NCBI GenBank assembly: GCA_022225965.2
Contig: JAKJXP020000160.1
Location: forward strand, 1 to 64,000
DNA length: 64,000 nucleotides
Direction of reading: 5' to 3'
From: Diatrype stigma
Lineage: Eukaryota > Ascomycota > Sordariomycetes > Xylariales > Diatrypaceae
Positions 1 to 64,000 of the stretch are shown here, piece after piece; the first letter of the stretch is position 1; every line of letters begins with the position of its first letter. The notes below the pieces were generated by a model. The model was not told the origin of the DNA. It worked only from the letters and a program-made list of their open reading frames with translations, and made no database searches. A program made the position numbers and the translations under genes.

Positions 1-118
1 TGTATGTATGTATGTATGTATGTATGTATGTATGTATGTATGTATGTATGTATGTATGTATGTATGTATGTATGTATGTATGTATGTATGTATGTATGTA
101 TGTATGTATGTATGTACG
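1..118. repeat. (TATG)n tetranucleotide microsatellite
   Basis: About 29 nearly perfect copies of a TGTA/TATG tetranucleotide run from the window edge to about position 114, then decay into TACGTACATC. The array reads open in every frame as a Met-Tyr-Val-Cys repeat, but that is only a consequence of the 4-bp period and is not evidence of a gene. The left end is cut by the window, so the true length is unknown. Confidence 0.97.
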
Positions 119-3100
119 TACATCTATCCGCTGCAGCCTGCAGTGCATCCCACTTTTAGCCCGCCGGCCCCCCTACCTACCTACATGGCGGGTTTGCGCT
201 CTTGCGGGACACGGGCTCTCGATTTGACCCGGGGTCCGATATGGAGACTTTCCAAACGGATAGCATAACGAACTCATAGCCATAACAAAATGTTTGACAC
301 ATCCGTCACTCTGATTCATCGCTCATCCTCTCTATCCGGACAGTCGGGCCATCTCATGAAATAGGTATGAGACTTTATTAATAAGCTTACTTTCCCAATT
401 CTCCTCTCAGCCCAGCGCCACAGATACCGCTAGTCAGCAGTTCGGCATAATAATGTATTATTCGGAGACTTACTTACATGCCTAGCGGAGGGTACGTCGC
501 CAAGAAGAGATTGCAACACATCATCGATTGGTATATAGTACCCGTGTATATTGCCTATTCTGTACAGGCATAGACGTCTTGTGGGTCAACTATTGCTGTT
601 TCAAAGGCGATCAATGGATGGTGCTGCTGATAGCTGGTTGTAGGAATGTTATGTTTCGGATGCACTCTGCCACTCGGACACTTTGGGCGCCGGGGAATCT
701 GGAAGTTCGCTAAGGAAAGCTACAGGTTGCGAGTGCGGAGAACTTCTCCTTCGTAGGTACGCAACGGTAGTTGGTTGATCTTATCTCAGATTCACACTAC
801 GATTGCTAGGTAGACTTACTAGTAGGTACTTCCATCGTCCGCTGCATATTCGAACCGATGACACCCGCTAAACAAAAAAGAAATAAGACCCCGAGCCAAT
901 CAGAAAGCGGCGAGGATACCGAATACGCAGAGTGGAGGCTCCGGCTCAGGGATCATCCGGGGGCTAGAACATAAAAGGCTGGAACCTCCCCCCCTGAAGC
1001 CCCATTGTGTACCATGCAACATACTTACAAGTTACCGATCTGGGCTCCATTTCGACATCTCGGGTTCCTACAACTTCCCGACAGCCCGCAAAAGCTCTCC
1101 GAGCCTCCTTCACAGCACCTCATCCTCGCGCATGCAACGACAGAACGCTGATGCCCTGTAGGCAGTTACAGGACATGCAGCCGCATAGCGCACTTGATTA
1201 CTACTATGTATGCTCACCGCGTACAAGATACGGCCATTCCGTTATCCCGCAGTTTCACCCTCTGGGAGCGAGCGATACTTGACTATTCCCATGATTCCGT
1301 CTACTAGAATCTTCGCAAGTACGAATACGTACTTAGTAGTAGCGTCGAGGAAGCCAAGTGGTTGCGATTACCTAACGTCATGCATCACCAAGACGCCATG
1401 TGGATGTTTCTTTTTGGAGATGATCTGATACCCTGATAGCCTAGGCGGCGGCAGATCAATCGACGTATGCCCCAGCTACTATGTATGTACATACGCAACG
1501 TACCTTCGTGTGTAGCTCGCAAATGGTCAATTAGGTACCAACTGATCTTCCTTTCCTCCCCAAGCTGAGAAACTTGACAACTTCGCAGATATTCACCATG
1601 TAGATGCCTAGCCACGAGATCTGCGCTTTATACCAGGTTTTTTGTCAGATGCTTTTATTGAGCTACGTACGATCTACCGAACCAGAAATACCATCTTTCT
1701 TTCTTATGTGGGGATCTGGCTCTGCTCGGGCACGACATCCCGGCTTGTACCCGGTCCTTGGTCCCATTATTCCTCCACCCTGAAGAACCCCACGTTCCCC
1801 TATATCTTCGCTTCATTAACTATAGGTAACTAGTGATTCTCCGTTCTTCTAGAAGGGGAAGTACATACATACATATCGGATTATCATGTCATATATCTGA
1901 AAACTGCGTATGCTGCCAAGTGATGCGAACGTAACGCCAGAGAACTTATCAAAGGCTTGTAAGTATTTTGGAAGCTATTTTATGTCATCTGAAGATAATC
2001 CCGGGTATCTGGGTTACGCAAGATCTGGTATGTCTCAATTTAGCAACTATCTACCTATTAACTCTTATATTACAGTATCACGGATTTGTTTCGTTTGTTT
2101 CGATTGTCGATGCAATTCCGACTGTATTTTTACGAGTCTTGTGTCGTGAGCTTGCGTTTCACACAAGAGCTTGGTTATATTTCTCGGATAAGTGATAAAT
2201 TGGCAAGCCAAAATATTCAGCTATAGTCAGACTTTAAAGAGTATATTTCATTGTTAGACAGCGTAGTACATGGTTTCAGTAATTAGGTCTTCACGGTCTT
2301 CACGGTCTTCATTTGATAAGAATGTGTCTAGATCGAAATCAAACAACGCCTCACGACCACAGCTCTTGCTATGATTACGCTCATGTCAGCATATTATCAG
2401 GCTCAAGACCCTTGAACTTCCAGCTTAGCCCCCAGTTCACCAAGGCCTTGCCTTGCCCGAGGATGTAATCACTACCGGCCCAACAAATTCACTGCTATTC
2501 ATAACCGCCTCAAGTCCGATAACTCTACGTTTACATCTAAATATAGAAATATTATTGTCGCTAGTCCCTGCAGTAACCGCATATCGTCAGTGGAAACCCC
2601 GAGGAACTCACATTGACATAGCTATCACGATACGTATATGAAATGCGAGGAGGTATCCTGCGTACAAGATATGCCACAGACATGCTGTGCCGCCCGGCAC
2701 TGTCAAGTGCCGGCACGAGCCTACGGGTCTTCGGCCGAGAAGAAAAAGGAATGCGGATACAGAAACCGTTATCCGCGAGGATTGCCAAGAACTGCGAAGA
2801 AAGGGGCAAGGCACAGAGGTGGGAGGATCAAAAGAGCGAAAACCTCGCAATGGGTTAGCGCGGGAGTCTTCAACCCCCCGGAGCCCGATACTGTGGGTTT
2901 GGCGGGCAGCCGGATCGTCCAACTTGCCCGAAGCACCTTCGCCGGTGTTGCCGGGTGATTTCTTCGAGGTTGTCGCATCGTATTTATTACGACACTGTCA
3001 TGTGCCACAGCGTGTATGAAGATTAGCAAAAACTAACAAGTCTATCGTAAATAATATATATCACCGGTTTTTTCGGCACTTTGGGGTGCGGCACAATAAG

Positions 3101-4095
3101 GAGGGAACGGGTCTTCCAGCTGATCATATTTAACATACTTCAGCTCAAGCCCAGTCCCTGGTGCAGATCTGATGCGGTGACTGTTCGAATTCTTAGCTTC
3201 CCCTTTTCACTCGAAGAAAAGAGAGAGGACGGGAAGGCTTACCGTTGACAACAGCGCCGTCGATCACATCAAACTTAATGTCTGATACTGGCCCCTTTCC
3301 AGTATGATCCCGACCGAGCTTATTAGGAAGCTCTCCGGCAGCTTTGCTTATGGGTCGTCATACCGGTATGTCTGTTACACAGTGAAATTAACCCCCAATT
3401 AACAAGCTAACTATAGCAATGATTCCTTCGTCGTGGTATATATGTGATCGCCTACAAAGATACTACGTCTGAAGAGGGCCATCGTGTCACAAAACCTTCA
3501 TCCGGCTCAGTGCGATGATACGCAGCTTACCTAGAGGCCAGTACTCACTGTATCCGTGTACGACCGAACTGTTCGGCATAGCTATCATGTGTATAAAAGG
3601 TTTGTGGTAAATCCCGCCATACCATACAATAGCCAAATGTTTCATAAACATGATGGTTTTGATGTTTCATCTCAAAGAAATTGCTAATTATTAGCAATCA
3701 ACCTATTGGTTGAGCGTGGAAAAGACATCGATTAGTAAAGAGAGCGACATATTTTGCGGAGTTATTTATTCACTTATAGGTAATAGCTCTAGGTAACTGC
3801 GGGTGCTACAGCTCAAGCAGGTAGGCGGAGGGAGCGGGGCAGTTTGTTTGTATTGATTCGCTGTACATTACGCCATCGCCAGCTCCTCCTATAGGAGGAA
3901 TGGATCGCATCATTGATGCACCATCCGCTGTGCTGTGCTGAGCATTGGTTATGATACCTACTGGAGTGAATCGTCGCCCGAGACCAACCAACCGACCGTC
4001 CATCCTGTCCTAGGTTTCGTTTCGTTTCGTTTCGTTTCGTTTTGTTTTGTTTTGTTTTGTATTGTTAGTTATCCTGTCTTCTTGCCCGTAATACA
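119..4095. other. Gene-poor intergenic stretch
   Basis: I see no gene here. Most of it is AT-rich with frequent stops on both strands. A GC-richer island at about 2640-2960 has overlapping open frames of roughly 100 codons on both strands, but none resembles a known family. Short repeats are visible: an 11-bp repeat around 2287-2311 and ACCTACCTAC at 172-184. The last kilobase is presumably the promoter of the dioxygenase gene at 4096. Confidence 0.6.
4014..4060. repeat. (TTTCG)n(TTTTG)n pentanucleotide repeat
   Basis: About five copies of TTTCG are followed by four of TTTTG, ending about 35 bp before the ATG at 4096. The pyrimidine-rich strand is the coding strand of the downstream gene, so the repeat probably lies in its core promoter or 5' UTR. 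The second block differs from the first by one C-to-T change per unit. Confidence 0.9.
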
Positions 4096-5107
4096 ATGGC
4101 AAACAAGTCCCAGTATCATGCATACCCCTCACCCCTCGAAGGCTTCGAGAATGCAGAGCCGCCCCTTTCCGAGGAGAGGAACGCCGACGGCAAGAGCTTG
4201 GTGAACCCACCACCAAGAGATGGCCGCCTCAGCAAGGCATACGAGGCTTTCACCGACCCTCTAGACAAGGGCCGGCGCGGGGGATTGTGCGTGAGACCCG
4301 GTCGTCGTGCCTGGCGATCTATCTATTGACATTACCACCCAATGTCAAAGATATATACATACGAATCGACTAACAAAGGCACTTGCATATCATCGAAGTG
4401 ACGTCCACATATACCATTTCCAGCAGAATAAGGGACAAGCCAAGTACGCGCGAGAGTTGTGGGAGCGTGTCAGGCGGGAGTGTATGTCGTCCGTCCCAGC
4501 CCCGAACCACACACCCCCTTTCCCCCTATCTGCCTACACCCTAATCATCCCCCCGTTCTATCAAATTTCTTTCGATATCCTTGTTCCCACTCCCTCCTCC
4601 CCTTCTCACTGGGCCCAAAATGTCCCGCTCACCACCACTAAACTACATGTCCGGTTGCCGCGCAGTCCCCGAGCTGCGGATCTACCGCTTCTGGGAGATG
4701 CCCATCGGGCCGCACCCGGTGGCGATGTTCGAGGTGAACCTGTTCACGCCGGCGCAGTTCGGCGCCTTCGTCTCGTGGCTCGCCGTCTGGCGCGGCCCGC
4801 TCTCGGTGCTGATCCACCCCAACACCGTCGAGGAGGGCGAAGGGGCGCCCTCGCCGCTCGAGTCGGACCTGCGCAACCACACGGAGCGCGCCATCTGGAT
4901 GGGCGAGAGGCTGCCGCTGGACGTCAGCGCCGTAAGCAAACCCACCCCCCAAAAAGCGCCTTTCGTTTCCTTTCGGGTCATGGGATCAACGATTAACTAA
5001 TCACCCACCCCATGATTCGTCAGCATGTCCTGTGTTTATTCATTCTTCGTGTGCTCAATTTCTGCCAAAGGGGGCTTTCTCTTTCTCGCTTCCCAGGTCG
5101 TTGTTAG
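4096..5107 (+). CDS. DOPA 4,5-dioxygenase family protein
   Basis: Predicted exons are 4096-4286, 4399-4481, 4666-4931 and 5024-5107, giving about 207 aa. Splicing restores the family core exactly: GGFDVHIYHFQQN across intron 1 and REFPELRIYRFW across intron 2. The core then has GPHPVAMFEVNLFTPAQFGAF and a histidine in LSVLIHPNT. Family members are small extradiol dioxygenases; the best-known one opens the DOPA ring to betalamic-acid-type products, and filamentous fungi carry many homologues of unknown substrate. No signal peptide is seen, so it is probably cytosolic. The 3' end is the weak part. After LPLDVSA a good donor (GTAAGC) leads to a final exon of about 27 unremarkable residues; reading through instead would stop at 5000. 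Confidence 0.85.
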
Positions 5108-5575
5108 CATAACTAGCTCTCTGAGGTTTATAGATGATTAGCTAACACTCGGGTGCTGCATTACAGTGGAAAGCGAAGATCGCGAGTGGCAGTGAGTAAT
5201 CCGGCGAAGTGATGTCGAGCAGTGATTTCTGCTATTTGATGGGTTTACGCATAATCATCTCCGGGTCTGCCCAGATGAGTAGGTTCATAGCAAGCGCGCC
5301 GGGAGGCTTGAAGGGGTTGCTGCCAATACAGCCGTGGGGTCTTCCAACATCGTTGTTGTACAAGGTGTAGTTCTGGGTTCCAATTCAAACTTAACATTGC
5401 GTCTGCATTTGGTACCACCTAGTCTACGTGGTAGAATGGTCGCAGCCATTTCTCGTCGAAAGTTATTCAGTGTCTGATTAAGGGGTCGCTTTCGTGATAC
5501 CTCGTCAAGGTATATTTGTATAGAAATCTAGCGACACAACCACCCCTTTTCTTCTTGGATCGCTTTCTGAAATGT
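5108..5575. other. Convergent 3' intergenic region
   Basis: About 470 bp between the 3' ends of two converging genes. Nothing beyond presumed 3' UTRs is visible. Confidence 0.6.
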
Positions 5576-7664
5576 CTACCATTCGAGTAAACGGGTCTCT
5601 CCAGGTTGACCAGCGATCCACCCCCGCCAAGTGTAAAGGGTGACGTGAGCCCTCCTTTCGCCCTCGAACGACACGCGTGTGCCGTACTGTCGGTCCAGCG
5701 CCTCCACTATTTCATCATCATCATCATCATCATGTCCTCCCTTATTTTCTCCTGGCCCTCCTTCTTCTCCTCTGCCTTTCTCCTCTTCTCCATCTCCCCC
5801 CTTTCCCGCCACCACGCCCGAGCCGTCGCCAGCCGCGTTACGAGCCGCGCCCTCCCGCCTCTCGGCCAAGATCTCCTTCTCACGCGCCATGATGAGCTCC
5901 GTCAGGGCGGCAGCAAACGTGGTATCCCACAGCCCCTCGCGGCGGGGGTAGCGGCGGAACAGGGCGATGGCGCGCCGGCGGTTCGACTGCGGGATGCCGC
6001 TGAGCGCCACGATGGCCAGCGGCTGCGTGGTGGAGGGCACGGGCACGGGATTGAACGACGAGGAGGGGGCAGCGCCCCGGCCCACGCCCACACCTAGCTG
6101 CAGGATCCGCTCGGCCATGTCGACGAGGCCTCGGTAGTAGGCGCCCATCTTGGCCGCGTCCTGGCGGAGCTCCGGCATCTCCGCGTCGTGGAAGAAGAGC
6201 AGCCGCATGACGCTGTGGTACAGCTTGAGGGTCAGGTAGGCCTTGGTCAGGTTCCGAAGCCAGGGGTCTGGGGGAGTGGAAGTGGAAGTGGACGAGGAAC
6301 AGCAGTGGTCGGCGGCGGAGCTTCTTCCGCCCTCGATCTCCCGACCGAAAGCGCGCAGCGCCGCGGTTAGGTTGGCGAAGCAGCGCATATACGGTTCCTG
6401 GCGCGCGACCAACTTCTCGAGTTTCCCGGCTCCCTCGTTTCTGGCCAGCGCTACTATATCATCTACGGACTCTGCTTGTGCGAGCAGGATCGCGTTGAAA
6501 AGAGACTCGGCTGCTCGATTCGCTTCGAGTAGATTGCCGCTGGTCACGCACTGGAAGCGGCGGCCCAGGCTCGATGCAGACGACAATGGGTCGTTGGAAA
6601 GAGCTTCTGCGGCCAACGGCGGAGGCCGCGACGGCGGCGGCGGCGGCTGATAGTACCTCCACGCGGTATACTGGTCGCTACCCGGCATGTAGACGTGCGT
6701 GTAGCGTATGGGGCCGTTGGTCAAGGCTCGGGCACGGAGATCAAGATCGGTCACGATGGCCCGTATAGAGCAGAGGGATACCGGAGTAGTTTTAGCATAC
6801 AAGCTGCTGTGCGATGGTAGCTTCGCATCGTCTTCCTCAAGCTCACAGAGGAGATTGCGCCCAGCATCTAAGTGAACGCGCGCTTCTCTGTGTAAACCCT
6901 GTATGCTGCAGATTTCGGTAAACAGTATGCTGGCGGATACGGTGCGCCACTTGTCCTCGCCACTAGGCGCTGCATTCAGGAGGTATTTGATGGCCAGGTT
7001 GAACTGGCGCAAGGAAAACTCATATTTCTCCTGACCCTTTCGTGGTATGCCCGTTGTATACGAAAAGGCTGATGATGATGATGGTGATGATAGTGCATAA
7101 GATTCATACACAGCACCTAAGCACACGACCGCATGCCATATCGCCGAGTCGGCATGGCACGTCCTGGGAAGCTCGCTGTTCCAGAATTCGCTATCAAACA
7201 CGCCTGAGAGCGACGGAGCTGTAATCTCCAGAAAGAAGCGGAAGCTCCGCACCTCGTCGGGATTGTTGCGCGGCAGAGCTAGCTTCGGCGTACAACCAGT
7301 GCTCAACAACACCAACGCGCTGTTCGATGTGGGCCCGCCATCAGAACGAACTTGGGGTCTTTCTCCCCTTCTCTTCCGATGTGCGGGTGGTGGTGGTGGT
7401 GGTACGTATCCGTCGCAAGCACGGCCCGAGGATATGCAACGGTCACATGCAGGTTTCTTCTCATCGCACCGCACTCGACGTGCTCTAGTTCATAATAATC
7501 AGTCATGGGAGGTAAGGTCCATGGGGTACGATTATTCCGATAACGGCATTGCTCCGGGTCTATTCCTAGATGACGTACTTGCATGTTATACAGCCAGTCT
7601 TAGTCTTCCTATGAAAGGCTCGAGTGATCCGTGGTACCACCACGTTCGAGCCCTTAGCACTCAT
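5576..7664 (-). CDS. Zn(2)-Cys(6) binuclear cluster transcription factor
   Basis: Two exons, 7664-7579 and 7484-5576 (minus strand), encode 664 aa. The intron (94 bp) splits the zinc cluster. Exon 1 ends with the first two cysteines (TGCITCK), and exon 2 supplies the rest (ARRVRCDEKKPACDRC, then SSGRACDGY), giving C-x2-C-x6-C-x6-C-x2-C-x6-C. The start ATG at 7664 leaves 24 residues before the first cysteine, which is usual. Residues about 80-450 resemble the fungal transcription-factor regulatory region, with LNAA..SASILFTEIC and AYLTLKLYHSVMRLLFFHD helices. A proline run follows the cluster, and a Gly/Glu-rich region with an Asp stretch lies near the C-terminus. It is a nuclear DNA-binding regulator; targets are unknown. 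The gene lies in tandem with the ABC transporter starting at 13199, so a drug-efflux regulon is possible but is only an inference from position. Confidence 0.92.
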
Positions 7665-8572
7665 GGGTTGTTAAGCTTGGGAAGTCCAGTAACTTAGACC
7701 CTACCTAAGAGGAAGCGAAGAGTCTGGACGGGGATTGTATGTAGACCCGTTGAGCGGTTACTGAGACGGCGTACAGTTGCATTGACGAAGTGTCTGACTG
7801 GTATTGGTAGTATGATGTGACGACTTAATAGCTACCTGTGATGTGTTTCATCCACGATGTTGACAGCCCAAGCTGACGGTGAAGTAATAATGTGAGTTGC
7901 GAGAATAGACTTACTTGGAGCATCTTGGCATCATCGCGGATTATACGACTTGGCCAATTATATCGTTTCATTGTCCATGGTCATCCCCTATTGGTCAAAG
8001 CATCATATTTGTTAACTAACGGGGGCTGATAGTGCTGAGCCGTCCTAGCCTAGCTCTTTCTGGCCGTCTATCAAATTTGACGTCCGGACACCTTCCTTGT
8101 TCAATCAGGGGCCACAACTAACACCCCAAGCTTTTCAGCACAGCACACTACACGGGGGGCATATGGCAGCATATGGCAGCATAATATTGTCAAGACCCAT
8201 CCCTGAATATAGGGGGGGCATGATACTGTATGCATTATTATTCTATGACCGCAGCGAGCGTCTTATTAAATCATCCGTACCATTACCATCAACATCGTCT
8301 ATGCATCCCTCTAGTATGACTCATCGCTTGTTTACTTCATGTACACAATGCCCCCAATGGAAGAAAACAACCAAAGCGCTTTCAAGACAAGTGTAGACAC
8401 ATTGATATTGAAAGGTTTCTATTGCTAAACCCCGAACCAACCATGCACAAATGCGGTTCGATATTAAAAAAAGCCCCAGACCATGAAGCCTGGGGATGTA
8501 AATTGGAATATTCGACACATCTTCTATTTGTTCTTCTTCTTTTATCTTTTTCTTCTTTTGTCTTTCGCTCGA
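7665..8572. other. Intergenic region upstream of the Zn2Cys6 gene
   Basis: About 900 bp holding the promoter of the regulator gene and the 3' UTR of the ABC transporter. A short direct duplication, ATATGGCAGC twice in tandem, is seen at about 8161-8180. No open frame here looks like a gene. Confidence 0.6.
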
Positions 8573-11500
8573 TCACCGTCGGTTGAAGTTTAAGAAGCGT
8601 GCCTATGATTACATACACGTTAGTTTCATGAATGATCTGGAAGGCAAAAGGCAGAAACAGAAACAGAAACGAGACACCCTCCCAGTCCACACAGGGGCGG
8701 GAGAGAAAGAGAGAGAAGAGGAGCAATGGGTGACTTACCGCCAAGAAGAGGATGATGAAATTGCTGCCCACGAAGGCGGCGAAGATGCCGAGGTCGCGCC
8801 AGCGGTAGGCGTAGCTGAAGCCGAGGGGCTCGAAGAACTGGTTGCCGACGGTGTAGGCGCAGTACTCGCAGGCGCTGGTGGCGTTGTCGACGATGTAGCC
8901 GAGCCCGCCGGCGTCGAAGTAGGGCTGCATGTACTCGCCGCAGGACATGCCGTCGGGGGCGTTGAAGGGGTTCAGCTCACCGGGCTGGCAATGGACCTCG
9001 AGTCCCTCGAGGGCGGTGGTGACGGCGCCGCCGATGAGGCGCGTGAACGGGTCGAGCTCGTACAGCCAGGCGCGCCAGAAGTGCGGCATCTGCGGGGCCG
9101 GGATGGTGACGCCGCAGAACAGCGCGAACGTGATGACGATGAAGGGGTCGTACTGGCTCGAGATGAAGGCTGATGGCGAGATAGACGCGAGCACCTGGCC
9201 CAGCGTGACGGCGAACAGCTCCGTCAGCAGGATCATGAAGAACTGGTACCCCGCCCGGGTCGACTCGAACTGGAAACCAGGGAGGTAGTACAGGGGCAGG
9301 AAGAAGACGACAGCGCAGAGAACCGAGTAGGGCAGCTCCGCCGCGATGATGCTGGCCGTGAACGTCATGTCGCTGTACATCTTGCTGCTCTGCTCGCGGA
9401 AGAAGATGGCCCGCTTGATGACGTACATGACTTCGACCTGCGACATGACCAGGGCTGGCAACACCGTGATCTGGAACATGACGAAGACCTTGTACTGCAG
9501 AGATGACCGCGAGTCATCGAGCTGGAGGTAGGTCAGGCCGGTCAGCAGAGCGATGACGACATGATTGAAGAGGCGCGTGAATAGGTAGTTGGGCGACCGC
9601 CAAAACGACAGGTTCGTGCGCTTCATGACGATCTTCAGCTGGTGGTACACCGGCGAGGCGTACTCCTTCTGCATCGACGGGTCGATCTGGGACGCGGCCG
9701 CCTTCCGGGACTCCTTGAGCTGGGAAATGGTATCCTTGACGTTAGCAAGTTCGGGGCTGTCGTTCCAGATATCGGCCCAGTCGCGGTTGCCGACGCGCGG
9801 CCGACTGCCGGCGCCGACTGCCTCGAGCATGAACTCGGCCACGTTGTCCGACTTACCCGCAACGGCACCGTGGCGCTGCAGGTAGTCTCGGAGGACCTTG
9901 GCATCCTGACCGATATCGCCGAAGTAGACGCATTGGCCTCCTCTCTGGAGCAGCAGAAGACGGTCGAAGTTCTCGAACAAGGCGGCGTTGGGCTGGTGGA
10001 TCGTACAGAGAATGGCCTGGCCAGCAGCGGCAAGCTTCTTGAGGAATCGGACAATGTTAAAAGCGCTCTGGCTATCAAGGCCGGAGGTCGGTTCGTCCAA
10101 AAACAGGAGGAGCTCGGGTTTAGCTGCAAGTTCGACACCGATGGTGACACGTTTGCGCTGCTCGACAGTGAGGCCCGCTTCAGGAGTGCCGATGATGCAG
10201 TCCGCAATGCTTTCCATTTCCAACAAGGCAATGATTTCCTCGCAGTAGGCATATTTCTCTTCCCGCGGTGTTTCAAAAGGTTGTCGCAGATCAGCTGAAA
10301 ATCGCAAGGCTTCGCGTACGGTCTGGGTCGGATCGTGCATATCTTGCTGTTCGGCGTAAGACGTAGAACGCTGGAATTCCTTGCCAGGTTTGGTGCCGTC
10401 AACGAGGATGTCGCCATGGATAACGCCGATGTTCTTTCTGGCTGCCAGTACGTCAAGGAGTGTAGTCTTTCCCGCACCCGAGGCGCCCATCAGTGCCGTG
10501 AGCTGGCCGGGTTTGCAGTAGCCGTAGACACCATTCAGAAGTCGTCGGGTGCCGCCAGGTACGGGCACATCGTAGTTGAGGTTTTCCCAGGTCAGGACAC
10601 TAGCGGAGTTGATGGGCAAAGCGGCGTCTTGACCGTCGCCCTTCGACGTCTGACGCTCTAGCCGCTTCTCAGCTAGCTTCCCATTCAGCTTCTTCATCTC
10701 GGAGTCAGGCTTCGCATAGACTTTAGCAGTATTGCCGCCCATTCCGTACTTGACGAATTCTCCAAGTACGACATTCATGGCAAGAAAGAAAATGATGATA
10801 GCCATAATGATGCCGAAGTTCCTCCACAGGTCTTGTGGGGCATACGCGAAACCCTGGGTGATGTAAGCAGCACCGCTTACTTCCGCGGTTCCAGCTACGG
10901 AACCGGCTAGGGTGCAGACCTGAGAGTTGATATCGGTATAGTTGCCACCGGAGGGAACCAGGGATTCGGAAGAGCATTCCATTACACTTGAGCCGAACTC
11001 GTTTGCCATCATACTAGCAAAGGCCAAACCGAGCGCGTTGATCCAGAAGATCCAGCGCAGCCAGACCTGTTGCGATTGGTACTGGATGAGATACCCAGAA
11101 GTCAAGATGAACAGGGTAACGGTGACGACGGCGAACTTGATGGCATAATCGAAATCCGGACTCAGGCAACCAATAATACGGAAGTACAGGGTCATAGCGA
11201 TGTTACCAACCAAGATCAAGAGGTAGAACGTGAAGAAGGCCCCGGCCGTCCTGTTAAGATTCGTCATAAAGTAGACAATAATCGAGAAGACCAGGATCTG
11301 AACCGCAGAGAAGGCTGTATCCACAAAGATCTGGGCGATCCATAGTGCCGAGGGGCGATGGAAGGCGTAGGCTTTGTGCTTGTTCACGATCGGCCGACCG
11401 GTCATGGTCGACCCGAGCTCGGAGAAGGCCTGGAAAGCGTTGAACAGGAGACTGATGAAGAGGAGACCGCCCTTGCTGAATGCGCTGGCAGACGTCTGGC

Positions 11501-13199
11501 CGAGGTTGAAGTAAAGGGTTCCCAGCACGATGGCAACGACGATGGCACGGGCCCACGAGAGGGCCAGGCCGAGCTTGTCCTGCATCTTCAGGGCGAATTG
11601 CCGTTTCATCAGAGCCCAGACCTGGAGATGGAAACCAGCACTGTAAACGGATCGCTTGGCACCACCTCGCTTGCTCTCGCGGACGGCGATCTGGAAATCC
11701 TCATGCTTGGCCTTTTCCTCCTGGAGCTTGGTCTTGTACTCTTGCATCTCGGCGGATAACCGCTTGGTATAGACTGACTTCTCGAACGCCTCGGCCAAGG
11801 TCTCTGGGCTGTGCGGGGCGTTCTTCGGCGAGTAGCCTTCGGAATACGCCCGCTCGAACTCATCGGTACAGCCCGTGACATAGTCAGGGCTGGTCTGGCG
11901 CGGGCGGGGGAGGAATCCCAGACCCTCGAAGTAGCTTCGAGCGTCTGCTGCGGGGCCGAAGTAGACCTGTCTTCCGGAGTCGATGACGAGGACTTTGTCG
12001 AAAAGCTTGTAGATATTCTCAGACGCCTGATATAGAGATACAAAGGTCGACGTTTTGTATAGGTTGGTCTGCACTCGGAGAGACTTGACGAAATCGAGAG
12101 CCGTGCTGGCATCGAGACCCCTGGTACTGTTGTCCCACGACAAGATGCAAGCGCTCGTGATCATCATTTCGGCGATGGAAACACGTTTTCGCTCTCCACC
12201 GGATACACCACGGATCAGGGCGTCGCCGACCACTGTCTTCCTCGTATGCTCAATATTGAACATCTTCAGCAGCATGGAAATGACAGCCTCCTTGAACTTC
12301 GCTTTGTTGGTGCCCGCGGGTAGCTTATTCGGGACCTTGACATCGAGAGCGAAACCGAGTGTTTGTTCGACGGTAAGCGTAGCATGGTGACGGTCGTCCT
12401 CTTCGTTATACACGGCCTCCCCACGGTACTGCTTGAACTCCTCGGCCGTCCAGGGCCCGTACAGCACCTCGCCGGTGACGCTAGTATAGCCGTACCGCTG
12501 GTTGGCGATGGATTTCAGGAACGTAGTGCATCCGGATCCTGGTCTTCCGAGAACGAGAACCATCTCGCCTGGTTTGACGACGCCCTTGAAGTTGTTCAGC
12601 AGGGTGGCCTCGACCCCCTTTTTTCCGTGCCCGAGCAGGTTCTTGAGCGGCGTCCAGTAGTCGAAGAAGTCTACGAACGCATCGGGGAAGGTTTTGACGT
12701 AGTTGGTTAGGCCGCCCATGCCCTTAACCGTAAGTCCATCCCAGTAGACACCGATGTGCTTCGCCTTGATACCGGCCTCCCGCTCGGCAGCCAGCCCACC
12801 GCGCAGCGTCGACTCCAAGTCGAAGGTTTCGTCCAGGTCCTCGGACTCGGTTGATTCTGCAAGTTTCGAGTGACCCCCCTTCTCGGCATCGGTGCTTCTG
12901 GCGTGGCTGGCATGGCTGTTGTGGCTGGCGCGACTGGCTCGCGAAATCTCGCGCTGCAGGTCGGCGAAGTCAACTTCGGCCTGCTCCACGGAGATGCCGG
13001 TGGAGACGCGCGAGAAGCCATTAGGGTTGTTCTGTCGCGCGGTCTCGCGCAGTTGTTCCGGATCCGTGAAGCTCGACGACTCCGAGGTGGACGGGGCAGT
13101 CTTTTCCGAGGGCACGGCGGTTGGTCCTTCGCTTAGCAAAGTTGCTTGTGGCTCCTCGCCAGGCGCCTCCACGGCCTGCTTCTCCAGATCCCGCTCCAT
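8573..13199 (-). CDS. PDR/CDR-type ABC multidrug transporter (ABCG full-size)
   Basis: Exon 1 spans 13199-8739 and a 30-nt terminal exon spans 8602-8573, giving 1496 aa. The 136-bp intron (GTAAGT donor, CTAAC branch) restores the usual end: FLA joined to ARFLNFNRR and stop. Order is NBD1-TMD1-NBD2-TMD2, the reversed layout of fungal pleiotropic drug resistance pumps. NBD1 has the characteristic degenerate Walker A GRPGSGCTT (about 218-226, Cys for Lys), an intact VSGGERKRVS signature (about 332) and WDNSTRGLD. NBD2 has canonical GASGAGKTT (about 903) and LFLDEPTSGLDS but a degenerate LTVEQRKRV signature, so one composite ATP site is expected to be catalytic. The protein should sit in the plasma membrane and export hydrophobic compounds, such as azoles or self-made metabolites. 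The Ser/Ala/His-rich N-terminal region is typical of phosphorylated linkers. Confidence 0.96.
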
Positions 13200-14600
13200 T
13201 GCCTATGTAGCTTTGGCGCTGACACCAACACACGAACTTGTTTTCCCAGGACCGATTACCATCAATGAAAGTCAAGTGTACTCTGGTATGAATAGTGGTC
13301 GGCACCGCAGTATGGACTAATTGACCGATGACCGACTTGTTACCAGAGCAACGTAGTTTGGGTTACGCGCAACAGCTACGTAGTGAGGACTTATATGAGA
13401 AATCCAGGCATACCACAGTGGAGTTGTAGCACTATAGTTATATGACAGGAGACTATAGTGTCAGGATAGGAGAGAGAAAGGAAGAGGTGTATAAAGAAGC
13501 AAGCAAGGGAGGCAAGCAGCCCTTTAATGCACGAAAGCTTCGATGGACGAAGAGGAAGAAGAAGGATTAGCTTTAGCTAAAGACGGCAAGACGAACAAAT
13601 AACTGCAAGCCCTGCTACTTATGCCCTGCTCCTTATTTATTATCACTGGACTAGCTTCTTCGTCGCTAACCAGTCACATAGTATGTACATGTCTCTTGTC
13701 TCTTTCACGGGCAGGGGCACTGCAAGTGGCAGAGCAGAAGACGAGGATTATCAATCAAGTCAGCACAAAAAAGCCTGCCTGGCCTGTTCCGGTAAGGACT
13801 TTTAAATTTTAATACCCTTCACTGTTGAAGGGGTCGTCCTTAGCCCACAACCCCACTGCCCAGGTACGCGAATCCCCACCCTTCTTTCCCCAAACCTGCC
13901 TAGCCGATCTCTGCCTCTCGCAAGCGGCCCTGCTCTGGCTAGTGCCATGGGCCATGGAAAATGGATGGGGGAGGTACGTACAATACAACCAGCTGAATAC
14001 AACACGCTGATTGGTGAGCACGGCTGCATGGCTGGCATGGGGTTGTGTTTATACCTCCTCGACCTTCCCTATTTGGGAAGGGAATTATGGAGAGAAACTA
14101 GGGACGCTAGCTAGTAGTAGCGTCCCCTGTTCCCACCTAATCCCCACCCAAATCCCCCCTATACTTACCTGTTGCTGTCGCAACAGCCTCCTCCCTCCTC
14201 CACCCACCTACCCAACCCTAATACCCACCCACACAATACCGTATTCGAATTCGAAGAAGGGACGCGTCGAGTACTGCTTATCGATACACAATTAGTTCCC
14301 AAGCCAAAATTTTCAAGGTCCGGGAGAATTTTCTCACCTAAGTTGTATGGGGGGGGCACTCGTCCGGAATGAAGGCGTTGGAACAGAAGTGGTGGGAGGG
14401 AACGTAGGTAGGTCGTCGGAAGGAAGGTCGGAAAGAAGGAAGGTCTAAAGGAAGGAAATCCTGTTAATACGCCTAAGTCAGCATCAGGTTAATGTCAAAA
14501 AACAACCAAGTAAAATCCAGCGAGGCAATTTGTACTGTAGTCCGGTAGGAATAGCCTCAAAGGGCACTGGCCGTCAAAGAAGTGTACATAAGTGCGATAA
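13200..14600. other. Intergenic region upstream of the ABC transporter
   Basis: The transporter promoter lies at the left side. Purine-rich and pyrimidine-rich tracts alternate. No gene-like open frame was recognised. Confidence 0.55.
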
Positions 14601-14606
14601 AACCAA

Positions 14607-14690
14607 CGGCAATTGCAGGAAATCAACAGCAGGAAATCAACAGCAGGAAATCAACAGCAGGAAATCAACAGCAGGAAAGCAATTGCAGGA
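14607..14690. repeat. 14-bp minisatellite, six units
   Basis: Six tandem 14-bp units. The four central ones are AATCAACAGCAGGA, and the first and last carry GCAATTGCAGGA in the same register. The palindrome GCAATTGC in the flanking units is also the core of the neighbouring 17-bp array, so the two arrays are related. Confidence 0.9.
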
Positions 14691-14856
14691 AAATCCTGCT
14701 GCAATGCCCGACTGTATTGCAATAACTGACCTGGCTGGTACGTTGATGGAACGTTGGAACAACTGACTCACCTGGCACACTGCAATTGTATGGGAACAAA
14801 GAGACTGTCAACCCTAGGAATCACCGTCAGCCAAAACGCCTAGAATTGAAGGCGTT

Positions 14857-14927
14857 GCAATTGCAGGCGCACAGCAATTGCAGGCGTACAGCAATTGCAG
14901 ACGTACAGCAATTGCAGGCGTTGCAAT
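14857..14927. repeat. 17-bp minisatellite, about four units
   Basis: About four tandem copies of GCAATTGCAGGCGTACA with single-base differences: CGCACA in unit 1 and AGACG in unit 3. Each copy carries the 8-bp palindrome GCAATTGC. Confidence 0.92.
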
Positions 14928-15129
14928 TGAAGGAATCGGAAGTTGCAGAAGGGATGGAATCGAACCTTGTATGGAGTGGTTTGTTTGAAGTTGTAAAAGG
15001 AAGGAATTCTAAGCTGGAAGAAACCCTTCAAACAATTAACAAATACAGCTTCAGAAACGCGTTAATACAACAACAACAAAACAACAGCAGCAGTACTGCA
15101 AATAAACAACCAGAACGGGATAAGTACGG

Positions 15130-15231
15130 CTTCAGTGGGTGAAGTTAGCCCTTCAGTGGGTGGAGTTAGCCCTTCAGTGGGTGGAGTTAGCCCTTCAGTG
15201 GGTGGAGTTAGCTCTTCAGTAGGTGGGGAAG
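15130..15231. repeat. 21-bp minisatellite, about five units
   Basis: Four complete 21-bp units beginning CTTCAGTGGGTGG(A/-)GTTAG and a partial fifth. Because 21 is a multiple of three, the minus strand stays open and reads as a PPTEGLT heptapeptide repeat inside a 124-codon frame. I do not consider that frame a gene. Confidence 0.92.
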
Positions 15232-15580
15232 ATCTACGGTCCGGAATAGGTTTAGCATCGAGGAGGTATAAACACCACTGAGGCTGGCATGTAAACGGGG
15301 TGGGGCAGCCGCCGTAGCCGGGACCGGGCACACAATCGAACCGAACTAACCCATGCTTAGGTGGGCTTAGGTAGGAGTGGTAGGGAGCATTGGATATCTT
15401 TCGGTCGTTATCTGGTTCTGGGCTAACCTGTACCACCCATGTCTGACATGTCCATAGACATGTCCATATGGCTCGGGGGTAGGTTACCGGGACTAAGGTT
15501 CACGGATGTAAGGGTATTGGAGGTGATACGGTGAGTATAGGATGTCCAGCGGATGTTGCGCGGCCGCCGTTGCTCCTCAT

Positions 15581-15655
15581 ATCGTCGTCGTCGCTACTGC
15601 CGTCGCTGTCATCGCCGTCGTCGCTGTCATCGCCGTCATCGCTGTCGTCGCCGCC
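15581..15655. repeat. Imperfect CGTCGT/CGCTGTCATCGC repeat
   Basis: About 75 bp made of CGTCGT, CGCTGTCAT and CGCCGTC words with a period of 3 and a higher-order period of about 18. It is strand-asymmetric and GC-rich in an AT-rich neighbourhood. Confidence 0.8.
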
Positions 15656-18417
15656 ATTATATACTTAGAGCGCATGACCTGAGATATAGGTAGGTTGTCT
15701 CATCTCTCAAACCTATTTTCGAGCGGGAACAAAAACAGCAGCATGGGTGCAGCTGCGGCCGCGCTGCATGATAGGCCATGTACGAAGTAGGTACTCTGCC
15801 GTTACCCCAGCCAACAAAACAACCGTGCAGTACGTCGCAGGCTCGGGCCCTTCTTGATATCCCGAGACGGTCTACCCGAAGGTCATACGTAGATACCGAT
15901 GTCAAACAATCTTTTCTCACGAATACGCGCATTTCGCAGTACTTGCCTGCCCAGACACGTGTATACAGGTGATCGATCTGAGTAAGAGGCTACTTGAGTA
16001 ACTATACCTGTAGATACAGGTGAAACTATCTAACTACATAGGTACATAGGTACTCAGCATGTTTGTCAGGTTTCTGAATAGGTAGTTTGAAAGATTCATT
16101 AATGAAGTTTCTCGTCATCCAAACCGTGGGAACTTAGGTTCGGCCTCTTGCCCAATCATGTGGCACCAGATGAACTCATACTTACTTAAGTAGGTAGTAC
16201 GAAATATTGCCTACACGAAGAGAACATCGTAGAATGCCTGCTTAGTACCTGACTATACGGTACCTAATTATACGTTTGTTTGCCGATAACCTTGCAGCTG
16301 ATGAGATCGCGGTCTGACTCACATGATACAGTACACGCACATACGAATACATATAGCGCGGCTTACATGATATTGCGAGCTGGATGAAACGTCCTATTAA
16401 AACCAACAAGTTCTTCGCCCAAACTGACGAAGGAATACTCGGCATGACTCTTGGAAGTTGCCCCCAATGATCTATGTCTTGGATCGACGGCGAAGGAAGC
16501 GGACAAACAGAACACACTGCTTCCCCCGCTCGTAACCCTCAGCGGCGGACCGCTGAATCAGAGTGATCGATGATGGTGATCGGGCCAATCTGACCAGGGG
16601 TTGTTGATTGATAAGAGAAACCCGATCTTTGACAGAGGCGTTTGGGTGACAGGTTAGTTGCGTCGCACAACCTATAATTGCAGGTAAAAACCCCATGATT
16701 TGCTATGATTCATGATGATTCCCACTCCCGGCACGGCAATGCACTGCACGGCAGGAATTGCAGAGACATACATACTTGCGCACATGCATATATACTTCGT
16801 ACATACCTACATGCCTAAGTATGCATATATGCGGGAAAGAAAAGCGGTCGAGTGAGATGCTACAAGCAAAGGAAACTACTAGATCTCGAGGAGGTTCCAT
16901 GATCCCATCCATTCCCCGCCTGGCCACCGGCGGATTCGCTGCCAATTGGGCGCTGAGATCCAAGAAGGGGGCCACACACCGCTTGCAGCCGGAGGTTTGG
17001 GGCCGTGATATCTGACTGCCCAGTGCTCGTGGTGGACGATGGGCCCCCCTCCATTGATCAGACAAGCTAATCGGGACCCGCCAAGGCCCCGGGTCCCGCA
17101 TGCGTCGGACAAAACTGGAGATGATAGCGAGCGTGTTATTGTTCGGCAGAAAGGCCAATGCCTACCTTACATATAGTCCAGTCTTCGGGCCTTCAGGTTT
17201 GTCTGCCATGGTTTGTAGCTATCGGTAGGCATGTGAGAAGTCAATTGGGAATTACCTCTACATACTCCGTACCTATGTGGCGGAGATTTAGGCCGACACC
17301 ATCAGATTGCACAAGACCATCCATAATCATCAGCGGAACAAACACCCCATACACAACTACCTACCTACTATTAGGTAGCAGTAGGTAGACATGTACAGTA
17401 CGTACCTATACAAGTATTTAGTTGGGGTTCGGGAAGAAAAAAGAAGAATTCACTTGCGGAAGACATTTCCTAGCTACATATGTCGCGAAACGGCTCTCTT
17501 ACTAGTTCAGGAATTAGCCCCAAGCCACAGGCCCATGAGGAACAGAGTTTCAGAATGAACATGGCCTGTCTTAAAATATATAAGATCTCATTATAAATAC
17601 AGACCTATGGATGCATTCCATTCTTCTACCAAGAATTCCCTGAGCATCCATCATGTCCACCACGTATGTTGAAACGCGTTGGGCTTGGCTGGATTTGTCA
17701 CGATAGTGGCCCAACCCAATCCAGCTCCAGAGACGCACTCCCGTCTGACTGGCTACGAACGAAGTAGGGAACTGTGTATAGTTAGGTAGAGTACAGTACG
17801 AAGTAGCTGCGTACGGTAAGCTTCCTGGGCGAGCCAGTTCTCCTGCGGTCTAGATAGGACGCATCCACTCAACCCACTGACTGTGCCCCCTAGGGCCCTA
17901 GTCTAGAGATGGATCTCTCGCATCTCTCCATATCCACGTCGCGATATCACGTGAACGGACCTCATTCTGATGCGGAAAACCCTGGGACCAGCCAGCGTGC
18001 CACTGCCACCGATGGTGTTATATATAGAATTATACTTCTTCGTAAGCTAGACTATGTAGAAGTCAGATGTGGGCGATGTCAAACATCCCAGCCTGTGTTG
18101 CCTTATGCGTCATGTACTCCCGTACGCAGTATGTGCGGAATACCTAGGTGCCTCATTTCATGTATGTCAGCACACAAATTGCATTTGAGGCAAGTTACAC
18201 ATAACTACCATGCCTTGCCTACCGGGTTAATAATACTAGGTACCTAGGCTGCTAGGTACATATATACCAAACAAAGAAGAATGTGTAACTACGCCTCAGC
18301 CACTTATTAGTTAGTAAAAGAGCCAACACGAAGTAAAACATTGGATGTATAAGTGACGCTGTATGGTCACTGAACCAAACCAAACACGCTGTGATATGGC
18401 ATTGGAATAACTAACGA

Positions 18418-18993
18418 ATGCAGGCCACCATGCACCGGACAGTGTGTCTCCCGGAGATAGACTTTATCTCCGCCTCATCGCATGCGTACGCCGTACCGTG
18501 GGTCGAGACCCACTTACATCCGGGACCCACGATATACCCCTTACGTTATACGGATTACCACCCCTATATGTACTATGTAGAGCCTCCCGAGCCTCCTACG
18601 TACTGCTACCCAGTTGGTGCGACAGATATTATATTATATATTCCTGGCTTATGGCGCTCACCTTGGCATTTGGATGTTTTATGTCTTGAGGTTATGCCAT
18701 GTTGCCTACTTAGTGAGCAGGTGATGACGGAAGATCGTATTATTAGGTCTCTTCCTACACGACTACCTATGGAGCCGGGGTTACGGCGTGATGCCAATGG
18801 CCGGCTCAAACCATCGTCTGTCTGTTTATGTATGAGCGGTCTCGAGAATGGCGATATGCTCTTTCCGTGTTGCCTATTTATAAAGATTTTACATTTACGT
18901 CAGTCGCTGATCGAAAGCAGCATATTCCCCACCGCCGGTCTGATCTTCACCTCGACGAGCGAATACCTTCTTAGTACCTACCTAGGTAGCTAG
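18418..18993 (+). CDS. Uncertain open frame, 191 codons
   Basis: An uninterrupted frame of 191 codons begins with ATG at 18418. The product starts MQATMHRTVCLPEI and is rich in Tyr, Pro and Cys, with a hydrophobic segment near YPVGATDIILYIPGLW. I recognise no domain. Its end merges into the TACCTACCTAGGTAG simple repeat, which argues against selection on the C-terminus. A frame of this length could arise by chance once in a window this size. Listed only because it is the longest unexplained frame in the 15-19.6 kb stretch. Confidence 0.15.
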   Translation: MQATMHRTVCLPEIDFISASSHAYAVPWVETHLHPGPTIYPLRYTDYHPYMYYVEPPEPPTYCYPVGATDIILYIPGLWRSPWHLDVLCLEVMPCCLLSEQVMTEDRIIRSLPTRLPMEPGLRRDANGRLKPSSVCLCMSGLENGDMLFPCCLFIKILHLRQSLIESSIFPTAGLIFTSTSEYLLSTYLGS

Positions 18994-19667
18994 CAACATA
19001 TTTCATGCACGGATCAAGGCACCACAGCGACATGAGCCTCGGCGGGGTCGACATGCTCAGGTGACACGACGTTGGAAGCCAGTACATATATGCGTAGGAA
19101 CAGTCGGAGACTTTTGATAGTCTCCTGGGATTTAGTTGTCAATTTTGTCAATTAAGTGTACGAAACACAATTCGTAACGGTAGTCTATATGAATCCCGAC
19201 CCCGATCAAGTCTTCGGAGTGTTCCGTTTCTGTGCGTGCCTGTGCGTGCACTCCCACCCTATTCAACAGGTAAGTCAACAGGGAAAAGGGGTCCCTATGT
19301 GTGTTCCGCCTAGCTATATTTTCGGCCGTTTGCTACCCAGACTCGAAGTGTGCCCTTCCAGGAAAGTATCGTGGCAAGAGAAAAAAAAGACGTAACAGAT
19401 GCTGAGCATGCAAAGGCAGGAGGCAAAGTGATGATATATGGGAATCAAGTCCACGGAGTATTTGCCTCTGTAATCCTCATCCCCACCCTGAACATAGTAT
19501 CGTGAGTGGTGCTTGAGAGATGGCGGGGTCGGAAGCCGCTCCATCCATTATGATGAGGTTGAGGGGAAGACGCCACATTACTTGGGGTATAATGGCGCCC
19601 CGTCCTGGCCATCTGTCTTGTCAGATGAGAGTTCTATCCCAGACGCTCTACCCTGGTCACCCTTTCC

Positions 19668-20732
19668 CTAGAAACCAGAGTCAGCTCCGTTTGGCTCCAA
19701 AGCCATGGGGCTCCCTCCGTGACCATGTCTTCTCCGTTGTTGCCGCAGTCTCCGGGTTGGACGTCCATTCAGGTTCATGCTCTCGTCGTCATCATCGCTG
19801 TCACGATGGTCCTCGGCAAAACGGCGTGCTTCATCCAGGTCCGATATCTCTTCCGGCTTGTCTCTCAACCATTGCATTCGAGGACCTGATCGGGCAATTT
19901 CTGATACTCGGAAGCCGTAGATTCGTGGCTCGTAGATCTTGCCATTGCCCAAACCGGGAGCGATGTTGCACTTGTACATGCCGTTGAGGGTCACCTCTTT
20001 ATCCTCGTCGCTGACTCGCGAACCGGCCAGCACTTCAGCACCTCGCTTCGTGAGATCGTATTCCGGAAACGTGAGTAGAAATAGAGCACCGAATGTGCGT
20101 CCGAAGAAGGCGCCATCGACAGTCTGGAATCGACTATTGGGCGGGACATAGACATCCAGACAGGAAGGGCAGAAGAGCTTGACCGTCTCCTCACCCGGCA
20201 CATCGGACAGGCCTACGGGAAGCGTACGTGCCTGCTCGCAATAGCTACGGGGGCATACGCCGAAGTGACCCAACTCGTATTTCTCTGACATTTGCTGGAT
20301 GCCAGCGCGGGAGCAGATGAAGCGTTGGTGGATCAGGCCGTAGAGCATCTCAGCGGAATTCTCTATGACAGAAAGATCGCTAGCCATGCGGGTATGGTTT
20401 CGGCGCTCGTTGTGTCGTATCCGCTCGACGCCTTCTATGGATTCGTCTTCTTCCTCGTCTTCTTCCTCATCCTCGTCGTCATCCTCCTCGGGTTCGACAT
20501 CGAGTATCATCTGTTATGGGTCACGGTCAGCGGGTGCAACGCGGGTTAGCGATAAGGGCTGAGGGCGAAGTACCTCGAGAGCTTCTTTATACATGGCCAC
20601 CTGGGTTTGCAGCCCGGTCAGGTTGAAATCATCCTCGATGAATTCTTCGGATACCTCGGCGAAGTATTCGTGGCCTAGAAGCGAGCAAAAGGACGAGATC
20701 CATGATTCGGGGGTTCCTGATGAGGAAGACAT
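19668..20732 (-). CDS. ckb1: Casein kinase 2 regulatory (beta) subunit
   Basis: Exons 20732-20574 and 20510-19668 (63-bp intron) give 333 aa. The splice joins KEALE to MILDVEPEED, as in fungal homologues. The protein begins with the invariant WISSFCSLLGHEYFAEVSEE block and has FNLTGLQTQV. The CK2-beta zinc finger has cysteines at about 139, 144, 167 and 170 (CPRSYC and CPSC), followed by the SRFQTVDGAFFG dimerisation region. An acidic Asp/Glu run at about 60-76 and a basic Arg/His-rich C-terminal extension make it longer than the about 215-aa animal protein, which is normal for filamentous fungi. It forms the dimer that scaffolds two catalytic CK2 alpha subunits in nucleus and cytoplasm. Confidence 0.97.
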
Positions 20733-21160
20733 CGTAGCATGACCTTAGGCCTTAGTCGGAATGGGGATTGGGGCTCTTATGTAACGGTTTGGAGGGGTAG
20801 GCAGGGCTGAAAAAGGCTGAGCGCAGTGCGGATCGCGAATCAGATTAGAGGGGGAGGGTAAGGTAAGGCAAGGTAAGGAGGTCTGGTAGGCTGGCAGGGC
20901 AGGTAGGAGACCCGGAGACCGAAGACCCCACCAATTGATGGCAAAATACAAGAGATACAGGACAAGAGACGGGGGAGGAGGGAGGAAAAGCTACGGCGCC
21001 TGCATGACGCACGCAGAAGTGGTGCGGGAATCTCTGGACTCTGGAGTGATGAGTTTTGTGGATTAAGATCAGATCAGGCAGTCAGGCAGGCTCTGGAACT
21101 GGAAATGGAACTGGGGTTCTCGTGTTGGCGATGCCTGATGCCTGATATGGCCGGTAGTTA

Positions 21161-21203
21161 TGCTGGTGCTGGTGCTGGTGCGGGTGCTGGTGCTGGTGCT
21201 GGT
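21161..21203. repeat. (TGCTGG)n hexanucleotide repeat
   Basis: Seven nearly perfect copies of TGCTGG, one reading TGCGGG. The short frame through it reads Ala-Gly repeats and has no other gene-like property. Confidence 0.9.
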
Positions 21204-23116
21204 TTAGATTTGCTATTGATGTTCTTAGGCCTTGACGTCTCCGGCTGTCGAAATCAATTCGCCCATGGATTTAGTGGGCGCTTGTGCCTGCTGCAGTGGT
21301 CCGTGCGCGATGATGCCTTCCGCTGCCCGCCTGCCACAGTAACACAAACTTAGAAGGCACCTGCAGCTACACAACCAGGACCAACATAACCTAAGGCAGT
21401 AGGTACCTTGGATTGGCCTCTCAGCAGAAGGTGCATTCAATGTCATCGATTTATTTACAAATGACCTATTGAATAAGTATTAGGCGGTTCATCCAGGCAC
21501 TGGATTCTAGTGACATTTAGTGGTCCGTACTGAACGGTCTAGTTGCTGAATGCCCAGCCCTTAAGTTTTTGAAGCTGTACCATAGTATGTAGGTACCGGT
21601 ACCTATGATCCATCATGTAGTACATCGCCGTTCACAAATTTATTTTAATGAATAATCATGGCCGTGCGAAGCTGGATTGTACGTAAAGGCTATAAGCTTT
21701 ACGGGAATAGATTCTTCGAGACCTCCAATACGGGTTACAAGCAAAATCTCACATTTTCTTTGGTTCTGGAGCTGGAACTATCAAAGACTGAAGCTAACAA
21801 AAGCATCTCACCACAACATGCTCACCATTGGTGATCGATGATACCACAGTTTCACCACGCTGGTAATATGTCGCAGTTCCAACGTTGTCTGACTTCCGTG
21901 CCTACATCCAGGTACTCCGCTTTGTACCACGGACATAACATGACCAACCGTGGAAAGTTGAAGATGTCTCTCCGCCAGCTGCTTTTCAGGGGCTGAGGGG
22001 GTTGTAGACCACGAATCTAGCCTCCAAAGCCTCAGGCACGCTGTATTGGCGGAGTGAACGGATTACAAACCAGCACCCAGCAGACGACCAGCAATACATT
22101 CAGGCCTGGTATCAAGTCCTTCAGCAGTAGGTCTACATAGAGACTGCGACTTAATTAGCAGATATGTACATGTAGTGATGGGTGAGAGTACCTTGACCTA
22201 CGGATTAGAATGACGATGATAATGAAGGGTTGCTTGGTTGATATCCTATAAGCATCAGGAACTGACCGGAGCTTCAGTTTTACATCCTCATCAGTTGTAA
22301 ACACTCGATTTTCTAGTAGCCTTCAACCCTTTTCGGCAAGTACCATATGCCTAGGATTCGTTACACCTAGGGAGCATGAATAACTACTAGCACTACTTTC
22401 TCCTTGAAATTGCTTCCGGTATGGATAGGGGCCATAGGTTGGTAGTCACTATGCCAACGTTATGGAAGCTGTAGGACCACCATATAGATCAATACAATAA
22501 CAGTATAAATGCAAGGTAAGACTGAGGAAGCAATACAGACAGACATGAACTTTATGTATTCTTGTCTTCATCATAAGCCAGAGGACTAGTAAGATCAGAG
22601 GATGAGAAGGACTTGCAATTTGATTATTGCTGCATGACGACAGACTGACCTTTCACCGCAGATGGCCATGCAAGTTCCTGAAATACTAGCATGTGCGGTA
22701 CCTGGGACATGATAAAGCAAATTTCCAATTCAATGCGGACGCACATGTCTCGTTAAGGACAACAAGAAGTTGACCCAAAACCAGAATGAATCTCCGAAAC
22801 AAATCTATAAATGCTTCACGTCGTGGACTAGTCGTCGCTGTAATAGGATCTCGAGACCCGCCGAGGGAGCAAGGGGACGATATCAGCCAAATTGTTAATT
22901 GTATATCAATGTGACATCGATCCCGGCAGCTTCCAGGAACCCCAAAATGATTGGCGGGGTGTGGTCTATCCGCGCTTGGCAATCTGAACTTCTGTTTCTG
23001 GGCGGCGCGGTTCGTTTATTTGCGACCCTGATCTGCCGCCGAGCCATAAACTTCTTCGATTTGACCTAACTAACTAACAGCTGCCTGGGCAAGTACGAGA
23101 AAGTTTAGTATATCCC

Positions 23117-23174
23117 CCCACCGCCGTTTACCGGAACGCCGGCCCATGTTCTCCAGAGGGCCCCCCCACCCAAT
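23117..23174. promoter_or_regulatory. Possible CreA/CRE1 and CCAAT sites of the cellulase gene
   Basis: Two CCCCAC words (23117-23122 and 23164-23169), the reverse complement of the SYGGRG carbon-repressor consensus, lie about 48 bp apart. A CCAAT box is at 23170-23174, roughly 310 bp before the ATG. Such pairs are the known arrangement for CreA/CRE1 repression of cellulase genes. The motif is short and degenerate, so this is suggestive only. Confidence 0.35.
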
Positions 23175-23333
23175 CTAGTAACGGACTCGAGCCTCCAGCG
23201 ATCGCAAAAGGGAAAGGGGGCTTGGCATACGGAGGGAAGGATACTTCGGGGGACTGCGGAGAGGGAAGCTGGGATATTCATGCTAATTAATTCTCTACAT
23301 CATGGGTCCTGTTGGTACGGGGGGTATCATGGG

Positions 23334-23342
23334 TATATATAA
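23334..23342 (+). promoter_or_regulatory. TATA box of the GH7 cellulase gene
   Basis: TATATATAA lies 139 bp upstream of the cellulase ATG, between GC-rich flanks. Strong TATA elements are usual in highly inducible fungal cellulase promoters. Confidence 0.6.
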
Positions 23343-23480
23343 CCTGAGTCCTTGGGGAAGAGGGGAGCTTCTTGCCCTCGGAGGTGCTCGATCTCACGCA
23401 ATCTGCACCGGAGAAGACGTCGTTCTCAGCAACATTGTTAAAGTGAAAACAAGAGGGCTAATAAGCAAGTCGACCCCAAA

Positions 23481-25044
23481 ATGGCCCGCCGCAACCTCAT
23501 CTTGGCTTCGTGCTCCGCCCTCGCGGGGCTGGCAGCGGCCCAGAAGCCCGGCGACACGCCAGACGAGCACCCGACGCTGATCACCCAGCGGTGTCGTGTC
23601 GACGGCGGCTGCTCCGACTGGATGAACTTCGTCGTGCTGGACTCGTCGGCGCACTGGGTTCACCAGGTCGACGACGACTCGTACGGCTGCGGCGATTGGG
23701 GCAGCGGGCCGAATTCCACGGTGTGCCCCACGAAGGAGGCCTGTCAAGAGAACTGCGTGATGGAAGGTGTCACCGACTACAGCAGCCACGGTATCACTAC
23801 GGATGGCCATAGCTGTAAGTGAAATTGGAGACGGCCCCTATCACCCAAATTGGTCGGATAGAGCCGGAATCAGCGCGCAAGCTTCAGGCCTGTTTTGCTG
23901 CCTTATCGATCCTGTGATCAATCACCTACCAAAGACCAGAGCGCTCGCTAACTTGTGGCGTTATAGTGCGCTTACAGCAGATCGTCGACGGTGGCGTGGT
24001 GTCCCCTCGTCTGTACCTCCTCGACGCGACCAAGGAGAACTACGAGATCACGAAGTTCACCGGTTCCGAGTTCGCTTTCGACGTCGACGCCACGAAGCTG
24101 CCGTGTGGTATGAACAGCGCCCTGTACCTCTCTGAGATGGCGACAGACGGTGGCCGAAGCGAGCTGAATACCGGCGGCGCTACCTGGGGTACGGGATACT
24201 GTGACGCGCAGTGCTATGTCACGCCCTTCATCAACGGAGAGGTAAGCCAAACAAAAGCGGCCTTTTTATGAAAGCTGCCTCCCCCTTAATATTACCGTAG
24301 AATGCACGACTGACCCTGGCATTACTTACCACTCAGGGTAACGTGGACGGATACGGCGCCTGCTGCAACGAGGTGGACATCTGGGAAGCCAACTCGCGCT
24401 CGAACCACATCGCGCCGCACCCGTGCAGCATCGAGGGCCCCTACAACTGCGAGGGCGCGGAGTGCGAGGCGGACGGGGTCTGCGACAAGAACGGGTGCTC
24501 GTGGAACCCGTACCGGATCGGGCAGCCGGACTACTACGGGACGGGGGCGGACTTCGACGTGGACACGACGAGGCCGTTCACGGTGGTGACGCAGTTCCCG
24601 GCGGACAGCGAGGGCACGCTGACGGCCATCAACCGGCTGTACGTGCAGGACGGGGCGGTGATCCGCGCCGAGGTGGTGAACAAGGAGGGCCTGCCCCAGC
24701 AGGACTACATGGACGACGCGTTCTGCGAGGCGACGGGTTCGACCGCGTTCATGAACCTGGGCGCCATGGCCGGCATGGGCGCCGCCATGTCGCGCGGCAT
24801 GGTCCTCACCTTCAGCATCTGGTGGGACGACGGCGGCAACATGTCGTGGCTGGACGGCGAGGCCGACGGCGCCGGCCCCTGCAACGCCACCGAGGGGAAC
24901 CCCACGAACATCGTCAAGGTCGAGCCCGCGCCCGAGGTCACCTTCAGCAACATCCGGTGGGGCGAGATCAACTCGACTTTCAAGGCGACGCCGGCGAATC
25001 GCACTATAGGCTTCCGTGCGCCTTCGCGTGCTCGGCTGTTCTAG
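23481..25044 (+). CDS. Secreted GH7 cellulase, endoglucanase-like
   Basis: Exons 23481-23814, 23967-24241 and 24337-25044 encode 438 aa. Both junctions restore family sequence: TTDGHS-LRLQQIVDGG and FINGE-GNVDGYGACC. A signal peptide (MARRNLILASCSALAGLAAA, cleaved before Gln) marks secretion. The GH7 active-site signature CCNEVDIWEAN gives nucleophile Glu at about 215, Asp 217 and acid/base Glu at about 220, consistent with retaining hydrolysis of beta-1,4-glucan. About 20 cysteines fit the disulfide-rich GH7 fold. There is no Ser/Thr-rich linker and no CBM1; the protein ends soon after the catalytic core. The shorter loops and CPTKEACQENC region suggest an endoglucanase rather than a cellobiohydrolase, but a CBH assignment cannot be fully excluded by eye. 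It would act on plant cell walls. Confidence 0.95.
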
Positions 25045-25453
25045 GCCTCAATAGCTACCTGTAGGAGCGGTTAGATCTGGGTGATTTTGCCATCACTCTA
25101 TTACAGAAAGGCAAGGAAACCCCTCGTTGTTCTACTATAAGACTACGGAGTAACAAGGGCTATTGCTTGACGATAGGATGTAGCATCATAATGTCCTCTT
25201 ATCTCGGATTTCGAAACTGTATATAATACGCAGCTGGGTATATATTGAAAAATGGGCTTATAGAATGGCGGTTTGTTGTTCCATCTCAGCTAGACAATTG
25301 TTCGTCAAGCCTTTATATGATCTGACCAACACGATCGATCAAGTTTGCTTCATAGTCGAGGACAAACTAACTTATATTGTTTTGTTACGTATGGCTTCCA
25401 CTCCGAGGTTCATTCGATACCCCCTTTTGTTGACCCTTTGTATATTCTATCGT
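25045..25453. other. Convergent 3' intergenic region
   Basis: About 410 bp between the cellulase stop and the end of the RNA ligase reading frame. AT-rich, with no gene seen. Confidence 0.6.
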
Positions 25454-26593
25454 TTATGGTATACTAAATACCCCACCCCCTTTCTTTTCTTTCTGGTGGC
25501 TACTATTACATATGACTTTGAATGAGCTGCCATCTACGATGTTCTTGTACACCAGCCCCTCACGCGGTTTACCGTTGATTCCCAATCCTTCGGCCCTCTC
25601 TACAAGATCTAGGGGAGTCTTTGCTATCTCACGAAGCTTGTAATAACCGCTGACAGGAACATGCTGTAAGCCTAGTTTCCTCGCCATCATCTCAGTCTCC
25701 CAGGGGTGAAACAACTCCTGTTGATCGATATCGAAGATCTGGAAGACCTAGAACTCGTGCTGGTCTTCTCTGAAGCCCTCTTTGTTTCCCGAGATGCTAT
25801 ATCCACACAACTCCCCCTGGATGACGAGGTTTCTGTCAAGGTTCGCCAACTTTTCAGGCAGACCGTTGCGCCAAGCAACAGGCCAGAATGCGCCATCACT
25901 GTGTGCAGGAAGTTCGTACGACCTCGAGCAAATGCCAACACGACCACCTCGCAGATTCGCTTTAGATCCTCCGGGCAGGGCGAACAATGCCTCATAGAAT
26001 TGAGAACCCCTCCGCACAAAATAGACTGTCATCAAGCACCCATCCACCTTGGTTGACTTTTGATAGATGTTATCGTTGTTATACTCGTTGAGCAATGTCC
26101 TCTGATTCTGGTCCCTCTTGATATCCGTCTTTGGGGTAAAAATAGGTGGCCGGAGAATAGAGCGCTCAGACAGTTTTGGTTCCAACACCAATTTCTTCAC
26201 GCCGAGCAGCTCATCAAATGAAAGCTTCATTAGTTCTGCGACTGTCTCATCATAGGGCAGGTTTTGCCTTATCTCTTCAAGAATGTTGGCGATTTCGGGG
26301 AATTTCGATAGTGGCATGATCAGACCATGCGAAATAGAATTTCCCACGATGCGCGACCTCACATGATAACCCTTCTGACCGCAACACCAGATGATATGTT
26401 TCAAGTAGGCGAATCGTTCATCGGCGGCGGGCAGGAAGGCATCGGGCCCAAAGAAGACGATCAACTCCCCAACCTCGAATTCGTTTGGTTGCACAGTGCA
26501 AGTCCAACCGCCCACCCCAGCTAGCACCGCACGACGGCGCTTGATGGGATGGAGAAACGCTATTCGTCGGACGCTCACAAGTTTGTGATCCAT
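25454..26593 (-). pseudogene. DRB0094-type RNA ligase gene with in-frame stop
   Basis: One frame runs from ATG at 26593 to 25454, broken only by TAG at 25750-25748. The first 281 codons show an N-terminal OB-like segment (WTCTVQPNEFEVGELIVFFGPDAF) and SRIVGNSISHGLIMPL, typical of the DRB0094 RNA ligase family. Nucleotidyltransferase motif I follows (KVDG, Lys at about 182 as the AMP-accepting residue), then the GELCG motif. After the stop the same frame continues without shift: VFQIFDIDQQE, then motif IV (EGLVYKN) and motif V (SFKVICNS). These ATP-dependent ligases seal RNA ends by a lysyl-AMP intermediate. A truncated protein would lack motifs IV and V and should be inactive. No intron that removes the TAG keeps the frame. 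The last residues before 25454 are uncertain. Young pseudogene, null allele or sequencing error are the options. Confidence 0.8.
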
Positions 26594-28356
26594 TGAGTCT
26601 AAGGTTGCTCTCTGAGTTCTACCGAATAAACTGATCCATTAATAAAAGGCAGATAGGGAAATACATGGAGCAGAATATGTATTGGTATGTAGTGAAGGAG
26701 GAGAATCTAGCTGCGCTGTTTGGTTATTATAGAGTGAGGGCTGTGATGATTTCATCGGATAAGGGATGGGATAGAAGATAATATCCTAAAGAAAGAAGTG
26801 ATCTTGGTTAATTCCTTGTGAATAGAGGGATGTTGCATTACTTGGTACGTGATATGCGCAACTTCCCTTATATCTAGTGGTTCTATGACTTGCTATGAGG
26901 TCTAGAGTAGGTGCTTGGTGTAGTTTCATTTTGACCCTCTGCCCCTTCCCAACAAACGAACATCTACAGCATAAGACACCTGTCGCATGATTGGAATTAG
27001 CACAATTCTATACGATCGTATAGTACAAGGACACAAATAGGAGCAACTCATCCCTCGGTCGAGCGAGTATCTTATATATCGCTAGAGTCGACAGAGAGCA
27101 TACACTGATGACTCAATGGCTTGTTATTTCGAGCTCACATTCAAGTATTGCGACTTATAGCGTCACTGCCTCAGTCCTTCTGTCATGTGCTTTGTGCCCG
27201 GAGTGATAGGTCAGCTAGGTAGGAGGAAGGAGGGAACAGAATCGTCCCCGAGCCTATGGAAGCTATAGGGGGAAGAAGCCGCTCTTGATATAGCCGTAGA
27301 ATCCCTCACACTAGACTAATGTATATGTGGATTCCTATCGATCCCTATTACCCCCTAGTACAATATTCCCGAACACCTTCAGGGGAGCTAATCTGTAGTG
27401 GTCCTTGTGCTTCCTGGTGGCCCGAATCCTTCTGGCCCCGAATGAACTACATAGTACTGTTATAAGTAATGCATTTAGGATGATATTGAAGGTTCTAGAC
27501 TCTGTTGTTATATCCAAGCTAGTTATAGGTGTGCGCTTCAATTTGTAATCGTCTGTAGGCATTGTCCGCTACCCCCTACGAGGATTCCGGATCCACACCC
27601 TGACCTAAAGGATAAGGGGACACTGGCTGCTATTATTAGGCTAACTATTATGTATGGCATTGAGCTGAGGAACTAGTCTATACTGCAATTCGGTGATCTT
27701 TTTCGGGTAACTTTGGCTATCGCTCATATGGGTAGGAATATGATCTCATTCAGAGAGGCTACTGGCTGGGACGAAATGACCAAAGTCCGGAATGACAGTT
27801 TCCTGACACTCTGATCCCACTACAACGGCCACTACTACGGCAGACCCCCCGGCTTATGGGTCATTTCAACGGGAGGGGGATAGGTTCAATGCAACCCTCA
27901 TTGGATATAACTGCTGTATAATCACCACCATTCATTCATGAGGGGTAAGATCCTGGGGATAGGCGATGTCCGTATGAATGGACGAGTGCCTATCGAGTTA
28001 TGATTGTAGCTGTATTCCGCCATCCGTGACTTCAGGCATATAGGCCTCAACCTCAGAGGCTGTGCTATGCGGCTTTCCCGGAAGGTGGTTCCAAACGAGT
28101 AGTGCACCACTAAGTACATAGGTAGGTACCTAGTTAGGGCTTCTCTACCTGGGTACTGCAGTCGATGCATCATGCAAGGTCTGACCGCTAAGCTAGGATC
28201 ATGGCAATATGGAATGATTGCATTGCCTTCAACATGGGAAAGGTTGCTAGTTTGGGAGGGTTTAGGCAACCAGATGCAGCAATATAAGTAGAAGACATTG
28301 CGTCTGTTGGGATTTCAGTCTGGCCCCAACCTGAACTCCAAGAAAGGATCTCCAAG
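26594..28356. other. Intergenic region, no gene recognised
   Basis: About 1.8 kb, AT-rich. It separates two divergently transcribed genes and should hold both promoters. TAGGTAGGTACCTAG at about 28118-28133 is one of the dispersed tetranucleotide motifs. Nothing else is visible. Confidence 0.6.
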
Positions 28357-29526
28357 ATGCCGGATTTCAACAACCTCCCAGACTTTGACTCTCTTCCTCC
28401 GGTGGCTGGCATGCCCAGTGGGTGCGCCTGGGGTCTATTGTAAGTAACGACATTGAACAGGGCGAATAGTGCTAATCGGAACGATAGCGACAAAGATGGC
28501 AAGAAGGACATCTACGGCTGCCTCAACCTCCTCACCCCCGAGACCGTCAGAGAAGCCTACAAGGAGGCCAAGGATGGGGTATCGTTCTCGCTGAACTACC
28601 CCATGGACCTCCTCAAGATGCACTCGCCCCGACAGCCCATGGAACACAAAGTGCTGTCCTGGCGCGACGACATCAAGATGGGCGACGCCCTCTGCCTGGA
28701 CGACACCGTCAGCTTCAACACGCAGGCGTCGACGCAGTGGGACAGCCTGCTGCACTACGCCCACCAGGACAGCCAGTGCTTCTACCACGGGACCCAGGCG
28801 ACGAAGGAGCAGCTGACGCAGGAGACGCGCGCGTACGACCGGGAGAAGGCGCTGCCCACGCTGGACCACTGGCACGACCGCGGGGGGCTCGTCGCGCGGG
28901 GCGTCCTGCTGGACTACCGGGCCTACGCCCGCGCGAAGGGGATCGAGTACACGCCCTTCAGCCGGCACGCGATCACCGTGGCGGATCTGGAGGCCATTGC
29001 GGCGCACCAGGGCACCGAGATCAGACGGGGCGACGTCCTCTTCGTCCGCTCGGGGTTCAGCGAGGACCTGGCCCCGCTCGACGGCGACCAGCAGAACGAG
29101 AAGATGACCCAGGGGGGCTGGGGCGCGATCGGGGTCGAGGGGACCAGGGAGACGGCGAGGTGGTTCTGGAACAAGCACTTGGCCGCTGTGGCGGGGGACA
29201 TGCTCGGCTTCGAGGTGTTTCCGGCGGTGAACGAAGAAGGGCAGCCTAGCATGACGGCACCGCTTGGTAAGTGACCTACCCGACGGCTGTTTCCACGCTC
29301 TCACCGGTAGCCGGCGGGCAGTGAAGCTGACTAGTGTTTTCTGTGTCTAGTTCTCCATCAATGGTTCCTAGCGATGTTCGGTTTGCCTATAGGCGAGCAC
29401 TTCAAACTGGATGAGCTGGCGAACTACTGTGCGAAGGTTGGAAGGTATTCGTTCTTGCTCACGTCTGTCCCCATGAATATCCCGGGGCTTATAGGCTCGC
29501 CGCCTAATGCACTCGCATTGCTTTAA
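28357..29526 (+). CDS. Cyclase-family (kynurenine formamidase-like) hydrolase
   Basis: Exons 28357-28439, 28488-29266 and 29351-29526 encode 345 aa. Introns are 48 and 84 bp, and the junctions give WGLFDKDGKKDIYGCLN and APLVLHQWFLAMFG. The sequence matches the fungal branch of the cyclase family (PF04199): YGCLNLLTPETVREA, FNTQASTQWDSLLHYAHQ, ARGVLLDY, RRGDVLFVRSGF and GVEGTRETARWFW. Characterised relatives are metal-dependent amide or ester hydrolases such as bacterial kynurenine formamidase. In the classical family the metal motif is HxGTHxDxP; here the aligned region reads NTQASTQWD, so metal ligands differ or are supplied elsewhere. No signal peptide is present. Substrate unknown. Confidence 0.9.
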
Positions 29527-29839
29527 GCGATATCCAAGAACATGCAGGCATCTATCGTAAAAGCAGATGTTTAAACGATGCCGCGTCGATAAATAATGCA
29601 AATAGAGCTACTATTGCTTGGTATTAACTAGCTACGGTGCTGATTGATACCTTTTCTGGCACCTGGAACACGGGATGTGAAACGCCAAGAGACGTGGCAG
29701 GCGTTCACCTTGACGATGTCTCAGGCCAGGGAACTCACGTCAACCTCTGCTATCAGTATTCATGAATTCGATTTGCTTTAATGTCTCTTGCCTGGACCTC
29801 TCGGATCATTTCGAAGCGTAAATCTCTTGCATTTCCAGG
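29527..29839. other. Short intergenic region
   Basis: About 310 bp between two genes on the same strand. It should contain the cyclase 3' UTR and the promoter of the secreted protein. Nothing specific is seen. Confidence 0.6.
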
Positions 29840-30520
29840 ATGCGGCCAATATTTTTCTTGCGCGGCTGGGCCGCAGCTTTTGTTGTGCCCACTGTGCTTG
29901 GTCAGAGGCATCGAGTAGGAAGCTTCGCCGAATCCGTTTCAGTAGAAGAAGAGATAGCAGAGACCGGATCATCTAACGCGAAAGAAACGATTATTGAGGG
30001 GGAAACAGCTCCGCCCAAGGCAGAACACGATATTGTGAAGCCCGGGAATACAGTCACGGTGGTAGAGCCTTCAGTTCCCATCTCGGCGGTTCTGTTTTCT
30101 GGATCGCCGGGGCCGAAAGACTGCAGGGGAACCCCTATTCTGAAGGTCAATTTGCCCAAGCCCGGCTCCCAGCACTCGACACCAAAGTGCTACAACGTGC
30201 CTGGAGTTGCAGAATGCGGGAATTTCATGGCAGCCGAGGATGACGGGTGCGAAGCGAGACTGTTCAGTGAACGGAACTGCGCGACTTTCGCCAACGTGGC
30301 GGTCTTCGTGCCCGAGAGGAAAGCACAAGGCGGGTATATCAGAAGCATCGAGATTCGATGTGGCATCGAAAGCACGACACCTGCACCTTTGAACCTGCCG
30401 GGAATAAGGCTTCCAGCAGGTGCCCAACAGGCTGCCCGAAACGTTAGTTGCTCCCTTACCACAATATATCCCAGAACACCATTGACGCGACATATAGTAA
30501 TGAATCCGGGGTTCGGATAG
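29840..30520 (+). CDS. Small secreted cysteine-containing protein, unknown function
   Basis: A single-exon frame of 226 aa begins with a clear signal peptide (MRPIFFLRGWAAAFVVPTVLG, cleaved before Gln). The mature part has an acidic, low-complexity N-terminal half and a C-terminal half with seven cysteines (KDC, PKC, AEC, DGC, RNC, IRC, VSC). The phrase SIEIRCGIE near residue 174 resembles the terminal strand of small secreted fungal proteins. I recognise no catalytic domain. Size, secretion and cysteines would pass common filters for effector candidates, but that is not evidence of such a role. An unpredicted intron near the 3' end is possible because the last 25 residues look less protein-like. 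Confidence 0.65.
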   Translation: MRPIFFLRGWAAAFVVPTVLGQRHRVGSFAESVSVEEEIAETGSSNAKETIIEGETAPPKAEHDIVKPGNTVTVVEPSVPISAVLFSGSPGPKDCRGTPILKVNLPKPGSQHSTPKCYNVPGVAECGNFMAAEDDGCEARLFSERNCATFANVAVFVPERKAQGGYIRSIEIRCGIESTTPAPLNLPGIRLPAGAQQAARNVSCSLTTIYPRTPLTRHIVMNPGFG

Positions 30521-31677
30521 GGTAACTCATAAGAGGAGACACGTGCGGGAGTACAAGTCGTCAAGCAACATGTCATGGGTTATATTCAATGCCATGTATG
30601 TTCCATAATATATTGAATGGTAACATATCTGGAATTTTCGAGCCCATCGTTGCTGCACCAAGACAATATACGAGATCGATGTGGGTGTTTTACATTACGA
30701 TGCATAGGGCAGAAAAGGGGCAAGGCAGAGCTGCGATGATGAGCATGTACCTAGTTAGTCTAAATGGTAGAGAAATCCTGAAACAAAGGCTTGGAGTATG
30801 GGACGCTGGCAAATACCCCAATACATCTGTCGATACATCAATTGTTTATTGTGGGAACAGAAGAGATAAAGGTAGCAAGCATTGAATACTTAAGCAACTT
30901 GAAAGAATGCCAATCGTTGTGGAGTAATGCAGTTGCCAACAAGGTGCTCCAAGATAACTCCATTCCATGTTCTCCAAGACATCATAACCATCATACCTAT
31001 CGATAACGTAGGTATGTATGTATAACCTGGATATCAGTGGCAGTCTGGCGGCGTGGAATAGCAGGGATTACAGTAGGTAGGCAGGTAGGTACTGTAATAG
31101 AGCTCCTGTAATATAGAGAGTGGTGATAGGGACACACTAAGACACTGAGACACTAAGCCACTATGACACTACCTAAGCCCAGCTTATCGGACCATCCCGC
31201 GTCATTGCTCTTGTGATAGCCCGAGTTGGAGCGAGTCACCAGCGAATGCACCAGTAAGTGCAACGATTGACACCCAACAACTCCCGCCATTGCCTTTCTT
31301 TGATCGCTATTTCCGCAATCATCCCACCATCAAACTTTATCCTTCTTCTTCTGCCTTACTGCCTGCCTAGGTCCCTACTTATTGTGCATCTTTACTGTCC
31401 CCTCCGACCCCCCCTAATCGCATTACCACCTTTGCAACACGGCGAACAGGTTGAAACAAGCGTCCCCTCGCCCCCCCGATCGGCCTTTCATTATCCTGAT
31501 ATAGCATCGACTTACACACACCCCCCTTCCTTGGAACCTTGGAAGCACAGCACCTATTGGGGGGATCTCTTGGAGAGCATCCGTTATACGGACAAAGAGA
31601 AAAAACAGAAAGAAAGAAAGAAAACAAACGTCGACAACACCAGCGTTTACGAGGACACGAGCCCGCCCACCGCCAAC
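30521..31677. other. Intergenic region upstream of ubc8
   Basis: About 1.15 kb. Contains a GTAGGTAGGCAGGTAGGTAC block (31072-31091) and short repeats of CACTAAGACACTGAGACACTA (31133-31155). The long pyrimidine-rich tract at 31320-31480 is typical of a fungal housekeeping promoter or 5' UTR. No gene seen. Confidence 0.6.
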
Positions 31678-32820
31678 ATGAGCAGCCCGAGGCGAAGAAT
31701 CGAGACAGATGTGAGTTACAGGCAACCGGTGTTTGCACGCATAGGGGCGTTGGTTGTGTGGCCAGGTGACTGACTGAGCGTTTTGGTTTAGGTCATGAAG
31801 TATGATGCTATGCAGCCCCCCGATATCCCGTGTCTGCCGGACTACGTCGCTGACAGCTGTGTAGGATGTATGGATAATCGCATTCGGCCAACCTACAATG
31901 GGAAACTAACCTTAGCTACTAGGCTCATGAGTGACTATGAGGTTACTCTGGTGAATGACAACAGTACTGTCCCCTCTCCTGCTTGACCCGACTCGGTCCT
32001 TCTCATGGCTAACTGGACGTGATGTAGTGTAAGCCACACTGCATGCATGCGACAGTATAAAGTATCTCGGGTCTGATTCTTACGCTACAACTTTTGCAGG
32101 CAGGAGTTCTACGTGCGATTTAAAGGGCCGGCCGAAAGTTAGTTCCCAGCCATACGCTCCGTATGCCTGAAGTAAGGTTCATGTCAAGCTTACGCTCCGT
32201 CTAGCCCCTTTTGAGAACGGCGTCTGGAAGGTCCACGTCGAGTTGCCCGATCAATACCCGTACAAGTCTCCCAGCATCGGCTTCGTGAACCGCATCTTCC
32301 ACCCGAACATCGATGAGCTGTAAGTTGGCCCGGGACCCTGGGAATGGGGTGGAGCGGGGGAACAAAGAGACTACAGGGGGAAGAAAGAAGCCCGAGAACT
32401 AACACGGATGGATGCGGCAACCACAGCTCGGGATCGGTCTGCCTGGATGTCATTAACCAAACCTGGTCGCCGATGTTCGACATGATCAATATCTTCGAGG
32501 TCTTCCTACCCCAGTTGCTGCGGTATCCGAACCCCGCCGATCCCCTGAACGGTGAAGCTGCTGCACTGCTCATGCGGGAGCCTAAGAGTTACGATATCAA
32601 AGTCAAGGGTACGGATCCTACTTCTGCTTGCCGAATATGAAATTATTAGTGAAGGCTCCGGTCATGACTGACAGGGAAAGTAGAATACGTCCAGAAATAC
32701 GCCAGCAAGGACGCCGCGGACGATGGCGGTGCCGAGAGCGAGGAGGATGACGACATGTCCTCTGTCGCCAGCTTTGGAGACGACGACGACCAACCTGCCG
32801 GCCAGATGGACGACGTATAG
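31678..32820 (+). CDS. ubc8: Ubiquitin-conjugating enzyme E2 (Ubc8/UBE2H type) with microexons
   Basis: Nine exons: 31678-31710, 31792-31799 (8 nt), 31865-31867 (3 nt), 31923-31963, 32028 (1 nt), 32100-32137, 32205-32319, 32427-32608 and 32684-32820. Their sum is 558 nt, encoding 185 aa. The product starts [11 protein letters not shown] and reads [20 protein letters not shown], then [23 protein letters not shown] and the catalytic cysteine lie in [16 protein letters not shown], and INQTWSP and an acidic C-terminal tail follow. This is the UBE2H/Ubc8 class, which ubiquitinates histones in vitro and gluconeogenic enzymes in yeast (GID pathway). The 3-nt and 1-nt exons are inferred because only they restore the conserved residues in frame; each is bounded by good AG and GT signals. 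Without them one residue is lost near position 15, and the NDN-MQ-EF junction has no in-frame strong site. Confidence 0.9.
31865..31867 (+). other. ubc8: Candidate 3-nt microexon of ubc8 (GAT)
   Basis: GAT is flanked by a 65-bp intron ending GTGTAG (CTGAC branch about 11 nt upstream) and a 55-bp intron starting GTATGG (CTAAC branch near its end). Inclusion turns AA|G into AAG ATG, giving VMKMLMSD, the length seen in Ubc8/UBE2H proteins. Skipping keeps the frame but deletes one residue. Confidence 0.65.
32028..32028 (+). other. ubc8: Candidate 1-nt microexon of ubc8 (T)
   Basis: A single T sits between a 64-bp intron (GTACTG donor, GCTAAC branch at 32008-32013, TAG acceptor) and a 71-bp intron (GTAAGC donor, TTTTGCAG acceptor). 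Exon 4 ends in A and exon 6 begins with G, so splicing makes ATG and gives the conserved NDN-M-QEF. Direct joining of exon 4 to exon 6 shifts the frame. Confidence 0.65.
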
Positions 32821-33396
32821 GAGGCAGAACCAAAACTGGTCGTTACTAAAACGCAGGATGGCAGGAGTACATGAGAGTCGGGGTTTTTTTTTCTTCTTGC
32901 GATACTGAGTGTACGGAAAGCGTACAGACAGACAGATTATGTGGCGTCATTGATTTGGGGTTTGCATAGTGGGCTTCGAGGAGCAAATCTCTCCAACCCC
33001 CTTCCCCTCTCCGGTAACAGGCATCCGTTGGCTTTGTGGGCATTATGGATTTCTGCGGGCATGCACTCGAAATTATGTCTCGAAGAAGCTGCTGCTGCTG
33101 CGTTATTTGTGTCCTTGGTCTCGCTGGTGATAAGGTGTTATATTTTTTTTATCAGTCGTTGCTCTTTTCTTTGGAGCCAGTTCTTTCCAGATATTACTTC
33201 CTGAAAGGCTATCGTATGTTATTATCTCCCATACACACACCTAGGCATGGGCGGAGGCTCTCCGTCCTAAAGTAAATACAAATGTCCAATTCGAAAAGGG
33301 GTATCTCGTTCTATCTCTATCTCATGAATGCCAAACCACGCCATGAACGCCCGATGATATATGCCGTACCCATGCCATCTATGCTTATGTCCACGT
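32821..33396. other. Convergent 3' intergenic region
   Basis: About 575 bp between the stop codons of ubc8 and the CCDC130 gene. A CTGCTGCTGCG run lies near 33089-33100 and T-runs at about 32884 and 33141. No gene seen. Confidence 0.6.
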
Positions 33397-34689
33397 TCAA
33401 TCCGAATCCGATGCGTACTCAACTAGTGCGGTAGATGAAGCCGCCGCCCCCTTAGCTGAGCGCTCGTCTCCTTTCGTCTCTTCCGTCGACGCTTTCGTTT
33501 CTTGGGATCCCTCTTCCTGCCTCTTCCTCTTGATGCCGAGTATCCTAGGCGGAGGAGCCCTGGCACCTTCCCCGCCGTTGCGATCCTGTGGTGTTGATAA
33601 AAACGGGTCTTGCGTAGCCCGCGTATTCCCCACGATCTCCGAGATGATGTTCTCGCGCATCTGCGCGGCCGCGATCTCCGACTTCAGCTGCTTCGTGTTC
33701 TTGCTCTTGTTCTTGCTCTTGTCTTTGTGCTTTTGGTGATCCCTCCCCCCGCTTATTCCCTTGTTCGAGGCACCCCTGTCTCTCGGCCGGTTCAGCGCAT
33801 CATTGCCACTACTGCTCGAAGCATCCCTACTGAACAGAGGCTTCGATAGCACCTTATCCACCCCCAATCCCACCACGCCACCACTAGTACTGCCGCCCTC
33901 CTCGCTAGCAGCAGTGGTAGCGGGGCCGCTGCCGAAGTCGACGAGGGCGGCCCGCCGCGCGTCCTCGGCCCGCTCGCTCGCCGTGGCGGGCGCCAGCTCG
34001 ATACCCAAGCTCATGCGGTCGCGGAGGTCGTCGTCGGCGCCGGTCTCGCGCTCGCGCGCCTGGCGCTCGGCCCGGAACGCGCGCCGCAGCGCGCGGTTCC
34101 GCGCGTAGGGGTCCTCCCAGGCGCGCGCGCTGGCGTCCGCCAGGTCGCCGATGCGGTGCCGCGCCGCCGCCTCGCGCGCGCGGTCCTCGATCGTCGTCTC
34201 CAGGTTGGCGAAGGCGTCGCCGCGGCGGCGGTCGCGCTCCTTGTCGGTGAGGATCGGCGCCATGCCTATCCCCGTCACGGACACCAGGTCGCCGTCGTCA
34301 TCGTCATCGCCGGCCGTCGTGCGGTCCCGCTGCTTCCCGCCCTCGGTCACGACGTAGGCGGTGCGGGCCGGGTCGGTGCGGATCTCGAGGGCGCCGCCGC
34401 AGTCGGCGTGGCGCAGGCGGAAGGCGAAGATGGGCGAGCTGTGGTACGAGCCCACGCGGCGCTTCTCGGCGTTGAACCGCACGCCCTGGCCGATCAGCGT
34501 CGGCTTCGGGCAGTGCGCGCACCACACCGCGAACGGCATCTCGAACCGCACCGTCAGGATCCCCTGCGACGCCAGCTTGGACGCCCGCGCGCCGAGCGCG
34601 TGCCGCTTGCCCGCCGCCTGGTTGCCCGACGGCCCGACCGTGCCCTCCAGGTCCGGGGGCACGTACCGCCCCATGTTGAAGCCCTGCAT
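33397..34689 (-). CDS. saf4: CCDC130/Saf4-type CWC16 splicing factor
   Basis: Intronless, 430 aa. It starts MQGFNMGRYVPPDLEGT and carries the CWC16 (Yju2/CCDC130) core within the first 125 residues: SQGILTVRFEMPFAVWCAHC, GQGVRFNAEKRRVGSYHSSPIF, HADCG and IRTDPARTAYVV. WCAHC and the later HADC cysteine match the conserved zinc-binding positions. The basic, low-complexity rest contains coiled-coil-like Arg/Glu segments, a Lys/Asn/Ser run (DKSKNKSKNTKQ) and a KRKR signal near the C-terminus. CCDC130 and Yju2 proteins act at the catalytic spliceosome; the CCDC130 branch is assigned from the N-terminal sequence. Nuclear. Convergent with ubc8. Confidence 0.92.
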   Translation of the reverse strand: MQGFNMGRYVPPDLEGTVGPSGNQAAGKRHALGARASKLASQGILTVRFEMPFAVWCAHCPKPTLIGQGVRFNAEKRRVGSYHSSPIFAFRLRHADCGGALEIRTDPARTAYVVTEGGKQRDRTTAGDDDDDGDLVSVTGIGMAPILTDKERDRRRGDAFANLETTIEDRAREAAARHRIGDLADASARAWEDPYARNRALRRAFRAERQARERETGADDDLRDRMSLGIELAPATASERAEDARRAALVDFGSGPATTAASEEGGSTSGGVVGLGVDKVLSKPLFSRDASSSSGNDALNRPRDRGASNKGISGGRDHQKHKDKSKNKSKNTKQLKSEIAAAQMRENIISEIVGNTRATQDPFLSTPQDRNGGEGARAPPPRILGIKRKRQEEGSQETKASTEETKGDERSAKGAAASSTALVEYASDSD

Positions 34690-36130
34690 GGTTGCGGCGG
34701 GTGTTGCTGTCGCTGCTGCTGCTGTTTCTCTCGTTCGATGATGGGTTGGTTGATTGGTGGGTGGGTGGCTACACAGCGGGGTGTATGGGTGGATGGATCG
34801 GTCGTTATGTAACTAGTTGAATCCTCGGGTTTCGAGGCGGTTGTGAGCGAGATCGAGGCTGATGCTGTATTACGCACGCAGAGACAGGCGAGCCGGTGAA
34901 ATATAATGCGTTGAAGGCAACGGGTGTTGGTCTGCCTGTTGGCCCTTGGGTCGTTGCCTAAAGCAAAGAATGTGTGACCATAAATGAATGAACGAACAAC
35001 CTTGAAATGGGATGGTGAATGCGCTGATGTCAGTTTCCGCCGACCGCTAAAACGCTATAGCTCAAGTTCTTACGTACTTGTATGTAGTATGAGTATTGTG
35101 GGTTCGCCCACTACCGAGCCTTATAACTTACTACCTAACTAGTAGTTACCTGATTTAGTTAGTTAGTCGGTAGGTGGAAAAAGGAGGCCGAAGCAGCCAA
35201 AGGAACTTGAAGGAAAGGAAAGGTTTCCTTATATTCAACACCGCCCAGGGTAACCATTATGGTATGTAAAAAGGGCTTTGAATTGAATTCCCGATTTACC
35301 CCAGCCTTAGGTTGCGGTAAAGGCCGTGTGCGACGACGGATTTATGACCATCCAGCCCATCCCGGTTACGTTGCCCGTCATAAACGCCAGCCCGGCCTTG
35401 CCCATGACGGGCAGGTGCCCGGCCCGCACGTCGAAGAGTGTGTATGTACTTGCTGTGTGGCACGAGCTGAGTGGCATGGTATAGGGGCTATCTGGATGAG
35501 GATACATCCGCATACCAAAGTAACCAAACACCAAACATCCAACGTCGCTTTGACTGTAGCCTTCACATCACATCGGGGGGGTCGGGGGGCGCGGGTTGCA
35601 AAGAGCATCATCCCAGCCCACAGGTAATAATTAAGCCTTCCAAAAGCTTCGTCTCTTAAAATTGACATTAACTTGTTCTAGGTCGATTGGCATTTGGATG
35701 TCACAATCGCTCGCAAGATTACAGTCCGTGCGAGTATATCCCCAGCCCTTCGTGCTGCTTCCAGGCCCTTGGGTGTTGGGACGCCGCCCTAGGCTCATCA
35801 TCACCGACCAAAGTGCACCTAATATTACTCTGCATCTTTGTGAAGCTGGCATTGGTTGATTGGAACAGACTTTACACGTCAGACGGGGAATGCATCCAAG
35901 CCCATTTCTGCAATACACCCAAGCTGCAGGATGTATTGGAATGCACAGCTGCCCAATGTCCCAATGTAACCAACAAACCATCAATGGTAAGCAAGGTAGA
36001 AGCTGAATAAAGTCCACCATCGATTCCCTCGACAGCCGCGAAAGAAGGTGGCTCAGTACGCTTCTTGAGACTGTACAAAATTATATACGAATTTATTCTA
36101 TACGTTCCAAGCCAATATCCTCTTATCACA
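34690..36130. other. Intergenic region between CCDC130 and HET genes
   Basis: About 1.4 kb between divergent genes. A GC-rich island at about 35300-35600 has 75-122 codon frames on both strands, which I do not recognise. The rest is AT-rich with TTAGTTAGTTAG and CTACCTAAC words near 35130-35175. Confidence 0.55.
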
Positions 36131-38116
36131 ATGCATCAAGTATCCTCCATAAATTCCCAGGCCCTAAGATCCTCATTGTCTGACACCGCACACACTATAT
36201 TGAACAACGCTTTTCTCTGCACGGATTGTCGAGAAATTTTATCGGCAGCTTGGTGTATTGAAGGCAAATCTCCAGAGGTTGAACAGATGAGAACCTATCA
36301 AGGTCTTCAACGATCGACCAAGGACTGTAACTTCTGCGAGGGCCTTCTATACATCATTGAGAACGAATACATATCATCAGATCTACACGAGGTATTCAAG
36401 CTAGTGGCTGGCGAGGTTTTTGGACAAGCAACCATCTCGCATAAGGAATACATGAGCCCCCGTCGACATGACCTCATGATCAATATAGATCATCGAGACC
36501 AGCCTGGGTTCGTTGGGGCTCATAGCCTATCCGGACACAGCTTGTCTTTCGTCTCTAGAATGATGAATGATTGTATAGCTGCTCATCAACTTTGTGGAGT
36601 AGGACAGGAGCTTCCACTACCCAAGCGCATTCTGTCTGTTGGCTCGAAATCTGACAAAACAGTCAGATTGGTTGAACGATCTCCCGAGCTGTCACGTTAC
36701 GCATGTCTTAGTCACTGCTGGGGGACCACGGAGTCAATCAAAACTACTACGGAAAATCTCAGTCTTCATAAAACCCGTATCCTTTGGAAGGACCTGCCGA
36801 GGCTATATCGCGACGCTATCACGTTCTGCTGGGAGCTTGGTATCCGGTACTTATGGATCGATTCTCTCTGCATAAAACAAGACGATAAAGATGATTGGGT
36901 TGAGGAGTCGTCTCAAATGGCCTCTATTTTCGAAAATTGTTACATTACACTGGCCGCAACAAGTGCACATAGTCACGATGATGGTTGCGCTTCTCGGTTA
37001 GCCCAGCCGCATCAATGGAAGGAAATTGGAACCCTTCACCAGAGAACCTCGTCAGACTCTTTTCGTATATTAATACGAGACGTGCTCCTTCACCCGAGGG
37101 CCCTCACGTCGTTTCGTTTCGATGCACTGGCAAAAGTGAACTTTCCACTTCTGACTCGCGCATGGGTACTTCAAGAACGACTGCTCTCCCCAAGAGTACT
37201 TCATTTCTCACGTAATGAATTGATTTGGGAGTGTAGGCATAGTATTGAGTGCGAGTGTCAATGCATACCACCCAACTCATATACAACAAAGGCTATTGTG
37301 GATTCAAAGATATTTGACGTCCGCCATTCTACACGTCCAAGTTACAAGGAAAACGAATGCGAGAGGTGTATAATGGTGAGGAGGTGGGAGGAAATCCAAG
37401 GACACGCTGTGGAGTTAGAAATAACGTTTCCCCAAGACAAACTCCCTGCAATATCGGGTCTAGCTCAAAGAGTGCAACGGCCCCGAGGAGATCGATATAT
37501 TGCAGGTATATGGGAAAGTGACCTGCCATGTGCCTTGTTCTGGGGTGTCCCGTACCGATCTTTCAGACCCTCTTCCAAGCCGCGACCGCGAGATTCAACA
37601 GCACCTACGTGGTCGTGGGCATCGGTTTCTGGCATTGGGAGGTTTCAGGCTTTATGTCCTATTCACCATCCGCCTGGCATGGCAAAATTTCCTATCAAGG
37701 TGAAAAGCATAAACGTCGAGCCAGCTAGTGCTGATCCATATGGACCGGTGAAGGCTGGCGCGGCATTAACAATTTCGGGGACTCTAAGTTCCGGCTTGCT
37801 GCGTTACGGAACAGACCTACATGCTGTTGTGATGCCCGGGACTGACTGGGAGGTTCACTTCGACGAAGATTACGACCTCCGATACCCAGGAGAATTTCAA
37901 GTTTTGGAGGGTACACCACTTGTCTGTGTGTATCGAGACTTTTTGGGTGGTGGTGGCCACCCGGGATTCCTGCACGTCCTAATACTCAAATGTGTTGATG
38001 AACAAGGACAGAGATATCAACGGATTGGGCGTGCGGATTTGGGCGTAGTTGGAGCGAAGAGGATCAGAAAAATAGCCCGTCGTATCACCCGTCGTGGGGT
38101 AGTAACGCTCGTGTAA
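36131..38116 (+). CDS. HET-domain protein
   Basis: A single exon of 661 aa from ATG 36131. An upstream in-frame extension has no ATG. An N-terminal cysteine-containing region (LCTDCREIL, KDCNFCEGLL) is followed by the heterokaryon incompatibility domain (PF06985) at about 190-340. It shows its three conserved blocks: YACLSHCWG, GIRYLWIDSLCIKQDD with WVEESSQMASIFENCYITLAAT, and TRAWVLQERLLSPRVLHF. The C-terminal region has the usual PTWSWASVSG motif. HET proteins trigger regulated cell death when incompatible fungi fuse; in others the role is unknown. No NACHT, ankyrin or WD40 module and no obvious sensor gene lies next to it, so its partner cannot be named. Codon use is more AT-rich than in its neighbours, usual for these fast-evolving genes. 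Confidence 0.93.
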   Translation: MHQVSSINSQALRSSLSDTAHTILNNAFLCTDCREILSAAWCIEGKSPEVEQMRTYQGLQRSTKDCNFCEGLLYIIENEYISSDLHEVFKLVAGEVFGQATISHKEYMSPRRHDLMINIDHRDQPGFVGAHSLSGHSLSFVSRMMNDCIAAHQLCGVGQELPLPKRILSVGSKSDKTVRLVERSPELSRYACLSHCWGTTESIKTTTENLSLHKTRILWKDLPRLYRDAITFCWELGIRYLWIDSLCIKQDDKDDWVEESSQMASIFENCYITLAATSAHSHDDGCASRLAQPHQWKEIGTLHQRTSSDSFRILIRDVLLHPRALTSFRFDALAKVNFPLLTRAWVLQERLLSPRVLHFSRNELIWECRHSIECECQCIPPNSYTTKAIVDSKIFDVRHSTRPSYKENECERCIMVRRWEEIQGHAVELEITFPQDKLPAISGLAQRVQRPRGDRYIAGIWESDLPCALFWGVPYRSFRPSSKPRPRDSTAPTWSWASVSGIGRFQALCPIHHPPGMAKFPIKVKSINVEPASADPYGPVKAGAALTISGTLSSGLLRYGTDLHAVVMPGTDWEVHFDEDYDLRYPGEFQVLEGTPLVCVYRDFLGGGGHPGFLHVLILKCVDEQGQRYQRIGRADLGVVGAKRIRKIARRITRRGVVTLV

Positions 38117-39614
38117 TGAAGTTAGATTTTGGGTAATCTGAGTTGCAACATATTCCTTTAGCGTATATACATCGAGAAAGCGAGTATTATGAAGACAAAA
38201 GACATGTCAATCCGCAACTATTACTTTGAACCCATCAGGGAAGTTTCCTTCTGTGCATTGGCGAAGAGCTGGCGTGCGTACCAACGACACTTGCCGACCG
38301 ATTGTTGGAGAATTTGCAATTTATTATGCCTTCAGTACCCTGTCCTAGGAATGGAATAAGGGGTGGACTAAGGGGTGGAATAAGCAGGTACGTACACTTT
38401 CGTCTCTCACCCGCCTGGAAGGGTGCCAGTGAACTGTACCTGCATACAGAATACCATATGAGGCATCCCAACATAGTAAAAGCCCTATCGAAGCATCAGC
38501 AAGAGTTGGCTCTCCTCGCCTAAGTCCTAAGATACGCGATCATTCCATGGACAAACTTCCAAGAAAGTAACCCATCGCTACCAACCGCTCAATCACTTCG
38601 ATAGGAACGTGGCAATCTCTTCCTCGAAAGCAGGTTTGGAGCCAATTCTGACGGTCACAGCTATGCGGGGCACTGCAGTAAAATAATCGCTACTTTGGCG
38701 CAGTAGCTCAGCGCTCGGGTTATTCATACTATCAATAGAGACGTGGGAACAGAATTCAACAAATCAGAAGTGAGTTGTTCTTATACAGAGATGTCATCTG
38801 ATAGGGTAGAGAGGAGATCGGATAACCATAGCAATATCGAGGATGATGACAAGAAGCCAATAGCTGGCGTGGGTTTGCTCGTAGCGTCGCGCGAAAGCTT
38901 TCGACCACCTAAGCATGAGCAGCATTTCAGTATTAGTAAAAGCCAAGTAGGTAGCTCTGCGAATGTGAAGTGTGGGCAATCAATAATCAGAGCCCGATCT
39001 GCTAGATCTTTCTTCCGTGTTAAATGGCTAGGTCGCCATTGCGCAGGCCATGATTTGGAATATCGATGCTTGATCAGGGCGACCTTGTCCCTCCCGAGCG
39101 AGTTTACAAAGAGCAAATCAAATAGGATGAGATAGCCCTATGCGTGGTCGTCAAATACGCCCTTCCGTGGAGACACGGACGCAACGCTCGGCGGGGGTTG
39201 AATGACCCCTAATGACCCCTCATTGGTTCTCCACGGAGCTGTCCGCGATATGTATCATGCATGGCATGTAAGCGTGTAAGTTAAACCGGGAATGGTATTG
39301 TAGGTACCTACCAAGCCGCAAGCCCCTGCTAGCAATGCTGGGATGAAACCGCCTATAGGGATCGTGACGTACAAGAATCAAAGTTATCAGACCCCGAAGG
39401 CGACGAACGCAGACATCTCACGAGACAATGTCTGTTTTCCCCCGGGACGGTGAGGGAGCTACTGCGCGAATTATACACACACACACACACATATATATAT
39501 ATAGGAGAGAGATAAAGTCATGATAATCAATGCAAACCAAGCTCCTTTCCAACTCATCATCATTACCGTGGCCGTTCGCTCATCGATCCAAGCACAAGCC
39601 AGACCGCCAACACC
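38117..39614. other. Intergenic region, no gene recognised
   Basis: About 1.5 kb. A pair of overlapping frames at 38743-39135 (plus) and 38781-39116 (minus), 110-130 codons, matches nothing I know. GGGGTGGACTAAGGGGTGGA is a short duplication near 38360-38380. The GFA gene promoter with a microsatellite is at the right end. Confidence 0.55.
39474..39503. repeat. (AC)n(AT)n microsatellite, possible TATA region
   Basis: About eight AC dinucleotides run straight into six AT dinucleotides, 112-141 bp upstream of the GFA-gene ATG. The AT block (39491-39503) could serve as its TATA element. Confidence 0.9.
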
Positions 39615-40198
39615 ATGCCTGAGGGAAGCTGCTTCTGCGGCAATGTCCGCATCTCGTACGAAGGCGAGCCAGTTGCTAAGGTACATATCCACCTACACTG
39701 CCGTTGCTCCCAAGCCAAGGCACCCACATCCCCCACATCCCCCCTATCCATCGAAGTACCCACCCCCTCTTCCCCCTTACCTTGCCTTTCCACCCCTGAA
39801 ACTCGCCTACCCAAGTACTCCAAATCTCCCCAGCTAACCCCTCCCAAAAGGCCATCTGCCACTGCAGCGACTGCCGCAAGATCACGGGCACGACGTACAG
39901 CACGAACCTGATCGTGCCGACGGCCGGGTTCCGCGTGACGGCCGGCACGCCCAAGACCGTCGCCAAGACGGCCGACACGGGCAACACCGTCACGTCGCAC
40001 TTCTGCGGCGACTGCGGCAGCACCCTGTTCCGCGACGGCCCCACCTTCGGCGACAACACCGTGATCAAGGTCGGCGTGCTCGACGATCCCGCCGCCCTCG
40101 ACGCCGCCCGCCCCGCCCTCGAGCTCTTTGCCCCCAACCGCGTCGCCTGGGTCCCCGAGGTCCCGGGCGCTAAGCCTATGGACGGCATGCCGTCCTGA
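39615..40198 (+). CDS. GFA-family (Mss4-like zinc) protein
   Basis: Exons 39615-39680 and 39851-40198 (170-bp intron with CTAAC branch) encode 137 aa. Exon 1 carries the first pair of zinc ligands (GSCFCGNVRISYEG). Exon 2 starts AICHCSDCRKITGT and has the final pair in HFCGDCGSTLFRDG, matching the glutathione-dependent formaldehyde-activating/CENP-V domain (PF04828). The bacterial founder accelerates condensation of glutathione with formaldehyde; most fungal members are uncharacterised and numerous. Soluble, no signal peptide. The first intron is pyrimidine-rich and C-rich, and it would be read in frame for some distance, so unspliced models are a common annotation error here. Confidence 0.93.
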
Positions 40199-40816
40199 AT
40201 CCTATTTTTGGGTCTTTTGGGGGGTTTTCAGGTCCATTGCTAGGCTGATTTAGGCTAGATCACGGTGGCGGAGTGGCAGGGTGGCAAAGAGGGGAGGGGA
40301 AGGTCGGATGCCGCCTGAAGTCGGAAGCTGTGGCTTTGTTGGGGGTACAGCAGTACTTACGATTATAGGCCGAGCTTGTGACCCTAGAAAGGCTCCGATT
40401 ACACAATTACTGGAGCGTGGGTTTTTTTTAGATGTATAAATTCAGGTAGATTGATGTTAGTGTATGTCATAAGGTCCTTGATATTCGTGCTGGTGGCTTT
40501 GCTATGTAGTCAAGATTAGGAAATATCAGGCCATGTTGCTTTGAAATGGACACGTCTCTTATCGTTTCGAGGATTGATATATAGAATAGCTATACATCTC
40601 AAATGAGATTCCCATTGCTGGTAACATGTCATGAGGAAAGGGGTGCAATGCGTTAACCGAGAGAAAATGGAATGGGATGACAATCTCCGATACCAAGCGA
40701 ACAATGTATAAGCCCTGACAGATATGATTCACCTAAATCCTTCTCACGCTCCACCGCTGCGAATGGTGGTAATCGAGTGCAACTACCGGGGTTGATACAT
40801 GGACGTCTTACTCTTT
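40199..40816. other. Convergent 3' intergenic region
   Basis: About 620 bp between the GFA gene and the ankyrin/vWA gene. Nothing gene-like. Confidence 0.6.
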
Positions 40817-42849
40817 CTAGGCGATGAGGTTTTGCAGGGGGGAGAGCAGTGTGGTAAGAAGCTATCTCAGGTTAGCAGGCAATGTGTTGGAACTCTGTCC
40901 ACGTACTGCACTCACCCATGCTTCCAGGTTCTTTTCGTTCTCCTTCAAGTCCTCGAATCGCGCATCCATGATTTCTGGTCCCCTCACGTGTCAGCGCTTT
41001 TCCCAACTCTGTCCTATAGACTTGAAGTGAGGGAGATTGGAGGATAAACGCACCTGCTGTCCGATAGAGAACGTCCTGAATGCTGTCGTCGAACTCGAGA
41101 CCATCCAGGAACTTCTTCACATTCGCCGCATCTTCCTCGTAAGGAGTGTACTTCCCGATCTGGCTGATCGAAAACCTAACCACTGGCATGGGCATTAGTC
41201 ATTGTATGTTGGCCATCTTAACGCCCGGTGCTCCAAAGCAGGCGGGCAGAGACAGACTCACCGTTTCTCTTGTAGTGCTTCTCCTCGAGCTTCTGGGCAC
41301 ACTGCCGGATCTCCTTGCGAAATCGATCTGCGTCCTCGTTTTGGTTCTCGTCTCTCTGTCCAGACGGATTGCCGTCGGCGGCTTTCTCTCCCGTCGGGTA
41401 GCCATCCGTGGTGACTAACACGAGATAAGGCCGCGTGAGTGGCCTGTCCGTGTCGAGATACTTATAGACGAAGGGGTCGAGGACGTGCTCCCTGAGCTTC
41501 GTCCCGATTGGGGTGTAATTGTAGGGATCGGGGCGATAACTCCTGATTCTCTCGTCGATCTGGTCCTCGTTCAAGTGGTTTGCGTTGGAAGTGTCCTTGT
41601 TGATGAAGCGAAGGTGACACCCATCATTGTTTGGGACTGCTCGGGTGGTGATGCTGCTGATACGCCTGACAAGCTCTATTTGAGCCCGCCATCGATCTCC
41701 ACCCCCCTTCCTATCCTCTTCGTACCACATGGATGCGCTGTCATCTGTTGCAGTGTCTTCTCAGTTCAGTCCACATTACCCTAGTATAACTTTGGAACTT
41801 ACCGCAGTATAGTATTGGCTGATATAAAGCAAGTTTGCAAAGTCCATCGATCTGAGCTGGCGACTTCAAGTGATTGCAGGGATCGCTTTTGAGCTCAAAG
41901 GCCTTGTGGGCCACCTGTTTGACATAAGGGTCGCCAGGGGGGAAGAACTGTTCAAGACCGCCCCTGATATATCCTGTCAGCAGTTCCTCTTCAATTGTAC
42001 ATGCTTGAACATATGAAATGATGTTCTATGAAGTAGCAAAGGGGTAGGGATCGCCTCTTGGAATTGTTACCTCTTGACCGCATTATCCAGGTTGTGCTTG
42101 AAGTCCGCCACCGTCTGGGGTTCTTCGATATCCTATACCAAGTCTGTTATCAGTCACCGGACGGCAAAGTACCTTTAGCATAAGTTACTTACCTCTCCAG
42201 GTACAGGACCGGGTGCTGCAACTCTGTGATATGTTCGGGACGCAGCATCGAAGATGTCCGGAAGAGGGCTCCAGATACCAAAGTAGGCAAGCACCTGCAG
42301 CACCCAGCCCTGATACATGGACAGACCTCCTCTACCCGTAGTCGGGGTGGCCTCCAGAGCCCATGCCACTTGTGGATCGGGGGGCTGTAGCTCTTTTGCT
42401 ATGTCCTTCGCTGTTTGGCCGCAGGCGTTCTTCTTTTCTTTCGATGCCCCTGCCTCAACGAGCATCTTTACGGAGAGTGAATCTCTAAGCCGGACAGCTG
42501 CCATCAGCGGCGTTTCGTCGTTCGCCGTAGGCGCTCCATCATCGATATTGCTCGGGAACTTCTTGAGAAGCAGCTGGATCATCCGAGACTTCTGTACAGA
42601 TGCGGTTGCGGCCATGTAAATGGGGGTTCTTCCATCTTGCGTTTTCGCGTATAGACTCGCTCCGTTTCCTATGAGGCACTGCACGGTTTTCACATTTCCC
42701 CTTCGCAGGGAAATAGCCAATGGCGTGAGCCCCGATGAAGGATCCGGTTGGTCGAGGATCACCGGGCCATGGGCTGCGAGATACTCCGCAAGCTTGTAGT
42801 TATTCAGCACGGGTGGAATAGCGCCAGCGTCGACCCAGATATTAGACAT
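40817..42849 (-). CDS. Ankyrin-repeat plus von Willebrand factor A domain protein
   Basis: Seven exons on the minus strand (42849-42193, 42132-42071, 41963-41803, 41744-41262, 41182-41054, 40974-40916, 40861-40817) total 1596 nt, encoding 531 aa. The start is MSNIWVDAG; an upstream TTG extension is not used. Residues about 40-150 hold three to four ankyrin-like repeats (SGLTPLAISLRRGNVKTVQCL, DGRTPIYMAATA, NDETPLMAAVRLRDSLSVKML). A vWA-like domain follows at about 290-460 with a complete MIDAS motif DDSAS (about 294-298), GDRWRAQIELVRRI and LVLVTTDGYPTGE. The C-terminal part reads VRFSISQIGKYTPYEEDAANVKKFLDGLEF. Fungal proteins of this kind are uncharacterised; the domains suggest metal-dependent protein binding. 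All junctions keep frame; the acceptor before DDSASM is GCAACAG. Confidence 0.85.
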
Positions 42850-43987
42850 GGTAGGCAACAACACTTTTGATGGGGGAATGGGGATAGGGGATCGATTGAA
42901 GAACCTGGGTCGCTCGAAATAAAGCCTTTAAATCAGAATTCCGGGCTCTGTAGATTGCATATTCATTCAAGCGGACACTGGGAGGGACATTACAGGTATT
43001 TCTATCACCCGTCTACTCTACAATACTGTTATACTGAGCATTGCCCCCTTTTTGCTCACATCGACCCGGACGTCTCTGACATGGCACGAACGATGGCTCA
43101 TATCTTTCGCATAACCAACCCTTGATCAGAACGTGTCTATCTCCGACGAATAGTTGTAGAAACGGGTAAATCACCCTCGGTCAGTTGTGGTGGGTGGTAT
43201 TGGGTTTCGATATTCGATAGATGCCCGTCTGTCATCATTGGCTCCGTCTACACTGGCAAAACCTGCCTTTTGTTAGGCTGGAGAGACCGACACAGGTGAT
43301 GTTACCTTTCAGGCCACGCAGCACCTATGAATATATGAGGATGCCAGCGGCTTGTATGGGTGATGAAATCCATGGGTACGGTACCCCGCGATATAACCTG
43401 CATGTCTCCGTGACGGGTAGAAAATGGCAAGCTGATGTTAGTGCACCGTAAGCTGCAGATCCTCGGGACGCGGCAACTAATGCATGGCCTGCAGGACGAT
43501 GGGGGTGGAGCACTGGAGTCGGCAGGTATATATGATGCACAGCACTGCATAAATTGGGTTAGACAATGAGAAAAGAGAGCAGATAGGACGTCACTGACCA
43601 AGAAAGGGGGGTGGCTACAATGGATCTTGGAGTGTACGCCTAAAAAGACTATCCATGAAATAGAATAAATCAGTTAGTACTACATTTCGGGTGTCAATAT
43701 ACGTATCAGACGAAATCCAAAAGGGGGTATATCAGAAATGTTCATATAAGTTGACTATTGTTTGGTCTCATACATTTCATCTCACCGGTTTCCTGTTGCG
43801 CTTCACTAAACTAATATATTTGTACTCCATAAAAGTATCAGGCTGTGCTAAGTTCAAGCAGGATATTACAAAGCAATCCTGATTCGACTGCTCACCTCTC
43901 ACTTGATTGTTGGGCTTTCACCCCAATATTGGAGTTCTCACACGAGTACACTTGGTGACTCGGATGCTGGCACCACTCTGGTCGAGA
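42850..43987. other. Divergent promoter region
   Basis: About 1.1 kb between the ankyrin/vWA gene (minus) and the MDR gene (plus). Frames of 70-100 codons exist on both strands near 43220-43600 without any recognisable feature. Confidence 0.6.
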
Positions 43988-45025
43988 ATGGACACCAACT
44001 ATGCTGCATTCCTAGTCGGACATATGCGAAAGCCTCTCCTGGTCGGTGAAACCGAGGTCAGACTAGCCGACGAGAACGAAATCGTCATAAGGAACGCAGC
44101 AGTTGCAGTGAACAAGATCGACGTTCTGATGCAAGATGCACCGTGGAGCATCCCTGACTACCCCTTAATATTGGGCACCGACGTGGCGGGCGAGGTTGTC
44201 GAAGTTGGCTCCCAGGTCCCCAACTTCGGAGTCGGAGACCGTGTCTTGGGTCATGCTCTTCGTCTCGCGACGGAGGATGACCGCCATGCCGCCTTCCAGC
44301 ACTATACCGTCCTGATGCCGAACATGGCATGCGCCATCCCGCCGACCATGTCCTACGAAAGCGCAGCCGTCTTGCCCCTGGGAGTTTCGACCGCCGCGGC
44401 GGGGCTCTTCCAAGACGATACCCTGGCACTTGAACCGCCTCGTGTCTACCCTCAGAAGAAGAATGTATGGGTCATCGTCATGGGCGCGACTGGCTCTGTT
44501 GGTAGCAACGCGGTTCGACTCGCTGTTGCGGCTGGCTACAACGTGATCGCCACAGCCTCTCCGAGGAACTTCGAGATAGCGAGGCAGCTGGGCGCGGCCC
44601 AAGTGGTGGACTACAATAGCCCTAACCTTGTATACGAGTTGGTGCACGCACTATATGGCGATAGGATTGCCGGTGCCTTCGACGCCACTGGGCGGGAGGA
44701 TTCGATCAAAGCGGCTGTTGCGACAGTCTCCAGGTGCGAGGGCAATCAAGTGGTGGCAACGGTGGCAGATTGGATTGATCCGGCGTGGGACCTTTGCCGC
44801 AGCGTCAAGACGAAGCCCATCATGGCCGTGGCGATTCGTGAGAACAAGGTGGGGAAGATGGTGTACGAGGACTTCCTGCCTCATGCGCTGGCGGTTGGTA
44901 CCTATATGCGGTATCCCAAGCCACTGGTCTATGGGGAGGGCCTCAGCTCGATCCAGGGGGCTCTTGGGAAGTCTAAGGACGGGAAAGCTACCAGGGGGAA
45001 AAAGGTTGTAGTAACTCTCAGTTGA
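43988..45025 (+). CDS. MDR-superfamily oxidoreductase, trans-enoyl-reductase-like
   Basis: Intronless, 345 aa from ATG 43988 (an in-frame ATG at 43964 would add 8 residues; the later start matches family length). The N-terminal GroES-like domain has VNKIDVLMQDAPWSIPDYPLILGTDVAGEVVEVG and FGVGDRVLGHA. The Rossmann part starts VWVIVMGATGSVGSNAVRLA at about 160-180, binding NADP(H). There is no structural-zinc cysteine cluster, as in quinone/enoyl reductases. The overall pattern, including AAVLPLGVSTAAAGLFQ and LVYGEGLSSIQGALG, is that of fungal enoyl reductases such as those acting beside polyketide synthases. No polyketide synthase is in this window. The next genes, a lectin-like protein and a tyrosinase, converge on it. 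Confidence 0.92.
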   Translation: MDTNYAAFLVGHMRKPLLVGETEVRLADENEIVIRNAAVAVNKIDVLMQDAPWSIPDYPLILGTDVAGEVVEVGSQVPNFGVGDRVLGHALRLATEDDRHAAFQHYTVLMPNMACAIPPTMSYESAAVLPLGVSTAAAGLFQDDTLALEPPRVYPQKKNVWVIVMGATGSVGSNAVRLAVAAGYNVIATASPRNFEIARQLGAAQVVDYNSPNLVYELVHALYGDRIAGAFDATGREDSIKAAVATVSRCEGNQVVATVADWIDPAWDLCRSVKTKPIMAVAIRENKVGKMVYEDFLPHALAVGTYMRYPKPLVYGEGLSSIQGALGKSKDGKATRGKKVVVTLS

Positions 45026-45289
45026 ATCACATACTTGTTGTTGATCGCTCTACATGGTTATTCTAGATTCTACAGTTGTAAATAGCCTTATATCGGGGGG
45101 TTCTGATGAGAACGGCGTTTCATTGAAACTTTTAGTGGCCTTGTCAGATATCCATCACCCCCAAATCTCACCCACGGTGCTCTTAACACACTCCAATGCT
45201 AGTCTAAACATCAAAGGTTGCTATTCATTTAACTTGTAACTAGCTATATGATGAACAGCAAAACAATCCAGAGAAACCCGACCCGACTT

Positions 45290-45992
45290 TCAGAGTAAAC
45301 AACAGGCACGATCCTTCCCTTTGTATGTAGTTGCGATGAGTTCCCTCGCCATTACTGGCTGCGCAGATGGTGGCGTTGTGTAGTATCTCACGTGCGTTAC
45401 GCTCTTCTTGATTGACCTCCCCACAACTCCGACCTTGTTCCCATCCACGGTAATGATGAACTGGTTCTCTTCGATGTCAACTTTCAGCTGCGGTCTAGTT
45501 CCAAACCAGGGGTTTGCCTTAAGCTCCATGGTCACACTGTAACCACCATTAACGGGCTTATTGTTGCACTGTATCACTCTGCGCTTGTTCTTGATCAACA
45601 CGCCGAGGAGGATATCGTAATTCTCTACGTCATGTTGGTTGGTCGTGCTGGCTGGATCCCAGTGGAGCAGGGCGATGCCCGTCCCCGTCTCGTGACGCGG
45701 GATAGCGAGGTTCATAGAGGAGGATTTGAAAATGATAGAGTCGCCCATGGAGACGGTTTCCCCAAGCTTGGTGATTCTGGCGATGCCAATCTTGTTGGCA
45801 ACAACTCCCCTACAGGACACAGTCAACCGGACCGCCTCGAAACTAGCGTATCAAGAGAAGGGGGGGGCCTCACGCTGGTGTTACGCCAATTCCTAGAGAT
45901 GGTATCACCTGAGGATCCGGGAAATCAAGTATGATAGTGGCGTCATTAGTGTACACCATCTGCGTTTTCGAAACGGAGATCTTGAGGTTCAT
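45290..45992 (-). CDS. Galectin-like protein ending in a CaaX box
   Basis: Two exons, 45992-45909 and 45835-45290 (73-bp intron), encode 209 aa. The first exon reads MNLKISVSKTQMVYTNDATI and joins FPDPQ to AVRLTVSC; the acceptor TTCGAG is not a YAG, so this junction is less certain. The second half has a beta-rich pattern (DILLGVLIKNKRRVIQCNN, QLKVDIEENQFIITVDGNKV, THVRYYTTPPSAQPV) that resembles the galectin jelly roll, but the key His/Trp sugar-binding residues are not clear, so the family is a guess. The last residues are DRACCLL: CCLL is a CaaX box whose terminal Leu predicts geranylgeranylation. No signal peptide, so a cytosolic protein anchored to membranes is the expectation. It lies about 80 bp downstream of the tyrosinase stop, same strand. 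Confidence 0.7.
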
Positions 45993-46075
45993 CGTATCCT
46001 CCCATCTTTCTTCTGGGATCGATTTCCCACCCTACGCATTTCTGATCAACACCAACCCATATAAGCAATGCGTAG

Positions 46076-48141
46076 TTACGTGGATTGACTGACAATGTTT
46101 GTGATTCTCCAATACATCCTTGCTAGGACCTTCTCGACAGTAGGCGGTTCGATATCTGAGAGCTGATGCTGCTGAAACATCTTGATGAGGTACGAAGTGA
46201 CAGGAATATAGGCCGTCACTTGCACATCTCGTGCTTGGCCTTCCTTACAGTTAGTGCACACTTCCTTTCCATCCTGCTCGGATGGCTGGCTGAAATTGAA
46301 AACATTCGTGACAAAGTCTTCGGTACGGAACGTGTTCTCAGTATCACCTTCAGGCCGGAGGTATACTTCGACATTGAATGGATGTCCATATAAGGCGAAC
46401 CTGAATGACAGTAAGTAACAGTAAACCAACAAGAAGTGCATCGACGTACTTTGAATATTGAATACTGAGAGCATAGTCATTTACTTTGACCCCACCCTCT
46501 TCTCCTATCTTGCCGTTGATGTCGATTATCTCCACCCCCTTTGGCAGTTCAGTCGCAGTTCGAGCCATTTGCAATGCCTCCTTCCGGGATATACCATATG
46601 CGTTGTTCACCATCTTGATGAGGTCGGTGCTGGTCTCCTTTCCAGATAGCTCAGGGTACGTATAACCCATCTTGAACCAGTCACGAGTATCATTTGGCAT
46701 CCACACCGTGCCGTCCTCATCCTTGTGGAAGGGACGCAAGGGTGTCTGGTCAGTGATGACGTCGCCACTGCCGACTATCTTCTGGTCGAAATACCTCTGT
46801 ATATCCGACTTGAACCATTTGTCCGGATTCAAAGTCTGCCATATGGCAAACAAGCGATCGATGTTGCTGAGATATCAAGAGAAAAGGAGGTCAGCAATGG
46901 AATACTAATAAACGGACTCATCGAGATGCTTCTCACCAATGGTGTAACCAGAAAACAGGATCAAAGGTTGCGACTGGAATCTGGGACATGTGCCCACCGT
47001 TACCTCCCACCCAGTAGTGAACATTGTTATGGATGAACTCCATGTTGATGTCGTTTGTGACTTTCGTACTGGCACCAGCACTGAAAGCGTTTTCATCCCT
47101 AGCGAGGGTAGCAAAGTGCGGGTAATCCATTGGGTAAGTCAGCAGTCGATACACCAGTTCCGCTGCAGTTCCATAGTCGAGGCCAGTAACAGAGCTATAT
47201 GTGGTCAAGAACTTATCGACTTCTTCATCATGGACGACCCCTTCTCTCCAGCCCTGACTCCCAGCCTTGCGCTCATTGTCGGTAGGGCAACGGCTGGTTG
47301 CATAGCAGTTTCCATACTAACAGCGCGGCAGTCTTAGTAGGACTGAACACTGAACACTGAACATCAGGATGTGAGGTTAGGAGTTTGCACTTACGTCCAG
47401 AAACTCATCAGCATCGGGGTTCTTGAGCATACCTACCCCATAAGCGCCCATTTTCTTGTCATTCGGCATCTTGAATTGGTGGAGTGGGTTGTCTATGGTC
47501 ACTGGCGGATCGTCCCCGATTCTGATCGTGAACGTCGGCCGGCGAACGAGCCGGGGCACCCGAGGATTCTTGGCCCAATCCCAGAATGGTAATCGCCATG
47601 TCTGAGCGGCCTCAAGATACTCCGCTTGATAGGCTGGGTGTTCCGGAATGATTTCATTGACCATGATCTCATAGATACGCTGCTGTTTTGTCACAATAAG
47701 CAAGGCTCACGATAACCAGGTTCAAGACCAGGAAAGAAGGATACATGCCTCATAAAGCAACATATATGGCCGATGCCAAGGGGGAAACAGATTGTTTGCA
47801 TGGACACAGTACCCTTTTCTACCTATCTCATCTGTGGTTGTCGAAGGTTCGTCCCACGAAGTGTATGGGTATCCATGAATACCTAGGTATATAACACTCA
47901 GCCTTCATCTATAGGTACCATACGGACGTGATTTTTTACCTGCGATTTGAAAGTACGAATCTCTCTTCTCAGGAGAGACTGCTTGAAATCGTTTGAGAGC
48001 TAGTAAGTAAAGCATGACTTGGATAACATCTTTAGGATCATTGCTCTGCGTCCACTCATCGAGATCTCGTCTGATGGGGACTTGTCCGTCCGGCCCCCAG
48101 CCTTCCTTGATTCCTGTGATTGCATAGTATTTGTACGTCAT
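46076..48141 (-). CDS. Tyrosinase (type 3 copper monophenol oxidase)
   Basis: Six exons (48141-47940, 47882-47749, 47682-47395, 47316-46937, 46866-46450, 46400-46076) total 1746 nt, encoding 581 aa. CuA site: His in GIHGYPYT (about 70), then [17 protein letters not shown] (Cys 93 with the His at about 95 fits the known Cys-His thioether; His 104 is the third ligand). CuB site: [12 protein letters not shown] (His 304 and 308) and [17 protein letters not shown]-terminal tyrosinase domain follows, with [15 protein letters not shown] and ARMYWRI, which normally shields the active site until cleaved. There is no signal peptide, so it is intracellular like other fungal tyrosinases. Intron 2 (47748-47683) uses a GC donor (GAG|GCATGT). 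The enzyme oxidises monophenols and catechols to o-quinones, for melanin or for tailoring of aromatic metabolites. Confidence 0.95.
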
Positions 48142-49449
48142 CACGATCTCTACTATACCATTAAAACAGATCCCAAAACCACAAATTTGAAGTGGAGGTT
48201 TGGGGGCTGTGCTATTGACACATAAGCCAAGAATAACAATGACCAGGCGGAAAGGGGCAAAAGGGAGATGGGGACCTGCCTCCAGTGCACCGAAATTTTA
48301 CTCACAAGTTCGCACATTTATGCCTCTTAGTCTAATAGATCTACACGTAGGGTTGCGAAACACCAATCGGAAAACAACAATGGAGGCTCACTATAGTTGG
48401 GCGAAGTTGATGTTTCATCGTGATACCGGTGTGCGAATTCCAGCTTGCGGATTGGCATCGGCACAATACCCGTCGATGGCACGAGGCTCTGCACACTACC
48501 AACTTCAATCCCGTACGAAGGCCAGCTGAAAGAAGCTTACAGTCACCTGGATAGGAAATTGATGGTAGGAAATTGGTAGCTGAAACACACCAAAAGCATC
48601 ATATCGCATAACGTGGTTCTATATGGTTGGCCGCTGATTGCATTCTCAATATCGGCACATATGTTGTATCGACGAAGCAAATGAGGTTGGAGATGTTCCC
48701 ATTTAGATGACGCTGGAGTAAATGATTACTAGGGGTACGGTACGGGCGAAGCTGAATATGCGTGGAGATCTTGTGGATGGGTGCAGTTGCCGATATATCT
48801 AACCTGTTCTGGCAATAAATCTTCCAATACAGTATTGTTCGGGCGTAAAGAGACTTGATAAGAATTCTGCCCAATTCTGGAGATCCTATTCTAGCCCCTT
48901 ATTATATTGGTAGGAACCGACAAGCCAATACCAACATTCCTGGAGCCAAGGGAAAAGATTAACGAATTTCCTCGGAGATACATAGGACATAGGGCACTGG
49001 CTTTACTGCAGAGGTGGTGTAACGAAACCAAAGCAGAAGCGGCGCATTATCGCGAGATATGCAGGTATATAGAAAAAGATATGATGAAACTTGGCGGATG
49101 ATAAGAACGAGGGATATATGTACAGTCTGAGTAATGTTAACGAGGCAGGCATGTTATAAATCACAGTTATATCAATAACGTGACCTTGTTGACCGGTTAT
49201 GATTCAAGGAGTAGCCTGCAGACCGAGTATGATATCATGATGCCACCGAGATGGTGAAAATTCAAGCCATTGTCATTGCCGAATGAAACAGGGGATGGTG
49301 TACCCGCAAGGGTACCGCAGCCTTGTCTACACCGAAACATATCATGATGAGGCTGTAGTGGTATATTTAAGTACACCGTGTCGCCGGATCGTATGGGTGC
49401 TTGAACTGATCACGCATCATGCGGACAGTACCACAAAGGGCGGGAAACC
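48142..49449. other. Divergent intergenic region between tyrosinase and NRPS-like genes
   Basis: About 1.3 kb. It should hold both promoters. A frame near 48907-49101 (plus) gives a helix-like sequence (RALALLQRWCNETKAEAAHY) but has no ATG and no recognised relative. Nothing else visible. Confidence 0.55.
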
Positions 49450-51956
49450 ATGGCTGATACAGTTGAGCAAGACAGGGCCATCCGGCTCGATCGTTCATCC
49501 TGCATCCTACCATCTTCAAGCTCCAATGCCACGTCTTTGGGAAGTGGTGTTATCCATGTGGATGTGAAGCAGCCAAGGGGCTTGGTGGCTACCGTTCCAA
49601 AGGCCTCGTTTCAAGCCGCCCTGAAAGCTTGTTGGATTCTGACTTTACGGTGCTTCATTGTGGCCGATGTTCTCTGCTTCAAATACAATAGCCCCTTTGA
49701 CCACAAGGGATGTCGAGAACGAATCTCGGGACGACGAAAGAAAATGAACAAGATTACCTCAGTCCGCTACTTCACTCGCGTTGACCCCGAAGAGCCAGTG
49801 TGGTCTTTCCTGCAGCGGCTTGATACTAGCCAAGTATCTCCTGATGCAGCAATCTGTTCTGTTGGGAACGATATCGGCGTTGCTGATGGCCAGTCATCTC
49901 GGCACCAATGCAATACGGGCATCTATTTTCAGCAAAGGAGGACTAACAGAAATGGATTTGAGTCCACCAGTGCTGGTGATCCTGAGGTAAGCAAGGGTAT
50001 CACCAAAGAGATGCAGCGCAGAATATTTCACTAACATCGTTCGAGATGGATGTTGCCCTCGTGGCTGGTCCCTCGAGGTCTCCCAAGTCAATAAAACTGG
50101 TGTATCGCTTATCCCATACCAATAAGGACATGGCAGCAAGCATCCTGCGTACCTTTCAACACGTATACGCACAGGTCATAAGCTCCCCGGTACAGGCGCT
50201 GCTCCGAGACATTGATGAGTGCTCACCGCTCGATCGGAAGAAGATCCAGCGGTGGACGATGATGAATCCCTCGCCGGCTGGCAGTTGTCTGCATGATCTA
50301 ATCCTAGAGAAATGCCGCCTACAACCCAAGGAAACGGCAGTATGCTCCTGGGATGGAAATCTGACGTACGAAGAACTCGACGACCACTCATGGCGACTCG
50401 CGCGCCACCTGGTGCAACTCGGGGTTGGTCCCGAACTTTTCGTATTGAGCTGCTTCGAAAAGTCGACCTGGGCTATCGTCGCGCGTTTGGCCATCCTGCG
50501 CGCGGGAGGGGCCTATATCTCCATCTTTGCGAGCAACCCCCCGGTGTACCTGGAATCCGTGATAGCCCGGACCAAGACGCGCATCTTGCTTACTGACCCG
50601 ATCTTCGCCGACCGGTTCCGGGGAATAGTCCCCACCGTCGTGGAACTCTCCCCTATATGGCTGAGGACGGTGCCAGCAGCAGAAGCAGCAGGACCCCGCG
50701 CATGCGAAACCGTCAGACCGGACAACGCTTGCCTCGTGCTCTTCACTTCCGGCAGCACGGGCACGCCCAAGGGGATCGTCCAGACGCACCAGGCGTACGC
50801 GACCGCGATCGCGAACTACGCGCGAGACCTCCAGCTCGGCCCGCACACGCGGTTCCTGCACTTCGATGACTACGCCTTCGACATCAGCAACCTGGAGTTC
50901 CTGGTGCCCCTCGTCCTCGGCGGCTGCTGCTGCGTGCCGGAACCGATGAACACTGTGCGGGACCTGGCATGCCAGATTAACGCGCTCGACGCGAATATCC
51001 TCTTCCTCACTCCGACGGTGGCAATAAAGCTTGAGCCTGCGGATGTCCCTCGCCTCAGGACCCTATGTATCGGGGGAGAGCCTCTTCCGAAGGACCTCGT
51101 CGACAAGTGGCATGGCAGTGCTACGAGATTGGTGAACCAGTACGGCATGGGAGAGGTAGCTGTATGCTGTGCCCTAAATACCCATATTGATCCTGTCGGG
51201 GGCGCCAAGGTCGGGTGTCCCTCGACCGGAGCTATCTGGGTCGTCAACGCATCGTCGCCGGAGAAATTGATGCCCATCGGGGCCGTAGGCGAGTTCCTCG
51301 TCGAAGGGCCACACCTCTCCCGCGGTTATCTTGACGAAACGGCCACGCGCCGCACGGAAGCCGGATTCCTGAAGACGATTCCGCCGTGGATGGCGGAAAT
51401 GCATCCGGGCAGCAGAAGGAGTCGTAGCACGCGGATGTACCGATCCGGAGACCTCGGCCGGCTAGGCCACGACGGCACGCTCACCTACCTCGGCCGCAAG
51501 GACACGATCCTCAAGTTGGACGGCTGCCGCATCGACGCCCTCGAGGTGGAGCACCAGGCTCGGAAGTGCCTCTCAGACAAGGATGCCGTCGTGGTCGATC
51601 TGCTCGGAATCATCAACGGCGAGGATGAGCCTAGTCTGACGGCTTTCCTTTACCTCGATGAGCACCCCGATAGCAGCTGCAGCGTTTCCGCGACGACGAG
51701 CGGGGAGCAGGTTCCACGCTTGAAAGATGCCACAACGGACGCCCTCGCGCGCGAAAAGATAGGAGAGATACGAGAGGCCGTCTCGCAGTCGCTCCCGCAA
51801 TACATGATCCCCACGACGTTCGTCCTCCTGCCGTGGATACCGCGGACGGCGTCGAAGAAGGTCGATCGCAAGAAGATTCACACGCTGGGCCAGATGTTCT
51901 ACTTTGCCCGGCTGGCGGAGCGGCCCAAGGATGTATCTTATGCACAAAAGATCTGA
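49450..51956 (+). CDS. NRPS-like protein: condensation remnant plus adenylation domain
   Basis: Exons 49450-49986 and 50046-51956 (59-bp intron, CTAAC branch) encode 815 aa. Residues 1-240 look like a shortened condensation domain (ASFQAALKACWILTLRCF; RTFQHVYAQVI at the end), with no HHxxxDG motif. Residues about 265-790 are a complete adenylation domain: LTYEEL (about 285), LRAGGAYISI, FTSGSTGTPKG (about 412), YAFDIS (about 465), NQYGMGE (about 543), MYRSGDL (about 644), GRKDTILKLDGCRIDALEVE, LPQYMIP and SKKVDRKK (about 782). The Asp in AFDIS corresponds to the residue that holds the alpha-amino group, so an amino acid substrate is likely. The protein stops 26 residues after the last core motif; there is no carrier (T), reductase or thioesterase domain. 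It should form an aminoacyl-AMP; the acceptor is unknown. Confidence 0.9.
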
Positions 51957-52758
51957 GAAAGGAAAAGAGAAAAGAAGAAGAGAAGAGAAGAGGGAAAGCT
52001 CTCCGTCGTCACGGCCGCGGAATGGAAACGGGGTTGTCAAAAAGCTTCGGCTTCCTTTTCTTTTATTTCTCCTCGAAACATGTAGAGTACAAGATACTCT
52101 TCTTAGTGAACGGAGAACAACTCACATGTGTGTACATTCTGATGCCAATACTAGAAGTATCGAATGTCCGTATGTCTGGTTGCTCGACATCGACAACCAT
52201 ATAGGCCTCGAAGATAGTGCTGAAGTACACAAACCCAGAGCTCTCAATATGTGAGGCAGCCAGTTTTATGAACACGATATTGGAATGTCGACCAAACAGT
52301 AAGTAAATCTGCTGTCTTCAGAAATCAAACCTCGGAAGCTCTAACTAGATCGTTGCTTGACTTGAGCTCCCACGATGAAGGGGTTTGGCGGTGTCACTGA
52401 ACTTCAATATGCGCACCCCTGAAATGGTAATACAGGCGCATTGGAGCTAGGTATACCAGAATACTCCGCTTGCTGGCTTTCAGAGGTGCTGGAAGCCTCC
52501 CACATACCGAGTACGTACGTACACAAGGCTTTTGATAGGCCCTCAGGCCTAACGCCTCATTTCTCACATCGCAGGGCCCTACTTGATCGAATCCCATGAA
52601 CAAAAGGTCGGGCCTACCTGAAGCATTGCATCTGCCGATAACGTCGTTCAATGCTTAATCTCCGCCAAATAGGGGCATGAATATATAACCGAATTAGTTA
52701 GTGTGCTTTCTATAGAAAACATCCTTTTGCGTACAGAAGTTTGATTCGGGCGATCTTC

Positions 52759-53148
52759 TCAGGGCAGTACACGTAAGATGCCCTCGACGGTAATTTGAAG
52801 AATGGGCGCTTCTGTTGTTAGTGAGATCAAGCCAGTGGGCCCGTCCTTGAAACAGGCCATGAGCTCGAACCAATGATTGGAGTGGCCCTTTTCACGATGG
52901 GGAAATGGTGTTATAAAGATGGAACGCGATCGATCTGTAGATCCACTGGCCTTTGTAGATACACAAGATACAGTACTACATACCAGACGATGCGGTGCAC
53001 GAGCCATTTTCTCTCTTAAAGTGCGCAGACGAGCAGAGGAAAAGGCTTGATCGCGGCATCGTGTCAGCAAATCCACCGAAGTGCACGAAGTAATCAAAAG
53101 GCGCGGCTGGGACAAGGCTGTGGCTATGTTGAAAGTACGGTTGATCAT
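52759..53148 (-). CDS. Uncertain open frame, 129 codons
   Basis: ATG at 53148, stop at 52759. The product starts MINRTFNIATALSQ and its C-terminal half (GHSNHWFELMACFKDGPTG, APILQITVEGI) looks more protein-like than chance frames around it. I recognise no domain, and no splice extension is evident. It may be a fragment of a lost gene or noise. Confidence 0.2.
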   Translation of the reverse strand: MINRTFNIATALSQPRLLITSCTSVDLLTRCRDQAFSSARLRTLREKMARAPHRLVCSTVSCVSTKASGSTDRSRSIFITPFPHREKGHSNHWFELMACFKDGPTGLISLTTEAPILQITVEGILRVLP

Positions 53149-54637
53149 AATAGCGAACCTAACATATCAGGCATATATACCGGATGCTGGGGCGAATGTA
53201 TTACGTTGCTATGCATCATTGGGTAACCACGATCCGTGTTGGCTGGGTTGGCTGGTTGGTTGACATCACACATGCGATTATAATGTACGCTGGTAACGTG
53301 TAACGCAACGTCCTTCCCTGATAGTTATAGTTGTACGAAGTACGTAGCATAGATAGCTGGGGCGTAGCGTGTCCGCGTGTGAGCAGCAGGCAGGAATGCA
53401 TGCAGCTGTAACTGAATAAGAGAAGAGGTAGGCGGGGCATGGAGTCTGGTGGTTGGTAGTTAGGCGGTTGGTAGGCTTTGATAGTGCAGTGGCAGTCGTT
53501 AGGTATATTTGAAATGATGTCTTGAAACGGAGTGCCCGGCAAGTATCAGACTGAGAGCTCTTAAGAGCCAATGAACACCAGCGAAGACCTGCCTGTCACT
53601 GACTGCTGCACGGGATTTCCTGGCCGTTCTCCCGATCTTCTGCGCCCGCCGAAATCTCAAGGCAGTCAAGAGTCAAGACAGTCAAGGTGGTCGAGTCAGG
53701 CATAGGCAAGCCCTCTCTTCTGGCCTTTTGGTCTTCTACTTACTTGTAAGCTTCTATCGTGTAGGCGCGAAGTAATGTAGACTGCTTGAACAAACTGAAG
53801 GTCTGGCAAAGGCCCGGTACTGGTTATTGGCTGATGCCTGATCGTTGTTGGACCACCGGCTCTTACCTGAATCCTCATCCTGTGCCCCTGTTTCCCTGAG
53901 TTCTCGGATACGGCACATCTGATGCAACCAACCCCCGCAACTGCCCAATTGGATCATGGGTGAGAGGTAGGCTGTGGCGAGGATCGGTCAGCCGTCAGCG
54001 TGCGGGCTTCGTATGTATTATGTATGGATTCGAATAGACAGCTACTACATACCTACCTACCTACCTACTTAGTACGCAGCAACATACTGCATAGTAGCTC
54101 CCTAAATTACCTCAACTAAATTACAACTACCTACCTACATGTTAAATACTACGCAGAATATATCATCGTTTTATGGTGGTTTTGTAGGTGGCTCTTTACT
54201 TCTTTACTTCCCGCCGCCTTCCTGCTGGTCACGCTGGTCTGGCCTGTTCTTGCCTGTCTGGCACGCCTTTTGGCACGACTGTCCGGTTCCTGGATCGATC
54301 CCCGGCCCACCTGCCTGCATAAGCTAGCGAATCATCATTAGACCCCGAGTCGATTGCGCGTTTCGTGGACCTCCTGCTCCATATTTCCACCTTCACTGCC
54401 ACAATAGTGCTGCATAGCGTTACATAGCGCCCTTGAGACCTTTTTTTATAACAAAACATCATAGCCAAGCCGTTCAAGCTTTCGATTTTCCTTGGCGATT
54501 CTCTCCCATTTCCATTTCCATCTTCTTTTGAACTCTCGTAGTTCAACTTCATCAGTGTCCCCCCACTATCGTCATTTGTCTCTGACTTTCCCGTCTTTGA
54601 CTTCATCACTCGTTTCTATAATTCAACACACTATCAA

Positions 54638-54665
54638 TCACCACCACCACCACCACCACCACCAA
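54638..54665. repeat. (CAC)n trinucleotide repeat
   Basis: About eight CAC/ACC triplets in the 5' leader of the GH72 gene, 60-87 bp before its ATG. Confidence 0.9.
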
Positions 54666-54724
54666 AACCCATAGATTTCCACACGTAGTCAGTCATTCAT
54701 TGTGCTCCTCATTGCCGTCTAATA

Positions 54725-56451
54725 ATGAGACCATCTTCATTTCTGCCGTACCTCTCGGTCGGCGCCGCAACCATCTCGGGTGCACTCGCGCAGGATGCGA
54801 GCTACGACACCATTCCCGCCATCGAGGTGTATGGCCAGCACTTCTTCTACACCAACAATGGATCACAATTGTACGGTTTGCCCTGTCGAATGATCGACTG
54901 ATACCCAACACGAAATAAAAAAGCTAACCGAAATCCAGCTACCTCAAGGGTGTCGCTTATCAACAAGGCTACTCGCCAACTGGCGCCAAGAAGCGTGACA
55001 GCACCGTAGAGTACACGGACCCTCTAGCAGACGTCGATTCCTGCAAACGTGACATCCCTTTCATGAAGCAGATCTTCACCAACGTTATCCGAGTGTATGC
55101 CCTTGACCCCACAGCCAACCACGATGAGTGCATGGAGGAACTGGCTGCCAACGACATCTACGTCGTCGCCGATTTGTCCGAGCCGAACACCTCTATCGAT
55201 AGCAGCGACCCCTCCTGGAACGTGCCCCTGTTCCAGCGCTACGCCGCTGTCGTTGATGCTCTAAGCAAATACAACAACGTCATTGGCTTCTTCGCTGGAA
55301 ACGAGGTCATTAGCAAGGCGAACGAGACTGCCGCTGCTGCTTTTGTCAAGGCCGCCGTCCGTGACACCAAGAGCTACATCAAGTCGCAAAACTACCGCTC
55401 CTCTCTCGGAGTTGGATATGCGACCGCTGATGTGCCAAGCCGTGATGATTTGGCCGACTACTTCGCCTGCCAGCCCACAGACGAGGGCAACGGCACGTCC
55501 ATTGACTTCTGGGGCTACAACGTGTACTCGTGGTGCGGCGACAGCACTTACCAGGAGTCTTCGTACGGCGAGCGTGTAGACTTCTTCAAGGACTACCCCG
55601 TCCCCGTCTTCTTCGCCGAGTATGGCTGTATCGAGGGCGTCGACGGCGGCGCAACCCACCGTCCGTTCACCGAGGTCGAGGTGCTCTACGGCAACATGAC
55701 CGAGGTCTTCTCCGGCGGTATCGTGTACGAGTGGTTCATGGAGGAGAACAACTACGGTCTCGTCAGTATCGATGGCAGCAGCGTGTCGCCGTACCCTGAT
55801 TTCACCTCGCTCCAGAAGCAGCTCAAAACGGTCAGCCCGACGACCACCCAGTCGAGCGAGTACACGCCAAGCAACTCGGCGCCCGCATGCCCGACCGTGT
55901 ACTCGAGCTGGGCCGCCGTGCCCAGCCCCCTACCCCCGGCCGTGAACCCGCAGCTCTGCGAGTGCGAGACAGCGGCGGGCGATTGCGCAGTCGCTTCGGA
56001 TGACAGCGAGGACTACGGCGCCGCCTTCGGCTACATCTGCGGTAAGGGCGACTACTGTGACGCCATCGCTCGTAACGCTACCACTGGCGACTACGGTGCT
56101 ATCGGCGGCTGCTCGCCTAAGCAGCAGCTCGCCTTCGTTGCCAACCTCTACTACCAGGATAACGGCAAGGCGTCTGACGCTTGCGACTTCAACGGCGTTG
56201 CCTCCACCCAAGCCGCCAGCACGGCCGACTCCTGCTCGACCCTGCTTGAGGCCGCCGGTACTGCTGGCACGGGTGACGTCCCGACTCCGACCGCCGCCCA
56301 GGGCACCGATGGCGCCGCCGCCAGCAGCTCTTCCGAGGGCGCCGCCATCAGTGGCCTTAGTGCCCCAGCTTTCTTCAACTACGGCAAGCTTCTGTTCGTC
56401 GGCTACGTGGCCCTCGCCATCGTGTCGGCGGTCGGCATTGTCGTCCTTTAA
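54725..56451 (+). CDS. GPI-anchored beta-1,3-glucanosyltransferase (GH72 with X8/CBM43)
   Basis: Exons 54725-54870 and 54939-56451 encode 552 aa; the junction gives NNGSQFYLKGVAYQ. A signal peptide (MRPSSFLPYLSVGAATISGALA) precedes the GH72 domain. The acid/base Glu is in FFAGNEVIS (about 171) and the nucleophile Glu in FFAEYGC (about 277). A cysteine-rich X8/CBM43 module follows (about 365-480: CPTVYSSW, LCECE, YICGKGDYCDAI, GGCSPKQQLAF). Then come a Ser/Thr/Ala-rich stretch and a hydrophobic tail (LLFVGYVALAIVSAVGIVVL) typical of GPI attachment. This is the Gas1/Gel class that cuts and rejoins beta-1,3-glucan chains at the plasma membrane and wall. Having X8 places it in the subfamily GH72+. 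Confidence 0.96.
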
Positions 56452-58481
56452 ATCAGTCATCAACAATATAATACTAATGAAATAACCGGGACGATGGTTC
56501 GCGCAGGAACAGAAGGCTCTGATTCGGGAGAGAAAAGAATGGTTCGGGGTTTTCAGGATGCAATTGGCAAGATCAAGGAAGGGACGTGGTATGCTGGAAA
56601 GGGGTTGGAGGAACGGATGTCATGATGATGTACTATATGTATCCATGCGTGCGATATAGGCAAGAGGAAATATCTGCAAAGAATGGTGCTTTGATATCCA
56701 ATAAACCCATCTATCAAAACATCGGAAGTAATACTGACGGCTCGCTCGTGTCTCAGCATTCGATAGCTGTTTTTGTGATATCTTAGTCTTCCGCTATAGC
56801 CATAAGCTGCATTGTATTGGCATGGCATTCATGTGCGCAAACCGCTTTCCAGTCAGTCAACTCTCGCAGTTCTTAATCTAATGGTTGATGATCTGAACAA
56901 TCAATCTCATGTCACTCGCCAGCAGACCGGGCTAGATGTCGAGTCGAGGCGCTCATAGTATTGACCAAAACATCAGGAATCGATGAGCATGAGCCTGAAA
57001 CTGCTACCATACGCCCTTAGATGAAGACTAGCTGGATGAAGAGGTACCACCTTGTCTCGCTTCCTAACCTTCTAAGGACGTGTTTCTTCAGCCGTGCCGT
57101 ATCTTTATGTTGGAGAACTTGGGAATTAAGCAATGCGAGCTCCCTGTAGACCCTAGGGAAGCATGAAGAGAAACAGGTTTACAGACCACGTATAAAAAGA
57201 ATGGATGGGAGCGATAGACTGCGAAGGGATAAATAACCCCTAGCTAAGTCCTCTCTATGATACCTCGAATACTTACAACAAATATTTGAAAATCACCACC
57301 AGCCCTCATGGGTCCGTGCAAGATCAACAGCAAGAGATCATCAACCAGGTCCTTGGGCAGCTTCTCAGCTCCCGATTCGCCTCCTCGAAGCAAGAAACTT
57401 AAGACGAGTAAGACGGGGTGGTGCTAAAACGGGAAAGGAGGTTGCGAACAAAAAGCGGCGCGCGAAGAAGGTAGCCATACGCCAAGCTGGGATAGCTGCC
57501 GCTGGCGCTGCCGGCCCTGCTGCTGCTGTTTGAGGTCGAAATCAGAGTCGAGCTGGTGATGGAGCGGGAGAAACCTTTCCGAAGGTTTGGTTCGGATATG
57601 GTGATTGATGAAGAACCAGGGAAGAAGGGAGATTCCGAGCTACCACCATACCTCACTGCTATGACAACAACGACGGCCGACATTCAACGCATGGGTCTGA
57701 CCAACCCGAAGACTCGGGCGGCAATCCACCCAGATAATCCGAAGCTGCGACAGACGATGGGTTTGCTCATGGCTATAGAGACCAAGGTCGGATCTTTGAC
57801 GGGGACAGCGACATAGCCAGCCATATCTACTCAGTATTCTAACGGTAGGGCAGGGCCTGGAAGATGATTTACCAAGCACATATGGATCCAGATGCGTTGT
57901 CGATTGTCAAGGTATCTAGATTGGAAATCAGCTACGGCTTCATGTGGACTAAAAGCCAGAGCTGTCAAACATGAGACGAATTGGGTAGCCAGGCCAGATG
58001 CTGTGATTATGTCGTTATTCGAGGTTCTCAGCCTATTCATAGCACAATCCCAATTAGCAGTCATATTAGCATGTTCTTTTTGTACATGATTCCTTCGTAG
58101 AACTACTTAGGTAGGAGGATGTTAACGATATACAAAGATATGGTCGAGCGGTATGGCTATAGCGCTATAGTGTGGGATTCAGGGGTTTCACTTGACTGAT
58201 GGTGCCTGCCACTTGTTAGTTAGCAGTAGCTGGATGTATGTGATAAGTGCGGGTTATTCAACTAATGGGTTGCTATGCATTTATAGAGTCTCCGCACTCT
58301 TATCTCCGCAACGCCACCATGGACAGATGGACCTCGTACCTAATCCATCCATCGGCCTCACTTTAGCCTTTAGGTAAACTACCGCCATCACGATTGAAAC
58401 GCGACTCTACCCAGGTAATCTATCTTGTTTTCATATCAATTCGCGCATCGTTAACTGTCGTTTCCGAGTTATTCCAACAGT
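56452..58481. other. Intergenic region with one possible broken gene
   Basis: About 2 kb. The first 850 bp show nothing. The part at 57310-57816 is listed separately. The last 650 bp contain the Spf30 promoter and 5' leader. Confidence 0.5.
57310..57816 (+). pseudogene. Possible unrecognised or broken gene
   Basis: Starting at ATG 57308-57310, a short frame encodes a basic, Ser/Pro-rich sequence (SLGSFSAPDSPPRSKKLKTS) and stops at 57425. The next frame reads KEVANKKRRAKKVAIRQAG, with an Ala-rich end. A third frame from about 57500 to 57816 reads MVIDEEPGKKGDSELPPYL, then LTNPKTRAAIHPDNPKLRQ, then MGLLMAIETK. All three pieces have biased composition and look more coding than the flanks, but no pair of normal-length splice sites joins them cleanly. 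A gene with small frameshifts, a fragmentary gene, or unusual introns are possible. I do not recognise the product. Confidence 0.3.
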
Positions 58482-59530
58482 ATGAGTGACATCGCAAGCC
58501 TCCAGGCTGATATCAAGCAATATCAAGAACAGGTACGACATCTTCAAACAGGTCCCTTGGCTCATGACATTCCACAGCCTCATCCATTCGCCATTCTCCA
58601 CTTCGTAACCTTGCCGCTAACCTTGGCAATAGCTTGATGTCGTACATGCTGGTCTCAAAGATGATCCCAGTAACGCAGAGCTGCTCGCCCTCAAATCAGA
58701 GTTAGATGATGCGATCGGCCTTCTGAATGAGACCCTTGCTGAACTGAAGCCGACCAAGGCACCGCCGCCGAAACCCAAGTCTCCCTCCCCACCGCCCGTC
58801 CAAGAGAAATGGTCGCGAGAAAACCACCCCGCCTTCAAGAAGGCAGCAGTCTCCGAGGAGAAGGAGGCAGAGCAAGGTCCTATAAACTACAAGGTCAATG
58901 ACAATATCATGGCAAAGTGGGTAACGGGCGATAAGGCATTCTACCCGGCGCGCATCACCTCCATCACTGGCTCTTCCACAGATCCCATCTACATCGTCAA
59001 GTTCAAGAACTACGACACCACCGAGCAACTGCGATCAAGGGACATCAAGCCAGTCGCCGCCCAGAAGAGAAAGGCCGACGGCACGCCTGTCAACGCGACG
59101 ACGCCGTTTCCCGCTCCTCCACAGCCACCGATAGCCTCAACCTCGTCCGCCCCTGGCGTCATCTCGGCGGCCGCTAACATCGATCTCGAGCTGGCGCAGA
59201 AGAGCAGGGAGGCTGCTCTGAACAACGGTGGCGAGGCGAAGCCCAAAGCCAAGAAGATCAAGGCCACTAGAGAGCTAGAGGCTGGCAAGAGCAAGTGGCA
59301 GGAGTTCAACACCAAGTCCAAGTTCGCCAAGGCACACAAGAACAAGAAGGACAGCATGTTTCGCACCCCAGAGGGTGTCAATGCTCGAGGTCAGTTACTC
59401 CGTGACATACCATCTCTTGAGAACGGCACTAACTCTTTCTATAGTTGGGTTTACTGGTTCCGGACAGGCTATGCGGAAGGATCCTACGAGAAGCCGCCAC
59501 ATCTACCAGCCTAATGAAGATGTAGACTAA
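58482..59530 (+). CDS. spf30: Spf30/SMNDC1-type Tudor splicing factor
   Basis: Exons 58482-58532, 58633-59389 and 59445-59530 encode 297 aa. Exon 1 (MSDIASLQADIKQYQEQ) and the start of exon 2 (LDVVHAGLKDDPSNAELLAL) form the N-terminal helical region typical of this family. A Tudor domain lies at about 103-160 (KVNDNIMAKWVTGDKAFYPARI, IYIVKFKNYDTTEQL, RDIKPV), which in the human protein binds symmetric dimethylarginine. The C-terminal part has KSKWQEFNTKSK and, after the last intron, VGFTGSGQAMRKDPTRSRHIY, strongly conserved in SMNDC1/Spf30. It should act in the nucleus in tri-snRNP recruitment to the spliceosome. Branch points CTAAC are visible in both introns. Confidence 0.95.
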
Positions 59531-59998
59531 TGCTGCCTACAGGGGGCTATCATTGCACGAAGCAGTGTATCTACGTGACGTGGAATGCGGTATAATACGG
59601 GAAAGGCGTTGGGTGGCTTTGGAATGGAGTTCAGGCTTTGACCCCCTTCCTTCTCGATGACTTCGACAGATGCTAACGTAGTCTTGAGCATTGTGCTCAC
59701 CTCAGTACTTCGAGTGACATCTAGTCAATACAAACGGACATCAGCGAATGTTCAACTTTCATACAAGTCGAGTCTTTCACCTCTGATTTTTCGCTCCTCG
59801 TGAATTAGATTACTAAATCGTTTGCCTGAACAGGGATCGTGACTCGTTGGCCATGTTCTGCGGGCTACCACTGCAGCGAGAAGACTGCTACCATTCCTGC
59901 GTGCCAATGCATGATGTGAGGTATGTATTTGGGTATATGCCATGTGTAAAGCGTCGGTCTTATGATACAAATGGTACAAGATCCTTCTCTCGGGTGTT
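59531..59998. other. Convergent 3' intergenic region
   Basis: About 470 bp between the Spf30 and Ind1 stop codons; no gene seen. Confidence 0.6.
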
Positions 59999-60977
59999 TC
60001 ATAGCCCTATTTTAGAGCCCACCTGCTGGGCAATGTTGATGAACGACTTAGCCCTGTCGCTTTTCGGCTCAGACACAACGGTTGGTTTGCCTCGCTGGCC
60101 GTCGTCTCCCACGTTCTGGTGCAACGGGATATCTCCCAGGAGGTCAATCGAATGTTCCTGGCAGATTTCTTGCACCCTCTCGCTGGATCCGAACACGGCT
60201 GTGTCGTTGTGGCAGTGCGGGCAGTTGAATAGTGACATGTTCTGTACTAGCCCAAGCAGTGGAACATTGACCTTCTTGAACATGTTGATGCCCTTCACTG
60301 CGTCTTTGACCGCGAGCGTATGCGGCGTAGTCACTATAAGAGAGCCTAAGTAGGTACAGAATTAGTCGTGCTAAGCTCCGCCAGCGTTTATGAAATTTTG
60401 TCCCATGAAAGAAAGTTGCCTCTCACCGTCAAGGACGATTTGTTGTGTGACGCTCAGCTGCGTGTCGCCCGTGCCCGGCGGGAGGTCCAGCACCAGGATG
60501 TCCAGACCGCCCCATTCCACCTCGTGGAGCAGCTGCTGTAAGGCTTTCATGACCATGAGGCCGCGCCATACCACGGGTGCATCCTCGCCCACCAAGTAGC
60601 CCATCGACATGGTCTTGACGCCATAGTTCGACAGGGGCACTAGTTGGTTGTCTGCTCGCTAGGTTTAGAAAACTCCTTCAACAAGATGCAGATACAGTGC
60701 AGGGGGCTGGACGGGATAATATCAGAAACGGCGGATGTGGCAAATGCAAAGCCAAACTTACTTGATGATAGTCTCGGCTCTCCCGACAGATTGAAGAGCG
60801 TGGGTATCGATGGCCCGAAGATGTCCGTGTCGAGGATGCCAGACCGGTATCCTAGTCTCGCGAAAGCTAGCGATAGGTTCGCTGCCAATCCTGCGGCGTT
60901 AGCACGGGTGTATGGGTAGCATATGCGCACAGTATCAGGTGTCTCGCAGTTCCCGGTTATTCAATTATGTATAGGTG

Positions 60978-61034
<57 letters not shown>

Positions 61035-61301
61035 GAGTGAAATAAGCAAGAACGAAGAAAGGGGAGAAAGAAGAGGGGGGAGGGGGATGAGATTGTAGTG
61101 CTACGAACCGGCTACGGTGCTCTTCCCAACACCCCCTTTCGCCGACGATACGGCGACTACCTTAGCCACATCAGGGATCTTCCGTCGCTCCGGCAGGCCC
61201 CGCTGCATCCGGGGGATCGTGCCGGTCCGCGGTAGCCCTAGGGGGTTCTCGTGTCGCAGAGCCCTGGACAATTGGAACAGCCGTGGTGGTGTTGGTCTCA
61301 T
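59999..61301 (-). CDS. ind1: Ind1/NUBPL mitochondrial iron-sulfur P-loop NTPase
   Basis: Exons 61301-61109, 60890-60762, 60651-60427 and 60345-59999 (minus) encode 297 aa. The N-terminus ([20 protein letters not shown]) is basic and Ser/Leu-containing, as for mitochondrial import. The deviant Walker [17 protein letters not shown] lies at about 50-63. Then come [47 protein letters not shown] and the family CPHC motif (about 224-227), which binds a shared 4Fe-4S cluster in a dimer. This Mrp/NBP35 branch assembles Fe-S clusters into respiratory complex I. The exon 2-exon 3 junction has two close acceptors; the CAG giving SSNNQLVPL is preferred. Intron 1 (218 bp) contains a long (TG)n tract. The promoter is shared with or adjacent to that of bfr2. 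Confidence 0.94.
60978..61029. repeat. (TA)n(TG)n microsatellite inside ind1 intron 1
   Basis: Six TA dinucleotides followed by about 20 TG dinucleotides on the plus strand, so (CA)n in the transcript. It occupies a quarter of the longest intron of ind1. Confidence 0.95.
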
Positions 61302-61907
61302 GACGTAACGTCGAGGTGTCTGTTTAGCTTGGACTTTGTAGATGTCAGAGATCAGAGAAAAGGAATTGATTATAGAGCTCCCATAATCACATCGTCAAGA
61401 CCCATCTGGTTGAGTTGGACCATTCAGAAGAAGGATCTGCTCACTACCTACCTACGTACAGCTAGCTGGGTAGTGCCGAATAACTACAGATTTATAGAGC
61501 ATGAGCATAAGTCATCGTGGAGTAGAAGAGCATGGTCCTCATGAGTATATCTTTTTATTTATTTATTTATTTATTTATCTACATATATGCTACGTACGAA
61601 ACAATTCCGTCGTTCTCAGCTAAGCATTGTATGTAAGGTACCTACATAAGCTGATGAGCTCCCGCAGCGCCGCTAAAAGTAAAGCCAAAGAAAGAAGCAT
61701 TGAAGCGGGCCAGCAGCCGCAGCTAGGAAGACCCAGAGAGACCCACCGCCCTAAGTACTGCCATCCTGCACCGCTAAAATTTTCCTGGGCTTTGCTATAG
61801 CGTGGGGCCGGCGCTGAGTTCTTGGTCCTCCAGGCTATGCATTTCGTCCCATTTTCGAGTTCGCGCGACAGTAAAAAAGCAAGAAGAAAAATAACAACAA
61901 CGCCCTC
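61302..61907. other. Divergent promoter region of ind1 and bfr2
   Basis: About 600 bp between two divergent housekeeping genes, with a (TTTA)n repeat in the middle. No other gene seen. Confidence 0.65.
61552..61578. repeat. (TTTA)n microsatellite
   Basis: About six TTTA units, roughly midway between the divergent ind1 and bfr2 starts. Confidence 0.9.
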
Positions 61908-63882
61908 ATGGCGAAAACCAACGGTCGTGCAAAGCAGTTCGCTGACTGGGAAACCCGTCCAGCTAAAGGTATGCGACGCAACGCCCTGGATCATTCGTGT
62001 TCATACCTGCGGCTTCTACCTTTGTACTCCAACTAACGATGCGATCTGCGCAGACTACGACCCCGAAGCCGATGCGCCAGATGATAGCGAGTCCGGCGAC
62101 GGCAGCGAGGATAGCGCGGATGAGAAGGCCGCCACGGAGCATTATGTCAATGTTGGGTACGCGAATGTCAAAAATTGCGAATGGGCATGTTTCCTTCACC
62201 AACCAGCTTGCTGACTGACATTTTTCCCTTTCAGCAAGAGCAAGCTCCGCCGCAAAGATCCCGTCGCGCTCGGTCCGCGGTACCAGGGTGCGCGCGTGAG
62301 CCGAGCCGATCTGGAGGCGAGCGACGAAGGCTCATCCGACCACTTCGAAGATGCGCACGAAGACCTGGACGGAGTGTACGACGACCCCGACGAGGCAGAT
62401 CTCGAAGCCGATCAGGACGGCGATGACGGAGAGGACGCCGAGATCGATAGCGATGCGGCGCTGGGGGAGAGCGACGAGGAGAAGTTCAAGAAGTTCGCCT
62501 TCCGCGGGAGCTCCCAGGCCCTAGCGCACAGAGGGAAGCAGCGCGTCACGCGGCCGAGAGCTGCCGACTTCATGGGCTCTGACGAAGAGGATGACGAGAC
62601 TGGCTCGGAAGACGAAGATGAAGAAGTGGATGTGTCTGATGAGGATCAAAGCTCTGAGGACGGTTTACGGAATGGTTCTGCGTCGGCGTTCCTCGATGAT
62701 GAAGCGGAAGAAGACGAGGACGACGACGACGATGACGATGACGATAGTGCAGAGCTTGATGGATTTATTGATGATGAGGACGAAGACGATGAAGATCAGG
62801 ACGAGGATGAGGACGAGGACGGAGGCGAGGACGGCGAAGATGACAAAAAGAAGAACAGCAAGGGGCAGAAGAAGGTAAACGGCGATAGTAACCGTGCATC
62901 CCTGCTAGACATGGTTCAGGCTGGGCAACGCTCCGTAGCCGAATCTCTTTCGACCGCAGCTCAGAAGGATGTCGCCAAAGGAAAAGCCGTGAAGCAGCAA
63001 CAAAAGGCATTCGACGCACTACTGAACGTTCGCATTAGATTGCAGAAATCATTAGTCGCTGTCAACTCCCTCGACACCGTGGGCGAAGCCGAAAATCTGT
63101 CCGAGCCGTACGAGGCTGCCGAGGCAGCTGCCCTCAAGTTATGGAATTCTATCGAAGGATACCGGTCCACCATACATCCTGGAACGGCGGGCAAATCCGG
63201 TCAGAAGAGGAAACGCGCTGCGGATGCTACCATGCTAAGCCAAGATATTTGGGATAGTATGGAGGAGACCGAGCGACGAGCCAAGAGCCGACGGAAGGCC
63301 GTTCTCGAGAACTGGTCGCAGAAGGCGAACAACATACGAGCCGTCGACAAGTCTGCGCGCAAGTTCAGCGGGAGCGTCGAGAAGCCCCTCACCGTCCGGC
63401 TGGACGAGGAGCTGCAGCAGGCTCCCGAGCGGCTCATCCGACGGACGCGGACGCCGCGCTCCTGCGCCCCCGCCCAGGTGGCCAAGAAGATCAACGAGGA
63501 CCCGAACATCTACGACGACGCCGACTTCTACCAGCTGCTGCTCAAGGAGCTCGTGGACCAGCGGTCGGCGGACACCTCGGGCGCCGGCGCCGGCGGGTCG
63601 GCGGCGACGATCCGGTTCACGGCCGTGAAGGAGGCCAAGGCCAAGCGGCACGTGGACACCAAGGCGAGCAAGGGCCGGAAGATGCGCTTCAACGTGCACG
63701 AGAAGCTGCAGAACTTCATGGCCCCCGAGGACCGCCGCGCCTGGGAGGAGAGCGCCGTCGACCGCCTCTTCGGCACGCTGTTTGGCCAGAAGATGGTGCT
63801 CGACGAGGAGGAGGACGATGCGTCTGCCGACGAAGAGATGGGGGGCGTCTCCGTCGAGGGCGACGGTCTCCGGCTTTTCTAG
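61908..63882 (+). CDS. bfr2: Bfr2/AATF ribosome-biogenesis protein
   Basis: Exons 61908-61968, 62054-62156 and 62235-63882 encode 603 aa. It starts MAKTNGRAKQFADWETRPAK and continues DYDPEADAPDDSE; HYVNVGKSKLRRKDPVALGPRYQG crosses the second intron and is a family hallmark. Residues about 95-260 are extremely acidic, with Asp runs. The AATF/Che-1 leucine-rich region follows (KQQQKAFDALLNVRIRLQKSL, ALKLWNSIEGYRS, AVLENWSQK). The C-terminal TRAUB domain reads IYDDADFYQLLLKEL, KASKGRKMRFNVHEKLQNFM and DRLFGTLFGQ. Yeast Bfr2 is an essential nucleolar factor of the small-subunit processome, needed for early pre-rRNA cleavage. Codon use and GC are like the other housekeeping genes. Confidence 0.96.
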
Positions 63883-64000
63883 AAAGGTCGATCAAGCAAC
63901 GTAGCCAGCCATCTAATAAGAATTTCAATCTGCGACTTTATAAGAAAATGCCCTTTCAACAATGAGCAGGCAGGCACCAACGTCTGCCATCTCAAGTATA

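Follow-up and report, generated by a model that had tools for sequence, protein, structure and literature searches.

Single-nucleotide exons have been described in plants, fungi and organelles. Plant APC11 contains a single-nucleotide exon (PMC4674806), and the 1-nt exons of APC11 and VPS55 are conserved in land plants (PMC8831610). The 1-nt exon of Fusarium CYP621A was called the first for a fungal gene by its authors (PMC12940212), Ophiostoma mitochondrial rnl has a 1-nt exon between group II introns (a similar Ceratocystis case is cited there; PMC12308204), and placozoan mitochondrial cox1 is reported to have another (PMC5436844). Annotations also include 1-bp exons without experimental support (PMC3064661). 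The first-pass annotation of the locus studied here had named APC11 as the known precedent for a 1-nt exon; that precedent stands, and VPS55, Fusarium CYP621A, placozoan cox1 and fungal mitochondrial rnl extend it. The present locus is ubc8 of Diatrype stigma, analysed within a window comprising the whole 64,000-nt stretch of DNA.

The ubc8 gene of Diatrype stigma

The ubc8 gene (Ubc8/UBE2H-type ubiquitin-conjugating enzyme) occupied 31678-32820 on the + strand. From first to last, its nine exons were 33, 8, 3, 41, 1, 38, 115, 182 and 137 nt long. The coding total of this nine-exon model was 558 nt, i.e., 185 amino acids and a stop codon. All eight introns were GT-AG introns of 55-107 nt with a CTNAY-like branch, the branch A lying 11-24 nt from the intron end. 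The small size of exons 2 (8 nt) and 3 (3 nt, GAT) went unmentioned in the first-pass text. The features were as follows:

31678..31710, + strand: ubc8 exon 1; 33 nt, encoding 11 residues; agrees with homologues
31792..31799, + strand: exon 2, microexon GTCATGAA; 8 nt, with CTGAC-branch introns of 81 and 65 nt either side
31865..31867, + strand: exon 3, microexon GAT; 3 nt, completing K14 and beginning M15
31868..31922, + strand: intron 3; 55 nt, GTATGG...CTAAC...TAG, splitting M15 as AT|G
31923..31963, + strand: exon 4; 41 nt, ending GAC AAC A, the A being base 1 of the predicted Met-29 codon
31964..32027, + strand: intron 4; 64 nt, donor GTACTG, branch CTAAC (15 nt after its A), acceptor TAG
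32028..32028, + strand: predicted exon 5, a lone T that would supply base 2 of the Met-29 codon
32029..32099, + strand: intron 5; 71 nt, donor GTAAGC, branch CTTAC or CTGAT, acceptor TTTTGCAG
32100..32137, + strand: exon 6; 38 nt, beginning G CAG GAG TTC, the G being base 3 of the Met-29 codon
32205..32319, + strand: exon 7; 115 nt
32427..32608, + strand: exon 8; 182 nt, containing C85 of SVCLD (taken here to be the active-site cysteine); part matches Pfam UQ_con
32684..32820, + strand: exon 9; 137 nt, with the stop codon and the sequence for an acidic tail; acceptor TAG at 32681-32683

For intron 8, a CAG acceptor at 32672-32674 was rejected, as it gave 188 amino acids with a three-residue insertion relative to homologues. 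The TAG at 32681-32683 was assigned instead because it restores KVKEYVQ as in homologues. The CAG overlaps the CTGAC branch site of intron 8, and the TAG 9 nt further on is apparently used.

The encoded protein matched Pfam UQ_con (E 6.5e-39). The best PDB sequence was 8pmq_E (named E2-24 kDa and presumably yeast Ubc8; E 7.7e-68), with 8pjn_2 (E2 H; E 6.4e-66) also among the best. With a UBC core and Ubc8 and UBE2H as its closest solved relatives, the protein belongs to the Ubc8/UBE2H class of E2 enzymes. At the place matching NDNMQEF of the window protein, 8pmq_E reads NDSMQEF. No second ubc8 was found in the D. stigma genome (49.0 Mb, 224 contigs), where 16 matches comprised three exons of ubc8 itself and 13 others that were 28-42% identical. 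When the protein was compared downstream of the junction only, the named relatives closest to it among the matches listed were Nemania, Xylaria and Daldinia (~96%), all presumably Xylariales.

The adjoining frame at 33397-34689 on the - strand, convergent with ubc8, encoded a protein of the Saf4/Yju2 family of splicing factors (Pfam PF04502, E 6e-61). Its presence beside ubc8 is probably a coincidence. No Rfam match was found in the window at gathering thresholds.

Splice paths across the junction

Exon 4 ended in codon phase 1 (A, 31963) and exon 6 started in phase 2 (G, 32100). Enumeration of splice paths over 31923-32137, allowing up to two GT-AG introns, each 40 nt or longer, gave 203 paths, 33 of which reached the downstream frame without a stop. 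NDNMQEF was obtained from a single path, in which introns 31964-32027 and 32029-32099 were removed and the T at 32028 was kept between them. Skipping this T caused a frameshift with a stop after 68 residues, while retention of intron 4 or intron 5 led to a stop after 35 or 29 residues, respectively; all of these stops preceded C85 of SVCLD.

One base thus separated a complete acceptor from a complete donor (TAG-T-GTAAGC), with branches and far ends present, and this base was needed both for the frame and for the conserved methionine. Recursive splicing at zero-length exons uses AG|GT ratchet points. At 32026-32030 the sequence was AG-T-GT, and a zero-length exon was rejected because the T keeps AG from directly abutting GT. 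The donor of intron 4 (GTACTG) was weak at +5; intron 5 had the better donor (GTAAGC) and intron 4 the better branch (CTAAC).

These results bear out most of the first-pass description. The exon end GAC AAC A, both introns, the lone T and G CAG GAG TTC were present on the + strand as it had reported. Its reading of A+T+G as the methionine of NDN-M-QEF corresponded to the sole NDNMQEF path among the 203 tried, and the direct exon 4 to exon 6 join shifted the frame as it had said. Its assignment to ubc8 and its length of 185 residues agreed with the Pfam and PDB matches and with the 558-nt model, a multiple of three as claimed.

To measure how often such an arrangement arises by chance, the two ends of the 136-nt interval were fixed and the 122 nt between them were put through 20,000 dinucleotide shuffles. 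In 3.4% of shuffles an AG-T-GT appeared with an intron of 50 nt or more on either side, falling to 0.36% with a GTRNG donor and to 0.14% with a CTRAY branch as well. Within the interval, the arrangement thus exceeds what chance would give. A strict intron-N-intron scan of both strands of the window returned one site, 32028. In shuffled windows (+ strand only) a site was found in two of six, neither with T. Since intron-N-intron sites also arise by chance in a stretch as long as the window, the motif says little by itself; the evidential weight for the predicted 1-nt exon comes from the frame and the homologues.

The junction in homologous proteins

Three protein searches (the best 120 of 5,611, 5,714 and 5,374 matches) gave a pool of 183 homologues. 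Forty-nine came from short contigs (sources lgn, jgi, ena and merc; 913-7,280 nt where a length was given, none being given for P0042). Because near-full-length Ubc8 proteins were found on such short contigs, these were taken to derive from spliced RNA, an origin on which the sources are silent and which best explains the combination. The other 134 were named records. Five of these, from two plants, a rust, Dipodascopsis and Saitoella, lay outside Pezizomycotina and did not enter the counts, which left 129 annotated Pezizomycotina proteins, including one MAG of unassigned class. As the records are related to one another, formal P values were given no weight.

Exactly one residue, a methionine, stood between the ND[N/S]-type motif and QE/SE in all 49 short-contig proteins (46 MQE, three MSE). 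Among the pooled best matches, an exact single methionine was found in 17 of the 129 annotated Pezizomycotina proteins and 112 were without the exact junction; three annotated proteins reading NDN-SM-QE were not counted as exact. The comparison with Ubc8 of related fungi that the first-pass annotation had proposed came out in favour of its model: P0002 (contigs of at most 1,663 nt) was 98% identical to the window protein over 185 amino acids and read NDNMQEF. Four of the 49 (P0056, P0108, P0110 and P0116) read NDSMQEF...FYGP as in the rust record and, judged by this resemblance, are probably not Pezizomycotina; the other 45 carried no taxon.

Control junctions were matched by pattern in both sets. 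Among the 129 annotated proteins the exon 1/2, 6/7, 7/8 and 8/9 junctions were matched in 111, 124, 124 and 119, and among the 49 short-contig proteins in 44, 49, 46 and 43, respectively. As some of the 49 also missed control patterns, part of the annotated misses is natural variation or truncation. The residue pattern of the 3-nt exon was present in 49 of 49 transcript-like proteins vs. 53 of 129 annotated Pezizomycotina proteins (76 without). With the control junctions mostly fine, annotation failure was concentrated at the 1-nt-exon junction and the 3-nt exon. The loss of the 3-nt pattern from annotated records, together with its retention in every transcript-like protein, indicates that ubc8 seems to carry two ultra-short exons (3 nt and 1 nt), each beside a split methionine codon.

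By class, non-exact records made up 63 of 71 Sordariomycetes, 28 of 32 Dothideomycetes, 10 of 10 Leotiomycetes, seven of nine Eurotiomycetes, three of three Pezizomycetes and the single Geoglossomycete. Among the exact records were the MAG and two lichen formers. Species with exact records may lack one or both introns, or these 17 records may have been annotated with RNA or through the T exon. These counts bear out the earlier statement that an exon of this kind escapes ordinary gene finders, though some of the 17 may have been annotated through the T. A search for ubc8 DNA of relatives returned none from viral contigs and only three prokaryotic E2-like loci from genome contigs.

Altogether, 105 of the anomalous annotated junctions were parsed. 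The seven that were not parsed were counted as non-exact, and NDNMQEF was found in none of them within the first 75 residues, the part inspected. All but one of the 105 opened with a residue of an ANN codon, 53 of them with S, as read-through of A|GT would give; the sole misfit was D (P0041). All 90 anomalies that kept QE/SE ended on an NNG-encodable residue, which was R in 45, as read-through of AG|G gives. ANN starts and NNG ends together imply that the edges A| and |G look conserved, with one base modulo three missing between them.

Particular mis-translations agreed with these edges. Nineteen anomalies read S-x-QE (x = K, M, T, E, Q, L or A), as would be expected if the predictor had shifted a GTNNGT donor four bases to its second GT. 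Eleven read NDN-K-F, which fits A joined to the AG of CAA-GAG. Eight read M-[F/S/Y]-[V/A], the residues that A + T would give if the donor after the T, GTNNGT or GTNNGC, were read through; these came from Fusarium, Beauveria, Hortaea, Septoria, Friedmanniomyces, Coniosporium, Aureobasidium and Aspergillus. A Leotiomycete record outside these eight (P0174) read NDN-MYD..., which fits T and a GTAYGA donor. The T itself was thus visible by read-through in Sordariomycete, Dothideomycete and Eurotiomycete records and in P0174; for Pezizomycetes and Geoglossum the support consisted of edges and frame only. The Hyaloscypha record P0175 (NDN-SRSST...) resembled a direct exon 4-6 join with a frameshift. 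Penicillium chrysogenum was annotated NDN-K-FYV, and a short-contig protein identical downstream of the junction had NDNMQEF. The same was true of the anomalous Ilyonectria record, whose identical downstream counterpart from a short contig also had NDNMQEF.

Some records departed from this scheme. Seven annotated proteins of exact length read NDN-R-[Q/S]E, with R for M: P0063, P0078, P0107, P0123, P0149, P0161 and P0173, from Monilinia, Dothistroma, Ascochyta, Baudoinia, Trichophaea, Terfezia and Microthyrium. In the transcript-like proteins closest to them, which were 81-95% identical downstream, the residue was M. Perhaps predictors mistook a G for the 1-nt exon, or the seven species are different in this respect; otherwise the seven lie outside the edge scheme. 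The insert of P0055 (MHPLSE...) began with M and did not fit a donor after T.

Judged from these mis-translated proteins, the T exon of ubc8 is probably not peculiar to D. stigma and would be common to many filamentous ascomycetes, as one ancient exon that annotation has mostly overlooked in several classes. As the edges A| and |G fit many other Pezizomycotina records, both introns were most likely present in an early common ancestor and then kept.

Alternative readings, proposed splicing and known systems

With GTCCCC at 31969 as donor and the second AG in GCAGGCAG (32103) as acceptor, a single 135-nt intron would give NDN-ST-EF without a 1-nt exon. This path is in frame and free of stops and leaves the protein length unchanged; its donor is poor, it replaces the conserved MQ by ST, a pair found at the junction in none of the 49 transcript-like homologues, and the presumed yeast Ubc8 likewise speaks against it with NDSMQEF. 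It is very improbable, in agreement with the first-pass view of it. An equally improbable reading is a stwintron, i.e., a 136-nt unit at 31964-32099 made of two nested introns, the inner one inserted into a splice signal of the outer one, with no exon between. The two introns do almost abut, and stwintrons are described from Hypoxylaceae and Xylariaceae (PMC9024468, PMC12403724). Against this, donor, branch and acceptor are all intact in intron 4 as well as in intron 5, the G|GT that a [D1,2] stwintron needs at the end of exon 4 is absent, and removal of the whole 136 nt gives the frameshift and the stop after 68 residues. Least probable of all, to the point of being negligible, is an assembly error or a pseudogene, the real ubc8 having a plain ATG or a single intron. 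One assembly was read; the remainder of ubc8 is intact and conserved, and records from relatives fit the same A| and |G edges with the same residue missing.

The ubc8 pre-mRNA almost certainly contains two complete U2-type introns with the 1-nt exon T between them, removed sequentially so that A+T+G forms Met-29 and NDNMQEF is in frame, both introns being likely ancestral. Fungal introns of such short length are recognised across the intron. Under intron definition, introns 4 and 5 would be removed in succession, since 3' and 5' splice sites one base apart could hardly be engaged together; either order would leave intact splice sites. The authors of the APC11 study argue likewise for sequential removal (PMC4674806). 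Where the T was missed or either intron kept, a stop would arise before the active-site cysteine, and such mis-spliced RNA may decay. Because of these early stops, the lone T, if fixed since the Pezizomycotina ancestor, could conceivably act as a gate whose inclusion rate sets the amount of functional Ubc8, although this is doubtful. If so, Ubc8-dependent (GID-type) protein turnover would be tied to splicing fidelity.

No 1-nt exon in ubc8/UBE2H was found in the literature searched, for which the enzyme name was used in few queries and which left most subscription papers and preprints outside its coverage. Single-nucleotide exons were already known; the ubc8 case appears to be new and unusually widespread. 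Judged by that literature, CYP621A was the first nuclear gene of a fungus with a 1-nt exon (PMC12940212); ubc8 would be the second, with an exon that is apparently more widely conserved. It is a core ubiquitin-pathway gene in easily handled fungi, so that spliceosome handling of splice sites one base apart becomes testable in simple organisms. The 112 of 129 annotated Pezizomycotina homologues without the exact junction, among the pooled best matches, represent a concrete, correctable error in many public records. The approach, in which transcript-like proteins are compared with annotated ones and exon edges are read from errors, could reveal further such exons.

APC11 and VPS55 are like ubc8 in having a deeply conserved 1-nt coding exon, missed by annotation, between two spliceosomal introns, and APC11 also belongs to the ubiquitin pathway. 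They differ in gene and kingdom, and the plant exons were established by RNA-seq and RT-PCR, whereas that of ubc8 is deduced from proteins and DNA anatomy. CYP621A is likewise a fungal nuclear gene whose 1-nt exon is the middle base of a conserved codon (Gly there, A|T|G in ubc8); in both genes the neighbouring exon edges are in phases 1 and 2 and do not allow a direct join. The CYP621A exon is a G in a rarely expressed P450 with 20 Fusarium orthologues and transcript support; that of ubc8 is a T, placed in several classes from protein records. Ophiostoma rnl and placozoan cox1 also keep one exonic base between two introns, but are mitochondrial, the Ophiostoma case lying in an rRNA gene with group II introns. 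Stwintrons ([D1,2] and others; PMC9024468, PMC12403724, PMC5639578) share with ubc8 neighbouring introns that are removed successively in ascomycetes; in ubc8 the splice signals are all intact and a single exonic base is left. Zero-length recursive sites likewise have an adjoining acceptor and donor, whereas in ubc8 the T would stay in the mRNA.
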